Positions 1 through 64,000 of a stretch of 64,000 nt of DNA are shown in pieces; position 1 is the stretch's first letter; every line of letters starts with the position of its first letter. The stretch is from Hufsiella arboris. GTDB lineage: Bacteria > Bacteroidota > Bacteroidia > Sphingobacteriales > Sphingobacteriaceae. The position numbers and the translations under genes were made by a program. The stretch covers positions 1-64,000 of the forward strand of contig NZ_WVHT01000003.1 in NCBI RefSeq assembly GCF_009834875.1, read 5' to 3'. Below the pieces are notes generated by a model. It searched no databases, was not told the DNA's origin, and saw nothing but the letters and a program-made list of their open reading frames with translations.

Positions 1-387
1 CTGAAAATTCCCACGGCTCTGATTGCGACAGGCCGGATCACCGGGTTTTTAGCACAAAAATTTGAAGCCTTGAACTTTTGTTTCTTTTCTTTCAAGAAAA
101 AAAAAGAGCCAGCCGCCGGCGGAGAGGCGGACCAGCTTTCATAAACAGCTGGCTGTGCCTTTTTATTGTCAGCCGGGCTCATAGTCGTGCGAAGACCGTT
201 TCCTACTATCAAAGTACAAATGCTATGAACGATCCCCTCGGCAGTACATTCAACAACCGATCATCAGCGATTTGAATAGTCAAGTGCGGAAAAAGAAGCG
301 ACTTTAATACCTCCAATAATATTTATATCTGCTAATATTTTTAGTATTTTATTCGGATTCCTGTAAAATATTTTTCAATTTTGTTTC
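1..387. other. Gene-free left edge with a hairpin
   Basis: No convincing gene is seen. One plus-strand frame is open from base 1 to about 143 but shows no recognisable protein and could be the tail of a gene outside the window. The only structure is the GC-rich hairpin annotated separately at 107-164. The part nearest the next gene (300-387) is very AT-rich, as expected for a promoter region, but no clear TTTG/TAnnTTTG pair is visible. Confidence 0.5.
107..164. terminator. Possible bidirectional terminator hairpin
   Basis: AGCCAGC at 107-113 pairs with GCTGGCT at 148-154. The long loop can fold further, since CCGCC and GGCGG face each other inside it. A run of T follows on the plus strand (160-164), and a long A run precedes the left arm (about 97-105), which reads as a T tract on the minus strand. 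The geometry is that of an intrinsic terminator usable in both directions, but the 34-base loop is long, so confidence is limited. Confidence 0.4.
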
Positions 388-660
388 ATGAATACCATGA
401 AAGCCTGGTTGAAGCGCGAGAATCGGCCTGATGAAGTAATCCGCATTATTACCGGATGGGAAAACAAGGTCCGGACCTGCAACTTATACACCGCCTTCGA
501 AGAACAAGCCTACCTCGGACGCATCCTGTTTGACTTGAAAGGCTACTGGATCTATGACGGAACTGAACTTACCGTAAACGAACAGGAACAGGTTGCTGCA
601 TTTATCATGCAACACCAGCTGCTGCCCGACACACAGCTAACAGATAGCGATAGCAGGTGA
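388..660 (+). CDS. Small hypothetical protein (90 aa)
   Basis: I do not recognise this family. It is a 90-residue soluble protein without signal peptide or membrane segment, rich in Trp, Glu and Arg in its first half (MNTMKAWLKRENRPDEVIRI). A second ATG three codons in could be the real start. The frame has a normal codon composition and an AT-rich upstream region, which argues for a real gene rather than a chance frame. The next gene is convergent, on the minus strand from 723, so this gene stands alone. Confidence 0.5.
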   Translation: MNTMKAWLKRENRPDEVIRIITGWENKVRTCNLYTAFEEQAYLGRILFDLKGYWIYDGTELTVNEQEQVAAFIMQHQLLPDTQLTDSDSR

Positions 661-722
661 TCTCTGTAAAATTGTAATGCCTCAGATATTCAGTACGATT
701 ACTTACTACTTGCTACTCCCGC

Positions 723-1499
723 TCAATACAATTCCTGCTCTTCAGTAAAATACGTTTTACGGGAATTTAGTTCCTTCACCTGTATAACTTCTCCGTCGGG
801 GCTTTTCTTCAGGTGAGAATTATGAATTTTCAGAAAATCTCGAACCTCGCCATGGATAATATCAGGGTGAGCTTTTAATATTTGTTTTTCAGCATCTTTC
901 AATTCGGATTTTATTGCATCTGCTAAATCGGCTATCTTCTCATCAGGTATTTTGTTGCAAACTGAAAAAGGTGAAATCCGGGCTTTCCACAAAATTTCAT
1001 CCGCGTAAGCATTGCCAATCCCACGGATGACGTTTTGATCAAGCAGTAAATTTTTAACGGTTGTTTTGGTTCCCTTTAATCTTTCTTTCAGATAAGATGC
1101 GTTTAATTCGTCTGAAAGTGCGTCCGGAGCATCCCGCTCCTGTGGGTCCAGTGTTGGTGTGGCAAGTCCGCGAAAATCGGTCAGCACGATTCCTTCTCCA
1201 TCTTTAAACAAAAGCTCGAGAATAGAATTTTTCTCTTGATTATTTCCTTTAAACATGAACAGTTTGCCGTTTAGCATCAGGTGCATTCCCAGAATATGAT
1301 CATTGTCAAACTTAAACCGCAGCTCCTTTCCTTCGCGGTAAATACTTTCGAGTTTGCGCCCTTCAAGCCTCTCCTTTAATGTACTTTCCCCGACATTAAG
1401 TTTTTTTAATTGATGAACTGTGACTTTTTCGAGAGTTTTTCCGGCCAAAAGTTTATTCAGATTCCGGCTAAAAACTTGCAGATCGGGTAATTCAGGCAT
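723..1499 (-). CDS. Fpg/Nei-family DNA glycosylase, zincless type
   Basis: Base-excision repair enzyme of the formamidopyrimidine/endonuclease VIII family, which removes oxidised bases and cleaves the abasic site with its N-terminal proline. The protein begins MPELPD, giving the catalytic Pro and Glu after Met removal. A helix-two-turn-helix segment is visible at residues 154-172 (DQNVIRGIGNAYADEILW). The usual C-terminal CxxC/CxxC zinc finger is absent; instead residues 230-258 hold a Lys/Arg-rich tail ending RKTYFTEEQ, like the zincless finger of NEIL1-type and some bacterial relatives. Length (258 aa) is close to the family norm. Substrate preference cannot be told from sequence. Confidence 0.85.
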   Translation of the reverse strand: MPELPDLQVFSRNLNKLLAGKTLEKVTVHQLKKLNVGESTLKERLEGRKLESIYREGKELRFKFDNDHILGMHLMLNGKLFMFKGNNQEKNSILELLFKDGEGIVLTDFRGLATPTLDPQERDAPDALSDELNASYLKERLKGTKTTVKNLLLDQNVIRGIGNAYADEILWKARISPFSVCNKIPDEKIADLADAIKSELKDAEKQILKAHPDIIHGEVRDFLKIHNSHLKKSPDGEVIQVKELNSRKTYFTEEQELY

Positions 1500-1595
1500 A
1501 ATGATCTTATAGGTTCCTATTTAACCATACAATTAATAGAAAGTTTGTCATCTGTCATTTGTAAACTGTATTATTGTTTAACAACCAAAAACGTC

Positions 1596-2255
1596 ATGAA
1601 AAAACCTGTTATCCTGATCGCACTGATCACTATCTGCGGCTATGCTTTTGGACAAACTGCTGCTAAAATAAGCGCAATTCCAAAGCCGATAAGTTGGGAT
1701 GTACAACCCCTGAGCTTCGTAACCGGACCTAAAAGTATTACCATTAAAGCCGGCAAAGAAACCGATCTATATACATTCGCAGACGGAAGGTTTTACATAA
1801 ACAACGCTCCGAAAATGCTTTTCACGCCAGACACCGCTTTTATCATGTCGGTAAAAATTACACCCGATTTCAAAAACGAATATGACGGAGGAGCGCTTCT
1901 TATCTACAGCAATAAGGAAAACTGGGCAAAGCTATTATTCGAAAAAAACGAGGATGGTTCCCTGGGACTTGGCGCATCGCTGGTAAATAATAAGCACGGC
2001 GACGACAGCTACCACATTGCGGTAAACAGTGGCTCCGTCTATACAAAAGTAGCAAGGTCAGGAGACTTCTTTGTTTTTTACTATTCCCTGGATGGGAAAT
2101 CTTGGAAAATTATCCGCTCGTTGCCCTATGCTAAATCTGCGGACCTGAGAGTGGGTTTTTACGCGCAATCACCCAAAGGAGAAAGCTGTACAGTTAAATT
2201 TGAAGACATTTCTTACGATGCCCGGCCATTTAAAAACTTCTCTACCGGGGAATAA
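1596..2255 (+). CDS. Secreted DUF1349-like concanavalin-fold protein
   Basis: About 219 residues from the ATG at 1596. That start is preferred over the one at 1545 because it begins a clear signal peptide (MKKPVILIALITICGYAFGQ). The mature part resembles the DUF1349 family, single beta-sandwich domains related to lectin/glucanase folds, with typical phrases such as the FTPDTAFIMSVKITPDF strand, DGGALLIYSNKENWAKL and GFYAQSP. The biochemical role is unknown; an exported carbohydrate-binding or hydrolytic accessory role is inference. It is monocistronic and convergent with the CDGSH gene, from which a hairpin separates it. Confidence 0.75.
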   Translation: MKKPVILIALITICGYAFGQTAAKISAIPKPISWDVQPLSFVTGPKSITIKAGKETDLYTFADGRFYINNAPKMLFTPDTAFIMSVKITPDFKNEYDGGALLIYSNKENWAKLLFEKNEDGSLGLGASLVNNKHGDDSYHIAVNSGSVYTKVARSGDFFVFYYSLDGKSWKIIRSLPYAKSADLRVGFYAQSPKGESCTVKFEDISYDARPFKNFSTGE

Positions 2256-2260
2256 TAAAA

Positions 2261-2288
2261 AAGTCCGGCACTTTAATTGGCCGGACTT
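2261..2288 (-). terminator. Rho-independent terminator of the CDGSH gene
   Basis: AAGTCCGGC (2261-2269) and GCCGGACTT (2280-2288) form a perfect nine-base stem with a ten-base loop. On the minus strand the stem is followed by a T tract (complement of the A run at 2250-2260), so it terminates the minus-strand gene ending at 2295. It may also act on the convergent plus-strand gene, although there is no T run on that side. Confidence 0.85.
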
Positions 2289-2294
2289 CAGATC

Positions 2295-2519
2295 TTAAAC
2301 CTTTTTTGGCGGCAGGTCGAACGCTTTCGATTCATGTTCGAAATGTCCTTTATGCGACCCGTCGCAAAACGGCTTGTTTGCAGATAGTCCGCAGCGGCAG
2401 ATAGAAACCACTGTTCTGCCTTGCAAGCCGTACGCGTTGCCCTGCATATCAACGATCTCGAAATCTCCGTCGACTTTCACCGAACCGTTACTGTTTATTG
2501 TCAATTTTGTTGTAGCCAT
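2295..2519 (-). CDS. CDGSH-type iron-sulfur protein
   Basis: 74-residue protein with one CDGSH 2Fe-2S domain, the mitoNEET-like fold. The cluster ligands are visible: Cys41, Cys43, Cys52 and His56 in the arrangement C-x-C ... FCDGSHKGHF. It has no membrane anchor and is presumably cytoplasmic. Small bacterial CDGSH proteins are thought to take part in redox or iron-sulfur handling, but no specific function is established for this one. A strong terminator follows; no operon partner is apparent. Confidence 0.9.
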   Translation of the reverse strand: MATTKLTINSNGSVKVDGDFEIVDMQGNAYGLQGRTVVSICRCGLSANKPFCDGSHKGHFEHESKAFDLPPKKV

Positions 2520-2863
2520 GTTTTGTTTTTAAGGATGCCAAAGGTAGCCAGCGTTTTGTATCAGTTGGGTCAGTATTTGCAATTTATAGCCAGTTTAAAT
2601 TAGCGAAGCCGATCATTTACCGTACACTTTGAAAAATTACCTTTTTAGCAGTGCTAAGGACTACTTTGGAAAAAGAGTTTAGAGATGATCCTGATGCGAT
2701 GAAACCGCTGTTCTTGGTATCCGCGTTGCAAACGCCGACAATTTACCGTGATTCTCCTTTAGTCGAAACATCATTTCGCCCATGATGTTATCAAAAAAGC
2801 AACATCTGTCGCTATGTCACAAATGACTATTGAAGAAAATTTTCTTACACTCGAATAAGAATT
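2520..2863. other. Intergenic region before the aldehyde oxidoreductase operon
   Basis: 344 bases without a gene. It contains a half copy of a palindromic motif (2719-2735, ATCCGCGTTGCAAACGC) that recurs as both arms of an inverted repeat near 59.2 kb, and a small hairpin (AACATCA ... TGATGTT, about 2766-2790). The promoter of the downstream operon should lie here, but I cannot point to a convincing TTTG/TAnnTTTG pair. No molybdenum-cofactor riboswitch is recognisable. Confidence 0.4.
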
Positions 2864-3364
2864 ATGGAGCAAGCCACATTATTGGGAACGCATGAAAGTA
2901 CTGCAATAAAACTTTCCATCAACGGCAAAGATCATTCATTAAACGTTGAGCCCTGGGTGGTACTGCTTGATGCACTCAGAGAATACCTCAGCCTTACAGG
3001 AACAAAAAAAGGCTGTGACCACGGGCAGTGCGGAGCCTGTACCGTGCTGATCAACGGTAAACGGATAAATTCCTGCCTCACACTCGCTGTGATGCACGAA
3101 GGCGATGAAATTACCACCATCGAAGGCATTGGAAGTTCTGACAATCTTCACCCGCTGCAACAGGCTTTTATCGATCACGACGCTTTTCAATGCGGCTATT
3201 GTACGCCGGGACAAATTTGTTCGGCGATCGGGCTTTTGTCGGAAAACAAAGTAAAAACCACAGCTGATATCCGTGAACTTATGAGCGGGAATTTGTGCCG
3301 GTGCGGCGCTTATCAAAATATCGTTGCTGCGATTAAGCAAGTGAAAGGAAACATAGCCGAATGA
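2864..3364 (+). CDS. Aldehyde oxidoreductase, 2Fe-2S subunit (PaoA/YagT-like)
   Basis: Small electron-transfer subunit of a heterotrimeric xanthine-oxidase-family molybdoenzyme. The plant-ferredoxin cluster is bound by Cys51, Cys56, Cys59 and Cys71 (GCDHGQCGACT motif), and the second cluster by Cys110, Cys113, Cys145 and Cys147 (QCGYCTPGQ and LCRCGAY). E. coli PaoA carries a twin-arginine signal; no such signal is seen here, where the protein starts MEQATLLGTHES, so the complex may stay in the cytoplasm. The stop overlaps the start of the next gene by four bases (ATGA), indicating translational coupling. It is the first gene of a five-gene operon. Confidence 0.92.
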   Translation: MEQATLLGTHESTAIKLSINGKDHSLNVEPWVVLLDALREYLSLTGTKKGCDHGQCGACTVLINGKRINSCLTLAVMHEGDEITTIEGIGSSDNLHPLQQAFIDHDAFQCGYCTPGQICSAIGLLSENKVKTTADIRELMSGNLCRCGAYQNIVAAIKQVKGNIAE

Positions 3365-4344
3365 ACAGGTTTACCTTTAACAAGGCTGGAAACATAGCCG
3401 ATGCTTTTAGCAGCCAGCAACAATCGGATTTTTCAAAATTCATTGCCGGCGGCACAAACCTGCTCGACCTGATGAAGGAGAATGTCGAACGGCCGGACCA
3501 CCTGACAGATATAAATGCTCTGCCCTTCCAGGAAATTGGAATGAACGAGGACGGCGGCCTCCGGCTTGGCGCCCTGGTAACCAATGCTGATACAGCCTAT
3601 CATCCCGAAGTCGAAAAAAGATACCCGCTTATTTCACATGCGATATTAGCCGGCGCATCGCCGCAGTTACGAAATAAAGCTACAAACGGCGGAAACCTGT
3701 TGCAACGCACACGCTGCTATTATTTTTACGATACGGCGCTTCCCTGTAATAAAAGAAAGCCCGGCTCAGGCTGTGGTGCATTGCAGGGATTTAACCGGAT
3801 ACATGCAATTTTCGGAACGTCTGACCATTGCATCGCTACCCATCCGTCCGATTTTTGCGTCGCGCTTGCCGCTTTAGGCGCCCGGGTTAACGTTACGGGA
3901 CCGTCCGGCGAACGTACTATCGAATTTGAAGATTTCCACAGGCTGCCGGAAGATACTCCTGAAAAAGACACCAACCTGCATCCCGGAGAACTTGTTACTT
4001 CCATTGATTTGCCGGAATATGGATTTCACGAAAATTATAAATACCTGAAGATTCGCGACCGGGCGTCGTACGCTTTTGCTCTTGTCTCAGTGGCCGCCGG
4101 ATTAAAAATAAACGATGGTAAAATAGAAGATGTGCGCATCGCTCTCGGTGGCGTTGCCCACAAACCATGGCGAAACAAAGAGGCGGAAAATATGCTAAAA
4201 GGAACAACGCCGGAAAAGTCCGCTTTTGAGCAGGCAGCAGATCTGATCTTGAAAGACGCACGTGGCTTCGGACATAATGACTTTAAAATTATTTTGGCTA
4301 AGCGCGCCATTGTGAAAACGCTTTCAGAAGCTTTAAATTCTTAG
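3361..4344 (+). CDS. Aldehyde oxidoreductase, FAD and 4Fe-4S subunit (PaoB/YagS-like)
   Basis: 327-residue medium subunit that passes electrons through FAD. The flavin-binding motif is visible near residues 27-34 (KFIAGGTN), and the second FAD contact segment (NKATNGGNLLQRTRC) at 105-119. Cys119, Cys129, Cys138 and Cys157 lie in the insertion that binds an extra 4Fe-4S cluster in E. coli PaoB, placing this enzyme in the PaoABC group rather than with classical xanthine dehydrogenases. It overlaps paoA-like by four bases and is followed after three bases by the large subunit. Confidence 0.92.
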   Translation: MNRFTFNKAGNIADAFSSQQQSDFSKFIAGGTNLLDLMKENVERPDHLTDINALPFQEIGMNEDGGLRLGALVTNADTAYHPEVEKRYPLISHAILAGASPQLRNKATNGGNLLQRTRCYYFYDTALPCNKRKPGSGCGALQGFNRIHAIFGTSDHCIATHPSDFCVALAALGARVNVTGPSGERTIEFEDFHRLPEDTPEKDTNLHPGELVTSIDLPEYGFHENYKYLKIRDRASYAFALVSVAAGLKINDGKIEDVRIALGGVAHKPWRNKEAENMLKGTTPEKSAFEQAADLILKDARGFGHNDFKIILAKRAIVKTLSEALNS

Positions 4345-4347
4345 AGA

Positions 4348-6570
4348 ATGCAAGACAATCCAATCGGAAAACCGCTAAGCCGCGTTGACGGCCCGTTAAA
4401 AGTTACCGGCGAAGCAAAGTACGCGGCTGAATATCATTTTCCCGGCATGGTTTACGGCTACATCGTTTCAAGCAAAATCGCCAAAGGTAAAATACAATTT
4501 ATCGACACTGCAAAAGCGATGGAAGCGGAAGGTGTTATCGCCATTTATTCGCATGAAAACGTCCCGAAACTGGCCCGTCTCGATCTCAGCTATAAAGATC
4601 ACGATGCCCCATTATCCGGCAAACCGTTCAGGCCGTTCTATACTGATAAAATTCTTTTTAGTCAGCAGCCTGTTGCGCTGGTGATCGCTGAAACTTTTGA
4701 ACAGGCGCGCTACGCGGCGTCTCTTGTTCAGATACGTTACCTCGTTGCAAAACACACAACGAATTTTGAGGAGAATCTTGGCAACTCACACAAGCCATCA
4801 TTAAACAGGTTTCCTATTAAATCCCGCGGCAAGAAAGCTGACAAAATAATAAGCGAAGGCGACGTGCGCCTTGATACCGAATACCTGCATATGTATGAGC
4901 ATCATAACCCTATGGAAATGCATGCCACTACTGTTCAATATCACGACGATGGTTCACTTACTGTTTATGATAAAACGCAGGGTGTATTGAACAGCCGTAA
5001 TTACCTGGCTGACGTTTTTAAACTGTCTAAAAAGAAGATCAGGGTACTTTCGCCTTTCGTCGGTGGCGCCTTTGGCTCGGGTTTACGGCCGCAGTACCAG
5101 GCTTTTATGGCGGTGATGGCGGCGCTTCAGCTTAAACGCCCGGTCAAGGTATCACTTACCCGCCAGCAAATGTTCTCTTTCGGGCACCGGCCGGCAACAC
5201 ACCAACGATTAACGTTGGGTGCTTCTCCGAACGCCCAGCTAAAAGCCATTAAACATGTAGCCATTGCCGAAACTTCACAACTGGAGGACTATACTGAAAA
5301 TGTGGTTAACTGGTCGGGTACTTTATATCAATGCAACAATGTGGAAACTAATTACCGCCTTGTTCCGCTGGACATCTACACCCCGCTTGATATGCGTGCG
5401 CCTGGCGGTGCAACCGGAGTACACGCACTCGAATGTGCCATGGATGAACTGGCATACAAACTCAACATCGACCCGCTTGAGCTCAGACTTATCAATTACG
5501 CAGAACGGTTCCAGGACGGAGATATCCCGTTTTCAAGTAAGGAGCTAAAAGAATGTTACCGCCAGGGAGCAGAGAAATTCGGATGGAGCCGCCGGAATCC
5601 AGAACCGCGGTCGATGAAAGATGACAACCAGTTAGTCGGCTGGGGAATGGCGACGGGTATATGGGAGGCTTTCCATGTACCGGTTAGAGCGCATGTTAAA
5701 TTATCGATAGATGGCAAGTTATCCGTCAGCACTGCTACGTCAGATTTTGGGACCGGAACTTATACCATCATGACGCAAACTGCGGCGCAACTTATGGGAT
5801 TACCCGTAACAGACGTTGAAGCTAAACTTGGCGATACAAATCTTGCCTGGGCGCCATTATCAGGCGGTTCATTTACTGCAGGATCAGTTACCAGCGCCAT
5901 AAAAGCGGCTTGCGACGGCCTAAAAAAGAAACTATTGAAACTTGCTAAAAAAGCAAGCAACTCGCCATTTAAAAAACTAAAGCCAGAACAGGCCGAATTT
6001 AACGATGGGTATATGTATGTTACAGGCAATCCGGAAATCAGGATAAAGCTTACCGATATCTTACAGTCTGAAAAAACGAACACACTTGAAGCAAAAGCAT
6101 TTAGTTTACCAAACGTTCTAAAACAGCGCAAATATGCCCGTTATACACACTCAGCGGTGTTTGTTGAAGTAAAAGTTGATGAAGATCTTGGCACTGTTCA
6201 TGTTAGCCGCGTGGTAAGTGCCGTTGCCGCCGGAAAAATTCTTAATCCTAAAACAGCACACAGCCAAATTATCGGGGGACTTGTCTGGGGTATCGGCATG
6301 GCGCTCCACGAAGATTCGGTAATGGATAACCAGTTTGGCCGCTTTGTTAATCATAACCTGGCAGAATATCATATCCCCGTGAATGCGGATATTCCGGAAA
6401 TGGATGTGATATTTGTAAATGAGCATGACGATATTGTAAACCCGATGGGCGTAAAAGGACTTGGAGAGATCGGCGTTGTGGGAACTGCGGCGGCTGTTGC
6501 CAATGCCATCTTCCACGCGACAGGAAAACGAGTCAAAAAGCTTCCAATTACGCTGGATACCTTGTTATAA
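4348..6570 (+). CDS. Aldehyde oxidoreductase, molybdopterin subunit (PaoC/YagR-like)
   Basis: 740-residue catalytic subunit of the molybdenum hydroxylase. The N-terminal aldehyde oxidase/xanthine dehydrogenase a/b hammerhead domain spans roughly residues 15-130. The cofactor-binding region includes the GGAFGSGLRPQYQ segment and the SGGSFTAGSVTSA motif. The catalytic glutamate that deprotonates the Mo-OH ligand is Glu707 in VKGLGEIGVVG near the C terminus. Length matches PaoC. The likely reaction is oxidation of aromatic or other aldehydes to carboxylic acids; the true substrate is unknown. XdhC-like and MocA-like maturation genes follow in the same operon. Confidence 0.92.
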   Translation: MQDNPIGKPLSRVDGPLKVTGEAKYAAEYHFPGMVYGYIVSSKIAKGKIQFIDTAKAMEAEGVIAIYSHENVPKLARLDLSYKDHDAPLSGKPFRPFYTDKILFSQQPVALVIAETFEQARYAASLVQIRYLVAKHTTNFEENLGNSHKPSLNRFPIKSRGKKADKIISEGDVRLDTEYLHMYEHHNPMEMHATTVQYHDDGSLTVYDKTQGVLNSRNYLADVFKLSKKKIRVLSPFVGGAFGSGLRPQYQAFMAVMAALQLKRPVKVSLTRQQMFSFGHRPATHQRLTLGASPNAQLKAIKHVAIAETSQLEDYTENVVNWSGTLYQCNNVETNYRLVPLDIYTPLDMRAPGGATGVHALECAMDELAYKLNIDPLELRLINYAERFQDGDIPFSSKELKECYRQGAEKFGWSRRNPEPRSMKDDNQLVGWGMATGIWEAFHVPVRAHVKLSIDGKLSVSTATSDFGTGTYTIMTQTAAQLMGLPVTDVEAKLGDTNLAWAPLSGGSFTAGSVTSAIKAACDGLKKKLLKLAKKASNSPFKKLKPEQAEFNDGYMYVTGNPEIRIKLTDILQSEKTNTLEAKAFSLPNVLKQRKYARYTHSAVFVEVKVDEDLGTVHVSRVVSAVAAGKILNPKTAHSQIIGGLVWGIGMALHEDSVMDNQFGRFVNHNLAEYHIPVNADIPEMDVIFVNEHDDIVNPMGVKGLGEIGVVGTAAAVANAIFHATGKRVKKLPITLDTLL

Positions 6571-6572
6571 AA

Positions 6573-7697
6573 ATGAACGAGCTGCGAAAAATTATCAAAA
6601 CGTATGAACGGGCTAAAGCTGAAGGGAAAAACTCGGCACTTGCTACGGTAGTTAAGGTAGAAGGCTCCTCCTACCGAAAGGCTGGCGCACGCATGCTGAT
6701 AACCGAAGAAGGACAATTTACAGGTGCGATTAGCGGTGGCTGCCTGGAAGGCGATGCATTGCGAAAGGCACGCTTTGCCATGAGCCAGCGACACCCTATG
6801 CTGGTGACTTATGATACGACCGATGAAGACGACGCCCGCTTTGGAGTCGGACTTGGTTGCAATGGAATTATCCATGTATTGATCGAACCCATTGATGATG
6901 CAGATCCTTTGAACCCGATATCCCTACTTCAAAAGTTTTTTGAGAAACGCCGGTATGCAGTGCTGGTCACCTTGTTTTCGTTGGAGGACAAGAAAGCGGC
7001 ACAATCCGGCACTTGTTTATTTTTAACGGAATCGGATGAAATATACAATCAGCAAAGCTATTCCTCTTTAAGCGCTGAGATTTTCGACGACAGCCGTGAT
7101 GTGCTGCGTAAAAAAACATCGCTTATTAAAACTTACGGCGAGACAAATCCAATCACAGCTTTCATTGAAATATTGAAACCTGAAATATCACTGATAGTGT
7201 TCGGAGCAGGCAACGATGCGATTCCGCTAATCCAGATGGCTGCTATTTTAGGATGGGATGTCACTGTAATCGACGGCCGACCTAATTATGCCTCCACCGC
7301 CAGGTTTCCGGATACTAAAGTTCTTATCTCAAAACCTGATGCGTGGTTAAACGAAGTGGAACTTGACGAACGAACCGCCTGTATCCTCATGTCGCATAAT
7401 TACACGTACGATTACGAGGTATTAAAGAGGCTACTTAAAACTGATGTTCCGTACATTGGCTGCCTGGGGCCAAAGAAAAGGACACTGCAAATGCTGGAAG
7501 AAGCAGGTTTGGATCCAAAGGCTAATAAGCTTCCTGAAAACTTATTTGGGCCGGCCGGTTTGGATATCATGGCAGAAAATTCACAGGAAATAGCCCTTTC
7601 CATTTTAAGCGAAATACAATCGGTAATTCATAATGGCAAGGCTGGCTTTCTAAAAAACAAGCTAGTCGGAATCCACGTACCTGAAATTCAGCTATGA
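6573..7697 (+). CDS. XdhC/PaoD-type molybdenum cofactor insertion factor
   Basis: 374-residue chaperone that binds sulfurated molybdenum cofactor and inserts it into the large subunit. The N-terminal XdhC/CoxI domain shows GAISGGCLEGD (residues 51-61) and GVGLGCNG (91-98). The C-terminal domain begins near residue 207 with a Rossmann motif (IVFGAGNDAIPL) and ends in the conserved segment with IGCLGPKKR. It starts two bases after paoC-like and overlaps the next gene by four bases. In E. coli PaoD does this job for PaoABC, so the assignment fits its position. Confidence 0.9.
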   Translation: MNELRKIIKTYERAKAEGKNSALATVVKVEGSSYRKAGARMLITEEGQFTGAISGGCLEGDALRKARFAMSQRHPMLVTYDTTDEDDARFGVGLGCNGIIHVLIEPIDDADPLNPISLLQKFFEKRRYAVLVTLFSLEDKKAAQSGTCLFLTESDEIYNQQSYSSLSAEIFDDSRDVLRKKTSLIKTYGETNPITAFIEILKPEISLIVFGAGNDAIPLIQMAAILGWDVTVIDGRPNYASTARFPDTKVLISKPDAWLNEVELDERTACILMSHNYTYDYEVLKRLLKTDVPYIGCLGPKKRTLQMLEEAGLDPKANKLPENLFGPAGLDIMAENSQEIALSILSEIQSVIHNGKAGFLKNKLVGIHVPEIQL

Positions 7698-8266
7698 CAG
7701 GAATTATAATTCTGGCCGCCGGAGGTTCTGTGAGAATGGGCCGGCCCAAGCAATTGCTTCCATATCAAAAATCAACCTTGCTCAGGCATGCGATAGACCA
7801 GGCTAAGCAAGCTGGGTTAGGACCAGTTATGGTTACCTACAGCGACCCGCAGATTCAATATGACGACGAAACTATATACTGGTGTCTTAATACCGGATGG
7901 GAAGAAGGTATTTCCTCGTCGATAAGAAAAGGAGTTGATGAGCTAATCAGGCTTTACCCCCAGGCCGAACAAGCAATTATTATGCTTTGCGACCAGCCGT
8001 TTGTAAGCGCTAAACTGCTTATGGATTTAAAAAACGCCGCTGAAATAGAAAAAAGAACGCTTGCGGCCTGTTTATACGGTAACACTATAGGAACACCTGC
8101 TTTATTTGGCAAGTCTTATTTCAACGATCTGCTGGCTCTTAAAGGAGATGAAGGAGCTAAGAAAATCCTGCTCCTTCATCAGAACGCCATTGCGGCAATT
8201 CCATTTGCCCAAGGTATCATTGATATCGACACCCCGCAAGATTACGACAACTTGCCGGCATATTAA
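7694..8266 (+). CDS. MocA-like molybdenum cofactor cytidylyltransferase
   Basis: 190-residue nucleotidyltransferase of the MobA/MocA fold. The signature LAAGGSVRMGRPK occupies residues 7-19, and the metal-binding CDQP lies at 99-102. Family knowledge says MocA transfers CMP to molybdopterin to make the dinucleotide cofactor used by PaoABC; the location at the end of this operon makes that more likely than the GMP-transferring MobA activity. It overlaps the XdhC-type gene by four bases and is the last gene of the operon. A convergent gene begins only four bases downstream. Confidence 0.85.
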   Translation: MTGIIILAAGGSVRMGRPKQLLPYQKSTLLRHAIDQAKQAGLGPVMVTYSDPQIQYDDETIYWCLNTGWEEGISSSIRKGVDELIRLYPQAEQAIIMLCDQPFVSAKLLMDLKNAAEIEKRTLAACLYGNTIGTPALFGKSYFNDLLALKGDEGAKKILLLHQNAIAAIPFAQGIIDIDTPQDYDNLPAY

Positions 8267-8270
8267 AAGA

Positions 8271-8561
8271 TTATCCGCCTTTCAGCGCTTCCTGTTCTTT
8301 TAACGCGCCAATGTTGTTTTTACTTTCAAACTGCGTTTTAACTTCTGCAAAGTTTGAGAAGATTTCGTCAATCGTATCAATGATATCTGCAGCGCTTTGA
8401 TGTATGTCGGGCAGTTTATCTTCCAGCTTCTTGTCCGATAATTCGATGTTATCTACTTCGATCTTCGTTATCTTTTGGAGCACCGCCGTCTGGCTGTTTT
8501 TAAGATCTTCCAATTCACGTTCGATCTTCTCTATTAATTCGAATTTCTGTAATGTATTCAT
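8271..8561 (-). CDS. Small coiled-coil protein, unknown function
   Basis: 96-residue acidic protein with no signal peptide or membrane segment. It is almost entirely predicted helix: heptad-like Leu/Ile spacing from about residue 5 to 60 (LQKFELIEKIERELEDLKNS), then a Lys/Glu-rich stretch ending in KNNIGALKEQEALKGG. No family is recognised. It is convergent with the molybdenum operon, and upstream of it lies the long repeat region, so it appears monocistronic. Confidence 0.55.
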   Translation of the reverse strand: MNTLQKFELIEKIERELEDLKNSQTAVLQKITKIEVDNIELSDKKLEDKLPDIHQSAADIIDTIDEIFSNFAEVKTQFESKNNIGALKEQEALKGG

Positions 8562-8855
8562 GGTAATGTTTTTTGCTTGTTATCTTAAAACAAGGATTTT
8601 TGGACGGTATTGTTTTGAAATTTAGGAATTCTAGGGGTTGTAGTCTGGTGTTTAAAGATTGTTATTTTGATGTTTTGTAAATAATAAGAACATCGTCTAG
8701 AATATTTGGCAATAGGAAGAAGCTAGCTTGAAACGGTTTTTTTCTAATGTATTCCGAGTTTTATATAAGATTCCTGATTTAGCATTTGCACTCGTCTGGA
8801 AGCAGGAAAACTTTTACTTCTGCTCCGGCAAATACGTTTTAATGATTTACATGTT

Positions 8856-9256
8856 GAAAGCAAGTTCCTGCGTTAATCGGAGCCGGTAGTCCCGCTAACG
8901 TTACAAGCTTAAAGTGATTGTCACAGGTTGCCGAATGTTCGTGCATCTTTAAGGCTTTTCACTCATATCGGGTTTAAAACCGTTGAGATATTGCAGCTAT
9001 CCACCTAATAGCACGAACCCTCGTACCGACGAAACACAGGTTTGAGTGCAATAAACCTGATCGGAGAGGAAAGCTTTTTGGTGCAACTCGTTCAATTTAG
9101 AAAGAAACATTCACAAAAAACTTGGATCGTAGAGCAGGACTGTCCTTGCCAACAGAGATGAACGTTCGTTTCAAAAGCTATCTAAAAATTAGGGCGAAAT
9201 AAAAAAATCGTTTCGAAAGTTTTAGTGAAATCGTTGGTGAGACACCAACAATGGTT
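8856..9256. repeat. ~400 bp repeat, copy A
   Basis: First of two tandem copies. It begins GAAAGCAAGTTCCTGCGTTA and ends in CACCAACAATGGTTA. Inside, 8947-9080 is bounded by an imperfect inverted repeat: TTTTCACTCATATCGGGTTT on the left and the complement-like AAACCTGATCGGAGAGGAAA on the right. Copy B repeats nearly every line of this sequence with scattered substitutions; a diverged relative is found at 57250-57575. The nature (inactive mobile element, structured RNA or intergenic spacer family) is not known. Confidence 0.85.
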
Positions 9257-9303
9257 AGGGTTAGCTATAAAAGTCTTAATAAAACAGATTGTAATTTTTT
9301 TTG

Positions 9304-9702
9304 GAAAGCAAGTTCCTGCGTTATTCGGTGCCGGTAGTCCCGCTAACGTTGCAAGCTTAAAGTGATTGTCACAGGTTGCCGAATGTTCCTGCAACTTTAA
9401 GCTTTTCACTCATATCGGGTTTAAAACCGTTAAGATATTGCAGCTATCCACCTAATAGCACGGACCCTCATACCGACGAAACGCAGGTTTAAGTGTAATA
9501 AACCTGATCGGAGAGGAAAGCTTTTTTGTTGGAGCTCGTTCAATTTAGAAAGAAACATTCACAAAAAACTTGGATTGCAGAGCAGGACTGTCTTTGCCAA
9601 AAGAGATGAACATTCGTTTCAAAAGCTATCTAAAAATTCAGGGCGAAATAAAGTCGTTCTGAAAGTTTTAGTAAATCGTTGGTGAGATACCAACAATGGG
9701 TT
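9304..9702. repeat. ~400 bp repeat, copy B
   Basis: Second tandem copy, starting 448 bases after copy A and matching it along its whole length. The inner inverted-repeat module spans 9394-9528, the same size as in copy A. The left arm is followed by the conserved phrase ATATTGCAGCTATCCACC. Near the 3' end a small palindrome TTGGTGAGATACCAA is seen (TTGGTGAGACACCAA in copy A). A fragment with only the left arm follows at about 9733-9796. Confidence 0.85.
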
Positions 9703-9732
9703 AAAGTGAACGGCATTAATTTATGAGTAATC

Positions 9733-9796
9733 ATGCAACTTTAAGCTTTTCACTCATATCGGGTTTATTACCGGGAGGAATTTGCTACTATTAACA
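9733..9796. repeat. Fragment of the same repeat (left arm only)
   Basis: GCAACTTTAAGCTTTTCACT and the following CATATCGGGTTTATT match the left inverted arm of copies A and B. After the arm this fragment (TTACCGGGAGGAATTTGCTA) looks as much like the distant copy at 57.3 kb, with its TTTATTACACTGAAGGCATT, as like its neighbours. It is therefore likely a separate truncated member rather than a simple duplication of copy B. Confidence 0.65.
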
Positions 9797-9846
9797 AAAG
9801 CTAACCGCAATTGCAAATTCCTAATTTATAATTTGCCAATATTCAA

Positions 9847-10431
9847 CTAATTCCTCAGCAATTTCGCCACGTATTTACCAATAATATCAAACTCCAGGTT
9901 GACAATACTACCCGTCTTTACATCCTGCAGATTTGTATGCTCTAACGTATAAGGGATTATCGCAACAGAGAACTGATCATCTTTTGAATCAACCACCGTT
10001 AAGCTGATGCCGTTTACGCAAATCGACCCTTTTTCCACGGTAACGTTACCCTGCGTAACATCGTATTGAAATGTATAACGCCAGCTTCCGTTTTCATCTT
10101 CAACGGAAATGCATGTCGCGGTTTGATCCACGTGGCCCTGAACGATATGTCCATCAAGACGGCCGTTCATTTGCAGGCAACGTTCAAGGTTTACCAAATC
10201 GCCTTCCTTAAGGTTGCCAAGGTTAGTTTTTTGAAGAGTTTCGTCGATAGCGGTTACTGTATGGCTTTTATCGTCCAATGCTACAACCGTTAAGCAAATT
10301 CCATTATGAGAAACCGACTGGTCGATCTTTAATTCATTCGAAATGGGAGATTCTATCGTAATGTGAAGATTGCTTTGTTCGTGTTTCAATCCGCTGACTT
10401 TACCTAAGGTTTCAATAATGCCTGTAAACAT
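9847..10431 (-). CDS. ribE: Riboflavin synthase, alpha subunit
   Basis: 194-residue enzyme that dismutates two 6,7-dimethyl-8-ribityllumazine molecules to riboflavin and an aminopyrimidine. It starts MFTGIIETLG, the hallmark of the family. Two homologous lumazine-binding barrels are seen: the first at about residues 1-85 with a SHNGICLTVV segment, the second about 95-185 with KGSICVNGISLTVV and a GHIVQGHVDQ boundary. A short helical C terminus mediates trimer formation in known homologues. Length is typical. No other riboflavin genes are adjacent, and no FMN riboswitch is recognised upstream. The biotin carboxylase gene ends 75 bases upstream on the same strand. Confidence 0.95.
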   Translation of the reverse strand: MFTGIIETLGKVSGLKHEQSNLHITIESPISNELKIDQSVSHNGICLTVVALDDKSHTVTAIDETLQKTNLGNLKEGDLVNLERCLQMNGRLDGHIVQGHVDQTATCISVEDENGSWRYTFQYDVTQGNVTVEKGSICVNGISLTVVDSKDDQFSVAIIPYTLEHTNLQDVKTGSIVNLEFDIIGKYVAKLLRN

Positions 10432-10506
10432 GTTCCAAAGTTATTTGTCTGCTGTTCCATTTCCAACTGTGATACCGGCGTGAGGATTTTAATGACTTTA
10501 TTTAAA

Positions 10507-11991
10507 CTAATAATCCTTTCTGTTTTTTACCCAGTCGGATGAGGTATTGCTCGAATCTGGCTGTATGAACTGTTTTCTGTGTTCATTCAGCCATTTAACT
10601 GCGATAATGGCAGCGATACGGGCCTCATCTTCATTTTCATGAACCAACAGCTCGGGCTTGAAGTATTTCTGAACAAAGTGCGTGTCAAAATCTCCGGACC
10701 GGAAGGCTTCGTGTTGCATCACAAATTTGCCGAAAGCCAGTGTTGTTGCCACGCCGGATACTGTATATTCATCAATCGCTCGAATCATACGATCAACAGC
10801 TTCCTTCCGGTCGGCGGCATAAACAATCAGTTTAGCGATCATCGGATCGTAATAAATAGGAACTTCCATACCTTCTTCAAAACCGTCATCAACCCTTATT
10901 CCCGGCCCGTTTGGTAAGCGGTAAGTACGTAATGTACCGATGTCCGGTAAAAAATTATTAGCAGGATCTTCAGCATAAACCCGTAATTCAATAGCATGTC
11001 CATTTATCCGGAGTTCTTCCTGTTTGAACCTAAGAGCTTCGCCTCTTGCTATGCGGATCTGCTCCTTTACGAGGTCAATCCCTGTTATCATTTCGGTAAC
11101 TGGATGTTCGACCTGCAAACGTGTGTTCATCTCCAGGAAATAAAAATCTAAATTCTCGTCGAGGATAAATTCAACCGTGCCGGCATTTGTATAATTAACC
11201 GAACGCGCCACATCCACCGCACACTTGCCCATTCTTTCCCTGATCTCGGGCGTCAATACCGATGATGGCGCTTCTTCGATTACTTTCTGATGGCGGCGCT
11301 GTACCGAACATTCGCGTTCAAACAAATGAATGATGTTGCCATGCGAATCTCCCAAAACCTGTATTTCGATATGCCGTGGCGAGGAAACATACCGCTCGAT
11401 AAACACAGAACCATCGCCGAAAGCAGAGGTTGCCTCGGAAACTGCCAGTTTCATTTGTTCATCAAAATCTTCCGCAGTATCAACGATTCTCATTCCCTTG
11501 CCTCCGCCACCGGCTGCCGCCTTAATCAAAATCGGGAAGCCAACTTCTGCCGCACGCCGCTTTGCTTCGGCAACATCAGTAATAGCGGTTTCTGTGCCAG
11601 GGACCATGGGAATATTATAGCGCATCGCCGCCGCCTTTGCAGCCAGCTTATTGCCCATAATTTCTATCGCTTCCGGTGAAGGACCAATAAAGATCAATCC
11701 GGCTTCTATTACCTTTCTTGCGAAAACCGCGTTCTCGGACAAGAAACCATAACCCGGATGAATAGCTTCGGCACCGGTTATTTTGCAAGCCTCAATAATT
11801 TTTTCGGCAACAAGGTATGATTCGTTGGAAGGTGCCGCACCAATGCAAACCGCCTCATCCGCGTAACGGACATGAAGTGACAAACGATCGGCTTCCGAAT
11901 AAACGGCGACAGTTTGTATTCCCATCTCTTTCGCTGAACGCATGATCCGCAAAGCAATTTCGCCACGATTGGCAACAAGGAGTTTCTTCAT
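10507..11991 (-). CDS. Biotin carboxylase subunit (AccC-like)
   Basis: 494-residue ATP-grasp enzyme that carboxylates biotin on a carrier protein. It shows the N-terminal KKLLVANRGEIALRI segment, the glycine-rich ATP loop AAAGGGGKGMRIV (residues 158-170), the RECSVQRRHQKVIEEAPS segment and the FLEMNTRLQVEHPVTE motif. It is some 45 residues longer than E. coli AccC, with a C-terminal tail rich in charged residues and no biotinyl motif. No accB or carboxyltransferase gene is adjacent, so it could serve acetyl-CoA, propionyl-CoA or another acyl-CoA carboxylase. The enzyme class is certain, the acceptor substrate is not. Confidence 0.88.
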   Translation of the reverse strand: MKKLLVANRGEIALRIMRSAKEMGIQTVAVYSEADRLSLHVRYADEAVCIGAAPSNESYLVAEKIIEACKITGAEAIHPGYGFLSENAVFARKVIEAGLIFIGPSPEAIEIMGNKLAAKAAAMRYNIPMVPGTETAITDVAEAKRRAAEVGFPILIKAAAGGGGKGMRIVDTAEDFDEQMKLAVSEATSAFGDGSVFIERYVSSPRHIEIQVLGDSHGNIIHLFERECSVQRRHQKVIEEAPSSVLTPEIRERMGKCAVDVARSVNYTNAGTVEFILDENLDFYFLEMNTRLQVEHPVTEMITGIDLVKEQIRIARGEALRFKQEELRINGHAIELRVYAEDPANNFLPDIGTLRTYRLPNGPGIRVDDGFEEGMEVPIYYDPMIAKLIVYAADRKEAVDRMIRAIDEYTVSGVATTLAFGKFVMQHEAFRSGDFDTHFVQKYFKPELLVHENEDEARIAAIIAVKWLNEHRKQFIQPDSSNTSSDWVKNRKDY

Positions 11992-12092
11992 AGAAACTAA
12001 AAATACTAAAATCAGCGAGATAGAACAGAAGTTCGTGATGTGTGTCCGAAATATTTGTCAACAGGACAAATACCGTTCGCCGGGTCTTAGTA

Positions 12093-12596
12093 TTAATGCA
12101 AAAGTCTTTTCAGCGGGTTCTTTTTCTTCCTGGTAATTGCGTCATAAACTAAACCAGAAACAACCGCATATACGCCATGATGCAAAACATCAACCGAAAT
12201 GTCTTTTGGCTTTTCTTCTGTTACAGGCGGGGCGACCTTCAGCGATGGAAGCATAATGAGTGACGTTCCCCAAACCGCCGCGAAATGCAGGAAAGCCGCC
12301 GGAAAACCTTTCAGCCCCATCAAGCCGATCAGTCCGCGCGCAACGCCCCAGCTCGTGCCATAGGTGAAATGAATTTCTTCATTTACCTTGCTTTTTTCTT
12401 CTTCGGAGGTAGGTTTAACATCAAGTACTTTGGAGACCGCCTTCACCGGCGTATCACTTTTTTCGCGTTTTGTGATCTGCGCTTCGATAATCTGCGAGAC
12501 TGTCATTGCTACAGTGCCGGCTAACCCGGCCAGCAATCCAACACCAATGGCAGTTCCCAGGTCCGCCAGCGACGATTGTTTTTTATAGATTTTCAT
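12093..12596 (-). CDS. Hypothetical membrane protein, possibly YagU/DUF1440-like
   Basis: 167-residue protein with hydrophobic segments at about residues 13-37 (GTAIGVGLLAGLAGTVAMTV), 88-102, 104-118 and 137-152, separated by charged loops. The overall plan, a Gly/Ala-rich first helix and a later FTYGTSWGVARGLIG segment, resembles small inner-membrane proteins of the YagU/DUF1440 type, but I am not certain. It is monocistronic; the RidA-like gene is divergent. Confidence 0.5.
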   Translation of the reverse strand: MKIYKKQSSLADLGTAIGVGLLAGLAGTVAMTVSQIIEAQITKREKSDTPVKAVSKVLDVKPTSEEEKSKVNEEIHFTYGTSWGVARGLIGLMGLKGFPAAFLHFAAVWGTSLIMLPSLKVAPPVTEEKPKDISVDVLHHGVYAVVSGLVYDAITRKKKNPLKRLLH

Positions 12597-12703
12597 AGGA
12601 TAGATTTTAGGAAGAACATTAGGTTCGTCTTATTGTTTAAAGCGCCTGGGTCAAATAAGACAGAAAGCTTATTTTAGCTATGCTAATCTATGCCTGTACT
12701 GAT

Positions 12704-13183
12704 ATGAAAAAATTTCTTCATCTCCTCTTTATGTTTGCCTGCACGAACTGTTTTGCACAAACCGATTCTGCACTCGTAAAATTTAACAACCCACCTTCCG
12801 TACCTCCTGCAAACGGATACTCCCAGTCGGCGGAAATTAACCTTGGAAATTGCAAAATGCTAATCATATCCGGACAAGTTGCACTCAACAGCAAAGGCGA
12901 ACTCGTAGGCGCGGGAAATATGCGAAAACAAGCGGACCAGGTTTTTAAAAATATCAGATCAATTGTTGACCAGGCAGGCGGAAGCCTGAGCGACCTCGTG
13001 AAAATCAGTTTTTTTGTAACAGATCTCAGTCAGTTAAAATCGATCAGGGAAGTGAGAAATGAATACATAAATCTTAAAAATCCGCCGGCGAGCACGTTGA
13101 TACAAGTCAAAAGCCTTTTTCGCGATGATTTAATGATTGAGATCGAAGCAACCGCGATTCTACCGTTAAGGAATAATCATTGA
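12704..13183 (+). CDS. Exported RidA/YjgF/YER057c-family protein
   Basis: 159 residues from the ATG at 12704, chosen because it opens a signal peptide (MKKFLHLLFMFACTNCFAQ); the longer frame at 12680 would bury it. The mature domain is a RidA fold: ISGQVALNSKGELVGAGNMR, then VFKNIRSIVDQAGGSLSDLV, and a C-terminal RDDLMIEIEATAIL. The arginine that binds the substrate carboxylate in active imine deaminases is usually in an N-P-P-A/R-x-T segment; here NPPASTLIQVKSL lacks it, so enamine/imine deaminase activity is uncertain. Periplasmic members of this family are poorly understood. Confidence 0.8.
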   Translation: MKKFLHLLFMFACTNCFAQTDSALVKFNNPPSVPPANGYSQSAEINLGNCKMLIISGQVALNSKGELVGAGNMRKQADQVFKNIRSIVDQAGGSLSDLVKISFFVTDLSQLKSIREVRNEYINLKNPPASTLIQVKSLFRDDLMIEIEATAILPLRNNH

Positions 13184-13200
13184 TAACTTTCTTCAGTGAT

Positions 13201-13306
13201 ACAAGGAATTTATATCAACGATAAAAATTGCTTTTGTCGGTGATATAAGAGACATTTATCGACGATAGAAATTTATTCTGTTGTCGATAAAAATTAAATT
13301 AGCTTA
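13201..13306. repeat. Two tandem ~48 bp hairpin-forming repeats
   Basis: Bases 13208-13255 and 13254-13300 align as two imperfect direct copies (ATATCAACGATAAAAATT ... TGTCGGTGATATAAGAGAC and TTATCGACGATAGAAATTTA ... TGTTGTCGATAAAAATT). Each copy contains complementary halves (ATCAACGA with TCGGTGAT; ATCGACGA with TGTCGAT), so two successive hairpins could form. They lie between the end of the RidA-like gene and the decayed DUF4469 gene. Confidence 0.5.
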
Positions 13307-13321
13307 CGATTTCTTCTTAGT

Positions 13322-14007
13322 CTAAAGCTTTTCTGTAAGAACTACCTGCCTTATAGTTTCTGAAATTCCATAAGCTTTACGAACTTCAATTACATGTTCG
13401 CCGGCTGTAAATTTTCAGGTATACTAAAAATGATTCGTCCGCTTGTAGCGGTCGCCACGGTTTTAACCTTAATCACGCCAGTAGTATGAGTAAAAGAAGA
13501 TCCCCTCCTCATCATTGTACAGATCTATTTTGAGGCCATCTCCGAGCAATTTACCAATACCGCAGGGGGTTAACCGGCTGTTGGTAGTTTGACTGCTTAC
13601 ATCATGAAATTCCAAAAGCGTGGGCGCAGGTTTAAATGATTTAATTTTTTCAACCGCCGCTTCGCGCATTTACTGTTCAGGAGAACTCATTTGAGTCGGT
13701 AGCTTTTATTCAAATGCCGCGAATGATCGAAAACGTCGGCAGCCCCATTAAAAACACCGTTTATTCCCGGGCGAATGTTTACCAAGGGTGATAATATCGT
13801 GTTGCCGGAAGCAACTCCGTCTGTCACAACCTCGAAAAAAATGCTCAGAGCCGCCCTCAGGTCGGTTTCCGTTATAGTAGTGCCACGTTTAACTATTTTC
13901 TTTATGACACCTTCGATATCTATAGTTTCATTGGCCGCTGTACGAGCAACATAGCCATTTGGATTTGCAGCAATTGGATTGGGTTTGAGGTAGTACTTAA
14001 TGGACAT
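13322..14007 (-). pseudogene. Decayed DUF4469 gene with N-terminal HU-like domain
   Basis: The intact N-terminal part (106 codons from 14007, MSIKYYLKPNPIAANPNGYV) is an HU-like DNA-binding domain of the kind found before DUF4469. The downstream DUF4469 part can be read only by changing frame: a stop at about 13687, a further in-frame TAA just before 13669, then PAPTLLEFHDVSSQTTNSRL and TPCGIGKLLGDGLKIDLYND to about 13495. A one-base slip in a T run there moves the frame to THTTGVIKVKTVATATSGRI, and a second slip near 13414 is needed to read AGEHVIEVRKAYGISETIRQ before the stop at 13322. At least three frame changes plus a nonsense codon mean the gene is not translated as one protein. The N-terminal HU part could still be made. 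Confidence 0.75.
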
Positions 14008-14066
14008 GATTATAAATGTGATTTGGTTGTGGTTGATTAAGCTGGTAAGTTGAACTATCGGCGAAA

Positions 14067-15044
14067 CTACTGCAGCAGCAACTTCAATTCTTGTTCACTT
14101 ACAGTCAGCTGCCCCACCTTCGGTAAACGCCTTGTTAACTCCCGCCAATTAACATCTTTTGCATAAACCTTTTTTAACATTGCGGCAGCTTCTTTTACCC
14201 GTTTGTTATTCGCAAGAGTGATCGCATGCCAGTATTGCATTTCCAGGTTTTGGGGAAACATTTTCTCTGCGGCCGTATATTCTTCCATAGCTTTTGGCAT
14301 GTTACCATTTTCCACCTGCAGGTCGCCATTGTTCATATGCTCATAAGCCCGCTGGAGTTTTAGCAAACGGCCAAGTTCTCCAATGGGATCAACATTATCG
14401 TCCACTCTTAAATCGACAAGCTTATCGTTCCAGCTTTCTTTTACCAGTGCGCCCGAAACCACGATCATTGCAGCCGACTGTTTCCCGCGGATATCGCCGC
14501 CTGCTTTTTGAGCAGCGATTAAACAGGCAAGAACTCTTTCAGCAAGCGGCAGCTTATCGTTTAAAGAGAAAGCGTTTTCCATTGCCGCGCAAACTTTGTC
14601 CGTTAACATCATGTTCGATTGAACGGAATAATTTGCGCCATGCCTGTCGTTCGCAAAGTCGATGCACTTGCTGCCAGTGTGTACTGCGGTCTGTCCGGAA
14701 GTATTTAAAAATGCTACCTGGCGTACATCACGGCCTTCATCTTTCTTCAATAATTCCGTTACAGCTTCTTCAGGTGTTTTTCCCTGTTCCATAAGCTCCA
14801 ACCCAAGCGGCCCGTAGGATTTATTCACGAAAGATTGAGTTGCCACCACTCCTACTCCTGATCTTCCCCAGATAACAGATGTCCCTACACTGAACCAATG
14901 ACTTTGAACGGCTGCCGCCATCTCGCCGGTGGACGGATCGCGTGCGACGATAGAGAACGTATGTGCGAGCGGCTCGGTAGTTTTATAGACCTGTCCGGCA
15001 GCAATGTTTGAAAATAAAATAAGGAGAATTAACAGTTTTTTCAT
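14067..15044 (-). CDS. Secreted DUF1028 protein with C-terminal TPR-like part
   Basis: 325 residues with a signal peptide (MKKLLILLILFSNIAAGQ). Residues about 28-225 form a DUF1028 domain, an Ntn-hydrolase-like fold: HTFSIVARDPSTGEMAAAVQ, then SHWFSVGTSVIWGRSGVGVV, and later GKQSAAMIVV. The mature first residue is not exposed as in classical Ntn hydrolases, and no activity is proven for the family. The last 90 residues (from about LKLQRAYEHMNNGD) are helical repeats resembling TPRs, with KAMEEYTAAEKMFPQNLEMQ. Gene neighbours give no further clue. Confidence 0.82.
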   Translation of the reverse strand: MKKLLILLILFSNIAAGQVYKTTEPLAHTFSIVARDPSTGEMAAAVQSHWFSVGTSVIWGRSGVGVVATQSFVNKSYGPLGLELMEQGKTPEEAVTELLKKDEGRDVRQVAFLNTSGQTAVHTGSKCIDFANDRHGANYSVQSNMMLTDKVCAAMENAFSLNDKLPLAERVLACLIAAQKAGGDIRGKQSAAMIVVSGALVKESWNDKLVDLRVDDNVDPIGELGRLLKLQRAYEHMNNGDLQVENGNMPKAMEEYTAAEKMFPQNLEMQYWHAITLANNKRVKEAAAMLKKVYAKDVNWRELTRRLPKVGQLTVSEQELKLLLQ

Positions 15045-15199
15045 GACCGAATACTTAATTATAAAATTACCTATGATAGTCGTTACTCGACATTATATCA
15101 ACAGGTAGTTTAAATTTCCCAAAATTTACACATTATTAAAACTCGATTGCCCTGCAGATAAACTTAAGTTAATTTTAAATAAATTTTTTTCATTGAGTT

Positions 15200-16060
15200 A
15201 TGAATTACGTAAAAATTAACCGCGAGCCAACCATTAAGTTAATGAGTTTGCTCTATGTATTCGCTTCATGTTTTGTTTTTTTTACCGGCTGTTCAAAGGA
15301 TGAGTCGCTGACTACAACAACGGACGAATCATCTTTAGCTGCCACACAGTCAAAGAACAGTATCACAACGTCGTCAACAGATGTTCTGAAGCCAATTTAT
15401 TATTTCCCGTTAACTAACAATTTGGTTGATTCAGTAAGTGGGATAGATCATGCAAATACTGTGTATACGCCAAATGGCAAATTTACCTATGGCATTACCG
15501 GACAGCCTCTAACCGCCATGTATTTTACTAAAGGCGGCTTTAATTATGATATCGGAATGGCCAATTCAATTAACAACGTTGGCACATTATCTTTTTGGAT
15601 GTATGCTGATACCATCAAGGATTCACCACTTTTTCATGCCCAGCAGTATTGGTATGGAGTTGTTTATAGTATACGTTTGCAAAATGATGGCTCCATCAAA
15701 GCATTTTCCTCAAGATGTTTTGTTGACTCTATAGCTACTCCCGGGGAATTTAATGTAATAACAGGTCCGGTAATAAAAACAAAAAGGTGGTACCACATTA
15801 TTATACGATGGGACGACAATTACTATGCACCTGGCCAGGGACTGGTTCACCTCTTTGTTAATAATACGCTGTTAGGTATTGACAAATACAAATTTAAACC
15901 ATCGATATGGGAAGGTTTAGAAGACAATGAATATGCTATCGGCCTTCAGAAAAACTGGCGTGGCAATCATGATTTTGATTACCAATTTTTTAACGGCCGA
16001 TTGGATGAGATCAAGTTTTATCGAAAATTTGTTAAAAAAGAAGATTTTTCAAGACTTTAA
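15200..16060 (+). CDS. LamG-domain lipoprotein
   Basis: 286-residue surface or periplasmic lipoprotein. A long N-terminal segment leads to a lipobox ending at Cys31 (FVFFTGCSKDES), followed by a Ser/Thr-rich linker. From residue 65 on it shows a laminin-G/concanavalin-like fold: YYFPLTNNLVDSVSGIDHAN, MYADTIKDS, TKRWYHIIIRWDD and FFNGRLDEIKFYRK, the usual LamG start-and-end signature. Such proteins often bind glycans, but the ligand is unknown. A good terminator follows directly. Confidence 0.8.
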   Translation: MNYVKINREPTIKLMSLLYVFASCFVFFTGCSKDESLTTTTDESSLAATQSKNSITTSSTDVLKPIYYFPLTNNLVDSVSGIDHANTVYTPNGKFTYGITGQPLTAMYFTKGGFNYDIGMANSINNVGTLSFWMYADTIKDSPLFHAQQYWYGVVYSIRLQNDGSIKAFSSRCFVDSIATPGEFNVITGPVIKTKRWYHIIIRWDDNYYAPGQGLVHLFVNNTLLGIDKYKFKPSIWEGLEDNEYAIGLQKNWRGNHDFDYQFFNGRLDEIKFYRKFVKKEDFSRL

Positions 16061-16065
16061 TATTA

Positions 16066-16090
16066 AACGCCCGCTTAGCCGGGCGTTTTT
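16066..16090 (+). terminator. Rho-independent terminator after the LamG lipoprotein
   Basis: AACGCCCG (16066-16073) and CGGGCGTT (16080-16087) form a perfect eight-base stem with a six-base loop, followed by a run of T. It lies six bases after the stop codon of the LamG gene. Confidence 0.88.
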
Positions 16091-16341
16091 ATTTGATAAA
16101 GATCCGTTATATTAAAGTCCTGGTATCATCAATTGTGGAAATCGCGTAACTTATTAAAGCGTTTTACCGCTTATCGACATTTCCGGTTATGTGTACTCAG
16201 AATATCCCTATTTATAAATTAAAATATATTTTCAAACCTTCTGCAAAAGGTGAATTCGTTTATAAATCGTTTAATTCTGAAGCCGCTGCTACCCTTACCG
16301 TTAATTGAGAATAAATTTAATCCGGTTTTAACAACATTCCC

Positions 16342-16797
16342 ATGAAACTATTAATTATCCTTTGTCTTGTAACCTTCGGTTTAACTTCGCTTGCTCAGTC
16401 AACCAATCTCAAATATGATAAAGCTCTCGCAGATTCACTTGGCGCCGACGAGTATGGCATGAAGATGTACACGCTCGTGATATTGAAAACCGGACCGGCT
16501 GAGATCAGCAAAAAAGAAATTGTCGACAGCCTGTTTCGCGGGCATATGGCAAATATCGGCAGGTTGGTAGCTAACGGAAAAATGATCGTTGCCGGTCCTC
16601 TTGGCAAGAACGACAAAAATTATCGCGGCATATTTATATTAAACAGCGAAACAACCGAAGAAGCTAAGGCCTTGCTGTCCACCGATCCAGCCGTAAAAGC
16701 AAAACTTCTTGAAGCCGAAATTTTTCCATGGTATGGCTCGGCGGCTTTACCATTGTATTTGCCTTTTCACGATAAAGTATCAAAAACGAAAATGTAA
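16342..16797 (+). CDS. Exported YCII-related protein
   Basis: 151 residues with a signal peptide (MKLLIILCLVTFGLTSLAQS). The rest is a ferredoxin-like YCII/YciI domain: MYTLVILKTGPAEISKKEIV, the HMANIGRLVANGKMIVAGPL segment with the conserved His, and GIFILNSETTEEAKALLSTD. YciI-type proteins are thought to bind or process small metabolites; exported versions are common in Bacteroidota and of unknown role. It ends two bases before a convergent gene. Confidence 0.82.
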   Translation: MKLLIILCLVTFGLTSLAQSTNLKYDKALADSLGADEYGMKMYTLVILKTGPAEISKKEIVDSLFRGHMANIGRLVANGKMIVAGPLGKNDKNYRGIFILNSETTEEAKALLSTDPAVKAKLLEAEIFPWYGSAALPLYLPFHDKVSKTKM

Positions 16798-16799
16798 AA

Positions 16800-17537
16800 T
16801 TACCCGTTAAGCTCTTTCATCGAAAACCATCGCATCCTGTAACAATTAATGGCCGTATTCCCGAGTTGTTCGATAAGTTTATAATTGGCAATAGCTCCCA
16901 CCGCGGCTCCGATTACCGGGACTAACTGCGCCATTTTTGCAAGATCAATATAATCCCGATATTCTTGCTGAAACGTACGCCAATCGAACTGGTCAACATC
17001 TGCAGGCAGGGAAGCAGCATAAGTTTCCCAATTTTCGATATGCTGTTTATAAATCTCTATCCTCCGCTGCTGACTGCAAAATGCAAGCTGAAAAACATAA
17101 AGAATGTAAAGCCTTTCCTTATAATCTTTTACGTCGCAACCTGCAAAAGCAGCGATATCAAAAAGCAGCTTTATTTTAATTCCTATAAGAATCGGGAAAT
17201 CTGCCAGTCCTAGCAATATCCCACCCGCGCCGGTAACAGCTCCTTCAACGGTCGCCGTTCTTTGGTAGAAATTAATTTGATCTTTAATATATGCTTCCGA
17301 GATTTGGAGCGACTCAGTTTTTGCCGTTTTAAATGTAGTGTATTTGGCTCCGTACAGCACCGCTTTTGTCATCTTTTCGATGGTTAAGGTAATCGCCTTG
17401 TGCACCTTCTCAGGAATCAGATTATTTATTTTTGTCTGCAAACCTTTAGCCGCACGGTTAAATAACGACGGCCGTTTTTCCATTTTTGCTTGCCAGCGCT
17501 TCAATTCTTCAAAAGCTTGTTCTTCGTAAGCAGTCAT
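16800..17537 (-). CDS. EcsC-family protein
   Basis: 245 residues from the ATG at 17537; an upstream in-frame start at 17552 exists but lacks reasonable context. The EcsC family is named after a Bacillus gene next to an ABC transporter and has no known biochemical activity. Visible features are the N-terminal Glu-rich helix, the Gly/Ala-rich segment TVEGAVTGAGGILLGLADFP, IKIKLLFDIAAFAGCDVKDY, and a C-terminal hydrophobic stretch PVIGAAVGAIANYKLIEQLG. It may be membrane-associated. Confidence 0.8.
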   Translation of the reverse strand: MTAYEEQAFEELKRWQAKMEKRPSLFNRAAKGLQTKINNLIPEKVHKAITLTIEKMTKAVLYGAKYTTFKTAKTESLQISEAYIKDQINFYQRTATVEGAVTGAGGILLGLADFPILIGIKIKLLFDIAAFAGCDVKDYKERLYILYVFQLAFCSQQRRIEIYKQHIENWETYAASLPADVDQFDWRTFQQEYRDYIDLAKMAQLVPVIGAAVGAIANYKLIEQLGNTAINCYRMRWFSMKELNG

Positions 17538-17637
17538 TTTGTAAATATACATTGGATGCTGTGATGTTTAGTTTGTCACGAACACCATAGAGTTATCGAA
17601 ACGTTTTTTATATATTGTAATACAGGCTTTAATAAGC

Positions 17638-18348
17638 ATGGAAATATTAACAGCAGAAAGTTTTTACAATAAACTCGTCGCCCTTCAACAAGAAAAAGAA
17701 CTTGAAAATGTCCGGCGATTTTATCGCGATCCCAATCGAGAAAATAAATTTATCGGCGTTCGCATGGCCGATATCTTCGCTTTGGCAAAAGAATTTAAAC
17801 TGATGCCAATCGAAGAAATCGAAAAACTGTTATTAAGCGATTACTACGAAGCGAGGATGGGCGCTGTGAGCATCATGGATTTCCAGGCAAGAAGTAAAAC
17901 CATTTCGGCCGCTCAAAAAAAACAATTGTTTGATCTTTATATCTCCCGGCACGAGCGAATAAATAACTGGGATTTGGTAGACCGGAGCGCTCCCTACGTT
18001 GTAGGTGGTTACCTGGATGATAAGCCTCGCGACATACTTTATCGGCTGGCAAATTCGGAAAATGTATGGGAACGCAGAACGGCCATTGTAAGTACCTATT
18101 ATTTTATCCGTCAAAACCAGCTGGAAGACACGTTCAGGATTGCGGAATTATTGATCCATGACGAACACGACCTGATTCAGAAAGCAGTTGGCAGCTGGCT
18201 CAGAGAAGCTGGAAAACATAACAAACAAAAACTATTAAGCTTTTTAAACTCGTACCATCAAGATATGGCTCGTATAACTCTTCGTTACGCGATAGAAAAT
18301 CTTGACGACACTCAGAAATCTCATTATCTCAGAGCCAGCGCTAGCTGA
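17638..18348 (+). CDS. DNA alkylation repair protein (AlkD-like HEAT repeats)
   Basis: 236-residue, all-helical protein of the AlkC/AlkD superfamily. AlkD excises N3- and N7-alkylated purines without flipping the base. Recognisable segments are FIGVRMADIFALAKEF, MGAVSIMDFQ, NNWDLVDRSAPYVVG (with the catalytic-pocket Trp-Asp pair, WDLVD) and WERRTAIVSTYYFIRQ. The last eight bases overlap the 3' end of the convergent aminotransferase gene. Confidence 0.88.
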   Translation: MEILTAESFYNKLVALQQEKELENVRRFYRDPNRENKFIGVRMADIFALAKEFKLMPIEEIEKLLLSDYYEARMGAVSIMDFQARSKTISAAQKKQLFDLYISRHERINNWDLVDRSAPYVVGGYLDDKPRDILYRLANSENVWERRTAIVSTYYFIRQNQLEDTFRIAELLIHDEHDLIQKAVGSWLREAGKHNKQKLLSFLNSYHQDMARITLRYAIENLDDTQKSHYLRASAS

Positions 18349-19411
18349 TCAGTTTCTTAATAATTTCAATACCTTCCGCTACCCTGGAAAAATCACTTTC
18401 ACCGCCCAAGGCAATACGAATCGCTCCTTCATAAACAGGCGTATCTGCCGAAAATCCCACTGAAGGAACTATTAACACGCCCTCTTTCTCCAATCGACTA
18501 TTTAATTCTGATGACTTAATCTGATCCGGAAGCTTTAACCAAACATGCCAGCCGTTCTTATGGCCGGAGAAGTTATATCCGTTTAAAAGCGTTTTCACGG
18601 AAGCTTGCCGCTCCGCGCCGCCAATTTGCTTTTCGCGGATCACGCGGCTCATCTGTCCCGACTCGATGAGGTTGTTGAGAACGTTGGAAAGCAGCGGAGA
18701 CGAATTACTTGACGTTAGCCTAAGTGTGTCGGTTACCTGCTGAGAATAATTTTCCGGTGCCAGTAAATAGCTCGTTTTTATACCCTGTGCGTATGGTTTC
18801 GAAAAGCTATAAACATAAAAACTCCGTTCCGGTGCCAGATGAAAAAAGTTCGGAAGCAATTGATCTTCAAGGAATCCGTATGCATCATCCTCAATGATTA
18901 TCAGGTTGTTTTCTCTCGCAATAGACACGATCTCCCGGCGGCGTTCGATGGGTAAAACCGTTCCCAGCGGATTGCTTACCGTAGCCATTGTAAATAAGGC
19001 ATCTATGTTATTTGAGAGGCAGATTTCGCTGAGTGAAGCCGGAATCAGGCCGAACTCATCAACTTTACATGGAACAAGCTTGAGATTTAGCAGTGCAGCC
19101 GCTGATTTGAAATTTGAGTAAGTAAATTCTTCAACCGCGATTGTTTTATTCTGAAGCTTTGCCGCCAAAATAGCGACTATACATGCATGATGTCCTCCTC
19201 CACCTAAATACACGTCGTCCGGGTTAACCGGAAAACCTGGCTGTGAAAGCCATTTCGCCCCAACTTCTTTGTCGCGGTAGCTGCCACCAGTTGGGTCGGT
19301 ACTTAGCAGCTGTAACGGATTTCCCAGCGTTTCTTTCAGTAACTCCTGAAATTCCGCATTTTGGTTTTCCAGGATCGGGTAGTTGAAACGCAGGTCGATT
19401 GGCTTAAGCAT
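18341..19411 (-). CDS. PLP-dependent aminotransferase, class I/II
   Basis: 356 residues, fold type I. PLP is expected on Lys205 (YSFSKPYAQG). Asp175 or Asp176 in IIEDDAYGF should contact the pyridine nitrogen, and Asn147 lies in the VSNPLG motif. The C-terminal GAIRIALGG supplies the substrate-carboxylate arginine. The sequence resembles the aminotransferase half of MocR-type regulators, but there is no N-terminal GntR helix-turn-helix. Substrate unknown. The start at 19411 is 14 bases downstream of the preceding minus-strand gene. Confidence 0.85.
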   Translation of the reverse strand: MLKPIDLRFNYPILENQNAEFQELLKETLGNPLQLLSTDPTGGSYRDKEVGAKWLSQPGFPVNPDDVYLGGGGHHACIVAILAAKLQNKTIAVEEFTYSNFKSAAALLNLKLVPCKVDEFGLIPASLSEICLSNNIDALFTMATVSNPLGTVLPIERRREIVSIARENNLIIIEDDAYGFLEDQLLPNFFHLAPERSFYVYSFSKPYAQGIKTSYLLAPENYSQQVTDTLRLTSSNSSPLLSNVLNNLIESGQMSRVIREKQIGGAERQASVKTLLNGYNFSGHKNGWHVWLKLPDQIKSSELNSRLEKEGVLIVPSVGFSADTPVYEGAIRIALGGESDFSRVAEGIEIIKKLIS

Positions 19412-19425
19412 ATTTCAGGATCTGT

Positions 19426-20241
19426 TTATTTCTCTTTGTAAAGAACAAAATGAAAGCGCATAGCGGTTTTCACAGGCTGCTGGCCAATTTTTAATGGCTT
19501 CCAAAACTTTGAGGAACGCTGAACTATTTTGGTGATCATTTCATTAATTTTAGCATTAAACCCCTGTAAAACCGCGACGTTGCTAACCCCATCCTTTGAC
19601 ACGTCAAATTCGATGATCATTTCGTCTGAAACAACGCCCGGCTGCAAAAAGCGATAACCATGAAAGGCCGATGCAATGAAATTACCAAATGCCAATGATT
19701 CGTTGTCGGCGAACAGCGGCCTGGGGATAAGGAATGGCTGGGTGTTATTTACCCGGTACATGGCAAACGAAGTCGGGTAATCCGCTTTTTCATTGATTTT
19801 GCCATATTTTAAAATGATCGTACCATTATCAATTACATCGTCTGTGCTAAACTTTAAAAATTGTGCCTGGTTAACGAAATGAAAGTTGACCAGTTCGTTT
19901 TTCATATTCAGTGTACTTAAAATCAAGCTGTCTTTTGAGGCCGATTTAACGAGATATCTTTGTGATCCATACACGTACGGATCAATAACATCGACACTAT
20001 ATAAATCAAAGAGCGTCATGAATTCAAAACCTTCGTCAAAGGGAGCTTGTGAAATAAATACTGTATCCTGCACAAAGCTGAGCTGAAGGAAATCAATTGA
20101 TTCTCCGAACCTGCCGGAGGCCGCTTTTCCAAGTGTATCCGTAATGCCGGTACAAACCCAATCGCCCTGCACTTTCTCTTGCAGCGTTTGAGCTTGGCCA
20201 GTCATAATGCCACAGAATAAAAAGAGCAACAGTTTTTTCAT
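19426..20241 (-). CDS. Secreted protein with TonB-like C-terminal domain
   Basis: 271 residues with a signal peptide (MKKLLLFLFCGIMTGQAQ). The first two thirds are not recognised. The last ~90 residues (IIEFDVSKDGVSNVAVLQGF ... FWKPLKIGQQPVKTAMRFHF) match the pattern of TonB C-terminal-type domains that Bacteroidota often fuse to periplasmic proteins. There is no transmembrane anchor and no Pro-rich linker, so it is not a classical TonB. It may share a transcript with the M48 protease gene upstream (31 bases) and the aminotransferase downstream (14 bases). Confidence 0.65.
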   Translation of the reverse strand: MKKLLLFLFCGIMTGQAQTLQEKVQGDWVCTGITDTLGKAASGRFGESIDFLQLSFVQDTVFISQAPFDEGFEFMTLFDLYSVDVIDPYVYGSQRYLVKSASKDSLILSTLNMKNELVNFHFVNQAQFLKFSTDDVIDNGTIILKYGKINEKADYPTSFAMYRVNNTQPFLIPRPLFADNESLAFGNFIASAFHGYRFLQPGVVSDEMIIEFDVSKDGVSNVAVLQGFNAKINEMITKIVQRSSKFWKPLKIGQQPVKTAMRFHFVLYKEK

Positions 20242-20272
20242 TGGTAGAAATTTAGCGGACTAAACGAAATAA

Positions 20273-21343
20273 CTATTTTTTGATATTATTCCAAAGCTGT
20301 TTTAGATCATTATTTTCCGTGTAGTTTTTTTGCTTTGAAGCAGCATCCGCCGCGTTCTTAATTCTTTCCTTTGTCAGCGGGTGTGTACTTAAAAATTTGA
20401 AATACTGAACTTGTCCCTCGTTGCTTAATCTTTTGAACAGCCATTCAACTCCATGCTGATTAATCCGGTTGTTTTGAAGTGTCCTGAGCGCTTCATTATC
20501 TGCTTCCTGTTCCAGGCTTCTTGAGAAACTCAGATTGTTAAGGGTATTTGCATTATCAATCAACACTGACATAATTCCGTTGACATCGTTAAAAATCAAG
20601 GAAATAAAAATATACCCGGAAAGATTCCTGCCAATAGCCCGAAGTGAATGTTTATTGGTAACATGGGCAGTTTCATGAGCTAGTAATGCCGCCAGTTCCT
20701 CGTACTTGTTCATTTTTTCAAGGATACCTGTAAAAACGACAATCCGTCCGCCGGGCATAGCAAATGCGTTTACCTGACTACTCTCAACCACCGTAACCCT
20801 GATTGGATAATCGGTGCCAAAATTCATCTTCTTTACAAAGCTGTTGATCAATCTAGTTTGCTTCGAATTAATAATTCTTCCTGAAATATAACTTTCGTAC
20901 ATTCTGTCGCCTAAGCTAATTTCAGTTCCCTGAGGTATCTTTGTAATAAAAAAGCCGACGATCCCCGGTAGGATCCACAAGTAAGCGGCGCTCAATAAAA
21001 CCACCAGGATAACAGAAGCGATGATCAGATTTCTCCAGCCTTTAATTTGCTGTTCGCTATTAATAGTCCTTAAAAAAGCAGCCTGTGGATATTGCTGTTT
21101 CAACTCCTCAAACAAACTACCGTCATTACATTCTAATAGTTGTTGAGGAAACTCGCCGTATCTGAAAATGAGTGTATTACCTATGTGTTCAAAGGATTTA
21201 ATTTGACTGATGTGCCATTCCAATTGGAACAGCACATCAGAGTACTCATAGTCAATAAGCCAGGTTTCGGGCCTGAAAGTAACTTCGGCGGTATGCGGAA
21301 CGGACGACAGACCATCGTAAAAAATAATCTTTCGTGAGTCCAT
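20273..21343 (-). CDS. M48-family zinc metalloprotease, membrane-anchored
   Basis: 356 residues from the ATG at 21343; a GTG just before it would overlap the preceding stop. The N-terminal ~100 residues form a domain of unknown function (FYDGLSSVPHTAEVTFRPET). A transmembrane helix follows at about 106-130, then the peptidase: HETAH zinc motif at residues 223-227, the downstream glutamate ligand in SRSLEQEADNEALR, and STHPLTKERI near the end. M48 proteases of this HtpX/BepA/LoiP type degrade or trim envelope proteins. The gene begins two bases after the stop of the DUF898 reading frame, so the two are coupled. Confidence 0.9.
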   Translation of the reverse strand: MDSRKIIFYDGLSSVPHTAEVTFRPETWLIDYEYSDVLFQLEWHISQIKSFEHIGNTLIFRYGEFPQQLLECNDGSLFEELKQQYPQAAFLRTINSEQQIKGWRNLIIASVILVVLLSAAYLWILPGIVGFFITKIPQGTEISLGDRMYESYISGRIINSKQTRLINSFVKKMNFGTDYPIRVTVVESSQVNAFAMPGGRIVVFTGILEKMNKYEELAALLAHETAHVTNKHSLRAIGRNLSGYIFISLIFNDVNGIMSVLIDNANTLNNLSFSRSLEQEADNEALRTLQNNRINQHGVEWLFKRLSNEGQVQYFKFLSTHPLTKERIKNAADAASKQKNYTENNDLKQLWNNIKK

Positions 21344-21345
21344 CA

Positions 21346-22304
21346 CTAAACTATTCCTATATCAAGCATATCAACAAGATCATCACCGGTCGCATCTTTA
21401 TAATCTTCCTCGGTTTGCGACAATGTGTTGAAATCGACGTCCCCCATCAGGTAAACGTTATTGAAAACATACCTGAGCGTACGAACAACTACCCATGGCG
21501 TTCCAAGTCCGAACGTAAAAATTATGATGACCAGGTTAAGTGCAAAAAGCCTGAAGTAATTTCCGCCGGTTGCCACTGAGCGAAGTTCAAGCCGCTTTCC
21601 ATCCTGTTCAAGTTCAATGTTTTCAACGTAAAAGTTAAATAAGTCTTTTGCGAACCAGATGAATAAATTCCGAAAGTAACGATAGTCAGCAGCGTACCGA
21701 TGATTAACAATACAAAATAATCTGTTCCTGAGCCGCTGTAACCGAATTTAATATTACCAAAGCGAATATTGCTGATGATATATCGACGTAACTTAATTGT
21801 AAACCATGGAGAATAAATTCCAATCGTGATAAAAGTTAAAAAAGCACCGCCTAAAAAAAGCAATACCAGTTCTTTAAGATCGCCCCGATAGCCAAAATGG
21901 ATACCACGCCATGACGACCTCGAAAGTCGATATCTCATGGAACCGTGTACAGCAATCGGAACCAGCGCGATGAATAAAATGTATGTAACCATAATTCCGG
22001 TCACTTTTACTACCGGATTACTGTTCAAACTGAACGTGATAAAAAGCCCGTAAAGAACAATGAATATTCCCACAGCTTTTAAAAAGCCTTTGAACATTTC
22101 CCTGCCCGTGCCATGGAATTTGAAGCGGCTTCCATCCAGCCAGGTATTTTCATACAGATACTTTAGCTTTTTCGCTTTCGCCCAGGGATAGTAAAATCCG
22201 AAGGTAATGATCATTAAAATTGCGTTGAGAAGATAGATACCGAAAAAATCGGCTCCGTCGCCACGGAACTCGGCCCGTGTGAACTTAGGTTCTTGATTTT
22301 CCAT
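21346..22304 (-). pseudogene. DUF898 (YjgN-like) membrane protein with one frameshift
   Basis: YjgN/DUF898 proteins are inner-membrane proteins of unknown role made of repeated membrane modules. The first frame starts at 22304 (MENQEPKFTRAEFRGDGADF) and carries typical repeats (MIITFGFYYPWAKAKKLKYL, FITIGIYSPWFTIKLRRYII). At about 21658-21661 the text reads TCATCTGG where TCATTCTGG would continue the frame; one missing T would restore WFAKDLFNFYVENIELEQDG and run on through VATGGNYFRLFALNLVIIIF to the stop at 21346. As written, the first frame runs into unrelated residues. It is either a very recent mutation or a sequencing error. It is coupled to the M48 protease gene. Confidence 0.8.
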
Positions 22305-22387
22305 TTCTAATGTGATAAAGTTGGTTTGACCAAGGTATTATATTTTAAATTATAATTAAATACCTTCACGTAGAAAAATTTTCCGAT

Positions 22388-22966
22388 ATGATAAAAGACG
22401 TTAATATCCTTAAAACCGAAATTCTTTCCGACAACTGGTATGTACTAAGAAAACTTACCTATGAGTATCTAAGAAAAGATGGAAAACACATAGTACAAAC
22501 CCGGGAGACTTACGACCGGGGAAATGGCGCAACGATCTTACTTTATAACCTGGAACAAAAAACGGTGATACTAACAAGGCAATTTCGTTTGCCGACATTT
22601 GTAAACGGCAATGAAACCGGGATGCTGATCGAAGCTTGCGCGGGCTTGCTCGATAAGGATAATCCGGAAGACTGCATTCGGCGAGAAACAGAAGAGGAAA
22701 CCGGCTATCGGATAAACCATGTTCAGAAGATCTTTGAAGCATATATGTCTCCCGGATCCGTTACTGAGCTGCTTTACTTCTTTATTGCCGAATATTCAAA
22801 GTTGATGAAAGTAACCGATGGCGGCGGAGTTGAGCATGAAGAAGAAAACATTGAAGTGCTCGAATTGCCGTTTGATAAAGCTCTTTCAATGATCAGATCG
22901 AATGAAATTAAAGATGGCAAAACGATTATGCTGTTACAGCACCTGCGATTAAACGAGCTGTTATAA
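22388..22966 (+). CDS. Nudix hydrolase, NudK-like (GDP-mannose pyrophosphatase type)
   Basis: 192 residues. The Nudix box runs from Gly86 to Tyr107 ([20 protein letters not shown]) with the metal-binding REtxEE glutamates. The N-terminal part ([13 protein letters not shown], then [20 protein letters not shown]) and the C-terminal [16 protein letters not shown] are as in E. coli NudK, which hydrolyses GDP-mannose and related nucleotide sugars. The substrate assignment is by resemblance. The gene is divergent from the DUF898 gene, with an AT-rich 83-base gap. Confidence 0.85.
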
Positions 22967-22971
22967 AACCT

Positions 22972-23367
22972 TTAATTCCAAAATTCCTTCATCCATTTAT
23001 CCGAAACAGCCCTTGCTTTTTCGGGATTATCGACGACTAAAATCAACTGGTTAGCATGATCACTGTATTGAACAAGGATGTTAACATTCTCGTCAGCAAG
23101 CCGCCGGCAAAACAATCCAAGCTGCCCCGGCAGGTCTTGCCGTAATTTCTGAATGATCACTTCGTTTATCGCCAAAACGTCAAAGCCTGCATCTCCCAAT
23201 ACCTTCCTGGCCTTTTCAGGCTCCATTATCAAAAAATGCGCGGTAGATTTTTCATTACCGGCAAACACGCCGCCTCCCTCCAGGCTGATATTATTTGTTC
23301 CCAGTATTTCGCCCATTAATGCCAGTGAACCTGGTCTGTTTTCCAATACAATTTCAATGTCGTACAT
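22972..23367 (-). CDS. Small ACT-domain protein
   Basis: 131 residues, essentially two ACT modules: the first starts MYDIEIVLENRPGSLALMGE with the classical NRPGSLA loop, the second DLPGQLGLFCRRLADENVNI. ACT domains bind amino acids or similar ligands; stand-alone tandem ACT proteins are presumed regulatory. The gene ends five bases from the convergent Nudix gene and begins one base after the ABM gene on the same strand, so the two minus-strand genes form an operon. Confidence 0.8.
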   Translation of the reverse strand: MYDIEIVLENRPGSLALMGEILGTNNISLEGGGVFAGNEKSTAHFLIMEPEKARKVLGDAGFDVLAINEVIIQKLRQDLPGQLGLFCRRLADENVNILVQYSDHANQLILVVDNPEKARAVSDKWMKEFWN

Positions 23368-23368
23368 C

Positions 23369-23722
23369 TTAAATCAATTTATCGTGAACCGCTTTACTAT
23401 CTGATGGAGCTTCGGTGCGCCGTTCCATACTATAATCACGCTGAACCAATGCCACCCTGATCCGGTAATCCTTAAATACGTTATCTCGTCCTGCTTTTTG
23501 AGCTTGCCTGTGCAATTCCAGATTCCTCCATTGAACAACGCTTTTTTCATCTTCCCAGAATGAGAGAGATAAAACTTTCTTTTGATCCGACATGCTTTGA
23601 AATCGTTCGACTGAAATGAATCCGGGAACAAAGCTTAACTGCGGTTTTAGTATTTCTGCCAGCTCTAAATAGTTATTCCATTTATCTTCAAATGGAGTAG
23701 CTTCAAAAATTACTGCTATCAT
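23369..23722 (-). CDS. Antibiotic biosynthesis monooxygenase (ABM)-like protein
   Basis: 117 residues with the dimeric ferredoxin-like ABM fold: MIAVIFEATPFEDKWNNYLE, the SVERFQSMSDQKKVLSLSFW segment and SVVQWRNLELHRQAQ with the conserved W-R-N-H pattern. Members range from heme-degrading enzymes to cofactor-free oxygenases; many have no known activity. It is divergent from the ArsR-type regulator (62 bases apart) and upstream of the ACT gene, so it may be a target of that regulator. Confidence 0.8.
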   Translation of the reverse strand: MIAVIFEATPFEDKWNNYLELAEILKPQLSFVPGFISVERFQSMSDQKKVLSLSFWEDEKSVVQWRNLELHRQAQKAGRDNVFKDYRIRVALVQRDYSMERRTEAPSDSKAVHDKLI

Positions 23723-23731
23723 CTATTTTAA

Positions 23732-23763
23732 TTTGTTCAAAATAACTGCATCGGGTACCTTTA
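23732..23763 (+). promoter_or_regulatory. Likely promoter of the ArsR-type gene
   Basis: TTTG at 23732-23735, a 20-base spacer, then TACCTTTA at 23756-23763. This fits the Bacteroidota sigma-ABfr consensus TTTG-N(17-23)-TAnnTTTG except for the last base. Transcription would start about 20 bases before the ATG at 23785. Confidence 0.45.
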
Positions 23764-23784
23764 TACTTCATTTGAAATTGAAAT

Positions 23785-24465
23785 ATGATTGCTGAGGAAA
23801 GTTTTTTAAAAATCGCTGGAATTATTGGTGAGCCGAATCGGGCGGGAATTCTGTGGGCTTTACTTGATGGAAGATCGTACACGGCCGGCGAACTGGCGCT
23901 GACCACCGGAATGTCAGTCTCGGGAGCCAGCAATCATCTATCAAAGCTGCTTGAATACGATTTGATAAAGGTTGAATCACAGGGACGGCATCGTTATTTT
24001 TCATTTTCAAGGCCGGAGGTTGCGTACGCAATCGAATCACTGGCAAATTTGCTAGAGCGCCCGGCAAAGAGAACAAGTTCTCAAACAGCAAACGGCGTAA
24101 AATTTTGCAGAAGTTGTTACGACCATTTAGCCGGTTACGTAGGAGTCAAACTCACTGAGGCTTTTGAAGATAACTTGTTGATTATGAAAAATGGGGCTGC
24201 ATACTCGGTAACTCCGGAAGGCTGGAATTGGTTATCAGGATTGAATATTAACGAAAGAGAGTTTATGGATATCCGGCGGCCGTTGACACGTCAGTGCCTC
24301 GACTGGAGTGAGCGTCGGCCTCATCTCGCCGGAAAATTGGGCGCTGTATTGCTGGAAAAAATGTTAGAGAAGAACTGGTTTAAACGAATACAATTTTCAC
24401 GTGAATTGCTTGTCACCTCAAAAGGGAAGCAGGAAATATACAACCGGCTGGGAATTGCCATATAA
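23785..24465 (+). CDS. ArsR-family winged-helix regulator
   Basis: 226 residues. A winged helix-turn-helix occupies residues 5-75 (ALLDGRSYTAGELALTTGMS, then VSGASNHLSKLLEYDLIKVE). The linker leads to a Cys-containing CRSCYDHLAG motif at 108-117, typical of a long-form ArsR subgroup in which this segment follows the DNA-binding domain. The ligand is unknown; the two close cysteines could bind metal or sense redox state. It is divergent from the ABM-ACT pair, the most likely targets. Confidence 0.85.
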   Translation: MIAEESFLKIAGIIGEPNRAGILWALLDGRSYTAGELALTTGMSVSGASNHLSKLLEYDLIKVESQGRHRYFSFSRPEVAYAIESLANLLERPAKRTSSQTANGVKFCRSCYDHLAGYVGVKLTEAFEDNLLIMKNGAAYSVTPEGWNWLSGLNINEREFMDIRRPLTRQCLDWSERRPHLAGKLGAVLLEKMLEKNWFKRIQFSRELLVTSKGKQEIYNRLGIAI

Positions 24466-24476
24466 GCAACGGAACC

Positions 24477-25472
24477 TTATTCGTTTATCGCTTTCCAAAG
24501 CATGTCTTTTAACTCGGTCAATCCTTTTTGAGCTACCGATGATATAAAAACATATGGAATGGCAGGCAAATCTTTCTTCATCTCGGCGGTAAGTTCCTCG
24601 TCGAGCATATCGGATTTGGTGATCGCCAGCACTTTGGGCTTGTGCATAAGCTCTGGATTGTATTCCTGTAATTCTCTGAGAAGAATGGCAAACTCTTCGT
24701 TTACACTACGACTCGTGTCGGCCGGAATCATAAACAGCAATACTGAGTTACGTTCAATATGTCTGAGGAAACGGAAGCCTAATCCTTTACCTTTTGAAGC
24801 ACCTTCAATGATTCCGGGAATATCAGCCATGACAAACGAGCGACTATCGCGGTAGGAAACAATACCCAGATTAGGCACCAGGGTAGTGAATGGATAATCA
24901 GCGATTTCGGGCTTAGCGGCTGATACAACAGAGAGCAAGGTTGACTTTCCGGCGTTTGGAAACCCTACCAGGCCCACATCGGCTAATACTTTTAATTCCA
25001 GTATCATCCATTCTTCCTTACCCGGTTCGCCGGGTTGCGAAAAACGCGGTGTCTGGAGTGTTGGTGTTTTGAAGTGCCAGTTGCCCAATCCGCCACGGCC
25101 GCCTGCGGTAAGAATCTTAGTTTCGCCGTCTTTTGTAATTTCAAACAATACTTCGCCGGTTTCAGCATCTTTTGCGATAGTCCCCAGCGGAACTTCGAGG
25201 ATATCATCTTTACCGTTGCGTCCGGATTTAAGTCCGCTACCGCCCGGCTCGCCGTTTTCGGCGATAACATGCTTACGATATTTCAAATGCAACAGCGTCC
25301 AAACGTTGGTGCTTCCACGCAAAACGATATGTCCGCCACGGCCGCCGTCGCCGCCATCAGGTCCGCCCATCGATGTATGCTTATCTCTATGTAAATGCGC
25401 AGAACCTGCCCCTCCATGTCCGGACCGACAGCAAATCTTCACATAATCAACAAAATTGGAACCCTGAGACAT
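24477..25472 (-). CDS. obgE: GTPase Obg/CgtA
   Basis: 331-residue essential GTPase of ribosome assembly and stress control. The glycine-rich Obg fold fills residues 1-159 ([20 protein letters not shown]). The G domain has G1 GFPNAGKS at 170-177, a G3 DIPG, and a G4 in the form TKSD (AITKSDML). The variable C-terminal domain is short, as usual outside the Firmicutes. It lies downstream of adk on the same strand; a terminator separates them. Confidence 0.95.
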
Positions 25473-25485
25473 ATCTTATTATTTG

Positions 25486-25513
25486 AAACAAAAAACGCCG
25501 CCATTACGCGACG
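25486..25513 (-). terminator. Terminator between adk and obgE
   Basis: On the minus strand CGTCGC and GCGGCG form a six-base stem (one G-T pair) around GTAATG, followed by six T residues. Located between the adk stop at 25539 and the obgE start at 25472. Confidence 0.65.
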
Positions 25514-25538
25514 TCACGGCAAAAATTACCTTGTCGGA

Positions 25539-26111
25539 TTACAGTGTGCTAACGACCCCTGTAATACCTTTAAAAATATCTTCTATCGAGCCAATACCTT
25601 GTATACTTGAGTATTTGCCCTGCGATTTATAAAAATTAGCCACCGGCGCTGTTTTCGAATTGTACTCGTTAATACGTTTGCGAATCACTTCGGGATTTGC
25701 GTCATCCGGCCGGCCGGAATCTTTCCCTCTCAATAGCAAGCGCCTTTCCAGTTCTTCATCGGTAACTTCAAGCGCAATCATACCGGATATCGAAGCTCCT
25801 TTTGACTCGAGCAAAGCATCTAATGCTTCGGCCTGAGTTACCGTTCTTGGAAATCCATCAAAAATAAACCCTTTCGCATCTTTATTGGCGTCAAGCTTAT
25901 TGCTTATCATGCCAATTACTACTTCATCCGGAACGAGTACGCCCTGATCCATCAGCTTTTTTGCTTCAAGTCCCAGTTCTGTGCCATTTGAAATTTCGCT
26001 TCTGAGAAGATCTCCTGTCGAGAGGTGAATCAGCTGATATTTATCGATCAGCTTCTGAGATTGTGTTCCTTTACCGGCGCCCGGAGGACCAAACAAAACT
26101 AAGTTTAGCAT
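25539..26111 (-). CDS. adk: Adenylate kinase, short form
   Basis: 190-residue kinase interconverting AMP, ADP and ATP. The P-loop GPPGAGKGT is at residues 8-16, the AMP-binding segment STGDLLRSEI follows, and the FIFDGFPRTVTQAEAL motif is present. The LID region is the short form without a zinc-binding insertion, with RLLLRGKDSGRPDDANPEVI. Length fits the short class. It lies just downstream of tRNA-Arg on the same strand, with a terminator between them. Confidence 0.96.
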   Translation of the reverse strand: MLNLVLFGPPGAGKGTQSQKLIDKYQLIHLSTGDLLRSEISNGTELGLEAKKLMDQGVLVPDEVVIGMISNKLDANKDAKGFIFDGFPRTVTQAEALDALLESKGASISGMIALEVTDEELERRLLLRGKDSGRPDDANPEVIRKRINEYNSKTAPVANFYKSQGKYSSIQGIGSIEDIFKGITGVVSTL

Positions 26112-26125
26112 TTAGTATCGTTTTA

Positions 26126-26167
26126 AAATTTAAAAAGCCTTTCCGGTTTTAAGGGCGAAAAGGCTTT
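26126..26167 (-). terminator. Terminator after tRNA-Arg
   Basis: On the minus strand AAAGCCTTTTCG pairs with the CGGAAAGGCTTT side around a short loop, followed by TTTAAATTTT. It sits nine bases after the 3' end of the tRNA and before the adk start. Confidence 0.75.
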
Positions 26168-26175
26168 GTTAATTG

Positions 26176-26249
26176 TGCACCCGAAGAGAGTCGAACTCCT
26201 AACCTTCTGATCCGTAGTCAGATGCTCTATCCAATTAAGCTACGGGTGC
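26176..26249 (-). tRNA. tRNA-Arg (anticodon ACG)
   Basis: The minus strand folds as a standard cloverleaf: acceptor GCACCCG with CGGGTGC plus discriminator A, D arm GCTTAATTGGATAGAGC, anticodon arm CTGACTACGGATCAG with anticodon ACG, and a T arm containing GTTCGACTC. No 3' CCA is encoded. A34 in this tRNA is normally deaminated to inosine to read CGU, CGC and CGA. Confidence 0.95.
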
Positions 26250-26342
26250 CTCCGAATTGGATTGCAAAGATAGAACTTGTTTCTAAAAGTTCTAAAAAAA
26301 TTTAAAAAAACCTTCCAGCCGATTCTATACCAGCCCTTTAGA

Positions 26343-26804
26343 TTACCTGACTATTTCTTTTATTTTCTCGAAATCGGGCAAATCTCCCGCATTTTCAAGA
26401 ACTTCTGCGTAAATAACGTTCAGATCTTCATCAATTACAAAAGCCGCACGCTTTGATACTCCTTTTAATCCGAAAACAAACTCATCGTAAATAGCGCCAT
26501 ATGCTGCGGATACTTCTTTGTTAAAATCCGACAACAATGGGAATTGATAAGCATTTTCTTCTTTGAACTTTGCCAGTGTGAATGGTGAATCCACCGATAT
26601 TCCAATGATCTGCGCACCTAATTCATCGTAATATCCAAAAGTATCGCGCATAGTACAAAGCTGCGTAGTACAAACGCCCGTAAACGCCATCGGAAAAAAG
26701 TGGATAATCAACTTCTTGCCTGCATAATCATTTAAAGAAACTTCTTTTAACTCGGAACTGTACAATTTAAAGCCGGGCGCTTTTGAGCCTGTTGTTAATG
26801 ACAT
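26343..26804 (-). CDS. Peroxiredoxin (AhpE/BCP-like)
   Basis: 153-residue thiol peroxidase with thioredoxin fold. The peroxidatic cysteine is Cys45 in PMAFTGVCTTQLC, with the conserved Pro and Thr upstream; a second Cys at 50 could be resolving in the BCP manner. The WxFP-type FFPMAF segment and GISVDSPFTLAKF are typical, and a C-terminal RAAFVIDEDLNVIYAEV completes the fold. It reduces hydroperoxides using a thiol partner that cannot be identified here. It stands alone. Confidence 0.9.
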   Translation of the reverse strand: MSLTTGSKAPGFKLYSSELKEVSLNDYAGKKLIIHFFPMAFTGVCTTQLCTMRDTFGYYDELGAQIIGISVDSPFTLAKFKEENAYQFPLLSDFNKEVSAAYGAIYDEFVFGLKGVSKRAAFVIDEDLNVIYAEVLENAGDLPDFEKIKEIVR

Positions 26805-26822
26805 ATATGTTTATTTATAATT

Positions 26823-27749
26823 TTAATTTATAATATCTGAATTCTTTAAAGAGAGCAATTGTTGCTCAACTACCTCCAGCCCTTCTTCAAAACTATGTGG
26901 CCGGTAATTAAGCTGATCAATAGCTTTGTCGAGAATAAACCCGGTACGGGCTGGCCTTTTAGCCTCCTGATTCAACGTTTCGGAAGATACAGGCGTAATT
27001 AATGATTTATCCAGATTCCAATAATCAGCAACGGCATAAACGATCTCTACAATACTCATGGAATCTTTCCCGGAAACATTATAAAGGCCGGTTATTCCGT
27101 TTTGAGCGGCATAAAGACATGCATTGGCCAGATCCTCAGCTAAAGTAGGCATACGCCACTGATCGTTAACTACCTTAATCGACCTGCCATCCTCGAGAGA
27201 TGATTTGGCCCACAACACGATATTTGTCCGGCTCATATCCGGAACTATCCCGTAGACAAGGATAGTGCGAATTATGGTCCATTGGCATGACGAAGCTTTG
27301 AGGATTTCTTCGGCTTCAAATTTCGACTGGCCGTAATAACTTAACGGATTGGCATCTGCGTCTTCGTCGTATGGCCCGTTTTGTCCATCGAATACAAAAT
27401 CAGTAGAAAGATGAATGAGGTGTATGTTCAGGTTTTCGCAGATACTAACGAGAGATTCAACCGCGTTGATATTCAACTTCCGGCATTGTTCTTTATCACT
27501 TTCGGCCTTATCAACGTTGGTTACCGCAGCGGTATTAATAATTACGTCGGGGTTTAGGTCTTCTATGACTGATTTGAGTTGCTTATCATCGGAGATGTCG
27601 AGCTCGCAATATGAGTAGCCGGTTTTCACAGGAAATCTATTAGCCCCTTTTGAAGTAGCCAGTAATTCAAAATCCTGAGTCTTAAGAATGTGCTCGGTGA
27701 TTTTTTGTCCCAGCAAGCCGTTACTGCCTGTAACGAGAACTTTTTTCAT
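26823..27749 (-). CDS. SDR-family reductase resembling dTDP-4-dehydrorhamnose reductase
   Basis: 308 residues from the ATG at 27749 (the upstream TTG is less likely). Extended short-chain dehydrogenase: dinucleotide motif TGSNGLLGQK at residues 7-16, VIINTAAVTNVDKAE, HLSTDFVFDGQNGPYDEDA, and the catalytic YYGQSK. This layout is that of RfbD/MAT2B-type sugar reductases. No rhamnose genes are adjacent, so the substrate is open. The peroxiredoxin gene follows 18 bases downstream on the same strand and may share a transcript. Confidence 0.85.
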   Translation of the reverse strand: MKKVLVTGSNGLLGQKITEHILKTQDFELLATSKGANRFPVKTGYSYCELDISDDKQLKSVIEDLNPDVIINTAAVTNVDKAESDKEQCRKLNINAVESLVSICENLNIHLIHLSTDFVFDGQNGPYDEDADANPLSYYGQSKFEAEEILKASSCQWTIIRTILVYGIVPDMSRTNIVLWAKSSLEDGRSIKVVNDQWRMPTLAEDLANACLYAAQNGITGLYNVSGKDSMSIVEIVYAVADYWNLDKSLITPVSSETLNQEAKRPARTGFILDKAIDQLNYRPHSFEEGLEVVEQQLLSLKNSDIIN

Positions 27750-27801
27750 GCCCAAAAATAGAAGAATATTACTGAACCAGACATGGCCGGACGGCTATTT
27801 G

Positions 27802-28017
27802 CTATCTATGCTGACGTTCGTGAATATAATCATCAACGTTAACCAATATAACGATGATAAGGATCACGAAGGCGCACCATGCCAGTGGCTGCGTAAAGAA
27901 ATAATTTGCGAACTTCGACTGGTTGTTAAACCATGCAATACATAGCGTGGATACTACGAGAATTATACATAATGCCGGAACCCTGCTTCGCTTTAGTAGA
28001 TTGACTGGAATTTTCAT
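27802..28017 (-). CDS. Small two-helix membrane protein
   Basis: 71 residues from the ATG at 28017 (a GTG lies three codons upstream). Two hydrophobic segments (VPALCIILVVSTLCIAWF and PLAWCAFVILIIVILVNV) joined by a short polar loop, with a charged C terminus (DDYIHERQHR). No family recognised. It precedes the SDR gene on the same strand. Confidence 0.45.
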   Translation of the reverse strand: MKIPVNLLKRSRVPALCIILVVSTLCIAWFNNQSKFANYFFTQPLAWCAFVILIIVILVNVDDYIHERQHR

Positions 28018-28178
28018 GCCGCTCACTTATTCTTGTCACCGGTTTAACACTAAATCAAAACGCTGGTTTTTAAAAATTTATTTTTGTGTAAAACAGATAT
28101 GATCTGAGAAAATTTATACAAATAAATTCCATGTTTTTTTCTATGTCATAAGCTGTTTATAATTAGTTTAAAAAGGTG

Positions 28179-28208
28179 TTTGAAATAAGTTAATAAAACG
28201 TATTTTTG
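28179..28208 (+). promoter_or_regulatory. Bacteroidota promoter of atpD-atpC
   Basis: TTTG at 28179-28182, an 18-base spacer, then TATTTTTG at 28201-28208, a full match to TAnnTTTG. The start of transcription should be a few bases downstream, leaving a leader of about 60 bases before the ATG at 28275. Confidence 0.8.
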
Positions 28209-28268
28209 CAGACCCAAAATGGGCCTGGTTTAAAGGCCATAAATTATTGATTTATAAAAATTTTATAA

Positions 28269-29780
<1,512 letters not shown>

Positions 29781-29861
29781 ATTTGAATACAGAGATATGA
29801 GCTATGAGAACGAGAGGCATTTGTCTCGAATTTCATATCTCAAATCTCACATCTGAATAAC

Positions 29862-30107
29862 ATGACATTAGAGATATTAACACCAGACAAAACTGTTTAT
29901 GAAGGAGAAGTTATCTCGGTAACTGTTCCTGGAACATCTGGTTCATTTGAAGTTTTGAAAAACCACGCTCCTATTATTTCTACATTAGAAGACGGGAACG
30001 TTATAATCCGCACTTCAGCAAAAGATGAGCAGGTAATGTATATAAAAGGTGGTGTGATTGAAGCTTATCATAACAAAGTGGTAGTTCTTGCCGAAGGTTT
30101 AGGTTAA
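29862..30107 (+). CDS. atpC: F1 ATP synthase epsilon subunit
   Basis: 81 residues, only the N-terminal beta-sandwich of epsilon (MTLEILTPDKTVYEGEVISV, GTSGSFEVLKNHAPIISTLE, MYIKGGVIEAYHNKVVVLAE). The C-terminal two-helix inhibitory hairpin of the E. coli subunit (about 50 residues) is missing, so autoinhibition through that domain is not possible. Such short epsilons are common in Bacteroidota. The 81-base gap after atpD contains a nested inverted repeat (GAGATATG ... CATATCTC). Confidence 0.94.
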   Translation: MTLEILTPDKTVYEGEVISVTVPGTSGSFEVLKNHAPIISTLEDGNVIIRTSAKDEQVMYIKGGVIEAYHNKVVVLAEGLG

Positions 30108-30531
30108 GCGATAAAATAAGATTAAAAAATGCCGGTTTGGAAATCCTGAACCGGCATTTTTTTTGCGTTTTTTTCATTTCATCCCCCGTTTTCACGCAGA
30201 AAAATCGCAATTTCCTATTGTTCAGTTAATGTTTTGAACCGTATACCGATTTCAACTTTGGTATAGCATCCAAAATATATTACATATATTAGCTTTTATA
30301 AAAGACATTTATTTGACAATTGCGCCATTCGACAGAATTTAATATCAAATTTAAAATAAATCGAAAAGCTATTGCCCAAACAGATTGAACTAACTAATTT
30401 GAAATTATTGAATGAGGCATTTGCGAGCCATGTATTATCCATGTAAGATATGTGGGGCAATATCATTACCAAACCAGTTAAAAATGAATCCGGCCCGATA
30501 AAATTATACTTATCGTCTATAGAGAAAATAT
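30108..30531. other. Intergenic region between atpC and ilvD
   Basis: 424 bases without a gene. It starts with the atpC terminator (annotated separately). The remainder is AT-rich and should hold the promoter of the ilv-leu cluster. I find no complete TTTG/TAnnTTTG pair and no leader peptide, T-box or other attenuator. Confidence 0.5.
30129..30164 (+). terminator. Terminator after atpC
   Basis: AATGCCGGTT (30129-30138) and AACCGGCATT (30149-30158) form a perfect ten-base stem with a ten-base loop, followed by eight T residues. Confidence 0.93.
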
Positions 30532-32244
30532 ATGAATCCACTGATTGATAACGAAACAACCGAAGCTGTTGAATTGAACAAATACAGCAAAGTACTAACC
30601 CAGGATCCGACGCAGCCTGCCGCCCAGGCCATGTTATATGGAATCGGCTTGACCGAGGAAGATATGGACAAAGCACAGGTAGGAATCGCCAGTATGGGTT
30701 ATGACGGCAACACCTGCAATATGCACCTGAACGATCTTGCGAAGATTGTTAAGGAAGGTGTGTGGAAGGAAAATCTCGTCGGTCTGATCTTCAATACAAT
30801 TGGCGTGAGTGATGGTATGAGCAACGGAACTGAAGGCATGCGCTATTCGCTTGTCAGCCGTGATGTAATCGCCGATTCAATTGAAACTGTTTGCGGAGCC
30901 CAGTATTATGATGCGGTAATCGGGTTGCCCGGGTGCGACAAAAATATGCCTGGAACGATAATGGCGATGGGCCGTTTGAATCGCCCATCGATCATGGTTT
31001 ACGGTGGAACGATCAAACCTGGCCACTATAAAGGCGAAGATTTAAACATTGTGTCAGCGTTTGAGGCTTTGGGCAAAAAGATAGCCGGTACCATTAATGA
31101 TATCGATTTTAAGGAAGTTGTAAAAAATGCCTGTCCGAGTGCTGGCGCATGCGGTGGCGTTTACACAGCAAATACCATGGCGGCGGCTATCGAGGCTTTG
31201 GGGATGAGCCTTCCATACTCCTCGTCAAATCCGGCATTAAGTGAAGAAAAGAAAAAAGAATGTCTGGCTGCCGGAGAAGCTATCAAACTTTTATTGGAGC
31301 GCGATATAAAGCCGTCCGACATCATGACTCGTAAAGCGTTTGAAAATGCTATTGTCACCATTATGGTTTTGGGAGGATCAACGAACGCCGTGCTGCATTT
31401 GATCGCTATGGCCAAAAGTGTCGACGTACCTTTAACACAGGATGATTTTCAAGAAATCAGCAACCGCATTCCGGTATTGGCGGATATGAAACCAAGCGGA
31501 AAGTACATGATGGAAGATCTTCATAACGTTGGCGGTGTACCATCTGTGATGAAATATTTGCTTAGAAAAGGCTGGTTGCATGGCGAATGCATTACGGTAA
31601 CAGGAAAAACTATAGCCGAAAATCTGGAAAACGTTCCAGACTTTGACTTTGACGCTCAAAAAGTCATTATGCCGGCGGAAACGCCGATCAAAGCAACAGG
31701 CCATCTTAATATACTTTACGGAAATCTTGCCGAAGGCGGAAGCGTGGCCAAGATCAGCGGAAAAGAAGGCGAGCGTTTCAGCGGACCAGCACGTGTGTTT
31801 GATGGTGAGTTTGCATTAGTTGACGGGATTTTAAGCGGACGTGTTAAGCCGGGCGACGTAGTGGTTATACAAAACGTCGGTCCGAAAGGCGCGCCCGGAA
31901 TGCCGGAAATGTTAAAGCCAACCTCAGCAATTTTCGGAGCTGGCCTGGGAAGTTCAGTTGCCTTAATTACCGACGGCCGTTTTAGCGGCGGAACCCACGG
32001 CTTTGTAGTTGGACACATCACTCCGGAATCTTTCGACGGCGGTTTAATCGGCCTGGTTAAAGATGATGACCCTATTGAGATTGATGCGATCAAACGCACT
32101 ATTGAACTGAAAGTTTCAGACGAAGAAATCGCTGCCCGCCGTGCGGCTTGGGTTCAGCCTGAACTTCGCGTTAAAAAAGGAATACTTTATAAATATGCGA
32201 AACAAGTAACCACAGCTGCCGAAGGTTGCGTTACGGATGCTTAA
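30532..32244 (+). CDS. ilvD: Dihydroxy-acid dehydratase
   Basis: 570-residue iron-sulfur enzyme that dehydrates 2,3-dihydroxy acids to the 2-oxo acid precursors of valine and isoleucine. The cluster cysteines are visible: Cys62 (GNTCNMH), Cys135 (GCDKNMPG) and Cys207 (SAGACGG). The C-terminal swivelling domain carries [20 protein letters not shown]. Length is normal. First gene of the ilv-leu cluster, following a 424-base gap. Confidence 0.97.
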
Positions 32245-32355
32245 ATAGAAATAATAAAGGAAGATAGGAAACGGAGAATAGTTAATAGACAGCAGGTAGC
32301 AGATTGAAACCTGACGCCAGATACCTTAAAAATAACCATACCAAACAATAAAATA

Positions 32356-34092
32356 ATGGAAGTTGCACAACAGGAAAAAGCAGTAGCCGAAACAAAGAAA
32401 ACTCAAAAAGTTTCAGGTTCGGTGGCATTGCTTGAAGCTTTAATTGCAGAAGGTACCGAAACGATTTTCGGTTACCCGGGAGGTGCTATCATGCCGATTT
32501 ATGATGCCCTTTATGATTACAATGACAAGCTGAACCATGTCCTGGTCAGACACGAGCAGGGAGGAATTCATGCCGGGCAAGGATACGCACGCTCATCCGG
32601 TAAAGTCGGTGTAGTGTTCGCAACAAGCGGCCCTGGCGCTACTAACCTGGTTACCGGTTTGGCTGATGCTCAGATTGACAGCACTCCCCTCGTTTGTATT
32701 ACCGGTCAGGTTTTTGCTCATTTGCTGGGAACTGACGCGTTCCAGGAGACAGACGTGATTAATATTACCACGCCTGTTACCAAATGGAACTACCAGGTAA
32801 CCGATGCAAATGAAATTCCGGAAGTGATCGCAAAGGCTTTTTATATCGCAAAAAGCGGAAGACCAGGCCCGGTGTTGATAGATATTACAAAAAATGCGCA
32901 GATCCAGCAATTCGACTTCGCCGGATACGAGCCATGTAATCATATACGCAGCTATCGTCCGAAACCTATTATTCGTAAAGAATATATTGAACAGGCAGCT
33001 AACCTTATTAATGCCGCGAAGAAACCATTCATCATTTGGGGACAAGGCGTTATTCTGGGAAAAGCGGAGCAGGAATTTAAGGCGTTAGTTGAAAAGAGCG
33101 GAATCCCTGCGGCCTGGACTATTATGGGAGCCGGTGCAATTTCTACTGAACATCCACTTAACGTGGGAATGCTGGGAATGCACGGAAATTACGGGCCAAA
33201 CGTTTTAACCAATGAATGCGATGTGCTAATCGCTATTGGAATGCGCTTCGACGACCGTGTTACAGGCAGACTGGACAAATATGCGAAACAGGCAAAAGTT
33301 GTTCACCTCGATATTGATCCGGCCGAAATTGATAAAAACGTTCACACGGAAGTTCCGGTTTGGGGAGATTGCAAAGAGACTATTCCTTTGCTTACCACGC
33401 TATTAGAACAAAAAGAGCATACATCATGGCTGGAAAGATTCCGCGATTACACCAGGCAGGAAGTTGAAGCGGTAATCAATGAGGAATTGAATCCTTCAAC
33501 GGAGGAAATGACCATGGGTGAAGTTATCCGCGAATTAAACGACCTGACAGATGGCGACGGGGTTATAGTAACAGATGTCGGACAGCATCAGATGGTTGCC
33601 TGTCGTTACGCGAAATTCAATAAAACGCGAAGCAATGTTACCAGCGGTGGTTTAGGAACTATGGGTTTTGCTCTTCCGGCAGCTATTGGGGCGAAGTTTG
33701 GAACGCCCGACAGACCGGTTATAGCAATTATAGGCGACGGCGGTTTCCAAATGACGATTCAGGAATTAGGAACCATCATGCAAACGGGTGTTGATGTAAA
33801 AATCATCATCCTGAATAACCGGTTCCTCGGCATGGTTCGTCAATGGCAGGAACTTTTCAATGAACGGCGTTACTCATTTGTCGATATTCAAAGCCCCGAC
33901 TTTGTTAAGGTCGCCGGCGGATATGGCATACCGGGCAAAACGGTTGGAAAACGCGATGATCTCAAATCCTCATTAAAAGAAATGATTGAAAGTAAAGGGT
34001 CTTTCCTGCTTGAGATCATGGTAACTAAAGAAAACAATGTATTCCCGATGGTTCCACAAGGTTGCAGCGTAAGCGAAATCAGGTTAAAATAG
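32356..34092 (+). CDS. ilvB: Acetolactate synthase, large subunit
   Basis: 578-residue thiamine diphosphate enzyme that condenses pyruvate to acetolactate or with 2-oxobutyrate to acetohydroxybutyrate. The catalytic glutamate of the TPP site is Glu67 (VRHEQGG). The cofactor-binding motif GDGGFQMTIQEL ... IILNN lies near residues 459-485. The N-terminal ~20 residues are a Lys/Glu-rich extension. The small subunit gene follows 15 bases downstream. Confidence 0.97.
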   Translation: MEVAQQEKAVAETKKTQKVSGSVALLEALIAEGTETIFGYPGGAIMPIYDALYDYNDKLNHVLVRHEQGGIHAGQGYARSSGKVGVVFATSGPGATNLVTGLADAQIDSTPLVCITGQVFAHLLGTDAFQETDVINITTPVTKWNYQVTDANEIPEVIAKAFYIAKSGRPGPVLIDITKNAQIQQFDFAGYEPCNHIRSYRPKPIIRKEYIEQAANLINAAKKPFIIWGQGVILGKAEQEFKALVEKSGIPAAWTIMGAGAISTEHPLNVGMLGMHGNYGPNVLTNECDVLIAIGMRFDDRVTGRLDKYAKQAKVVHLDIDPAEIDKNVHTEVPVWGDCKETIPLLTTLLEQKEHTSWLERFRDYTRQEVEAVINEELNPSTEEMTMGEVIRELNDLTDGDGVIVTDVGQHQMVACRYAKFNKTRSNVTSGGLGTMGFALPAAIGAKFGTPDRPVIAIIGDGGFQMTIQELGTIMQTGVDVKIIILNNRFLGMVRQWQELFNERRYSFVDIQSPDFVKVAGGYGIPGKTVGKRDDLKSSLKEMIESKGSFLLEIMVTKENNVFPMVPQGCSVSEIRLK

Positions 34093-34107
34093 TTTAATAA
34101 ACGCACA

Positions 34108-34725
34108 ATGAGCACGTTAAATAATTCAGGCGAGCCTGATAAGAAGGAATTCACATTCACTGTTTACACCGAAAACCAAATCGGTCTGTTAAACCGGATA
34201 GCCATAATTTTTTCCAGAAGAAAAATCAATATCGACAGCTTAAACACCTCGCCTTCAGAGATTGAAAGCATCCATCGTTTTAACATTGTTATTAATGAAA
34301 CTGAAGATGTTGTTCGTAAATTAGCTCGACAAATCGAGAAACAGGTTGAAGTTCTGAAGGTGTATTACAATACAAATGAAGATATTATCTGGCAGGAAAT
34401 GGCACTCTATAAAGTACCTACCGACGATATTGCCGAGAAGGTTAGTGTTGAGCGCCTTCTTCGTGAAAACGGAGCCAGGGCGGTGGTAATTCGAAAAGAC
34501 TATACGGTGTTCGAAACAACCGGCCACCGCGAAGAGACTGACGCGCTCATCCAGGTATTGCAGCCTTACGGGTTAATTGAATTCGTCCGCAGCGCTCGTG
34601 TAGCAATTATTAAAGATAGCGAAGGCTTCAACCGCAAATTACGTGAATTCGAGCGCCTTGAACCTGGCGAAGACGTCATTGAAAACGAATTCCTGAATAA
34701 ACGGGATAAGGTCTTTACAATGTAA
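34108..34725 (+). CDS. ilvN: Acetolactate synthase, small regulatory subunit
   Basis: 205 residues, longer than the E. coli IlvN/IlvH subunits. The N-terminal ACT domain (FTVYTENQIGLLNRIAIIFS, RKINIDSLNTSPSE) binds the feedback inhibitor valine in known enzymes. The C-terminal domain (VSVERLLRENGARAVVIRKD, TVFETTGHREETDALIQVLQ) is the ALS-type dimerisation part. It directly follows ilvB, as usual. Confidence 0.94.
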   Translation: MSTLNNSGEPDKKEFTFTVYTENQIGLLNRIAIIFSRRKINIDSLNTSPSEIESIHRFNIVINETEDVVRKLARQIEKQVEVLKVYYNTNEDIIWQEMALYKVPTDDIAEKVSVERLLRENGARAVVIRKDYTVFETTGHREETDALIQVLQPYGLIEFVRSARVAIIKDSEGFNRKLREFERLEPGEDVIENEFLNKRDKVFTM

Positions 34726-34848
34726 GCGAGTAAAGATTTAAAGACTAAGGAATTAAAGAACAACTATGGCTGACAGTTGATCCTGACAGTAACACCTAAA
34801 AAATAAACAACAAACTAATAGGCGTAAGCCAAACAACAAACCAAAAAC

Positions 34849-35907
34849 ATGGCAAAATTAAATTTCGGCGGAGTTGAAGAGAATGTGATAACCCGCGAAG
34901 AATTTCCGCTATCAAAAGCGCAGGAAGTATTAAAAAATGAAACTGTAGCAGTTATCGGTTACGGTGTGCAAGGTCCGGGCCAGGCGTTGAACCAAAAAGA
35001 TAACGGTATTAATGTAATCGTTGGTCAGCGTAAAAATTCTAAAAGCTGGGATAAAGCTGTGCGCGACGGCTTTGTACCGGGCGAAACTCTTTTCGAAATC
35101 GAGGAAGCTTTGGAAAAAGGCACCATAATTTGTTACCTTTTAAGTGACGCTGCTCAGATCGCATTATGGCCAACTGTAAAGAAAAACCTTACCGCCGGTA
35201 AAGCACTATATTTCTCACATGGCTTCGGTATTACCTTTAATGAGCAAACCGGCATCATCCCTCCTGCTGACGTTGATGTATTTTTGGTTGCGCCAAAAGG
35301 ATCAGGAACTTCATTGCGTCGCATGTTCTTGGAAGGACGCGGCTTAAATTCAAGCTATGCTATCTTCCAGGACGCAACCGGCCGCGCAAAGGAACGTGTT
35401 ACTGCATTAGGCATTGCTGTTGGCAGCGGCTACCTGTTCGAAACTGATTTCAAAAAAGAAGTATATAGCGATTTAACTGGTGAGCGTGGTACGTTAATGG
35501 GATGTATTCAAGGTATTTTTGCTGCCCAGTACGAAGTATTGCGTTCAAAAGGCCATACTCCTTCCGAAGCATTCAACGAAACCGTTGAAGAACTAACTCA
35601 ATCGTTGATGCCACTGGTTGCCGAAAACGGAATGGATTGGATGTATGCAAACTGCTCAACAACGGCGCAACGTGGTGCACTTGACTGGTGGAAGAAATTT
35701 AAAGACGCTACTAAACCTGTTTTCGAGGAATTGTATGACAGCGTAGCTACAGGCAAAGAATCACAGCGTTCAATTGATTCAAACAGCCAGACTGATTACC
35801 GTGAAAAACTTGACGCTGAATTAGCTGAACTTCGTGATAGTGAAATGTGGCAGGCCGGTAAAACTGTCCGCAGCTTACGTCCGGAAAATCAAGCCGTCGA
35901 AGCATAA
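34849..35907 (+). CDS. ilvC: Ketol-acid reductoisomerase
   Basis: 352-residue enzyme that isomerises and reduces acetolactate or acetohydroxybutyrate with NAD(P)H. The dinucleotide site is GYGVQGPGQALN (about residues 37-48), with the variant VQGPG instead of SQGHA. The knotted C-terminal domain with DLTGERGTLMGCIQG and the metal-ligand glutamates follows. Cofactor preference (NADH or NADPH) cannot be read with confidence. A 121-bp palindromic element lies immediately downstream, before leuA. Confidence 0.96.
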   Translation: MAKLNFGGVEENVITREEFPLSKAQEVLKNETVAVIGYGVQGPGQALNQKDNGINVIVGQRKNSKSWDKAVRDGFVPGETLFEIEEALEKGTIICYLLSDAAQIALWPTVKKNLTAGKALYFSHGFGITFNEQTGIIPPADVDVFLVAPKGSGTSLRRMFLEGRGLNSSYAIFQDATGRAKERVTALGIAVGSGYLFETDFKKEVYSDLTGERGTLMGCIQGIFAAQYEVLRSKGHTPSEAFNETVEELTQSLMPLVAENGMDWMYANCSTTAQRGALDWWKKFKDATKPVFEELYDSVATGKESQRSIDSNSQTDYREKLDAELAELRDSEMWQAGKTVRSLRPENQAVEA

Positions 35908-35915
35908 AAGGAACT

Positions 35916-36036
35916 AATGAGAGTGACGCAAACATTGGAATAATTGTCATGTTGAGTGTAGTCGAAACATCTGTTGCCAAATAAACGGACCCTTCGACTC
36001 AGCTCACGGTGACAACAGTTTCGCGTTACTCTCATT
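35916..36036. repeat. REP/MITE-like palindromic element inside the ilv-leu cluster
   Basis: The outer arms AATGAGAGTGACGCAAAC (from 35916) and the complement of GTTTCGCGTTACTCTCATTC (ending about 36037) match with few differences. Inner arms TTGTCATGTTGAGTGTAGTC and the complement of GACTCAGCTCACGGTGACAA also match, so the whole ~121 bp can fold into one long hairpin. A related stem (TGTCATGTTGAGCGG) occurs at 61767-61812. No coding capacity is visible. Confidence 0.75.
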
Positions 36037-36103
36037 CAAAATAAATGGCTTTAAAAATCGTATAATTTATACCAGATTTGCCGATTATAAAATTTAAAAA
36101 TTC

Positions 36104-37609
36104 ATGTTACACGATCCAAACCGCATATTCGTTTTTGACACAACGCTTCGCGATGGCGAGCAGGTGCCAGGCTCACAACTGACAACTCCTGAAAAGATAA
36201 TCATTGGTGAGGCGCTGGAAGCACTGGGCGTTGATGTTATCGAAGCGGGATTCCCGATTTCCAGTCCGGGAGATTTTACCAGCGTAGTTGAGCTGTCAAA
36301 AGCAGTTCGCGAACCGATTATTTGCGCCCTTACCCGCGCCAATAAAGGCGACATTGATTGTGCCGCCGAAGCGCTGAAATATGCAAAACATCCACGCATT
36401 CATACCGGAATCGGATCATCCGATATGCACATTAAATACAAATTCAATAGTACCCGTGAGGCTATTTTGGAACGTGCCGCAGACGCCGTAAAATATGCCA
36501 AGCAATTTGTAGAGGATATTGAATTTTATGCGGAAGATGCAGGAAGAGCTGATAATGTTTATCTGGCTCAAATGATCGAAGCCGTTATTGCCGCAGGTGC
36601 AACAGTAGTTAATATCCCGGATACAAATGGGTATTGCCTGCCGGAGCAATACGGGGCCAAGATCCGTTTTCTTAAAGAAAATGTAAAAAATATTGACAAG
36701 GCCGTTATCTCGGTACATTGCCACAATGACTTAGGTTTGGCTACTGCAAACAGCATTGCAGGTTTGCAGAACGGCGCGCGCCAGGTTGAGTGTACTATCA
36801 ACGGTATCGGCGAACGCGCAGGCAATACATCGCTGGAAGAAGTAGTGATGATCTTGAAAACACATCAGCTGAATCTTCATACAAACGTCAATAGCAAGCA
36901 TTTATCTAAGCTAAGTCATATGGTTAGCCGGATGATGCGAATGCCTGTCCAGCCGAACAAAGCTATCGTTGGCAAAAATGCATTTGCACACAGTTCAGGC
37001 ATTCACCAGGATGGTGTATTGAAACACCGTGAAAATTATGAGATCATCAATCCAGAAGATGTTGGGATTGATTCCTCAGAAATCATTTTAACCGCCCGCA
37101 GCGGACGCCACGCCTTAAAGCACCATCTTGAAAGATTGGGCTATGACAATGAGCGCATTGATCTGGACCAGGTTTATCAGAATTTCCTGGCAATGGCCGA
37201 TGTTAAGAAAGAGATCAAGGATGACGATTTACTGGAATTGATGGGTGTTGAGACTGAAAATAATTTCAAAAACGGCATCAAGATCAATATGCTGCAAGTT
37301 AGCTGCGGTGATCAAAGCGCGCCTGAAGCAATTGTAAAATTAAATTACAATGGATCAGACCATGAAGGTTCGGCCACAGGCAACGGCCCGGTTAGCGCTA
37401 CAATTAAAGCAATCGAAACCATACTTGGACATTCATACGAGATCAAGGAATTTAATATCCATTCGATTCATGGCGGCAGCGACGATGTAAGTAAGGTAGA
37501 CATGCGGGTAATGCATAATGATCAATCGTACATGGGCTATGGTTTTAGCACGGATATCGTGAGAGCTTCTGCTAACGCGTACCTGGACGCTTTAAATAAA
37601 TTTGTATAA
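36104..37609 (+). CDS. leuA: 2-isopropylmalate synthase
   Basis: 501 residues. First committed step of leucine synthesis, acetyl-CoA plus 2-oxoisovalerate. The TIM barrel starts with [13 protein letters not shown] (residues 11-23), the metal-binding HCHNDLG follows, and [16 protein letters not shown] is typical. The C-terminal LeuA dimer regulatory domain (from about residue 385) would bind leucine. leuC follows 37 bases downstream. A paralogue is encoded further on at 39772. Confidence 0.95.
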
Positions 37610-37646
37610 TCAGCACGAATAGTGCTTAAAATAAAAGCTATAAAAA

Positions 37647-39041
37647 ATGAGCAAGACATTATTTGACAAGGTGTGGGACACGCATGTTGTACGGAAAATC
37701 GAGGGTGGGCCTGATGTGTTATTTATTGATCGTCATTTAATACACGAAGTTACCAGCCCCGTTGCCTTTTTGGGCTTAAAAAACAGGGGCGTAAAAGTTT
37801 TATATCCTGAACGGACATTTGCTACGGCAGATCACAATACTCCGACAATAAACCAGCATTTGCCGGTTGCTGATCCTCTTTCGGCAAACCAGTTACAGGC
37901 ACTCGAAAACAACTCGAAAGAATACGGAATCAGCCACTGGGGATTAGGTCACCGTAAAAATGGCATCGTCCACGTTGTTGGTCCCGAATATGGAATTACG
38001 CAACCCGGAGCTACGATTGTATGCGGTGATTCGCACACTTCGACTCACGGAGCTTTCGGAGCTATCGCTTTTGGTATCGGAACGTCTGAGGTTGAGATGG
38101 TTCTTTCGACGCAGTGTATTATGCAGCCTAAGCCAAAAAGTATGCGTATTAACGTAACCGGAGAGCTGAATAAAGGCGTTACACCTAAAGATGTGGCACT
38201 GTTCATCATTTCAAAACTGACGACATCCGGCGCAACAGGTTATTTCGTAGAATATGCGGGCGAGGTTTTCGAGAAAATGACTATGGAAGGCCGCATGACG
38301 GTTTGTAACCTGAGTATCGAGATGGGTGCGCGCGGCGGGATGATCGCTCCGGATGAAACCACATTTAACTACGTGAGAGGACGTGAGTTTTCACCGAAAG
38401 AAGAAGCATGGGATAAAGCGATGGCATACTGGAAAACATTAAAATCTGATCCTGATGCAACATTTGATAAAGAGTTGACTTTCGACGGTTCCACTATAGA
38501 ACCAATGATCACTTATGGAACCAATCCCGGAATGGGAATGGGCATCTCAAATCATATTCCCGATGCGGAAGATGTGGAAGGCGGAGTTGCTACCTACGAA
38601 AAGTCATTAGGCTATATGGGCTTCCATGAAGGTGATTCTATGATTGGCAAAAAGATCGATTATGTTTTTGTGGGAAGCTGCACTAATGGACGAATCGAAG
38701 ATTTCCGCGCATTTGCTTCGCTAATTAAAGGAAAGAAAAAAGCGGACGATGTAACCGTCTGGCTGGTTCCCGGATCACACATTGTTGAATCGCAGATCAA
38801 AGAAGAAGGAATTCTGGACATTTTGACGGAAGCAGGTTTTTCGCTGCGTCAGCCAGGTTGCTCGGCATGCCTTGCAATGAACGACGATAAAGTTCCTGCC
38901 GGAAAATACGCGGTTAGCACATCCAACAGAAATTTTGAAGGACGACAAGGTCCCGGCGCACGTACGATGCTTGCCAGCCCGCTGGTTGCCGCAGCGGCAG
39001 CTATAACCGGGAAAGTAACCGATCCGCGAACCTTAATCTAA
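37647..39041 (+). CDS. leuC: 3-isopropylmalate dehydratase, large subunit
   Basis: 464-residue aconitase-family subunit that isomerises 2- to 3-isopropylmalate. Three cysteines expected to bind the 4Fe-4S cluster are seen: one in [14 protein letters not shown] and two in [31 protein letters not shown] is the classical substrate-binding segment. It is followed by leuD after 32 bases. Confidence 0.97.
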
Positions 39042-39073
39042 TACGACGCAACGCGTTCAATTAAAAGAATAAA

Positions 39074-39670
39074 ATGGCTTACGATAAATTCAACATATTA
39101 CAAAGTACTGCGGTTCCTCTTCCTATCGAGAATGTGGATACCGATCAGATTATTCCTGCCCGCTTTCTGAAAGCTACAGAGCGTGTAGGTTTTGGCGACA
39201 ATCTATTCAGAGACTGGCGTTACAATGCCGACAACACTCCAAAACAGGATTTCGTATTGAACGATTCTTTGTACAGCGGAAAGATCCTGGTGGGCGGAAA
39301 AAATTTCGGCTCCGGGTCATCACGCGAACACGCTGCCTGGGCAGTTTACGATTATGGGTTCCGTTGCGTTGTTTCGAGTTTCTTTGCGGATATATTCCGG
39401 AATAACTGTTTGAATATTGGCGTTTTGCCTGTTCAGGTTAGTCCTGAATTCCTTGAGAAAATATTCAAAGCTATTTACGATAATCCTAAAACCGAGCTGG
39501 AAGTTAATCTTCCCGAACAGCGTATAACTTTGCTTGCAAGCGGCGAATCGGAAAGCTTCGACATTAACAGCTATAAAAAAGATAATATGCTGAATGGCTT
39601 TGACGATATCGATTATCTGCAAAATATAAAAACAGAGATCCAGGAATTCGCTACTCACCTCCCACTTTAA
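39074..39670 (+). CDS. leuD: 3-isopropylmalate dehydratase, small subunit
   Basis: 198-residue partner of LeuC carrying the swivelling domain. The GKNFGSGSSREHAAWAVYDY motif and the early NVDTDQIIPARFLKATER segment are diagnostic. Length is normal. Downstream, AAAGTCGA (39689-39696) and TCGACTTT (39712-39719) can form a stem without a T tract, so transcription probably continues into the next gene. Confidence 0.97.
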   Translation: MAYDKFNILQSTAVPLPIENVDTDQIIPARFLKATERVGFGDNLFRDWRYNADNTPKQDFVLNDSLYSGKILVGGKNFGSGSSREHAAWAVYDYGFRCVVSSFFADIFRNNCLNIGVLPVQVSPEFLEKIFKAIYDNPKTELEVNLPEQRITLLASGESESFDINSYKKDNMLNGFDDIDYLQNIKTEIQEFATHLPL

Positions 39671-39771
39671 ATTAAAGATTTGCTAAATAAAGTCGATTTA
39701 TGAAATATATTTCGACTTTGATCAATGTGACAAGATAGCTAACCGATTAATAGCATAAGACCTAGCCCACA

Positions 39772-41289
39772 ATGACCAAAAGGAAAATCGAAATAATGGA
39801 TACGACACTGCGCGATGGCGAACAAACATCGGGCGTATCCTTCTCTATTTCGGACAAGTTAACCATTACCCAACTGCTGATCGAAGAATTGCAGGTTGAT
39901 CGTGTTGAGATCGCCTCAGCCCGTGTTTCTGAAGGCGAATTTGAGGCTGTAAAAGCGGTAATGGAATGGGCCGAGTCTAATGGCTACACTGAGAAAATCG
40001 AAGTATTGTCGTTCGTAGATAATGGCGTGTCAATCGACTGGATGGTTAACGCTGGTGTGCGTGTACAAAATCTGTTGACTAAAGGCTCGTTGAATCACCT
40101 TACCTATCAGCTAAAAAAGACCCCGGAACAACATTTTTCAGAAATTGCTCAAGTCATCAAGGTTTCTCATGACAAGAATATCGAGACAAACGTTTACCTG
40201 GAAGATTGGAGCAACGGAATGCGCAGCTCACGCGAATATGTTCTCCAATATTTAGATTTTCTGGCGACGCAGCCTATAAAAAGAGTTTTACTTCCGGATA
40301 CGCTAGGCATCTTAACTCCATCAGAGACATTTGACTTTATTTCATTACTACGTTCAAAATATCCCAAGTTGCACTTTGATTTTCACGCCCACAATGACTA
40401 CGACCTTGGAACGGCGAATGTTCTCGAGGCCGTTAAAGCTGGTGCCAACGGTTTACATTTAACCGTGAATGGCATGGGAGAACGTGCTGGGAATGCGCCT
40501 TTGGCCAGCGCGGTGGCTGTGATAAATGATTTTCTTCCTGAAGTTGAAATTAATTTAATAGAGTCGTCGATCTATAAAGTCAGCAAGCTGGTTGAAACCT
40601 TTTCGCGGGTAAGAATTCCGGCGAACAAGCCGATTGTTGGTGATAATGTTTTCACACAGACAGCAGGTATTCATGCCGACGGCGACAACAAAAAGAATTT
40701 ATATTTTAACGATCTGTTGCCGGAACGTTTCGGCAGGAAACGTAAATATGCCTTGGGCAAAACTTCAGGAAAAGCTAACATTGAGAAAAACCTACAGGAA
40801 CTTGGACTAAAACTAAACGACGACGATTTGAAACGCGTAACACAGCGTGTTATCGAATTAGGTGATAAAAAGGAAACTGTAACGCAAGAGGATTTACCTT
40901 ACATCATTTCCGACGTTTTGGATAGTAAGCTTTACGAAGAAAAGGTGGTCGTGGAATCGTATGTTTTAACAAACTCGAAAGGGCTCAGACCTTCGGCTAC
41001 AATTTCAGTCTGCATTGAAGGGAAGTTAATCGAGACCAACGCACAGGGTGACGGACAATTTGATGCGTTTATGAATGCGCTCAGCAAAGTATACGACGAG
41101 AAGAACTTGACTTTGCCCAAGCTGATCGACTATGCCGTAAGAATTGCGCCGGGAAGTGATTCCGACGCCTTATGCGAAACCATTATCACCTGGGAAACGG
41201 AAAATAAAACTTTTATAACTCGTGGATTGGATTCTGATCAGACAGTTTCTGCGATAAAATCTGCTCAAAAGATGCTGAATATCATATAA
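39772..41289 (+). CDS. LeuA paralogue: 2-isopropylmalate/citramalate synthase family
   Basis: 505-residue second member of the LeuA family in the same cluster. The active-site strand [16 protein letters not shown] is intact (residues 9-24), as are FDFHAHNDYDLGT (metal His) and LTVNGMGERAGNAPLASAVA. The C-terminal regulatory domain is present (GLRPSATISVCIEGK). It is clearly diverged from the first LeuA (different spacing around QTSGVSFS and a distinct second half), so it may act on another 2-oxo acid. A citramalate synthase role in isoleucine synthesis from pyruvate is one possibility; an alternative isopropylmalate synthase is another. Sequence alone cannot decide. Confidence 0.8.
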   Translation: MTKRKIEIMDTTLRDGEQTSGVSFSISDKLTITQLLIEELQVDRVEIASARVSEGEFEAVKAVMEWAESNGYTEKIEVLSFVDNGVSIDWMVNAGVRVQNLLTKGSLNHLTYQLKKTPEQHFSEIAQVIKVSHDKNIETNVYLEDWSNGMRSSREYVLQYLDFLATQPIKRVLLPDTLGILTPSETFDFISLLRSKYPKLHFDFHAHNDYDLGTANVLEAVKAGANGLHLTVNGMGERAGNAPLASAVAVINDFLPEVEINLIESSIYKVSKLVETFSRVRIPANKPIVGDNVFTQTAGIHADGDNKKNLYFNDLLPERFGRKRKYALGKTSGKANIEKNLQELGLKLNDDDLKRVTQRVIELGDKKETVTQEDLPYIISDVLDSKLYEEKVVVESYVLTNSKGLRPSATISVCIEGKLIETNAQGDGQFDAFMNALSKVYDEKNLTLPKLIDYAVRIAPGSDSDALCETIITWETENKTFITRGLDSDQTVSAIKSAQKMLNII

Positions 41290-41311
41290 CCAGTAAGTAA
41301 AAGGCTGCCAT

Positions 41312-41443
41312 ATGCCGAAGCAATCAATTTTAAACCTGGTTGAAGCGACACCCTGGAACGAAGCCGGGAAATGTGGGATGAGTGAGGAGTACGCGGAAAA
41401 CGGGGCCGCCACAACCGATGAAAATCAGTTTTTGCTTTTCTAA
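41312..41443 (+). CDS. Possible 43-residue ORF between the LeuA paralogue and leuB
   Basis: A frame from the ATG at 41312 to the TAA at 41441 encodes 43 residues (beginning MPKQSILNLVEATPWNEAGK), too short for usual ORF cut-offs. No family is recognised, it is not rich in Leu, Val or Ile, and no terminator/antiterminator pair follows, so it does not look like a classical attenuator leader. It might be a small protein or a relic. The rest of the 261-base gap is AT-rich. Confidence 0.25.
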   Translation: MPKQSILNLVEATPWNEAGKCGMSEEYAENGAATTDENQFLLF

Positions 41444-41550
41444 TTAAAGTGGTTCAACAACTTGATTTGCGATTTTTAACCATCATAACATTATTACGAC
41501 GTTACATTTAAAATCTAAAAATACTCAACGATTCAAACTAAACTATAAAA

Positions 41551-42609
41551 ATGAAACTAAATATCGCCCTTCTGGCCGGAGACGGAATAGGCCCTGAGGT
41601 AATCGATCAGGCCGTAAAAGTATCGGACGCTGTCGCTAAAAAATTCGGGCACGAGATTAATTGGACATCAGCTTTGACGGGCGCCTGCGCGATCGACGCG
41701 GTTGGCGAACCTTATCCCGACGAGACTCATGAAATCTGTATGGCTGCTGACGCCGTTTTATTTGGCGCTATCGGACACCCACGGTTTGATAACGATCCCA
41801 AAGCGACGGTTCGCCCTGAGCAGGGTTTACTGAAAATGCGCAAGAAATTGGGTTTGTACGCAAATGTACGCCCAACATTTACATTCCCTTCTTTGATTGA
41901 CAATTCGCCATTAAAAAGAGAACGGATTGAAGGAACAGATCTTATTATTCTACGTGAGCTTACCGGCGGAATTTATTTCGGCGAGCGAGGCAGAAAAGAT
42001 GACGGAAACACCGCTTTTGATACCTGCACCTACACGCGCGAAGAAATCCAGCGCCTGGCGAAATTAGGATTTGAAATGGCAATGACACGCGGAAAAAAAC
42101 TTTGCTGTGTTGATAAAGCCAATGTTTTGGAAAGCTCACGTTTATGGCGTGAAACCGTCCAGGATATGGAAAAGGATTTCCCTGAAGTGACCGTTTCTTA
42201 TGAGTTTGTGGATGCAGTTGCGATGCGTTTGGTTCAATGGCCAAGTTCATACGATGTGATTATCACCGAAAACTTGTTCGGCGATATTTTAACAGATGAA
42301 GCTTCGGTTATTTCAGGATCAATGGGATTGATGCCATCTGCTTCGGTTGGCGTTCATACATCCTTATACGAACCGATCCACGGATCATATCCTCAAGCCG
42401 CAGGAAAAGATATTGCTAACCCTTTAGCGACTGTTTTGTCTGCCGCAATGATGTTTGAAGATGCTTTTGGATTGAAAGAAGAGGCTGAAGCAATTCGTGC
42501 GGTGGTTAATAAATCGCTTGCCGAAGGAATTGTAACGGAAGATCTCGCTGGTAAAAATAAAACCTACAAAACCAGCGAAGTTGGAGATTGGCTGGCAGCA
42601 CATATTTAA
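41551..42609 (+). CDS. leuB: 3-isopropylmalate dehydrogenase
   Basis: 352-residue NAD-dependent beta-decarboxylating dehydrogenase that oxidises 3-isopropylmalate. It starts LNIALLAGDGIGPEVIDQAV. The substrate-binding RPEQGLLKMRKKLGLYANVR and the metal site in TENLFGDILTDEASVISGSM are present, and a C-terminal GSYPQAAGKDIANPLATVLS forms part of the NAD site. A perfect terminator follows, so the ilv-leu transcript may end here. Confidence 0.97.
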   Translation: MKLNIALLAGDGIGPEVIDQAVKVSDAVAKKFGHEINWTSALTGACAIDAVGEPYPDETHEICMAADAVLFGAIGHPRFDNDPKATVRPEQGLLKMRKKLGLYANVRPTFTFPSLIDNSPLKRERIEGTDLIILRELTGGIYFGERGRKDDGNTAFDTCTYTREEIQRLAKLGFEMAMTRGKKLCCVDKANVLESSRLWRETVQDMEKDFPEVTVSYEFVDAVAMRLVQWPSSYDVIITENLFGDILTDEASVISGSMGLMPSASVGVHTSLYEPIHGSYPQAAGKDIANPLATVLSAAMMFEDAFGLKEEAEAIRAVVNKSLAEGIVTEDLAGKNKTYKTSEVGDWLAAHI

Positions 42610-42630
42610 AAGCATAAAAAAAATAAGTTG

Positions 42631-42666
42631 AAACCGTTGCTGAGATGTCAGCAACGGTTTTTTATT
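42631..42666 (+). terminator. Strong terminator after leuB
   Basis: AAACCGTTGCTGA (42631-42643) and TCAGCAACGGTTT (42648-42660) form a perfect thirteen-base stem with a four-base GATG loop, followed by a T-rich tract. It lies between leuB and the ABM gene, so expression of the ABM-ilvA pair probably depends on read-through or its own promoter. Confidence 0.93.
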
Positions 42667-42677
42667 AATAAAATATT

Positions 42678-42980
42678 ATGATCACCGAACTTGCCACCTT
42701 ATACGTTAAGCCAAATCGACAAAAACAATTTGAAACTGACTTTGAAATTGCCGGGCAATATATCAGTTCAATAGATGGCTACATTTCACACAGTTTACAA
42801 AAGTGCGTTGAACAAGACGATAAATACATTTTGCTGGTAAGTTGGCGAAGCCTCGACGATCATACGATCGGCTTTAGGAAATCCGAAGTGTACTTGAAAT
42901 GGAAGGAATTGCTTCATCATTACTATGATCCGTTTCCGGTGGTAGAGCATTTTGAAACAATCATCGAAAACAAAAAGTAA
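42678..42980 (+). CDS. Small ABM-domain protein
   Basis: 100 residues with the ferredoxin-like fold of antibiotic biosynthesis monooxygenase-like proteins: MITELATLYVKPNRQKQFET, then SIDGYISHSLQKCVEQDDKY and ILLVSWRSLDDHTIGFRKSE with the conserved W-x-S-x-x-x-H pattern. No close tie to amino acid synthesis is known. It is placed 15 bases before ilvA and probably shares its transcript. Confidence 0.75.
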   Translation: MITELATLYVKPNRQKQFETDFEIAGQYISSIDGYISHSLQKCVEQDDKYILLVSWRSLDDHTIGFRKSEVYLKWKELLHHYYDPFPVVEHFETIIENKK

Positions 42981-42995
42981 TTACCAAATTTGCAT

Positions 42996-44240
42996 ATGAC
43001 ACATTCCGAAGAGCTTAATTTCGAAGCTGCTGCCGAAAGACTTAAGAACATCGTAAAACACACCCCACTAATCCATAGTCAACGATTATCTGAAAAATAT
43101 TCATGCAATGTTTATCTAAAAAGAGAAGATCTGCAAGTTGTGCGTTCGTACAAACTTCGCGGAGCTTATAACATGATCAGCACGTTGCATGCAATTGAAC
43201 TTTCCAAAGGCGTCGTTTGTGCAAGCGCCGGCAACCATGCCCAGGGCTTTGCCTATTCATGCAACAAGCTTGGAGTGAAAGGTGTAATTTTTATGCCTGA
43301 GATTACGCCGCGTCAGAAAATCCGGCAAACGGAAATGTTTGGAAGCGGAAGCGTCGAAATTATTTTAGTTGGCGATACCTTTGACGACTGCCTGAAGGAA
43401 GCCTTGGCTTATACTGCGGCACATGGTATGAAGTTTATTCCGCCTTTTGATGATTATCGGATTATCGAAGGCCAGGGAACTGTTGGCGTAGAAATATTTG
43501 AAGATCTTCCGGACATCGATATTGCGATTATTCCGGTCGGCGGCGGAGGGTTATCGGCCGGTGCCGGCACTTATCTCAAACAAAAAAATAGCGCTATAGA
43601 AATTATTGGGGTTGAGCCAATGGGCGCTCCGTCAATGACCAGGGCATTACAGGAAAGGAAGCCGGTATTATTAGAAAGCATTAACCGTTTTATTGACGGC
43701 GCAGCTGTGAAGTGTGTTGGACAATTGACATATGCTATCTGCAAAGATGTGCTGGATGACATAATCCTGATTCCGGAAGGAAAAGTATGTACAACTATCC
43801 TTAAGCTGTACGATGAAGACGCCATCGTCGCCGAACCGGCAGGCGCTCTTTCCGTAGCTGCGTTAGATCTTATAAAAGATCGTTTAAAAGGCAAAAACGT
43901 AGTCTGTGTAGTGAGTGGTGGCAATAATGACATCGACCGAATGGGCGAAATCAAAGAGCTCTCCCTACTGTATGAGGGATTAAAACACTATTTCATTGTC
44001 CGTTTTCCGCAGCGCCCGGGAGCTTTGAAGCTTTTCGTAAATAATGTTCTTGGGCCAAATGATGATATTACCCGTTTTGAATTTATCAAAAAAACCGAAC
44101 GCGAACGCGGGCCGGCACTGGTAGGCATCGAACTAAAATCTGCGGACGACTACGAGTCGCTTTTGCAAAGAATGCAAGAAAATCATTTCGATTGCATAGA
44201 AGTAAATCAGGATCAAACATTATTTGAGTACCTGGTTTAA
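42996..44240 (+). CDS. ilvA: Threonine dehydratase
   Basis: 414 residues from the ATG at 42996 (a TTG two codons earlier is less likely). PLP enzyme that deaminates threonine to 2-oxobutyrate, the start of isoleucine synthesis. PLP lysine is Lys53 (RSYKLRGAYN). The phosphate-binding loop is PVGGGGLSAGAG. The C-terminal ACT-like regulatory domain (HYFIVRFPQRPGALKLFVNN) is present in one copy, unlike the two of E. coli IlvA, suggesting a simpler feedback control. Confidence 0.95.
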   Translation: MTHSEELNFEAAAERLKNIVKHTPLIHSQRLSEKYSCNVYLKREDLQVVRSYKLRGAYNMISTLHAIELSKGVVCASAGNHAQGFAYSCNKLGVKGVIFMPEITPRQKIRQTEMFGSGSVEIILVGDTFDDCLKEALAYTAAHGMKFIPPFDDYRIIEGQGTVGVEIFEDLPDIDIAIIPVGGGGLSAGAGTYLKQKNSAIEIIGVEPMGAPSMTRALQERKPVLLESINRFIDGAAVKCVGQLTYAICKDVLDDIILIPEGKVCTTILKLYDEDAIVAEPAGALSVAALDLIKDRLKGKNVVCVVSGGNNDIDRMGEIKELSLLYEGLKHYFIVRFPQRPGALKLFVNNVLGPNDDITRFEFIKKTERERGPALVGIELKSADDYESLLQRMQENHFDCIEVNQDQTLFEYLV

Positions 44241-44259
44241 ACGGGATATCGGATTGGGG

Positions 44260-45255
44260 TTAATCGAAATCAAGGTGTCTATTGACAGCCAGATGGATCG
44301 AATCATTTATTTTGTACGTACCCGGATGGTGATTTAAAACCCTCAGGGTTACGTCCTGGTATTTCACCAATAATTCTTCACTATTGCCGAGAAAGAAAAT
44401 GTCTCTTACTGTGTAAATCTTATCCAGCCAGCTTTTGGTTACTTTTATCCATTCCGGGTAAATGGCAGTCTGGCTACCTGATATCTTAATTCCGATTTTT
44501 GATGCCTCCGCAGCCGTAAGTACATTGCAATTTCCTAACAACCGGGCAGTATATAATGCTGCCGGATTTTGATACAAATCTTCCGGTTTTCCTTTTTCGA
44601 TAAGCTCTCCCAAACGCATTACGATAAGTTCATCTGCAAGGGAAAGACCATCGACAGGGTCATGTGAAACCAGGATGATTGTTGTACCAAGTTCGTGCGA
44701 AATTCGCCGGAGATCAGCACGTAAATGATTTTTAAGAATAGTGTCAACCTGGCTGAACGGCTCATCCAGCAAAAGGACTTCTGGCTGAGTAATTATAGCC
44801 CTTGCTATCGCAACTCGTTGTCTTTCACCACCACTCAAGTCAGCCGCTCTTTTACCGGCAAGGTGCGTGATTCTAAAAAAATCCAGCATTTCCATCGTGC
44901 GGTCGTTCTTAAACTTCAAATCGGTATTTGGAAGCAGCGCCGCAATGTTATCATAAACTTTGGCATACAGATTAAGATCAAAATCCTGGGTAACCATTCG
45001 CATACTGTCATGCCCGGGAATAAGCTTTTCGGATGGTCCCTTAATACGTTCGCCGTTAAATTGAATCTCGCCTGAATCTGGGATCTGCAATCCGAAAAGC
45101 AATTTCAAAAAGGTGCTTTTACCACTTCCGCTTTCACCGACGATAGCTGTGATTTTTCCTTTTTCTATCGAAACCGATATGCTTTTTACACCTGAATTAA
45201 TTTCGGGTGAGTATTGTTTGGTGACTTCGTTAAAGCCAATATATTTTGTAGACAC
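44260..45255 (-). CDS. ABC transporter ATP-binding protein, orphan
   Basis: 331 residues. Walker A GESGSGKST at residues 40-48, signature LSGGE at 140-144, Walker B LLLDEP at 161-166 and the H-loop His198 are all intact. The C-terminal ~100 residues (from about GNCNVLTAAEASKIGIKISG) resemble the TOBE-like regulatory extension of importer ATPases such as PotA, CysA and FbpC. No permease or binding protein is adjacent, so it must pair with membrane subunits encoded elsewhere, or act alone. The transported substrate cannot be deduced. Confidence 0.85.
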   Translation of the reverse strand: MSTKYIGFNEVTKQYSPEINSGVKSISVSIEKGKITAIVGESGSGKSTFLKLLFGLQIPDSGEIQFNGERIKGPSEKLIPGHDSMRMVTQDFDLNLYAKVYDNIAALLPNTDLKFKNDRTMEMLDFFRITHLAGKRAADLSGGERQRVAIARAIITQPEVLLLDEPFSQVDTILKNHLRADLRRISHELGTTIILVSHDPVDGLSLADELIVMRLGELIEKGKPEDLYQNPAALYTARLLGNCNVLTAAEASKIGIKISGSQTAIYPEWIKVTKSWLDKIYTVRDIFFLGNSEELLVKYQDVTLRVLNHHPGTYKINDSIHLAVNRHLDFD

Positions 45256-45269
45256 GATCCAAAGATAAC

Positions 45270-45298
45270 AAAAAAGCCCCTCCGTCGCCGGAAGAGCT
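45270..45298 (-). terminator. Terminator after the outer-membrane protein gene
   Basis: On the minus strand GCTCTTCCG and CGGAGGGGC pair over nine bases (two G-T pairs) around GCGA, followed by TTTTTT. It lies between the end of the outer-membrane gene at 45322 and the start of the ABC ATPase, closing the sigma-factor operon. Confidence 0.8.
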
Positions 45299-45321
45299 AA
45301 AGCGTAGTTGACGCGAAATTT

Positions 45322-46137
45322 TTAAAAGCCAGCCATCAAGCCGAAAGACATATTCCTGAGTCCATCCTGCGCCGGGCTGTTCTCAAACATATCGTTGAAG
45401 TAATATTTGGCAAATAATCCCAGGCCGCCATAACCAACTCTGACAACAGCACCATATCTGAAGGTTGTATAATGATAATCGTCCTTGAATTTTTGCTTAC
45501 CGTTTTCATCACTGATCTGCTTGACTTTTCCATTTAAAAGGAATCCGATTTCGGGACCAGCCACGAAACGAAACTTTCTGCCGCGGTTATCATCCCTGGT
45601 ACGAAATTCGAATGCCAGCGGAATACGAACATAAGTTGATGAAAAGCGATTCTTGCTGTAGTCGATCGTGTCCTGGCGATAAGTTAAAACCGGTTCATTA
45701 GGCAATATCGTGATGTCTTCGCGAAGGCGAATGTGAACCCAGTCGATACCGCCGGCCAGGTAAATTTTAAAATTGCTGTTGAAGCGGTAGCCCATTTGCA
45801 AAACATCAAATCCAACAGTGCTTGTTTTGCCCGCACGATACGAAAGAAATTGATTTTGTGGAGACAAGGTAAAACTTCCATTATCAATCAATTTTGCATA
45901 ACCAAGATCGAAACGGCTGAAAGTAATTCCGAAAGAAAAACCAGGAGCTTTGGACGGCGTGTCCTCATCTTCGTCATCATCGTCATTTCCTACGCCAACG
46001 CCTGATTCCGTATCGATTTTAATGGTTACTGATTTCTTCTTTTTGACAACAGTATCCTGTTTTACTGTAGTCGAATCCTGTGCGAAAGCTCCGGCTAAAA
46101 TACAGGCGAGTATGAGTGTTAAAAATGTACGTTTCAT
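45322..46137 (-). CDS. Outer-membrane beta-barrel protein with acidic linker
   Basis: 271 residues with a signal peptide (MKRTFLTLILACILAGAFAQ). After a Lys/Val-rich stretch comes a run of eight Asp/Glu (residues 52-59) within a short linker, then a PorT-type or related eight-strand barrel with aromatic-ended strands (SFGITFSRFDLGYAKLI, YRAGKTSTVGFDVLQMGYRF, YGAVVRVGYGGLGLFAKYYF) and a terminal Phe (FGLMAGF), as expected for insertion by the BAM complex. It is the last gene of the ECF sigma operon and may be part of its regulon or sensing system. The acidic run could bind divalent cations. Confidence 0.8.
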   Translation of the reverse strand: MKRTFLTLILACILAGAFAQDSTTVKQDTVVKKKKSVTIKIDTESGVGVGNDDDDEDEDTPSKAPGFSFGITFSRFDLGYAKLIDNGSFTLSPQNQFLSYRAGKTSTVGFDVLQMGYRFNSNFKIYLAGGIDWVHIRLREDITILPNEPVLTYRQDTIDYSKNRFSSTYVRIPLAFEFRTRDDNRGRKFRFVAGPEIGFLLNGKVKQISDENGKQKFKDDYHYTTFRYGAVVRVGYGGLGLFAKYYFNDMFENSPAQDGLRNMSFGLMAGF

Positions 46138-46155
46138 AACTTATGTAAGGTTGAT

Positions 46156-46941
46156 CTAGTTTTTATTTTTGCTCTTAAATTTTACAAATCCTAAATTGAC
46201 GCCTGTCAGTTCTGTTCCTTCATCGTTGTTTGAGAAATGTATCAGCTTCTCCTGCCGTTTATCCACTTTCGAAACCACAAAGTTGATAATGTCTCCCATC
46301 GACCTGATTTTCCGTTTAGACTTATCAGTTTGCGCTGAATCATCTGCATCTTCTTTCAACAACGACGCTAACACCGGTTCTTCTTTTTTTATCTCCGGTG
46401 CCTCAATTTCAGGTTTTGACACGTTTTGAGTTTCCGGACTTATCTTTCGAGTCTCTGATTTCGCCACTAACGTTTCCCGTTCTACCACTCTTTGAGAATC
46501 AGGACGTGCCGGCAGCGTCGGTTTTTCATAATCCTTTTTTAGCGGTTTTTGTTTCGCGGAAGCAATAAAACTCTGCTTCGGTACATTCGCCTTGTTAGAG
46601 GCTGACTTATCTTTTATTGCTTCCTGGTTTTCGACAGATTCATTTGCAACCGCAACTTTCTCAACAGGCAACTTTTCATCCTTGACAGATGGCTTTACTG
46701 CCGGTTTTAGTCTTACTATCTTTTGAGATGTTTTTCCGTTTGGATGACAGGCAAAAAACAGACCTACCCCTAGCACGAGCACAACCGAAGCCGCAGCCAT
46801 CCACCAAACAAAAAAGGTTTTCTTTTTCTTTTTTCCATCCAGCTCACCGGCGATTTTATCAAAAAGCCCTTCAGACGGTTCTATTTCAAAATCTTTAAAC
46901 CTGTTCTGGAACAGTTTATCTAAATCCTTATCCTGCAGCAT
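46156..46941 (-). CDS. Anti-sigma-like single-helix membrane protein
   Basis: 261 residues. The cytoplasmic N terminus (MLQDKDLDKLFQNRFKDFEI) is short and charged, one transmembrane helix lies at about 42-64, and the remaining ~195 residues are a Lys/Glu/Pro-rich, low-complexity periplasmic part ending KSKNKN. It overlaps the sigma gene by 14 bases. In Bacteroidota this place and shape usually mark the anti-sigma factor; the classical ZAS zinc motif is not seen, so the inhibitory role is inferred from context. Confidence 0.7.
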   Translation of the reverse strand: MLQDKDLDKLFQNRFKDFEIEPSEGLFDKIAGELDGKKKKKTFFVWWMAAASVVLVLGVGLFFACHPNGKTSQKIVRLKPAVKPSVKDEKLPVEKVAVANESVENQEAIKDKSASNKANVPKQSFIASAKQKPLKKDYEKPTLPARPDSQRVVERETLVAKSETRKISPETQNVSKPEIEAPEIKKEEPVLASLLKEDADDSAQTDKSKRKIRSMGDIINFVVSKVDKRQEKLIHFSNNDEGTELTGVNLGFVKFKSKNKN

Positions 46942-47491
46942 AATTCGATCCCTCCATTTTTAAAATTTTTTCTTTCAGTATCGCCCGTGCTCTTGATAAT
47001 TGCGATTTCGACGCACCTTCAGAAATACCTAGTTTTTCGCCAATCTCTTTGTGAGAATAACCCTCCATGGCATACATGTTAAATACCAACCGGTAGCCTC
47101 CTGCCAGGCTTTGTATCAATCTCAACAGATCTCTTGTTTCTAATGTATTAATATCAAATGTCGACTGCGGAGCATCATAAACTTCGTCGATATCTACTAC
47201 ATTCAGCGTCCGTTGATTTTTTCTAAATACTTCGATTGCTACGTTCACCATAATTCTTCTTATCCAGCCTTCAAAAGAGCCTTCATTTCTGAATTCTGAT
47301 ACTTTACGAAAAACCTTAACGAAACCCATTTGCAACATATCTTCGGCTTCGTAACTGTCTTTTGCATACCGGCTGCAAACCGCCAGCATTTTGGAAGCTA
47401 GTTTCCTGTAAAGTAACTCCTGGCATTTACGCTCACCGCGTTTACAGCCTTCAAGCAACTCTTCAACCGAAATTTTATGTTCCAAATTCAT
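46928..47491 (-). CDS. ECF-type RNA polymerase sigma factor
   Basis: 187 residues from the ATG at 47491; the longer frame reaching 47584 would run into the upstream gene and its extra residues are unlike a sigma factor. Region 2 is visible (YAKDSYEAEDMLQMGFVKVF, with EGWIRRIMVNVAIEVFRKN), and region 4 is YSHKEIGEKLGISEGASKSQ with LSRARAILKEKI, the promoter -35 binding helix. Type and length are normal. Together with the anti-sigma-like gene and two outer-membrane proteins it forms an envelope-response module. Confidence 0.93.
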   Translation of the reverse strand: MNLEHKISVEELLEGCKRGERKCQELLYRKLASKMLAVCSRYAKDSYEAEDMLQMGFVKVFRKVSEFRNEGSFEGWIRRIMVNVAIEVFRKNQRTLNVVDIDEVYDAPQSTFDINTLETRDLLRLIQSLAGGYRLVFNMYAMEGYSHKEIGEKLGISEGASKSQLSRARAILKEKILKMEGSNYAAG

Positions 47492-47543
47492 GCTCTTTAT
47501 TACCAAGATGCAGCTTTCATGATTTTGGTTGCATGCTGGTAAA

Positions 47544-48662
47544 TTATTTTTTTCTAACGAGGCGAAAGTCCTGTTTATAAACAAGGAAAAGCGAAAAATA
47601 GAGGTCAGTTTTTTTCTCTATACCAAGATCGCTGGCGGTTTCAAATCTAGCATCAAGAAAGAAATGCGGCACGACCGGCTGCTGGTAAGCGTAGCGAAAA
47701 AACAAAAGCTTACGATTTTTTTGGGAATAACCCGGGTGGTTTATTTGCTGGGATTCAGACTGAAATATTGGCATCCCGTAAGGAGAGTAAAAACCGTTTG
47801 CGTTCCAGTAACTGGCTATCAAAGAACCCCACTTTGTATCGGTTCCGGCATTGAGATAAATCCCTTTTCCAGTGGAGTAAGGCAGAATTTTAGTCGGAGA
47901 TAGTTCGTTAAAATAAACGAAGTAATTTTGGGTATAAACGTTCTTTACAAATCCGAATGTTTGATATTTGAGATCAAAACCTGCGGCTCCGTTAAAAAGA
48001 GTCTGTAATGGTTTTCCTACAGTATCGATTTGCCCACCCTGGTGAAAAACGGTCATTTGAACGGGAAGCGACAACCTGAACCGCTCGCTATTTAAAAGCC
48101 TGATGTCAGTGGAAATTCCGGCGTTAATTTGCTCCTGTTCGGGAGAGGGCTTATAGATCATTTTCTTCCAACGGATGAAGCCATCGAAAAACAATGAAGG
48201 CTTTGTGATTAAGAACTGTGTCCCATATTCTACCGGATCGGTAATCTTTCGTTCAACATCATACAATGGCTCGATGAAACGGTGACTAACAGTTCCTTCC
48301 AATGCGCCTGTAATAAATGCAAAATCTTTCTTTTGGTATTTGATGCTGAAAAGCGGTGTAGTTTTAATCTGATCGTTGCCGAAGTCTTTCCTAAAATTTG
48401 CGCCGGCCATCACAACAAGCCGCGGATGGATGTAATATACCAGTTGTGGTTCAAGCTGCAGGCCGTAAAGTGTATATCCGTCCTGAATCTTATTGTAAAA
48501 CTCGTAGTTGCGGAGGTAGTCAAAATTATAAATATCAAGATACAGCTCGCCAGTCCGCAAACTATCAGGCCTTATGCGATGTTCAAGACTGTCGTTTTTT
48601 ATCTGGGATTTGGCGTGGTAAATACTTAAAAACAGGAACAGAAGAGTAAAGAGTTTTTTCAT
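47544..48662 (-). CDS. Outer-membrane protein, unknown family
   Basis: 372 residues from the ATG at 48662, which begins a signal peptide (MKKLFTLLFLFLSIYHAKSQ); the frame extends upstream to 48854 but would cross the lepB terminator. The mature part has many amphipathic beta strands with aromatic residues (LQLEPQLVYYIHPRLVVMAG, YFSLFLVYKQDFRLVRKK), consistent with a large outer-membrane barrel. No family is recognised. It is 52 bases upstream of the sigma factor gene and may be cotranscribed. Confidence 0.65.
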   Translation of the reverse strand: MKKLFTLLFLFLSIYHAKSQIKNDSLEHRIRPDSLRTGELYLDIYNFDYLRNYEFYNKIQDGYTLYGLQLEPQLVYYIHPRLVVMAGANFRKDFGNDQIKTTPLFSIKYQKKDFAFITGALEGTVSHRFIEPLYDVERKITDPVEYGTQFLITKPSLFFDGFIRWKKMIYKPSPEQEQINAGISTDIRLLNSERFRLSLPVQMTVFHQGGQIDTVGKPLQTLFNGAAGFDLKYQTFGFVKNVYTQNYFVYFNELSPTKILPYSTGKGIYLNAGTDTKWGSLIASYWNANGFYSPYGMPIFQSESQQINHPGYSQKNRKLLFFRYAYQQPVVPHFFLDARFETASDLGIEKKTDLYFSLFLVYKQDFRLVRKK

Positions 48663-48700
48663 CAGTTTAAAGGTTGACGATCGTCCGAAACTATAAAAAC

Positions 48701-48729
48701 AAAAAACCTCCGAGATTCTCGAAGGTTTT
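48701..48729 (-). terminator. Terminator after lepB
   Basis: On the minus strand AAACCTTCGAG and CTCGGAGGTTT form an eleven-base stem with one G-T pair and a three-base loop, followed by a T tract. It lies ten bases after the lepB stop and closes the parA-lepB operon. Confidence 0.88.
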
Positions 48730-48738
48730 GCTTGGGAA

Positions 48739-49839
48739 TTAATGAATTCCCATAAATATTCTGCTCCAGCGAACTTTACTGAAGAATGAACCGTTATCAT
48801 TCCAGCTGAACCATACAAATAGCGCTTTTCCAACAATGTGATCTTCCGGTACAAAGCCCCAAAATCTCGAATCCAGGGAATTGTGACGGTTATCGCCCAT
48901 CATCCAATAATAATTCATTTTGAATGTATACTGGTTGGTCTGCTTGCCATTGATATAAATTGCATCACCTTTCTTTTCAACCTTATTACCTTCGTAAACA
49001 CGAATGGCACGCTCATAAATCGGGTAATTTGTACTGTCGAGCGTAACGGTCCAATCGCGTTTAGGAATAATTATCGGACCAAAGTTGTCTTCATTCCAGT
49101 TAAAATGCGAATCATGAGGAAATACCTCGGATTCGAAAGTTCCGGCCTGTTTAATATTTTCATGAACGGCTTTTACAATCGGCCATTTTCTTACTTCGTC
49201 GGCCTGCTCATGTGTCATATTCAAAATATACTCATCGGCCGTTATCTGGCTGGCCTCTATATCCATGTCCTGCAAAGTTTGCGGATTAAGATCCGTCCCG
49301 TCTGATTTCACATAGTAAGAAGTCTGCCCGAAATGCGGCGTTTCTGCGGCTTTGCCGTTTACATAAACCTGTGTATTTATAATTCTCAGGGTATCGCCTG
49401 GAATTCCCTGGCAGCGTTTAATATAATTCTCCCGCTTATCAACCGGCCGGAAATACGGCGAATCAGCCTCCATAGGATAGTTAAATACAACAACGTCCTG
49501 ACGTTTAATGTCCTGCAATCCGGGTAAACGACGGTATTTTAATTCGATACCATCCCAGTAGGCCTTAGTGCCAATAACAGGCATGGTATGATGAGCAAAC
49601 GGAAAAGCAACAGGAGTCATCGGAATCCTGGCGCCGTAATTAACCTTACTTACAAACAGAAAATCTCCAACCAACAAGGATTTTTCCATGGATCCTGTTG
49701 GGATGGTGTATGCTTCAATAAATAGTGTTCGGATAAGTGTTGCAGCGATAACCGCGAAAATTATGGCATCAAACCATTCGCGGCCGGCGCTTTTTTTCTT
49801 TTTCTTTTCAGTTTTTTTATTCCAAAACTTCCAGTTCAT
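48739..49839 (-). CDS. lepB: Signal peptidase I
   Basis: 366-residue membrane protease that releases exported proteins by cleaving signal peptides. One transmembrane helix at about 23-44, then the catalytic serine Ser50 (IPTGSMEKSL) and general base Lys141 (YIKRCQGIPGD). The box MGDNRHNSLDSRFWGFVP is intact. It is longer than E. coli LepB through extra periplasmic segments, usual for Bacteroidota. It lies 24 bases downstream of dapB in the same operon. Confidence 0.96.
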   Translation of the reverse strand: MNWKFWNKKTEKKKKKSAGREWFDAIIFAVIAATLIRTLFIEAYTIPTGSMEKSLLVGDFLFVSKVNYGARIPMTPVAFPFAHHTMPVIGTKAYWDGIELKYRRLPGLQDIKRQDVVVFNYPMEADSPYFRPVDKRENYIKRCQGIPGDTLRIINTQVYVNGKAAETPHFGQTSYYVKSDGTDLNPQTLQDMDIEASQITADEYILNMTHEQADEVRKWPIVKAVHENIKQAGTFESEVFPHDSHFNWNEDNFGPIIIPKRDWTVTLDSTNYPIYERAIRVYEGNKVEKKGDAIYINGKQTNQYTFKMNYYWMMGDNRHNSLDSRFWGFVPEDHIVGKALFVWFSWNDNGSFFSKVRWSRIFMGIH

Positions 49840-49863
49840 TTTTAAATTTTTTGCAATATAATT

Positions 49864-50613
49864 TTATATGTCCGATATGTTGAAATCAAACATATCTTTT
49901 ACCGAGTAAAATCCCGTTTTACCATTTAACCATTCAGCAGCCAGCACCGCTCCCAGTGCAAAACCTGCTCTGTTGTGCGCCGTATGCTTGAATTCGATAT
50001 CATCAACTTCCGAGCTATAGATAACCGTATGAGTTCCCGGAACTTCTTCGATGCGATGCGATTCTATAAGAAGCTGGTCGGGTTTTGTAATAATCTCCGT
50101 CTGGCCAACCACCTCATTCACCCATTCATTTTTACGTTCAACATTTTCGACTATTCCCTCAGCAATGGTCATAGCCGTACCACTTGGTGAATCAAGTTTT
50201 TTTGTATGATGGATCTCTTCAACCTGCACATCGTATTGCGGGTAACGGTCCATTATTTTAGCGAGAACCTTGTTAACAAAAAAGAACACGTTAACGCCCA
50301 CACTAAAGTTGGAAGCATACAGCAACGACTTTTTACCGTTAAGGCAATCGTCTTTTACCCGTTGAAGCTGTCCGTACCAGCCCGTTGTACCAACTATAAT
50401 CGGTGTACCTGCATCAAAGCATGTATAAATGTTATTTATTGCAGAATCAGGTGTACTAAAGTCGATGGCCACATCAGCTTTTCTTAAATTATCTGTGTTC
50501 AGCTCATCCCGATTATCGGCATCGATCTTCAACACGATATGGTGTCCGCGGTCAACAGCAAACTGCTCGATAATGCGGCCCATCTTACCGTAACCAATTA
50601 AAGCGATATTCAT
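49864..50613 (-). CDS. dapB: 4-hydroxy-tetrahydrodipicolinate reductase
   Basis: 249-residue lysine/diaminopimelate pathway enzyme that reduces the dapA product with NAD(P)H. The N-terminal Rossmann motif is GYGKMGR (residues 7-13). The substrate segment EIHHTKKLDSPSGTA carries the conserved HH pair and the catalytic Lys. The C-terminal HTAHNRAGFALGAVLAAEWL is typical. It provides precursor for cell-wall cross-links, here coupled to lepB and the partition genes. Confidence 0.96.
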   Translation of the reverse strand: MNIALIGYGKMGRIIEQFAVDRGHHIVLKIDADNRDELNTDNLRKADVAIDFSTPDSAINNIYTCFDAGTPIIVGTTGWYGQLQRVKDDCLNGKKSLLYASNFSVGVNVFFFVNKVLAKIMDRYPQYDVQVEEIHHTKKLDSPSGTAMTIAEGIVENVERKNEWVNEVVGQTEIITKPDQLLIESHRIEEVPGTHTVIYSSEVDDIEFKHTAHNRAGFALGAVLAAEWLNGKTGFYSVKDMFDFNISDI

Positions 50614-50633
50614 GTTTTAATTTTTAAAGTGGG

Positions 50634-51341
50634 TTATAATGAAAGTGTTAGTTTAAGAGATGGCACCGGCACGTTAAATGCAAATGACGAAGGTGCAGCC
50701 TGTTGAATTGATGGAGAAACTTTTAAAGAAAGCTCATCGCTGATATCATAACGGAAAAATTTGGCGTCCACATACGCGTCAATTGTTTGAATCGCATGAA
50801 ATGCCACCAGACCGAGGATACTCAGATCGCGATTGCGCCGATAAAAATCTTTAGCATCAGTTAGGCTTTGAGTAGAATAAGGAGCGTATTTAGGATTCGG
50901 CGTATAGTAAGGATTCCCATTTTCATCCTCGTTGGATGGATAATTAGTCCTGTTTTGAACCTCCGTTAAAATCTCTTTATAATACTTCTGATTAAAATTT
51001 ATCGCCAGCCCCAAGCCAACGTAACCGGCATAAACTATCGGCAATTTCCAATAACGTCTATTAGTAATCTGGCCCCAGCCCGGAACAACGAGCGACCGTA
51101 ATGTCGCTCTTCTTGGCATTGCCTCAAGCGCCAACCTAGCCGAATCCTTTACAACTTCCTGCTTTTTGGCTTTAACGATCGGCTGATTTTCCGGGCGCGG
51201 CAATGTGTCAACGGTTTTTACGCCGGAGCGCCGCATCGTTGTATCGACTTTGACAGCTGAATTGTTGATTTGCGCCTTTGCACTGTTTAGCGAAACGAAC
51301 AACAACAGCGCAACGAGCAATGTTAAAAATCGCATTACCAA
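50634..51341 (-). CDS. DUF5683 envelope protein
   Basis: 235 residues with a signal peptide (MVMRFLTLLVALLLFVSLNS). The middle contains ATLRSLVVPGWGQITNRRYW, the hallmark of DUF5683, followed by two hydrophobic segments (LPIVYAGYVGLGLAINFNQK and DLSILGLVAFHAIQTIDAYV). It is a Bacteroidota protein of unknown role, nearly always between parB and dapB. It overlaps parB by seven bases, implying coupling. Confidence 0.88.
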   Translation of the reverse strand: MVMRFLTLLVALLLFVSLNSAKAQINNSAVKVDTTMRRSGVKTVDTLPRPENQPIVKAKKQEVVKDSARLALEAMPRRATLRSLVVPGWGQITNRRYWKLPIVYAGYVGLGLAINFNQKYYKEILTEVQNRTNYPSNEDENGNPYYTPNPKYAPYSTQSLTDAKDFYRRNRDLSILGLVAFHAIQTIDAYVDAKFFRYDISDELSLKVSPSIQQAAPSSFAFNVPVPSLKLTLSL

Positions 51342-52249
51342 TCTAATAATTCAAGAATACGGCTTAAGTCATCATCTGAAACGAACGGAATTTCGATCGC
51401 CCCCTTACCTGCTGATTGAACTTTTAGTTTTACACGTGTATCAAACTTTGAAGCAAGATCATCCTGTATTTTTTGGTACTGAAACGAAATGGCTTCCTTC
51501 TCCTTTCCTTCCTTTTTCACGGAACGTCCGTTTTGTATTGCACGAACCAATTCCTCTGTTTTGCGAACGGATAAATGATTGTTAGTTACCTCCTGGAAAA
51601 CATATAATTGTTTATCAACTCCGTCTAATCCAAGGATAGCTTTTGCATGGCCCATAGAAACCACATTATCCCGGATCGCCACTTGTATAACAGGAGGAAG
51701 TTTTAGCAGTCTCAGGTAATTTGTAACGGTCGAACGGTTCTTACTAACACGGTCGCCTAATTCCTCTTGTTTCAGATTACATTCGTCGATCATCCGCTGA
51801 AAACTCAGCGCCACCTCGATTGAATTCAGGTCTTCGCGCTGAATGTTTTCTATCAATCCCATTTCCAGCATTTGCTGGTCGTTCGCTGTACGAACGTAAG
51901 CCGGAATATGATCAATACCAGCTAGCCTTGATGCTCGTAAACGCCTTTCGCCGGAAATTAACTGGTATGAATTATTCCCGCTTTTACGAACGGTGATAGG
52001 CTGAATTAATCCCTGGAGCTTGATCGAATCGGCGAGCTCTTTTAAAGCCTGCTCATCAAATTCCGTACGCGGCTGGTACGGATTAACTTCGATCTGATCT
52101 ACCGGAATCGTATTAATTCCACCGGCAGCAGGTATTTCGCTTTTCGGTTCTGCCTGGCTGTTGTTGTTATTATTATTCTGAACTACTTTCGTATCATCCA
52201 GCAACGCACTTAATCCTTTTCCTAATCCTGTTTTTTTCTGATACGTCAT
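51335..52249 (-). CDS. parB: Chromosome-partition protein ParB
   Basis: 304 residues. An N-terminal ParA-contacting segment (KKTGLGKGLSALLDD) and an Asn-rich linker precede the CTP-binding ParB domain: VDQIEVNPYQPRTEFDEQAL, then ITVRKSGNNSYQLISGERRL with the ERR motif. A helix-turn-helix (LGDRVSKNRSTVTNYLRLLK) binds parS, and the C-terminal dimer domain follows. It loads as a sliding clamp at parS and spreads around the origin. It follows parA by three bases. Confidence 0.95.
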   Translation of the reverse strand: MTYQKKTGLGKGLSALLDDTKVVQNNNNNNSQAEPKSEIPAAGGINTIPVDQIEVNPYQPRTEFDEQALKELADSIKLQGLIQPITVRKSGNNSYQLISGERRLRASRLAGIDHIPAYVRTANDQQMLEMGLIENIQREDLNSIEVALSFQRMIDECNLKQEELGDRVSKNRSTVTNYLRLLKLPPVIQVAIRDNVVSMGHAKAILGLDGVDKQLYVFQEVTNNHLSVRKTEELVRAIQNGRSVKKEGKEKEAISFQYQKIQDDLASKFDTRVKLKVQSAGKGAIEIPFVSDDDLSRILELLDW

Positions 52250-52252
52250 AAA

Positions 52253-53059
52253 TTATACTGTCACTTTATTATCGCTTTCCAATTCAACTTCTCTCAGCCC
52301 GTTTTTGCGGATGATCTCGCGTGCGAGATTCAGGTAATTTATTGATCCCTTGCAGTTAGCATCATGCATAATCACGGAAACGCCAAAGCTTGGAGCTTCG
52401 CTTAATCGTGTATTCCGCTGAATGATCGTATCGAAAACAAGATTTTCAAAATGCGTTTTCACTTCCTCAACAACCTGGTTCGATAAACGTAAACGCACGT
52501 CGTACATCGTTAATAAAATACCTTCAATTTCAAGGTCGGTGTTTAACCTGTTCTGAACAATTTTGATCGTGTTCAACAATTTACCTAAGCCTTCCAAAGC
52601 GAAGTATTCGCATTGAACCGGGATTATCACCGAATTGGCCGCAGTTAACGCGTTAATGGTGATCAGACCCAGCGAAGGGGAACAATCGATAATAATGAAA
52701 TCGTAATCGTCTCGGATTTTATCAAGAACCGCTTTCATCTTATATTCACGATTATTCAGGTTGATCATCTCGATCTCGGCACCAACCAGGTCGATATGAG
52801 CGGGCAGCAGATCCAGGTTGGGTGTATCCGTTTTCTGAATCGCCTCGCGAGGATCGGTATCATTAATAATACATTCGTAAATGCTGTTTTTTATACTTCT
52901 TGGATCAAACCCAATTCCTGAAGTTGAATTTGCCTGCGGATCAGCATCAACCAAAAGTGTTTTAAATTCTAATACAGCTAAGCTTGCAGCTAAGTTTATC
53001 GATGATGTAGTTTTTCCTACTCCACCTTTTTGATTGGCTAACGCGATGATTTTACTCAT
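52253..53059 (-). CDS. parA: Chromosome-partition ATPase ParA (Soj)
   Basis: 268 residues from the ATG at 53059; the frame continues upstream to 53113 but those residues are unlike the family. Deviant Walker A KGGVGKTT at residues 11-18, then [16 protein letters not shown] and [19 protein letters not shown]. It forms ATP-dependent dimers on DNA and moves ParB-parS complexes. Its length, without an N-terminal regulatory domain, fits chromosomal Soj-type ParA rather than plasmid type Ia. First gene of the operon to lepB. Confidence 0.95.
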
Positions 53060-53229
53060 TCTTTGTCGATTATTATGAGAATGTAAACTAAAAGCTCTCC
53101 CGAAAATTAACAATTATAAAATGTTAATTTTGGAACCTTTTCAGGGCTTTTTTTACGCCCGACTAAGATACGAACTTTAAACAACTTACACATTTGGGCC
53201 TCTGCTCGTTTTAAACATATTATCCACAA

Positions 53230-53751
53230 ATGGTTACCATTGTTGCTGCTACTAACAGAACCGGAAGTTATACATTAAAGCTTTCAGAATATTATCAGAA
53301 GAAATTAAAGGAACACGGTGTTGATGCTGATATCCTGACACTGACTGACCTGCCTGCCAATATTTTGCATACCGATCTGTATGGCAACCGGAGCAAGGAA
53401 TTTCAGCCAATTCAGGACCTGGTTACCGCAACAGAAAAGTTCTTATTTGTGGTTCCCGAGTATAACGGAAGTTTCCCGGGCGTTTTAAAATTGTTTGTTG
53501 ACGCCTGCAAGTTCCCGGAGAGTTTTTTCGGAAAGAAAGCCGCGTTGCTTGGCTTGTCGTCAGGGAAATATGGAAATGTCCGCGGCATTGAGCACTTTAC
53601 TGGCATCTGTCATTATATCAATTTGCATGTTATGCCGCTTCGTTTACACATCCCACAAATCAACCTGGAGTTTAATGAGAACGGTGATTTGTTTAAAGAG
53701 GATACGGTGAAATTTACAGATCAGCAGATAAGCCGGTTTGTGGAGTTTTGA
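53230..53751 (+). CDS. NADPH-dependent FMN reductase-like flavoprotein
   Basis: 173 residues with flavodoxin-like fold: MVTIVAATNRTGSYTLKLSE begins with the phosphate-binding loop (residues 7-13), and FVVPEYNGSFPGVLKLFVDA is the FMN isoalloxazine segment of the NADPH-dependent reductase family. Quinone, azo or metal reduction are known activities; none can be assigned. It is divergent from parA across a 170-base gap. Confidence 0.88.
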   Translation: MVTIVAATNRTGSYTLKLSEYYQKKLKEHGVDADILTLTDLPANILHTDLYGNRSKEFQPIQDLVTATEKFLFVVPEYNGSFPGVLKLFVDACKFPESFFGKKAALLGLSSGKYGNVRGIEHFTGICHYINLHVMPLRLHIPQINLEFNENGDLFKEDTVKFTDQQISRFVEF

Positions 53752-53798
53752 GTGAAGTAAAGTAAACATCATTGTTAAAAAACGCAAAAACTTATTAG

Positions 53799-53806
53799 TA
53801 AATTTG
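53799..53806 (+). promoter_or_regulatory. Possible -7 element for the toxin-antitoxin operon
   Basis: TAAATTTG is a full match to the Bacteroidota -7 element TAnnTTTG and lies only three bases before the ATG at 53810. No TTTG is found at the ideal distance upstream. If active, the transcript would have almost no leader. Confidence 0.3.
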
Positions 53807-53809
53807 ATC

Positions 53810-53998
53810 ATGAACTTTGAAGTTTTAACATATAAGATCAATCAACTTTCTGATGAGAAAAAAAAGGAGGTTGAAGCGTTAGTAAACAATCTGTTGGCTG
53901 AAGAGAAAGTTGAGTACCTGAGAAAAGCCGGTTTTGCAAAAGGAACCTTTGAGATGAAACCAGGATTTGATGATCTTGTTGAAGGTTTCGATGAATGA
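53810..53998 (+). CDS. Antitoxin, VapB/DUF2281-like
   Basis: 62 residues from the ATG at 53810. It opens with a helical segment (LTYKINQLSDEKKKEVEALV) typical of DUF2281-type antitoxins, then a flexible acidic C-terminal tail that would wrap the toxin (GFDDLVEGFDE). The stop overlaps the start of the toxin by four bases (ATGA). It is expected to neutralise the PIN-domain protein and to autoregulate the operon, but no DNA-binding motif is obvious. Confidence 0.75.
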   Translation: MNFEVLTYKINQLSDEKKKEVEALVNNLLAEEKVEYLRKAGFAKGTFEMKPGFDDLVEGFDE

Positions 53999-54381
53999 GT
54001 AAATATCTGCTTGACACTCATGCTATTATTTGGTTTGCAGAAAATGACCAGCAGTTATCCCGAAATGCCGTTAAAATAATTGAAAATGCAGACAACGAGA
54101 TCAATGTGAGTATTGCATCACTTTGGGAAATTGCTGTAAAGGTTTCAATTGGAAAACTTAAAATCAATAAGGAAATTGAGAAGATTGTAACGTTACTCGA
54201 GGATAATCAAATCAACTTACTTCCTATCAGGCCAACTCACATAGCTGCTTATATAAACTTACCGCTGTTTCATAAGGATCCGTTTGATCGGTTAATTATT
54301 TCGCAGGCAATTAGCGAACAGTTAACCGTTATTTCAAAAGATGAGCACTTCAGTCTTTATAAAGTTCCGATCAACTGGTGA
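53995..54381 (+). CDS. PIN-domain toxin, VapC-like
   Basis: 128-residue ribonuclease of the VapC type. The acidic active site is visible: Asp7 (LLDTHAIIW), Glu45 (SLWEIAVK), Asp98 (KDPFDRLI) and Asp116 (ISKDEHF). The PFDRLIISQA segment is characteristic of the PIN subgroup paired with DUF2281 antitoxins. Targets of this group are often tRNA or rRNA sites; the target here is unknown. The coupled antitoxin precedes it. Confidence 0.9.
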   Translation: MSKYLLDTHAIIWFAENDQQLSRNAVKIIENADNEINVSIASLWEIAVKVSIGKLKINKEIEKIVTLLEDNQINLLPIRPTHIAAYINLPLFHKDPFDRLIISQAISEQLTVISKDEHFSLYKVPINW

Positions 54382-54540
54382 TTGTGGCAATGTTCACATG
54401 ATGGCCCAATCAGTGATTTCAACAATAATTTAACCTCTGTAAAGCACGTTTCATAAAAACTCAGCTGCTCTATAAGGCTTTCAGCAAAGTCGGATTTATG
54501 ACGCTTAAAACATTGCCGCCATTCCGTGAATACCCTCCCG

Positions 54541-54912
54541 CTACTCCGCCTTTTTAACTCTTTTCCAATAGTCAGTACCCATTACAAGCACCTGATCTAC
54601 CAGACCACTTGCATCTCTTAGGAACTTTACTGACCAATCGATCCCGGGAACCGTGAAATTATCGCCGTCCAGATGTTTAAGAGCCATCTCCTGGTTATCC
54701 CATAACTGCTTACCAACCAGCACACCGTCTTTCAGGAAAATTTCGAGATAGAAGGTTTTTCCATTAAAATCTTTTTCGTACTTGCCGGTATAAGCGGTTA
54801 ATGAATCAGCCTGAGATATTGCAACAACGCTCGCTGCATGGGCCATCGCTGATTTACTAAACGCGTAAGATGCAAATACAATTATTGCCGTCAGGATTAA
54901 CGATTTTTTCAT
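54541..54912 (-). CDS. Exported DUF3471-like small protein
   Basis: 123 residues with a signal peptide (MKKSLILTAIIVFASYAFSK) and a single small beta domain: SLTAYTGKYEKDFNGKTFYL, then EIFLKDGVLVGKQLWDNQEM and VKFLRDASGLVDQVLVMGTD. This pattern resembles DUF3471-like modules that follow beta-lactamase-type hydrolases. Its role is unknown. It is 24 bases downstream of the acylase gene on the same strand, so the two may be cotranscribed. Confidence 0.65.
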   Translation of the reverse strand: MKKSLILTAIIVFASYAFSKSAMAHAASVVAISQADSLTAYTGKYEKDFNGKTFYLEIFLKDGVLVGKQLWDNQEMALKHLDGDNFTVPGIDWSVKFLRDASGLVDQVLVMGTDYWKRVKKAE

Positions 54913-54936
54913 AATTACTTTATTAAGGTGAATAAA

Positions 54937-57009
54937 CTATTTTCTTATAAATGTGTCGTTCTTCCTTATTTCAGTGTAGGCAATATTGCCAGCTAACTGT
55001 TGCGGATAAAACCAGGCATCGCGGAGTTTCTTTTCAGAAAACAACTTCAATTGATCACCGTTATGTGGCGACTTGTCCTGGGAAGAGTTTCCATAGCTTA
55101 GCAAAACCTTCGCGCGAACCTTTTTGCCGAATTCAATAATTCCAACCCACGAATCGCCGCTTACCACCCGCGCCGTCAACCCATCCCGCTGTGACGAGGC
55201 CACCCTGAATACGCCCATCGCACCGTCAGCGCCATTGGCAGGCAGATCGATGCCGTTTCTTTTTAAACGGTTATACGTTCCCCACGGCACTGCAATATCT
55301 CCGAATCTGTCCCTTACTTCCCTGGCGGCTTGCCCCAGCAACTGCACCGCCCGTTTTTTATCCCTGATACCGGAGGGTGTGGTGTTTGGCTTATTTTCAT
55401 CCCAATGAACAGCGTAGTTATAGTCGTTCATCGGGTTAAATGCCATTGCCCATGCATAAAACAACAGCATTCCCCGGCTATCACTATCTGCACAGCGATC
55501 CCAGCTGGCAAGTACTTTCTTAGCCTCAAGTAATTGCGGAGACGCTGAACTGTCGATTGAAGAAAGAAGATCATCTAATACTCGATCGGCCAGCAGAACA
55601 TGAGTTGAAAGTTTATGCTCAACCAACCGGTCAAAACTGATCAAACTATCTTCGAGTAACATATTTGCTGCTTGCTGAGGCCGTAAAGACATAAAGTTCG
55701 GCGCGATATATGGCGGAAAATCCTGTTTGTTCAATTCTCTTGGAAGCGTAACCGTCCAGGGAGGATCATTGGCGTTTTGCAGCCAGCCGGAAGCAGGATT
55801 TTTCAACTTGGGCAGCTCGTCATAAGTCAGGTAACCGTTCCAGATGTTTTTCGAGGACGCGCCATCAACCACCGTGTTCCAGGTTTCAAACGTGCCATAA
55901 CTGCGTTTCGGCACCATGCCATTGAACAAATAAAAGATATCACCTTTTTTATCGGCGTACATAACATTCCAAAAAGGAATTTGCTGCATTTTTAAGGCCG
56001 ATTCAAATTGACCGAAGTTGTCGCTATTAGCCATTTTCCACCACTGCAGCAATGCATCGGGCCGGTCGGTTCCGGCAACTTTAATGGCAAGGGCGTTCTT
56101 CCGGCCCATCTTTAAAACCGGGCCATGAACCGAGCTGTAAAATAGTTGCGCCTTTGGTAAAAGTTTACCATCTCCCTGCTTAACCCAGATTGTGTCAGGG
56201 CGTGTTTCGAAAGAAAGCTGTTTACCATCCAGGATATAACCGCCGTTGGCGAGGGTAAGATTAAAACTGTCGGCATTATCGAGCGTGTTGTTAGTATGCG
56301 TCCATCCCAGGTTTTCATTAAAGCCGATACCGATACCCGGGAAACACAGCAGATTAGCACCATAAACCGAACGCCCGTTTAAAGTTAGCTGGCATTCGAA
56401 CCAGGTGAACTCATCGCTCCAGGGCAAATGCGGATTTTGAACCAGCATGGCACTTCCCGACGCGGACTTTTTTGAAGAGATTGCGTATGCGTTTGAGCCG
56501 CGCTCCTGCCAGTTTGATGCCCGGTTAAACTCAGTGCCTCCGACAAATTGTAAAATGAACAAATGAAGCATTTGCAGATTTACGTCATCCGGAACAAGTG
56601 GTAAAACGACACGTTTGTCGTGCTCGATGCCGTTAGGATGAGCTTTAGCCCAGGCGTTCATGCCACCGGTAAACGACGTGATTATTCGCTGCAAACGCGA
56701 ATCCTGTGTTTTCCGAAATGATGCGGCGATGTTCGGAAAATTTAAAGTATGCACCAGCATGTCCGATTCTTCGTATTCCGGGCCCCAGTATTCCGCGGCC
56801 TTGCCACGTGCTGTTCCTATGATTTTAAGCACCAGGTTAGCATGCGCCTGCATCTGCGCCCAACCCTGTGCAAAAAACAAATCACTTTCGCTGGCAGCGC
56901 TTATATGCGGAACACCCCAGCGATCCCACTCTATCTTTGCTGGATTTGAGTAAACCGGCGTAACGAAAAAGATAAATAAAGCAAACAGGACAAGGGTACA
57001 ACGCTTCAT
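54937..57009 (-). CDS. Penicillin acylase-family hydrolase
   Basis: 690 residues with a signal peptide (MKRCTLVLFALFIFFVTPVY). These Ntn-hydrolases self-cleave so that a serine becomes the new N terminus of the large chain; here the site is Gly171-Ser172 (ERGSNAYAISSKKS). The WDRWGVPHISAASESDLFFA start and FPGIGIGFNENLGWTHTNNT segment fit the family, which contains penicillin, cephalosporin and acyl-homoserine-lactone acylases. Substrate cannot be predicted; quorum-quenching or recycling of acylated compounds are possibilities. Confidence 0.9.
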   Translation of the reverse strand: MKRCTLVLFALFIFFVTPVYSNPAKIEWDRWGVPHISAASESDLFFAQGWAQMQAHANLVLKIIGTARGKAAEYWGPEYEESDMLVHTLNFPNIAASFRKTQDSRLQRIITSFTGGMNAWAKAHPNGIEHDKRVVLPLVPDDVNLQMLHLFILQFVGGTEFNRASNWQERGSNAYAISSKKSASGSAMLVQNPHLPWSDEFTWFECQLTLNGRSVYGANLLCFPGIGIGFNENLGWTHTNNTLDNADSFNLTLANGGYILDGKQLSFETRPDTIWVKQGDGKLLPKAQLFYSSVHGPVLKMGRKNALAIKVAGTDRPDALLQWWKMANSDNFGQFESALKMQQIPFWNVMYADKKGDIFYLFNGMVPKRSYGTFETWNTVVDGASSKNIWNGYLTYDELPKLKNPASGWLQNANDPPWTVTLPRELNKQDFPPYIAPNFMSLRPQQAANMLLEDSLISFDRLVEHKLSTHVLLADRVLDDLLSSIDSSASPQLLEAKKVLASWDRCADSDSRGMLLFYAWAMAFNPMNDYNYAVHWDENKPNTTPSGIRDKKRAVQLLGQAAREVRDRFGDIAVPWGTYNRLKRNGIDLPANGADGAMGVFRVASSQRDGLTARVVSGDSWVGIIEFGKKVRAKVLLSYGNSSQDKSPHNGDQLKLFSEKKLRDAWFYPQQLAGNIAYTEIRKNDTFIRK

Positions 57010-57759
57010 ATGAATGAGTTACAAATGCCGATGGTTAACGAGGGTTTGCGTAGTAGATGCGGAAAGCGAATTAAATCCATAAACAATTCTGAAAAGCCTT
57101 TCTTTTATCCGATAAAGGCTTTCTACACTCTTATACTTGCTGCTGATCTTTTTACCATACCGTCGACATCCCTAACCGCCACCGGTTATATAATGGTATG
57201 AATAACGTCAACCAGGGGGAATAGAATTTATATAGCATAAATAAATTTTGAAAGCAGGTCCTTCATCGATCGGTTCCGCTAGCCCCGCCAATGCTCCAAG
57301 CTTAAAGTCAATGGTTGTAATATTTGAGAGTAAATACAACTTTAAGCTTTCCGCGAATGTCAGGTTTATTACACTGAAGGCATTGCTGCTATTTTTCAAT
57401 CGACCTGGCTTATGACCGATGAAATGCAGCCCGATGTACAATAAACCTGATGGCAGTGAAAAGCTTTTTTGATGCAGAAACTTAAGACTTGCATTATCAT
57501 TCTCAAAAAACTTGAAATGTACAGCAGGGCTTCAATTGCAAAGGATTTCTGCCGTTCGTTTTCAGCTAAAAATTTAACCGCCACCGTGGTTGTGTCTTCA
57601 CTGACTACTTTCATACTTTTTATTTTCCCCACGCTGATACGAGTTTGCAGCTCGTACCATACTTTCATCACGCTCACAACTTTCCTATCATCCACTCCGG
57701 TATTGCTAGATTTTTATAATTTCAAAACTTAAGCTGACTAAGCTTTAAATAAAATTTGA
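57010..57759. other. 750-base gene-free region with a distant copy of the 400 bp repeat
   Basis: No credible gene. It contains a hairpin (AAAGCCTTT near 57095 with AAAGGCTTT near 57115, without T tract) and the diverged repeat copy at 57250-57575. Minus-strand frames across the repeat are open over 70-100 codons but show no known domain and change frame relative to the copies at 8.9-9.7 kb. Confidence 0.6.
57250..57575. repeat. Diverged distant copy (C) of the 400 bp repeat
   Basis: It begins GAAAGCAGGTCCTTCATCGA, matching the start of copies A and B, and keeps CAAGCTTAAAGT. The inner module runs from about 57337 to 57470, the same ~133 bp as in the others, bounded by TTTAAGCTTTCCGCGAATGT and AAACCTGATGGCAGTGAAAA, which are inverted copies of each other. 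It ends near TTCAGCTAAAAATTT, like the end of the shared part of A and B. Confidence 0.75.
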
Positions 57760-58659
57760 ATGAAGTTAAAAACTATTGATGCATCATCGTTGACACCGGC
57801 AGAGATGCAAGTTTATTTGCACTATGCCATTGCACCCCGGCCAATATGCTTTGTATCCACTATCGACAAAAACGGTCAGGTTAATTTAAGTCCGTTTAGT
57901 TTTTTTAATGTTTTTAGTATCAATCCACCGATATGTGTTTTTTCACCGACAAGCAGGGCGCGGGATAATACCACTAAACACACGCTCGAAAACGTTTTGC
58001 AAGTGCCTGAATGTGTGATTAATGTTGTGAACTACGATATGGTGCAACAGACCTATTTAACCAGTATGGATTACAAAAAAGGCGTAAATGAATTTGCGAA
58101 AGCGGGGTTTACTGAACTGCCTTCGGAGACGATAAAGCCACCGAGGGTAGCGGAATCGACCGTTCAACTGGAATGCGTAGTGAATGATGTGACATCGTTA
58201 GGAAAAAACGGGGGAGCGGGTAATTTGATTATTGCCGAAGTGAAACGGATTCATATCAATGAAGCGATATTGGATGCTAACGGCAAAATAGACCCGCGTA
58301 AAATAGATCTGGTGGCTCGTTTAGGCGGTGATTGGTATTGTAGGGTAACAAGCGATAATTTATTTAAAATTTCTAAACCAGTAGGCAGTGCCGGAATAGG
58401 TATCGGCGTTGATGCTTTTCCCAAAGAGGTTACAAGCTCCGAAGTATTGACCGGGAATAACCTGGGATTATTGGGACTTGTTGAATCGCTGCCATCCGAT
58501 GAGGATGTAAAAGCTTTTAGTCAAACCGATGAAATGAAACAACTGGTTGATGCTACCACCGGTGACAGCCACACCCGCACCCTACACCTGCATTTAAAAG
58601 CCAAACAATTGTTAGATAACGGCCGGGTAATGGATGCGTGGAAAGTGTTGTTGATGTAG
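57760..58659 (+). CDS. Flavin reductase-like domain protein
   Basis: 299 residues. The N-terminal ~200 residues form a split-barrel flavin-reductase-like domain: IAPRPICFVSTIDKNGQVNL, SPFSFFNVFSINPPICVFSP with the flavin-contacting motif, and VNEFAKAGFTELPSETIKPP. The C-terminal ~95 residues (after GDWYCRV) form a helical extension not found in short NADH:flavin reductases. FMN binding is likely; the electron partner is not known. Confidence 0.85.
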   Translation: MKLKTIDASSLTPAEMQVYLHYAIAPRPICFVSTIDKNGQVNLSPFSFFNVFSINPPICVFSPTSRARDNTTKHTLENVLQVPECVINVVNYDMVQQTYLTSMDYKKGVNEFAKAGFTELPSETIKPPRVAESTVQLECVVNDVTSLGKNGGAGNLIIAEVKRIHINEAILDANGKIDPRKIDLVARLGGDWYCRVTSDNLFKISKPVGSAGIGIGVDAFPKEVTSSEVLTGNNLGLLGLVESLPSDEDVKAFSQTDEMKQLVDATTGDSHTRTLHLHLKAKQLLDNGRVMDAWKVLLM

Positions 58660-58697
58660 TTTAATTATTAATCTTTTGATTACTAAGTATTTATCGA

Positions 58698-59114
58698 ATG
58701 AAACATCACTACCCTAACGTGGTCTACGAAATATTCTGCCGAGCATTTCGAAAAAAAAACAATTTGGATTTGAATACACCTTTAACATTAGAAACTACTA
58801 GCGAACCTAATCAGACTAAAGAATTACCGGAGCCTTGGTATTGGACTGAGCAAGATTTAAATGAACAACTTGCATCCGAATTGAGTTTCAGGCATATTTT
58901 GTATGAAAAGAAAGTGCAAACTTTAGCTCGGCGAGGAGATAATGACGACGTGTTATTTCGAGTTTTTAATTCCGAGTTTAAATACGCAGTTGTTCATTTA
59001 AGTTGGTCAGGCTCTATCAACAAAGAAGGTCACTGGCCAACTGTACAGATATATAAAGACTGGGACGATTTGTATGAAAACAGAATCAAAACTGACAACG
59101 AATTTTATCAGTAA
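58698..59114 (+). CDS. Hypothetical protein, 138 aa
   Basis: I do not recognise the family. It is soluble, Glu/Asp-rich, with two Trp-rich segments (ELPEPWYWTEQDLNEQ and VVHLSWSGSINKEGHWPTVQ) and no signal peptide. Its shape (one compact domain ending in an acidic tail) is seen in small bacterial proteins such as immunity proteins, but no toxin gene is adjacent, so that idea is not supported. It lies 38 bases after the flavin reductase-like gene. Confidence 0.6.
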   Translation: MKHHYPNVVYEIFCRAFRKKNNLDLNTPLTLETTSEPNQTKELPEPWYWTEQDLNEQLASELSFRHILYEKKVQTLARRGDNDDVLFRVFNSEFKYAVVHLSWSGSINKEGHWPTVQIYKDWDDLYENRIKTDNEFYQ

Positions 59115-59184
59115 GGCCGTGCGAAAAATATCAACTATGCGGCCTGTTTTTACGCTGCTCCGGCACTTGCGGATTGAACCCCCA

Positions 59185-59330
59185 ATCGTCGTCGTTTGCA
59201 ACGAGGATGCCTGAGAACCGCGACTTTGTCGCAATAATCAACAAATCTTTGGCTGCACAGAAAGATAAATAAACAGAGAGCGATGTAATCGCAAACCTCG
59301 TACATCCGCGTTGCAAACGCGAATGATGAC
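59185..59330. repeat. Inverted-repeat element with internal small hairpins
   Basis: CGTTTGCAACGAGGATG (59193-59209) and CATCCGCGTTGCAAACG (59303-59319) are inverted copies with one mismatch, enclosing about 93 bases with two small hairpins (GCGACTTTGTCGC and GCGATGTAATCGC). A half copy of the arm occurs alone at 2719-2735, suggesting a repeat family in the genome. Confidence 0.65.
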
Positions 59331-59344
59331 GAAACGTTATGTCA

Positions 59345-59806
59345 CTACACCCCAAACCTCACCCACTTCTCTCCTTCATGCCCGAAAACAAACTGCTTCG
59401 GATTTATCATTTCCGCCAAAGATTCAAGCGCATTAACCGGGTCATCATTTGTTGAATCAAAAATGTAAACCTTGTTTTGTACCGCCGCCCTCGAAGCGCT
59501 CCACCAGCTTTCGGAAAGTAGGGAAGAAATATTTTGAAGTGAATTACCGAGCGATGACCCTTGAGGCGAAATAATGATTACATCAGCTTCAGAAGGATTT
59601 TCGAAAGCGCCAGCCGATTGACCGCCCGCAAGTGAGACCAGGTCGGTCTCAGAACTGAATTCAACAGGATTCAGATTAGAGATCAGAAGAACTTTTGGTT
59701 TCTGTTCAATAAATTTCAGCTTGTGCCTTACCAGGTTGACCAGGTCTTCCAGCTCTTCGTTTCCGGATAAAATCTCTTTGTAAACAGCTCGTGACAAATT
59801 CTCCAT
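59345..59806 (-). CDS. BtuF-like half protein (C-terminal lobe of a periplasmic-binding fold)
   Basis: 153 residues matching only the second lobe of cobalamin/iron-siderophore binding proteins: KPKVLLISNLNPVEFSSETD, VSLAGGQSAGAFENPSEADV, then IIISPQGSSLGNSLQ and AAVQNKVYIFDSTN. There is no signal peptide, no lipobox and no first lobe, so it cannot act as a normal transport receptor. It may be a truncated remnant or a cytoplasmic stand-alone domain. The family assignment is by pattern only. Confidence 0.55.
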   Translation of the reverse strand: MENLSRAVYKEILSGNEELEDLVNLVRHKLKFIEQKPKVLLISNLNPVEFSSETDLVSLAGGQSAGAFENPSEADVIIISPQGSSLGNSLQNISSLLSESWWSASRAAVQNKVYIFDSTNDDPVNALESLAEMINPKQFVFGHEGEKWVRFGV

Positions 59807-59835
59807 TCTTCAAATTTGACGCAAATATACCGGTG

Positions 59836-61749
59836 TTAATTGTCGGCTACAAGTACAAATCCTCCGTATGGCTTTAACGTTACGCTGGTTTTTGCCGAAG
59901 GTTTTACCTGCTGTTCTGTAAAAGAATTTTTCTCTTGCCCATCACTGATCAACTTTGCCTCGTTTTTTAAGAATGAAAGATCCAGCATTAATGCTTTTTC
60001 CTGGTTCTCGCCGTTGATTCCGCACACGAACCACTTGTTTCCGCTGCGCCGCGCCATAACGACCAGCTTACCGGGATATCCGTCAATGAACCTGGTTTCA
60101 TCCCAGCTTACGGGCAATTCCCGAAGTAAAGCTTTAACATAGCCTGGAACATGACTCATTCCCTCCGGTGTTTCGGCCATGTGCTGAACGCCGGATGTGA
60201 AAATTACCGGCGTTGCCAATTCGAAAGCGGCAGTGGTACGTCGTTGGATATTCGGGATCTTATACAGCGCCATCGGCGTAAAATCCATGGGGTCGAAAAC
60301 GTTCCTGGTAAATGGAATCGTTGTAGCATGTGCAGGTTCCTCATCGGCATTCTGTTGCTCAAACGTTATAAATTCCATTCCCTTGATGGATTCCATTGTA
60401 ACCACATTGGGAAAAGTGCGCTGCCAACCGCGCGGCAAGGTGGTGCCATGACAGTTAACCATCAGACCGTACTTTGCAGCATCCCTGAAAAGATCTATGT
60501 AATATTTTATCATCGATTGGCCGTCGCCACCAAAAAAATCCGCTTTGATGCCTTTAATTCCTATCGACTTTAATTTGCTGAATTCAGCAGCACGTGATTC
60601 GGCAGAAATTAATTTGTTCTTTGGGGTATAAGGAACCGTGTTCCATTTTCCTGCGGAATTGTACCATAAGATCAATCCGACATTTTTAGTTTTAGCGTAA
60701 TCAGCCAGTTCTTTTATTTTTTCGTAGCCAATTTTTCGGTCCCAGTCCGCGTCAATCAGGCAATACTGCCACTTCATTTCTGCCGCATAGTCGATAAATT
60801 GCTTTTGAGTGTTGTATACGGTAAAATCATCTTTCAGTAATACCCAGCTCCAGGAAGCGATTCCAGGCTTAACAAAAGCTGTATTGATCTTTTCGGCAGG
60901 CTTGGCAAGGTCGGTTCCTAAAGTTGATTCGGTCACCGTTTTTAAACTGCCGAGTGCAATTATCCTCCATGGAGAGTAAAATGAACCCTTGACTTGCGGC
61001 TTAGCGTTGCCATCCGTAAAAATTTCTTTATCACCCGGAAACGTCACATGATATTCCCCGTTTTTCGCTTCGGGACTCAACCTTGTCGCGCAATAATTCC
61101 CGTCCATCCAGGTTTCGCTGACGATCATCCACGTATCCTTAGAATGGAACAAAGCCGGATAAACCCAGCCTGCTTTGGTGGGACAATCAACTCCCACGGG
61201 AACATCTTTCAGGTAATATTCTTCATACGAGGGATTCGTATGCTCCCAGCCTGTTTTAGCTTCCGCGATGGGCTGGAGCCAGGCCTTTGTATCAGTATCA
61301 AACTTGAACGAACTTGATTCACTCCAAATATTAACTACGCCCTGTCCAGGAAAGAAATAACGAAAAGCGATACCATCGTTAGAAACCTGGAAAATAATAT
61401 CCAGCTTTTTGCCTGTTGGATTTTTAAGATGAACAGTTCTTTTGTTGGCGAGGTATGAATAGTTTTTCTTTTTTCCTGTATAGAGCGAATAGTTGTCTTT
61501 AACGATGGTCTGTTTTTCGGCCGATATCAATGATAAAGCATCCGACAAATTAGCTTCCTTCTCAATTACGCCAAGACGGGAATCCTCCAACACTTGCGTG
61601 CCGTTTCGCGATACATTATAAAAAGCCTGATTATTTTTCAGTTTAAATGTTAGCGAAATGGAGCCATCCGGACTTTTTACAGATATGTTCTGAGCTTTCC
61701 CTACAACGGCCGGCAACAAGAACAGGATGAATAAAAGCTTCTTGATCAT
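59836..61749 (-). CDS. Glycoside hydrolase family 97, retaining type
   Basis: 637 residues with a signal peptide (MIKKLLFILFLLPAVVGKAQ). The N-terminal beta domain (ISVKSPDGSISLTFKLKNNQ) and central TIM barrel are as in Bacteroides GH97. The barrel carries KADFFGGDGQ with Asp404 at the nucleophile position and TMESIKG with Glu453 as likely acid/base, the arrangement of the retaining alpha-galactosidase subgroup rather than the inverting SusB type. The product is probably alpha-galactose released in the periplasm. A hairpin lies between its start and the preceding GH51 gene. Confidence 0.93.
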   Translation of the reverse strand: MIKKLLFILFLLPAVVGKAQNISVKSPDGSISLTFKLKNNQAFYNVSRNGTQVLEDSRLGVIEKEANLSDALSLISAEKQTIVKDNYSLYTGKKKNYSYLANKRTVHLKNPTGKKLDIIFQVSNDGIAFRYFFPGQGVVNIWSESSSFKFDTDTKAWLQPIAEAKTGWEHTNPSYEEYYLKDVPVGVDCPTKAGWVYPALFHSKDTWMIVSETWMDGNYCATRLSPEAKNGEYHVTFPGDKEIFTDGNAKPQVKGSFYSPWRIIALGSLKTVTESTLGTDLAKPAEKINTAFVKPGIASWSWVLLKDDFTVYNTQKQFIDYAAEMKWQYCLIDADWDRKIGYEKIKELADYAKTKNVGLILWYNSAGKWNTVPYTPKNKLISAESRAAEFSKLKSIGIKGIKADFFGGDGQSMIKYYIDLFRDAAKYGLMVNCHGTTLPRGWQRTFPNVVTMESIKGMEFITFEQQNADEEPAHATTIPFTRNVFDPMDFTPMALYKIPNIQRRTTAAFELATPVIFTSGVQHMAETPEGMSHVPGYVKALLRELPVSWDETRFIDGYPGKLVVMARRSGNKWFVCGINGENQEKALMLDLSFLKNEAKLISDGQEKNSFTEQQVKPSAKTSVTLKPYGGFVLVADN

Positions 61750-61766
61750 AACAAAGAAATATTAAT

Positions 61767-61812
61767 TGTCATGTTGAGCGGAGCCGATGTTTTGACCCCG
61801 CTCAACATGACA
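61767..61812. repeat. Palindromic element between the GH51 and GH97 genes
   Basis: TGTCATGTTGAGCGG (61767-61781) and CCGCTCAACATGACA (61798-61812) form a perfect fifteen-base stem with a sixteen-base loop. The arm matches the inner arm of the element at 35916-36036. It sits between two genes on one transcript and could affect mRNA stability or transcription between them. No T tract follows on either strand. Confidence 0.8.
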
Positions 61813-61835
61813 GCAGACGCAACTAAACGACTAAT

Positions 61836-63380
61836 TTATTTCAATTCGAGTACTACAACTGATTTAGCGGGAATTTCAGCGACCAATTGGCTGCCTTGCT
61901 TTTTCGCGCCGGCGTATTTTTCGATATGAATATTGTTCGGTTTGTCAAACGTGTTTATATCTGTCAGTTTCGCAGAAGTAAGGATTTGGCCTGAAACTGA
62001 TTTCCAGCTTTGACCTTCCAGCGCAGTTTGAATTTTGATAGGTTTTGCCGGATCGAGATTAACAAGGGAAATGTGTATTGCACCTGATTTATCCTTAGAT
62101 GCAGAAACATTTAGTGCTGGAATCGATTTTCCATCAACCGAATAATCCGGGCTCGTAAAGCTTAAAGGAATATATTCTGCATCCTGGTGAACTTTGTAAA
62201 GATCAAACACGTGGTAAGTTGGTGTGAGGATCATCTTTTCACGATCCGTCAGAATTAACGATTGCAATACATTAATACTTTGCGCAAGACTGGCAACCTT
62301 TACGCGGTCGCTGTGATTGTTAAAAATATTCAGGGTCGTGCCGGCAATCAGAGCATCGCGCATGCTGTTCTGCTGGTATAAAAATCCGGGATTGGTTCCA
62401 GGTTCAACATCTGTCCAAACGCCCCACTCATCCACAACCAACGCCACCTTCTTTTCTGGATCATATTTATCCATAATAGCAGAGTGTTTTGTTACAAGCT
62501 CTTCCATGTGCAGGCAATTTTTCATGGTTTTAAAATACTCAGCATCTGTAAAACTGGTCGCTGAACCTTTTTTACCCCAATCGCCTGTTGGTATGGTATA
62601 ATAATGTAATGACAGGCCCCACATTCTGCGTCCAATATTTTTCATGGCCGTTTCTGTCCAGTGGTAGTCGTCGGAGTTTGCACCACTGGCAATCTTTTTC
62701 AACGGAGCATCTTTGTAGTTACGGGCATAAACTGCGTAACGTTTATATTGATCAGTATAAAACTCGGCTGTCATATCGCCTCCGCAGCCCCAGCTTTCGT
62801 TACCTACTCCCCAAAATTTTACTTTGTAAGCCTCGGGATGACCGTTTTGCTTACGCAGATTTGTCATCGGACTTTCGGCGCTCGAGTTCAAATATTCAAC
62901 CCATTTAGCCATTTCTTCCACAGTGCCGCTACCGACGTTTCCGGCGATATAAGGCTCACAACCGATCAGTTCACACAACTCAAGAAATTCGTGGGTACCG
63001 AAGCTATTATCTTCCGTCACTCCGCCCCAGTTTGTGTTAACCATTTTCGGGCGTTGGTCGCGCGGACCAATACCGTCACGCCAATGATATTCATCAGCGA
63101 AACAACCTCCCGGCCAGCGGAGATTCGGAACTTTTATTTTCTTTAACGCATCCACGATGTCAAGCCGGATACGGTCCTTTTTAGGAACATTCAGATCAGG
63201 ACTTACCCAAAAACCGTCATAAATACATCTTCCCAAATGCTCGGAAAAATGTCCGTAAATATTTCTGTCGATAATCCTGTTTGGATCGCCTGCTTTAGCG
63301 GTAATATTAACCGTTTGCGAAAATGAAAACGTGGCAGTTAATCCGGCGAGTGCCGTTAAAGTAATTTTTTTCAAGTTCAT
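61836..63380 (-). CDS. Alpha-L-arabinofuranosidase, GH51
   Basis: 514 residues with a signal peptide ([20 protein letters not shown]). It hydrolyses terminal alpha-L-arabinofuranosyl units from arabinan or arabinoxylan. The acid/base is Glu195 in [12 protein letters not shown] and the nucleophile Glu318 in [28 protein letters not shown] is the family hallmark near residue 86. The C-terminal beta domain is complete. It precedes the GH97 gene on the same strand. Confidence 0.96.
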
Positions 63381-63407
63381 AATGTACTGATTAGCGCTTC
63401 GAATATA

Positions 63408-63436
63408 AATATAATTGTCAAATCAACAATTATATT
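63408..63436. promoter_or_regulatory. 29 bp palindrome upstream of the GH51 gene, possible operator
   Basis: AATATAATTGT (63408-63418) and ACAATTATATT (63426-63436) are perfect inverted copies separated by seven bases, 27 bases before the ATG of the GH51 gene. Such AT-rich palindromes serve as sites for dimeric regulators; the regulator is not in the window. Chance occurrence cannot be excluded in AT-rich DNA. Confidence 0.5.
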
Positions 63437-63475
63437 TTAGCATAAATTTCCTTTCGGTTGAATCAGTTTTTAAGA

Positions 63476-64000
63476 CTAACTCAGGAATTTATAAATGGTG
63501 GTACTTTTATAAATTTCACCCGGGTTTAAGGTAGTGGTTGGAAATTCAGGATGATTAGGTGAATCAGGAAAATGTTGCGTCTCCAGGCAAAGCGAAGTTC
63601 TGAAATCAACCGGTTTGCCAGATTTTCCAGGCATTTTGCCATCGAGAAAATTACCGGTATAGAATTGCATACCCGGCTCCGTTGTGTACACTTCCATTGT
63701 AATTCCGCTTTTGGGTCCTGTAACCGATGCTGCTTTACTTAATTCATTTCCTTTTTTATTGAGTACGTAATTATGATCATAGCCGCGGGCAATTTCCAGT
63801 TGCTTATTTTCGGCATCAATCCGTTCACCGATTTTTGTCTCGCGTCGAAAATCCAAAGGCGTCCCTTCAACTGTCTCGATACCAATTGGAATCTGCGTTT
63901 CATCTGAAGGCGTAAAACGATCAGCATTGATAGTTACCAGGTGATCCAGTATCGCGCCGCTTCCATCTCCGTTCAAATTAAAATAAGTATGATTGGTTAG
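63476..64000 (-). CDS. Aldose 1-epimerase (mutarotase), partial
   Basis: C-terminal part of GalM-type mutarotase; the 5' part lies beyond the window edge. The frame is open to base 64000 and reads LTNHTYFN, the family's substrate-binding motif, followed by [15 protein letters not shown]-like text ([10 protein letters not shown]) with the catalytic-site residues, [20 protein letters not shown] and a C-terminal [20 protein letters not shown] with the conserved Glu. It interconverts sugar anomers, here probably products of the GH51 and GH97 enzymes. Confidence 0.92.

Follow-up and report, generated by a model that had tools for sequence, protein, structure and literature searches.

Inverted Flavo-1 hairpins in the window

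The window, by which we mean the whole 64-kb stretch of DNA that was analyzed, contains two tandem copies of an element of about 400 bp (8856–9256 and 9304–9702), as had been described in the initial annotation. The copies are 92.5% identical across 401 nt, have a period of 447–448 nt, and are flanked by one gene encoding a MobA-like NTP transferase domain and another encoding a lumazine-binding domain (Pfam), the latter of which we take to be the gene for riboflavin synthase. The fragment annotated behind them (9733–9796, plus strand) comprises only the inner half of a left hairpin, with the recurring piece at about 9735–9770; it forms no complete unit. The diverged distant copy was also recovered; blastn aligns it at 57246–57531 with 67% identity, and its neighbors are a gene with a penicillin amidase domain and one with a flavin reductase domain (Pfam).

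The right-hand hairpins of all three full copies match the Flavo-1 RNA family of Rfam (RF01705) above its cut-off of 42 bits and have the same loop layout as the model. These hairpins lie on the plus strand at 9049–9145 in copy 1 (50.8 bits), 9496–9593 in copy 2 (50.3 bits), and 57439–57535 in copy 3 (49.0 bits), with E-values of 5e-8 to 1.6e-7. At a relaxed threshold, applied to a stretch that covers copies 1 and 2, Rfam also matches the left parts of these two copies on the opposite strand, both below the cut-off (8884–8979, 36.5 bits, E 1.7e-5, and 9332–9426, 32.3 bits). A model built from 51 units of the same genome, three of them left hairpins, and referred to as R1, detects both hairpins in all three full copies. 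The left hairpin of copy 1, which was among the training sequences of R1, scores 57.5 bits; the two left hairpins that were absent from training are those of copy 2 (55.6 bits, with a 93% twin, in copy 1, inside the training set) and copy 3 (57277–57371, minus strand, 41.5 bits, E 1e-11). No R1 match was obtained in the fragment at 9733–9796.

The inverted matches (by R1 in all three copies, by Rfam in the two tandem ones) define a common layout: an outer 3′ arm, a minus-strand hairpin, a spacer of 67–69 nt, a plus-strand hairpin, and a second outer 3′ arm. The full element is thus a head-to-head pair of hairpins of approximately 330 nt, located, in plus orientation, at 8850–9178 (copy 1, including outer 3′ arms and end motifs), 9298–9626 (copy 2, the tandem duplicate of copy 1), and 57246–57566 (copy 3, the diverged pair; alignment A3). 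In copy 1, the spacer (8980–9048) is 69 nt long and contains both 5′ arms. This layout accounts for the module of about 133 bp that the initial annotation had found to be constant in the three full copies: it is the stretch between the two hairpin apices, comprising the spacer and, on either side of it, the inner half of a Flavo-1 hairpin (by Rfam in copies 1 and 2, and by R1 in all three). A single weak unit lies apart from these copies at 41328–41411 (plus strand, R1 34.5 bits, E 3e-9), between LeuA-like and isocitrate/isopropylmalate dehydrogenase-like genes (Pfam).

Among named genomes, the riboflavin synthase was best matched by Sphingobacteriales, Mucilaginibacter, and Pedobacter records. 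Among 80 named riboflavin synthase loci, one contained a Flavo-1 unit, which indicates that the site in the window is not generally shared. The locus in question is from Pedobacter polaris (L313, 3635–3709), and there the unit directly follows the riboflavin synthase gene, as in the window.

Copy number, arrangement, and genomic context

A search of the whole genome, as the initial annotation had proposed, revealed many further copies. Blastn gave 26 matches (the query and copy 3 included), RF01705 gave at least 55 matches, of which at least 35 were above the cut-off, and R1 gave at least 133 unit matches (69 on the minus and 64 on the plus strand) when the best 150 of 2438 candidates were scored and matches down to 24.3 bits were included. 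No RF01705 matches were obtained in 14 control genomes. Given the Rfam E-values in the window and the 26 blastn and at least 55 Flavo-1 matches in the same genome, chance is excluded as the source of the Flavo-1 matches.

Complete matches are 64–108 nt long, and single units are common. Among the at least 133 matches, there are 40 neighbor pairs less than 400 bp apart, of which 28 are head-to-head, 11 are tail-to-tail, and one is in the same direction. The head-to-head gaps span 35–118 nt, with 13 of the 28 at 66–70 nt and seven at 57–62 nt; the 11 tail-to-tail gaps span 82–349. Some pairs combine two subtypes or two quite different subfamilies. A related genome (G013) has at least 111 units, mostly single, with six neighbor pairs (four head-to-head and two in the same direction). 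R1 counts in eight genomes ranged from at least 25 to at least 133 diverged matches each. In a survey of the phylum, for which the best 15 candidates per genome were scored, Flavo-1 was found in at least 44 of the 296 sampled genomes, at least 36 of them above the cut-off.

The outer ends of the pairs carry a TTGCTTTTCAAA-like motif in inverted orientation. In 23 head-to-head pairs, 37 of 46 ends score at least 9 out of 12 for this motif, compared with 9 of 135 control windows further out. These 23 pairs are those in the fetched loci and form a different set from the 28 counted across the genome.

Gene context was assessed, using a crude ORF caller, for 41 of 44 hits in genomes of family f16 and genus g35, which we infer to be Flavobacterium-like, and for 29 units of the window's own genome that were hand-picked from 88 R1 hits. 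No ORF of 80 amino acids or longer is overlapped by 35 of the 41 Flavobacterium-like and 24 of the 29 own units; of the 11 remaining units, nine overlap ORFs of 80–132 amino acids and two overlap the edge of longer ones. There was no preferred orientation relative to genes in either set: the Flavobacterium-like units comprise 13 in the same and nine in the opposite direction, eight between divergent and five between convergent genes, and six overlapping ORFs, and the corresponding numbers for the own units are six, six, seven, five, and five. A TPP riboswitch match below threshold (L035, 690–871; 39.3 bits vs a cut-off of 54.3) was seen near one Flavo-1 cluster.

Fold and covariation of the hairpins

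The core stem consists of 4 + 2 + 2 + 3 + 2 bp, interrupted by a one-by-one mismatch, two three-by-three loops, and a C-A mismatch. In the alignment of 51 own units, the one-by-one mismatch is A-G in 49 rows, and the C-A mismatch is present in 37. The first position of the three-by-three loops is G-A in 46 and 50 of the 51 rows, respectively, and the last position is A-G in 39 of 51 (first loop) and 24 of 51 (second loop). On the other strand, the G-A mismatches would read C-T, which suggests that one particular strand is the folded one.

Across the 51 own units, 95.0% of the stem cells are paired, 164 cells are changed on both sides compared with 52.4 in shuffles, and the covariation score is 0.618, as opposed to 0.066–0.130 for slid pairings. 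For the 44 Flavobacterium-like hits, taken from stretches of two genomes, 98.4% of the cells are paired and the score is 0.468 vs 0.021–0.089 for slid pairings, in an alignment fitted to the model. (Alignments A2 and A4 were fitted to R1, and A2 includes two weak hits, one of which overlaps another on the opposite strand.) These data strongly support the conclusion that the fold of each hairpin is kept by compensatory changes, nearly all of which are Watson–Crick. The earlier idea that selection acts on the fold of an RNA or DNA is therefore supported.

The pairing partners turned out to be other than those proposed. Within hairpins, 549 of the 593 stem cells of the 23 head-to-head pairs (92.6%) are Watson–Crick, whereas pairing across the two hairpins matches in 360 of 593 cells (60.7%), close to the 59.5% seen between random units. 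The arms that bound the 133-bp module are thus not mutually complementary beyond background; the expected compensatory changes exist inside each hairpin and do not link one bounding arm to the other, and each hairpin is, by this criterion, the unit of selection. DNA folding of the whole pair was modestly better than for shuffles (z −2.1 and −1.3). Matching between the outer arm of one unit and the inner arm of its partner was also considered. Of five such pairings, examined in 22 of the 23 pairs, only one came out as suggestive (p 0.048), and the idea was dropped.

Wobble pairs in covarying stems

In a folded RNA, G-U pairs are expected to be tolerated in stems that vary. We counted G-T and A-C cells in the Flavo-1 stems and found no excess of the former: 9 G-T vs 6 A-C with 613 Watson–Crick cells in the 51 own units, 16 vs 14 with 994 in a set of 83 own units that overlaps the 51, and 4 vs 6 with 548 in the 44 Flavobacterium-like hits. 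The sole RNA control consisted of tRNAs of the same genome (29 distinct sequences from 30 of 43 tRNA matches), which contain G-U in 43 of 606 cells and A-C in none. Fisher tests against the tRNAs gave p values of 5.8e-7 and 5.6e-9 for the two smaller Flavo-1 sets and 2.4e-8 for the set of 83. Since the tRNA structure program may exclude A-C cells by design, the G-U fraction is the safer comparison; this fraction amounts to 7.1% in the tRNAs vs 0.7–1.6% in the Flavo-1 stems. The wobble test favors DNA over RNA. Taken with the copy number and the indifference to gene orientation, the base-pair changes look like those of a scattered palindromic DNA repeat, not of an RNA gene.

Inheritance, exchange, and search for traces of insertion

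Two Flavobacterium-like genomes, G112 and G316, were compared using the best 19 of 37 hits in each. Fourteen of the 19 G112 units have a counterpart in the same position within the G316 set of 19; of the others, one is absent from G316, one is the far side of an assembly break at a shared site, and three are unsettled. At the lone absent site (L217 vs L262), the flanks have diverged at the join, and the site is not a clean one. A larger gene-bearing segment in G112 at another site (L230 of G316) was considered and proved to be an ordinary gene difference.

The orthologue is the closest copy at 10 of the 14 compared sites, which means that homogenization is not general. At two shared sites, the cores are 97.5–98.7% identical to paralogues in the same genome vs 88.6–89.9% to the orthologues; the cores at these sites are homogenized within each genome, that is, they show concerted evolution. 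The paralogue is also closer at two further sites, where tips or cores have been exchanged. In the window's own genome, one pair at C53 and another at C12 share 96.4% identity across their inner 251 nt, but neither outer arm is alike. The copies look mosaic, as BIMEs are.

Two side observations concern the hairpins themselves. The apical part differs between orthologous sites (L209 vs L236; L230; L240); it may represent a separate palindrome resembling GTCATTGCG...CGAAGCAATGAC or CGACTGCGCTCG, as though the hairpin tip served other repeats as a landing site. Furthermore, four draft contigs of G112 (L203, L204, L205, and L216) end inside near-identical Flavo-1 copies, from which it appears that the repeats probably break assemblies.

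Target-site duplications, which the initial annotation had suggested as a trace of mobility, did not appear in the 23 pairs: the mean longest repeat was 2.00 vs 1.99 in permuted data (p 0.49), with ends that were placed by the motif and are approximate. Using 20 of the 23 pairs, the p value was 0.64. With a view to replication-strand bias, GC skew was calculated for two genomes, using 20 stretches per genome, but replichores could not be derived from it.

Search for a partner protein

The window's own genome has three Y1 transposase genes (L059 at C53:28966, L060 at C45:135310, and L061 at C2:60067), which, from a reading of their motifs, we take to resemble subclass 2.6. No Flavo-1 lies within 1.5 kb of any of the three. 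L060 and L061 are surrounded by short hairpin repeats of their own, such as TCGTTACAAACGA and GCGGATTACAAATCCGC, which differ from gene to gene and have TTACAAA/TTGCAAA-type loops, unlike Flavo-1; the repeats around L059 are less clear. In two other genomes, the Y1 genes (L349 and L360, two of the three checked) are likewise surrounded by other repeats of their own. The repeats around these Y1 genes are candidate cognate repeats of Bacteroidota TnpA_REP.

We extended the search to 28 Flavo-1-rich genomes, defined as those with at least six survey matches and excluding the window's own genome. These contain 86 Y1 matches, with six of the 28 genomes having none, and the neighborhoods of 51 of the 86 were examined. 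Two of 30 loci that are mostly IS200-like by score and length have Flavo-1 within 1.5 kb, neither of them bracketed. The other 21 matches were weaker and mostly RAYT-like; the 20 stretches surrounding them gave no Flavo-1 match above 18.7 bits. For the three own Y1 genes and the 51 Y1 matches examined elsewhere, a link to a RAYT was rejected.

Intervals between units were considered as possible sites of an autonomous element. The gap of about 880 bp between L089 and L090 holds a gene that, judging from the translations, is presumably tonB-like and part of an exbB-exbD-tonB-like cluster; the gene is present in both genomes, and the candidate was rejected. Among the own-genome matches listed, 13 neighbor pairs are 400–5000 bp apart, three of them head-to-head; one head-to-head interval was opened, and the ORF in it, which we take to encode an ordinary short-chain dehydrogenase, was rejected as well. 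The proposal of a non-autonomous mobile element is borne out in part: the copies are scattered and have an outer end motif in common, but target-site duplications, a clean empty site, and an autonomous partner were not found, and most of the units compared between the two Flavobacterium-like genomes stay in place.

Nature and spread of the repeats

We consider it likely that each copy in the window represents two units, joined head to head, of a dispersed palindromic, REP/BIME-like DNA repeat that Rfam files as the sRNA “Flavo-1,” and that these repeats spread by means of a hairpin-reading protein. The unit would act as a DNA hairpin whenever its strand is single-stranded or extruded, and a putative protein, recognizing both the hairpin and its purine mismatches on one of the strands, would have spread the copies. 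TnpA_REP has been proposed to spread REPs in such a way. The copies would by now be mostly inherited in place, and recombination would exchange their cores, giving a BIME-like mosaic. The Y1 transposases detected in these genomes probably do not include the spreading protein, and a lost or different enzyme may lie behind the spread. A more specific proposal, which we regard as rather doubtful, is that Flavo-1 is the single-stranded DNA substrate of a hairpin-reading enzyme that is not of the Y1 type, and that the Flavo-1 units constitute a third REP-like superfamily, with G-A mismatches stacked in two internal loops. If this enzyme also converted copies into one another in place, this would explain how sites can be shared while their cores are genome-specific.

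Flavo-1 is listed in Rfam as a small RNA of unknown function, and in the excerpts of the publications considered here it is tabulated as RNA (PMC2864571), counted among the most abundant sRNA families (PMC9029176), and seen to coincide with several 5′ transcribed regions of Flavobacterium psychrophilum (PMC9723704). If Flavo-1 were indeed a structured RNA, whether an sRNA or an element acting in cis in mRNAs, with the pairs as duplicated RNA genes, this would fit the strong covariation and the conserved G-A mismatches, which are strand-specific, as in many RNAs. We nevertheless consider this reading improbable, as the stems lack the G-U excess of tRNAs, the units have no fixed orientation to genes, and each of eight genomes holds dozens of diverged matches. 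The excerpt of the F. psychrophilum transcriptome gives no consistent strand either: the hits seemed to lie in sense or antisense to transcribed regions without distinction, and many fell outside such regions (PMC9723704).

Two kinds of transposon-derived element were weighed against the palindromic repeat. The inverted TTGCTTTTCAAA-like motif at the outer ends and the dispersal of the copies could be those of a MITE, a non-autonomous DNA transposon that depends on a DDE transposase and is marked by terminal inverted repeats and a target-site duplication. This explanation is very improbable: it is weakened by the absent target-site duplication, by the abundance of single units, and by selection on internal hairpins, which a MITE would not lead one to expect, and among some bracketed intervals looked at, no gene was recognized as an autonomous element. 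The head-to-head geometry is also that of a REPIN, in which the doublet forms one long hairpin that is moved by a RAYT, a Y1 transposase still in the genome, and the own genome does have three Y1 genes of subclass 2.6-like appearance. We find this the hardest explanation to believe. Complementarity across the two hairpins is at background, so that one long hairpin is unsupported; the own Y1 genes have no Flavo-1 nearby, and at least two of them stand among different repeats; and the neighborhoods of Y1 genes examined elsewhere, RAYT-like ones included, are nearly devoid of Flavo-1, with two of the three such RAYT-like loci checked standing among other repeats and six Flavo-1-rich genomes having no Y1 match at all.

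Were the palindromic-repeat interpretation to hold, an abundant Bacteroidota sRNA family would become a palindromic DNA repeat, annotation counts would change, and experimenters would be pointed toward a DNA-binding or hairpin-cutting protein. Counting G-T against A-C cells in covarying stems would provide a simple test for other computationally found “RNA” motifs, and Flavobacterium and Sphingobacteriaceae would be places to study the concerted evolution of short repeats.

Comparison with known repeat families

The core of the elements is that of Flavo-1 RNA (RF01705), with the three right-hand hairpins at 49.0–50.8 bits and the same loop layout. The elements differ from the 76-nt model in being head-to-head pairs with arms and end motifs beyond it, in the left hairpins of copies 1 and 2, which are below the cut-off, and in behaving as a DNA repeat. 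By title and beginning of abstract, no publication linking Flavo-1 to REPs was found; subscription papers are mostly outside this scope, and the link may have been recognized elsewhere.

The behavior of the elements resembles that of REPs and BIMEs of the GTAG and CGTC families. According to excerpts of PMC3733652, these are dispersed, mostly intergenic palindromes with many copies that prefer head-to-head dimers with conserved spacers similar to those found here, rarely occur in the same direction, and form hetero- and hybrid dimers and mosaic copies. Genes of tnpA_REP subclass 2.6, also from Bacteroidetes, are flanked by repeats that share with Flavo-1 atypical secondary structures and copies elsewhere in the genome, as described in part of PMC6006769; the repeats at L060 and L061 are short hairpins that differ from Flavo-1. 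In contrast to REP units of 20–40 bp, complete Flavo-1 matches are 64–108 nt long. They carry no tag of the REP superfamilies (GTAG in 5 of 51 and 1 of 44 rows, CGTC in 1 of 51 and 0 of 44), show almost invariant G-A mismatches in both of their three-by-three loops, and have no linked transposase among the loci examined. Because size, tag, and transposase all depart from those of the REP superfamilies, we file the copies in the window as Flavo-1 elements, a variant of palindromic DNA repeat outside those families.
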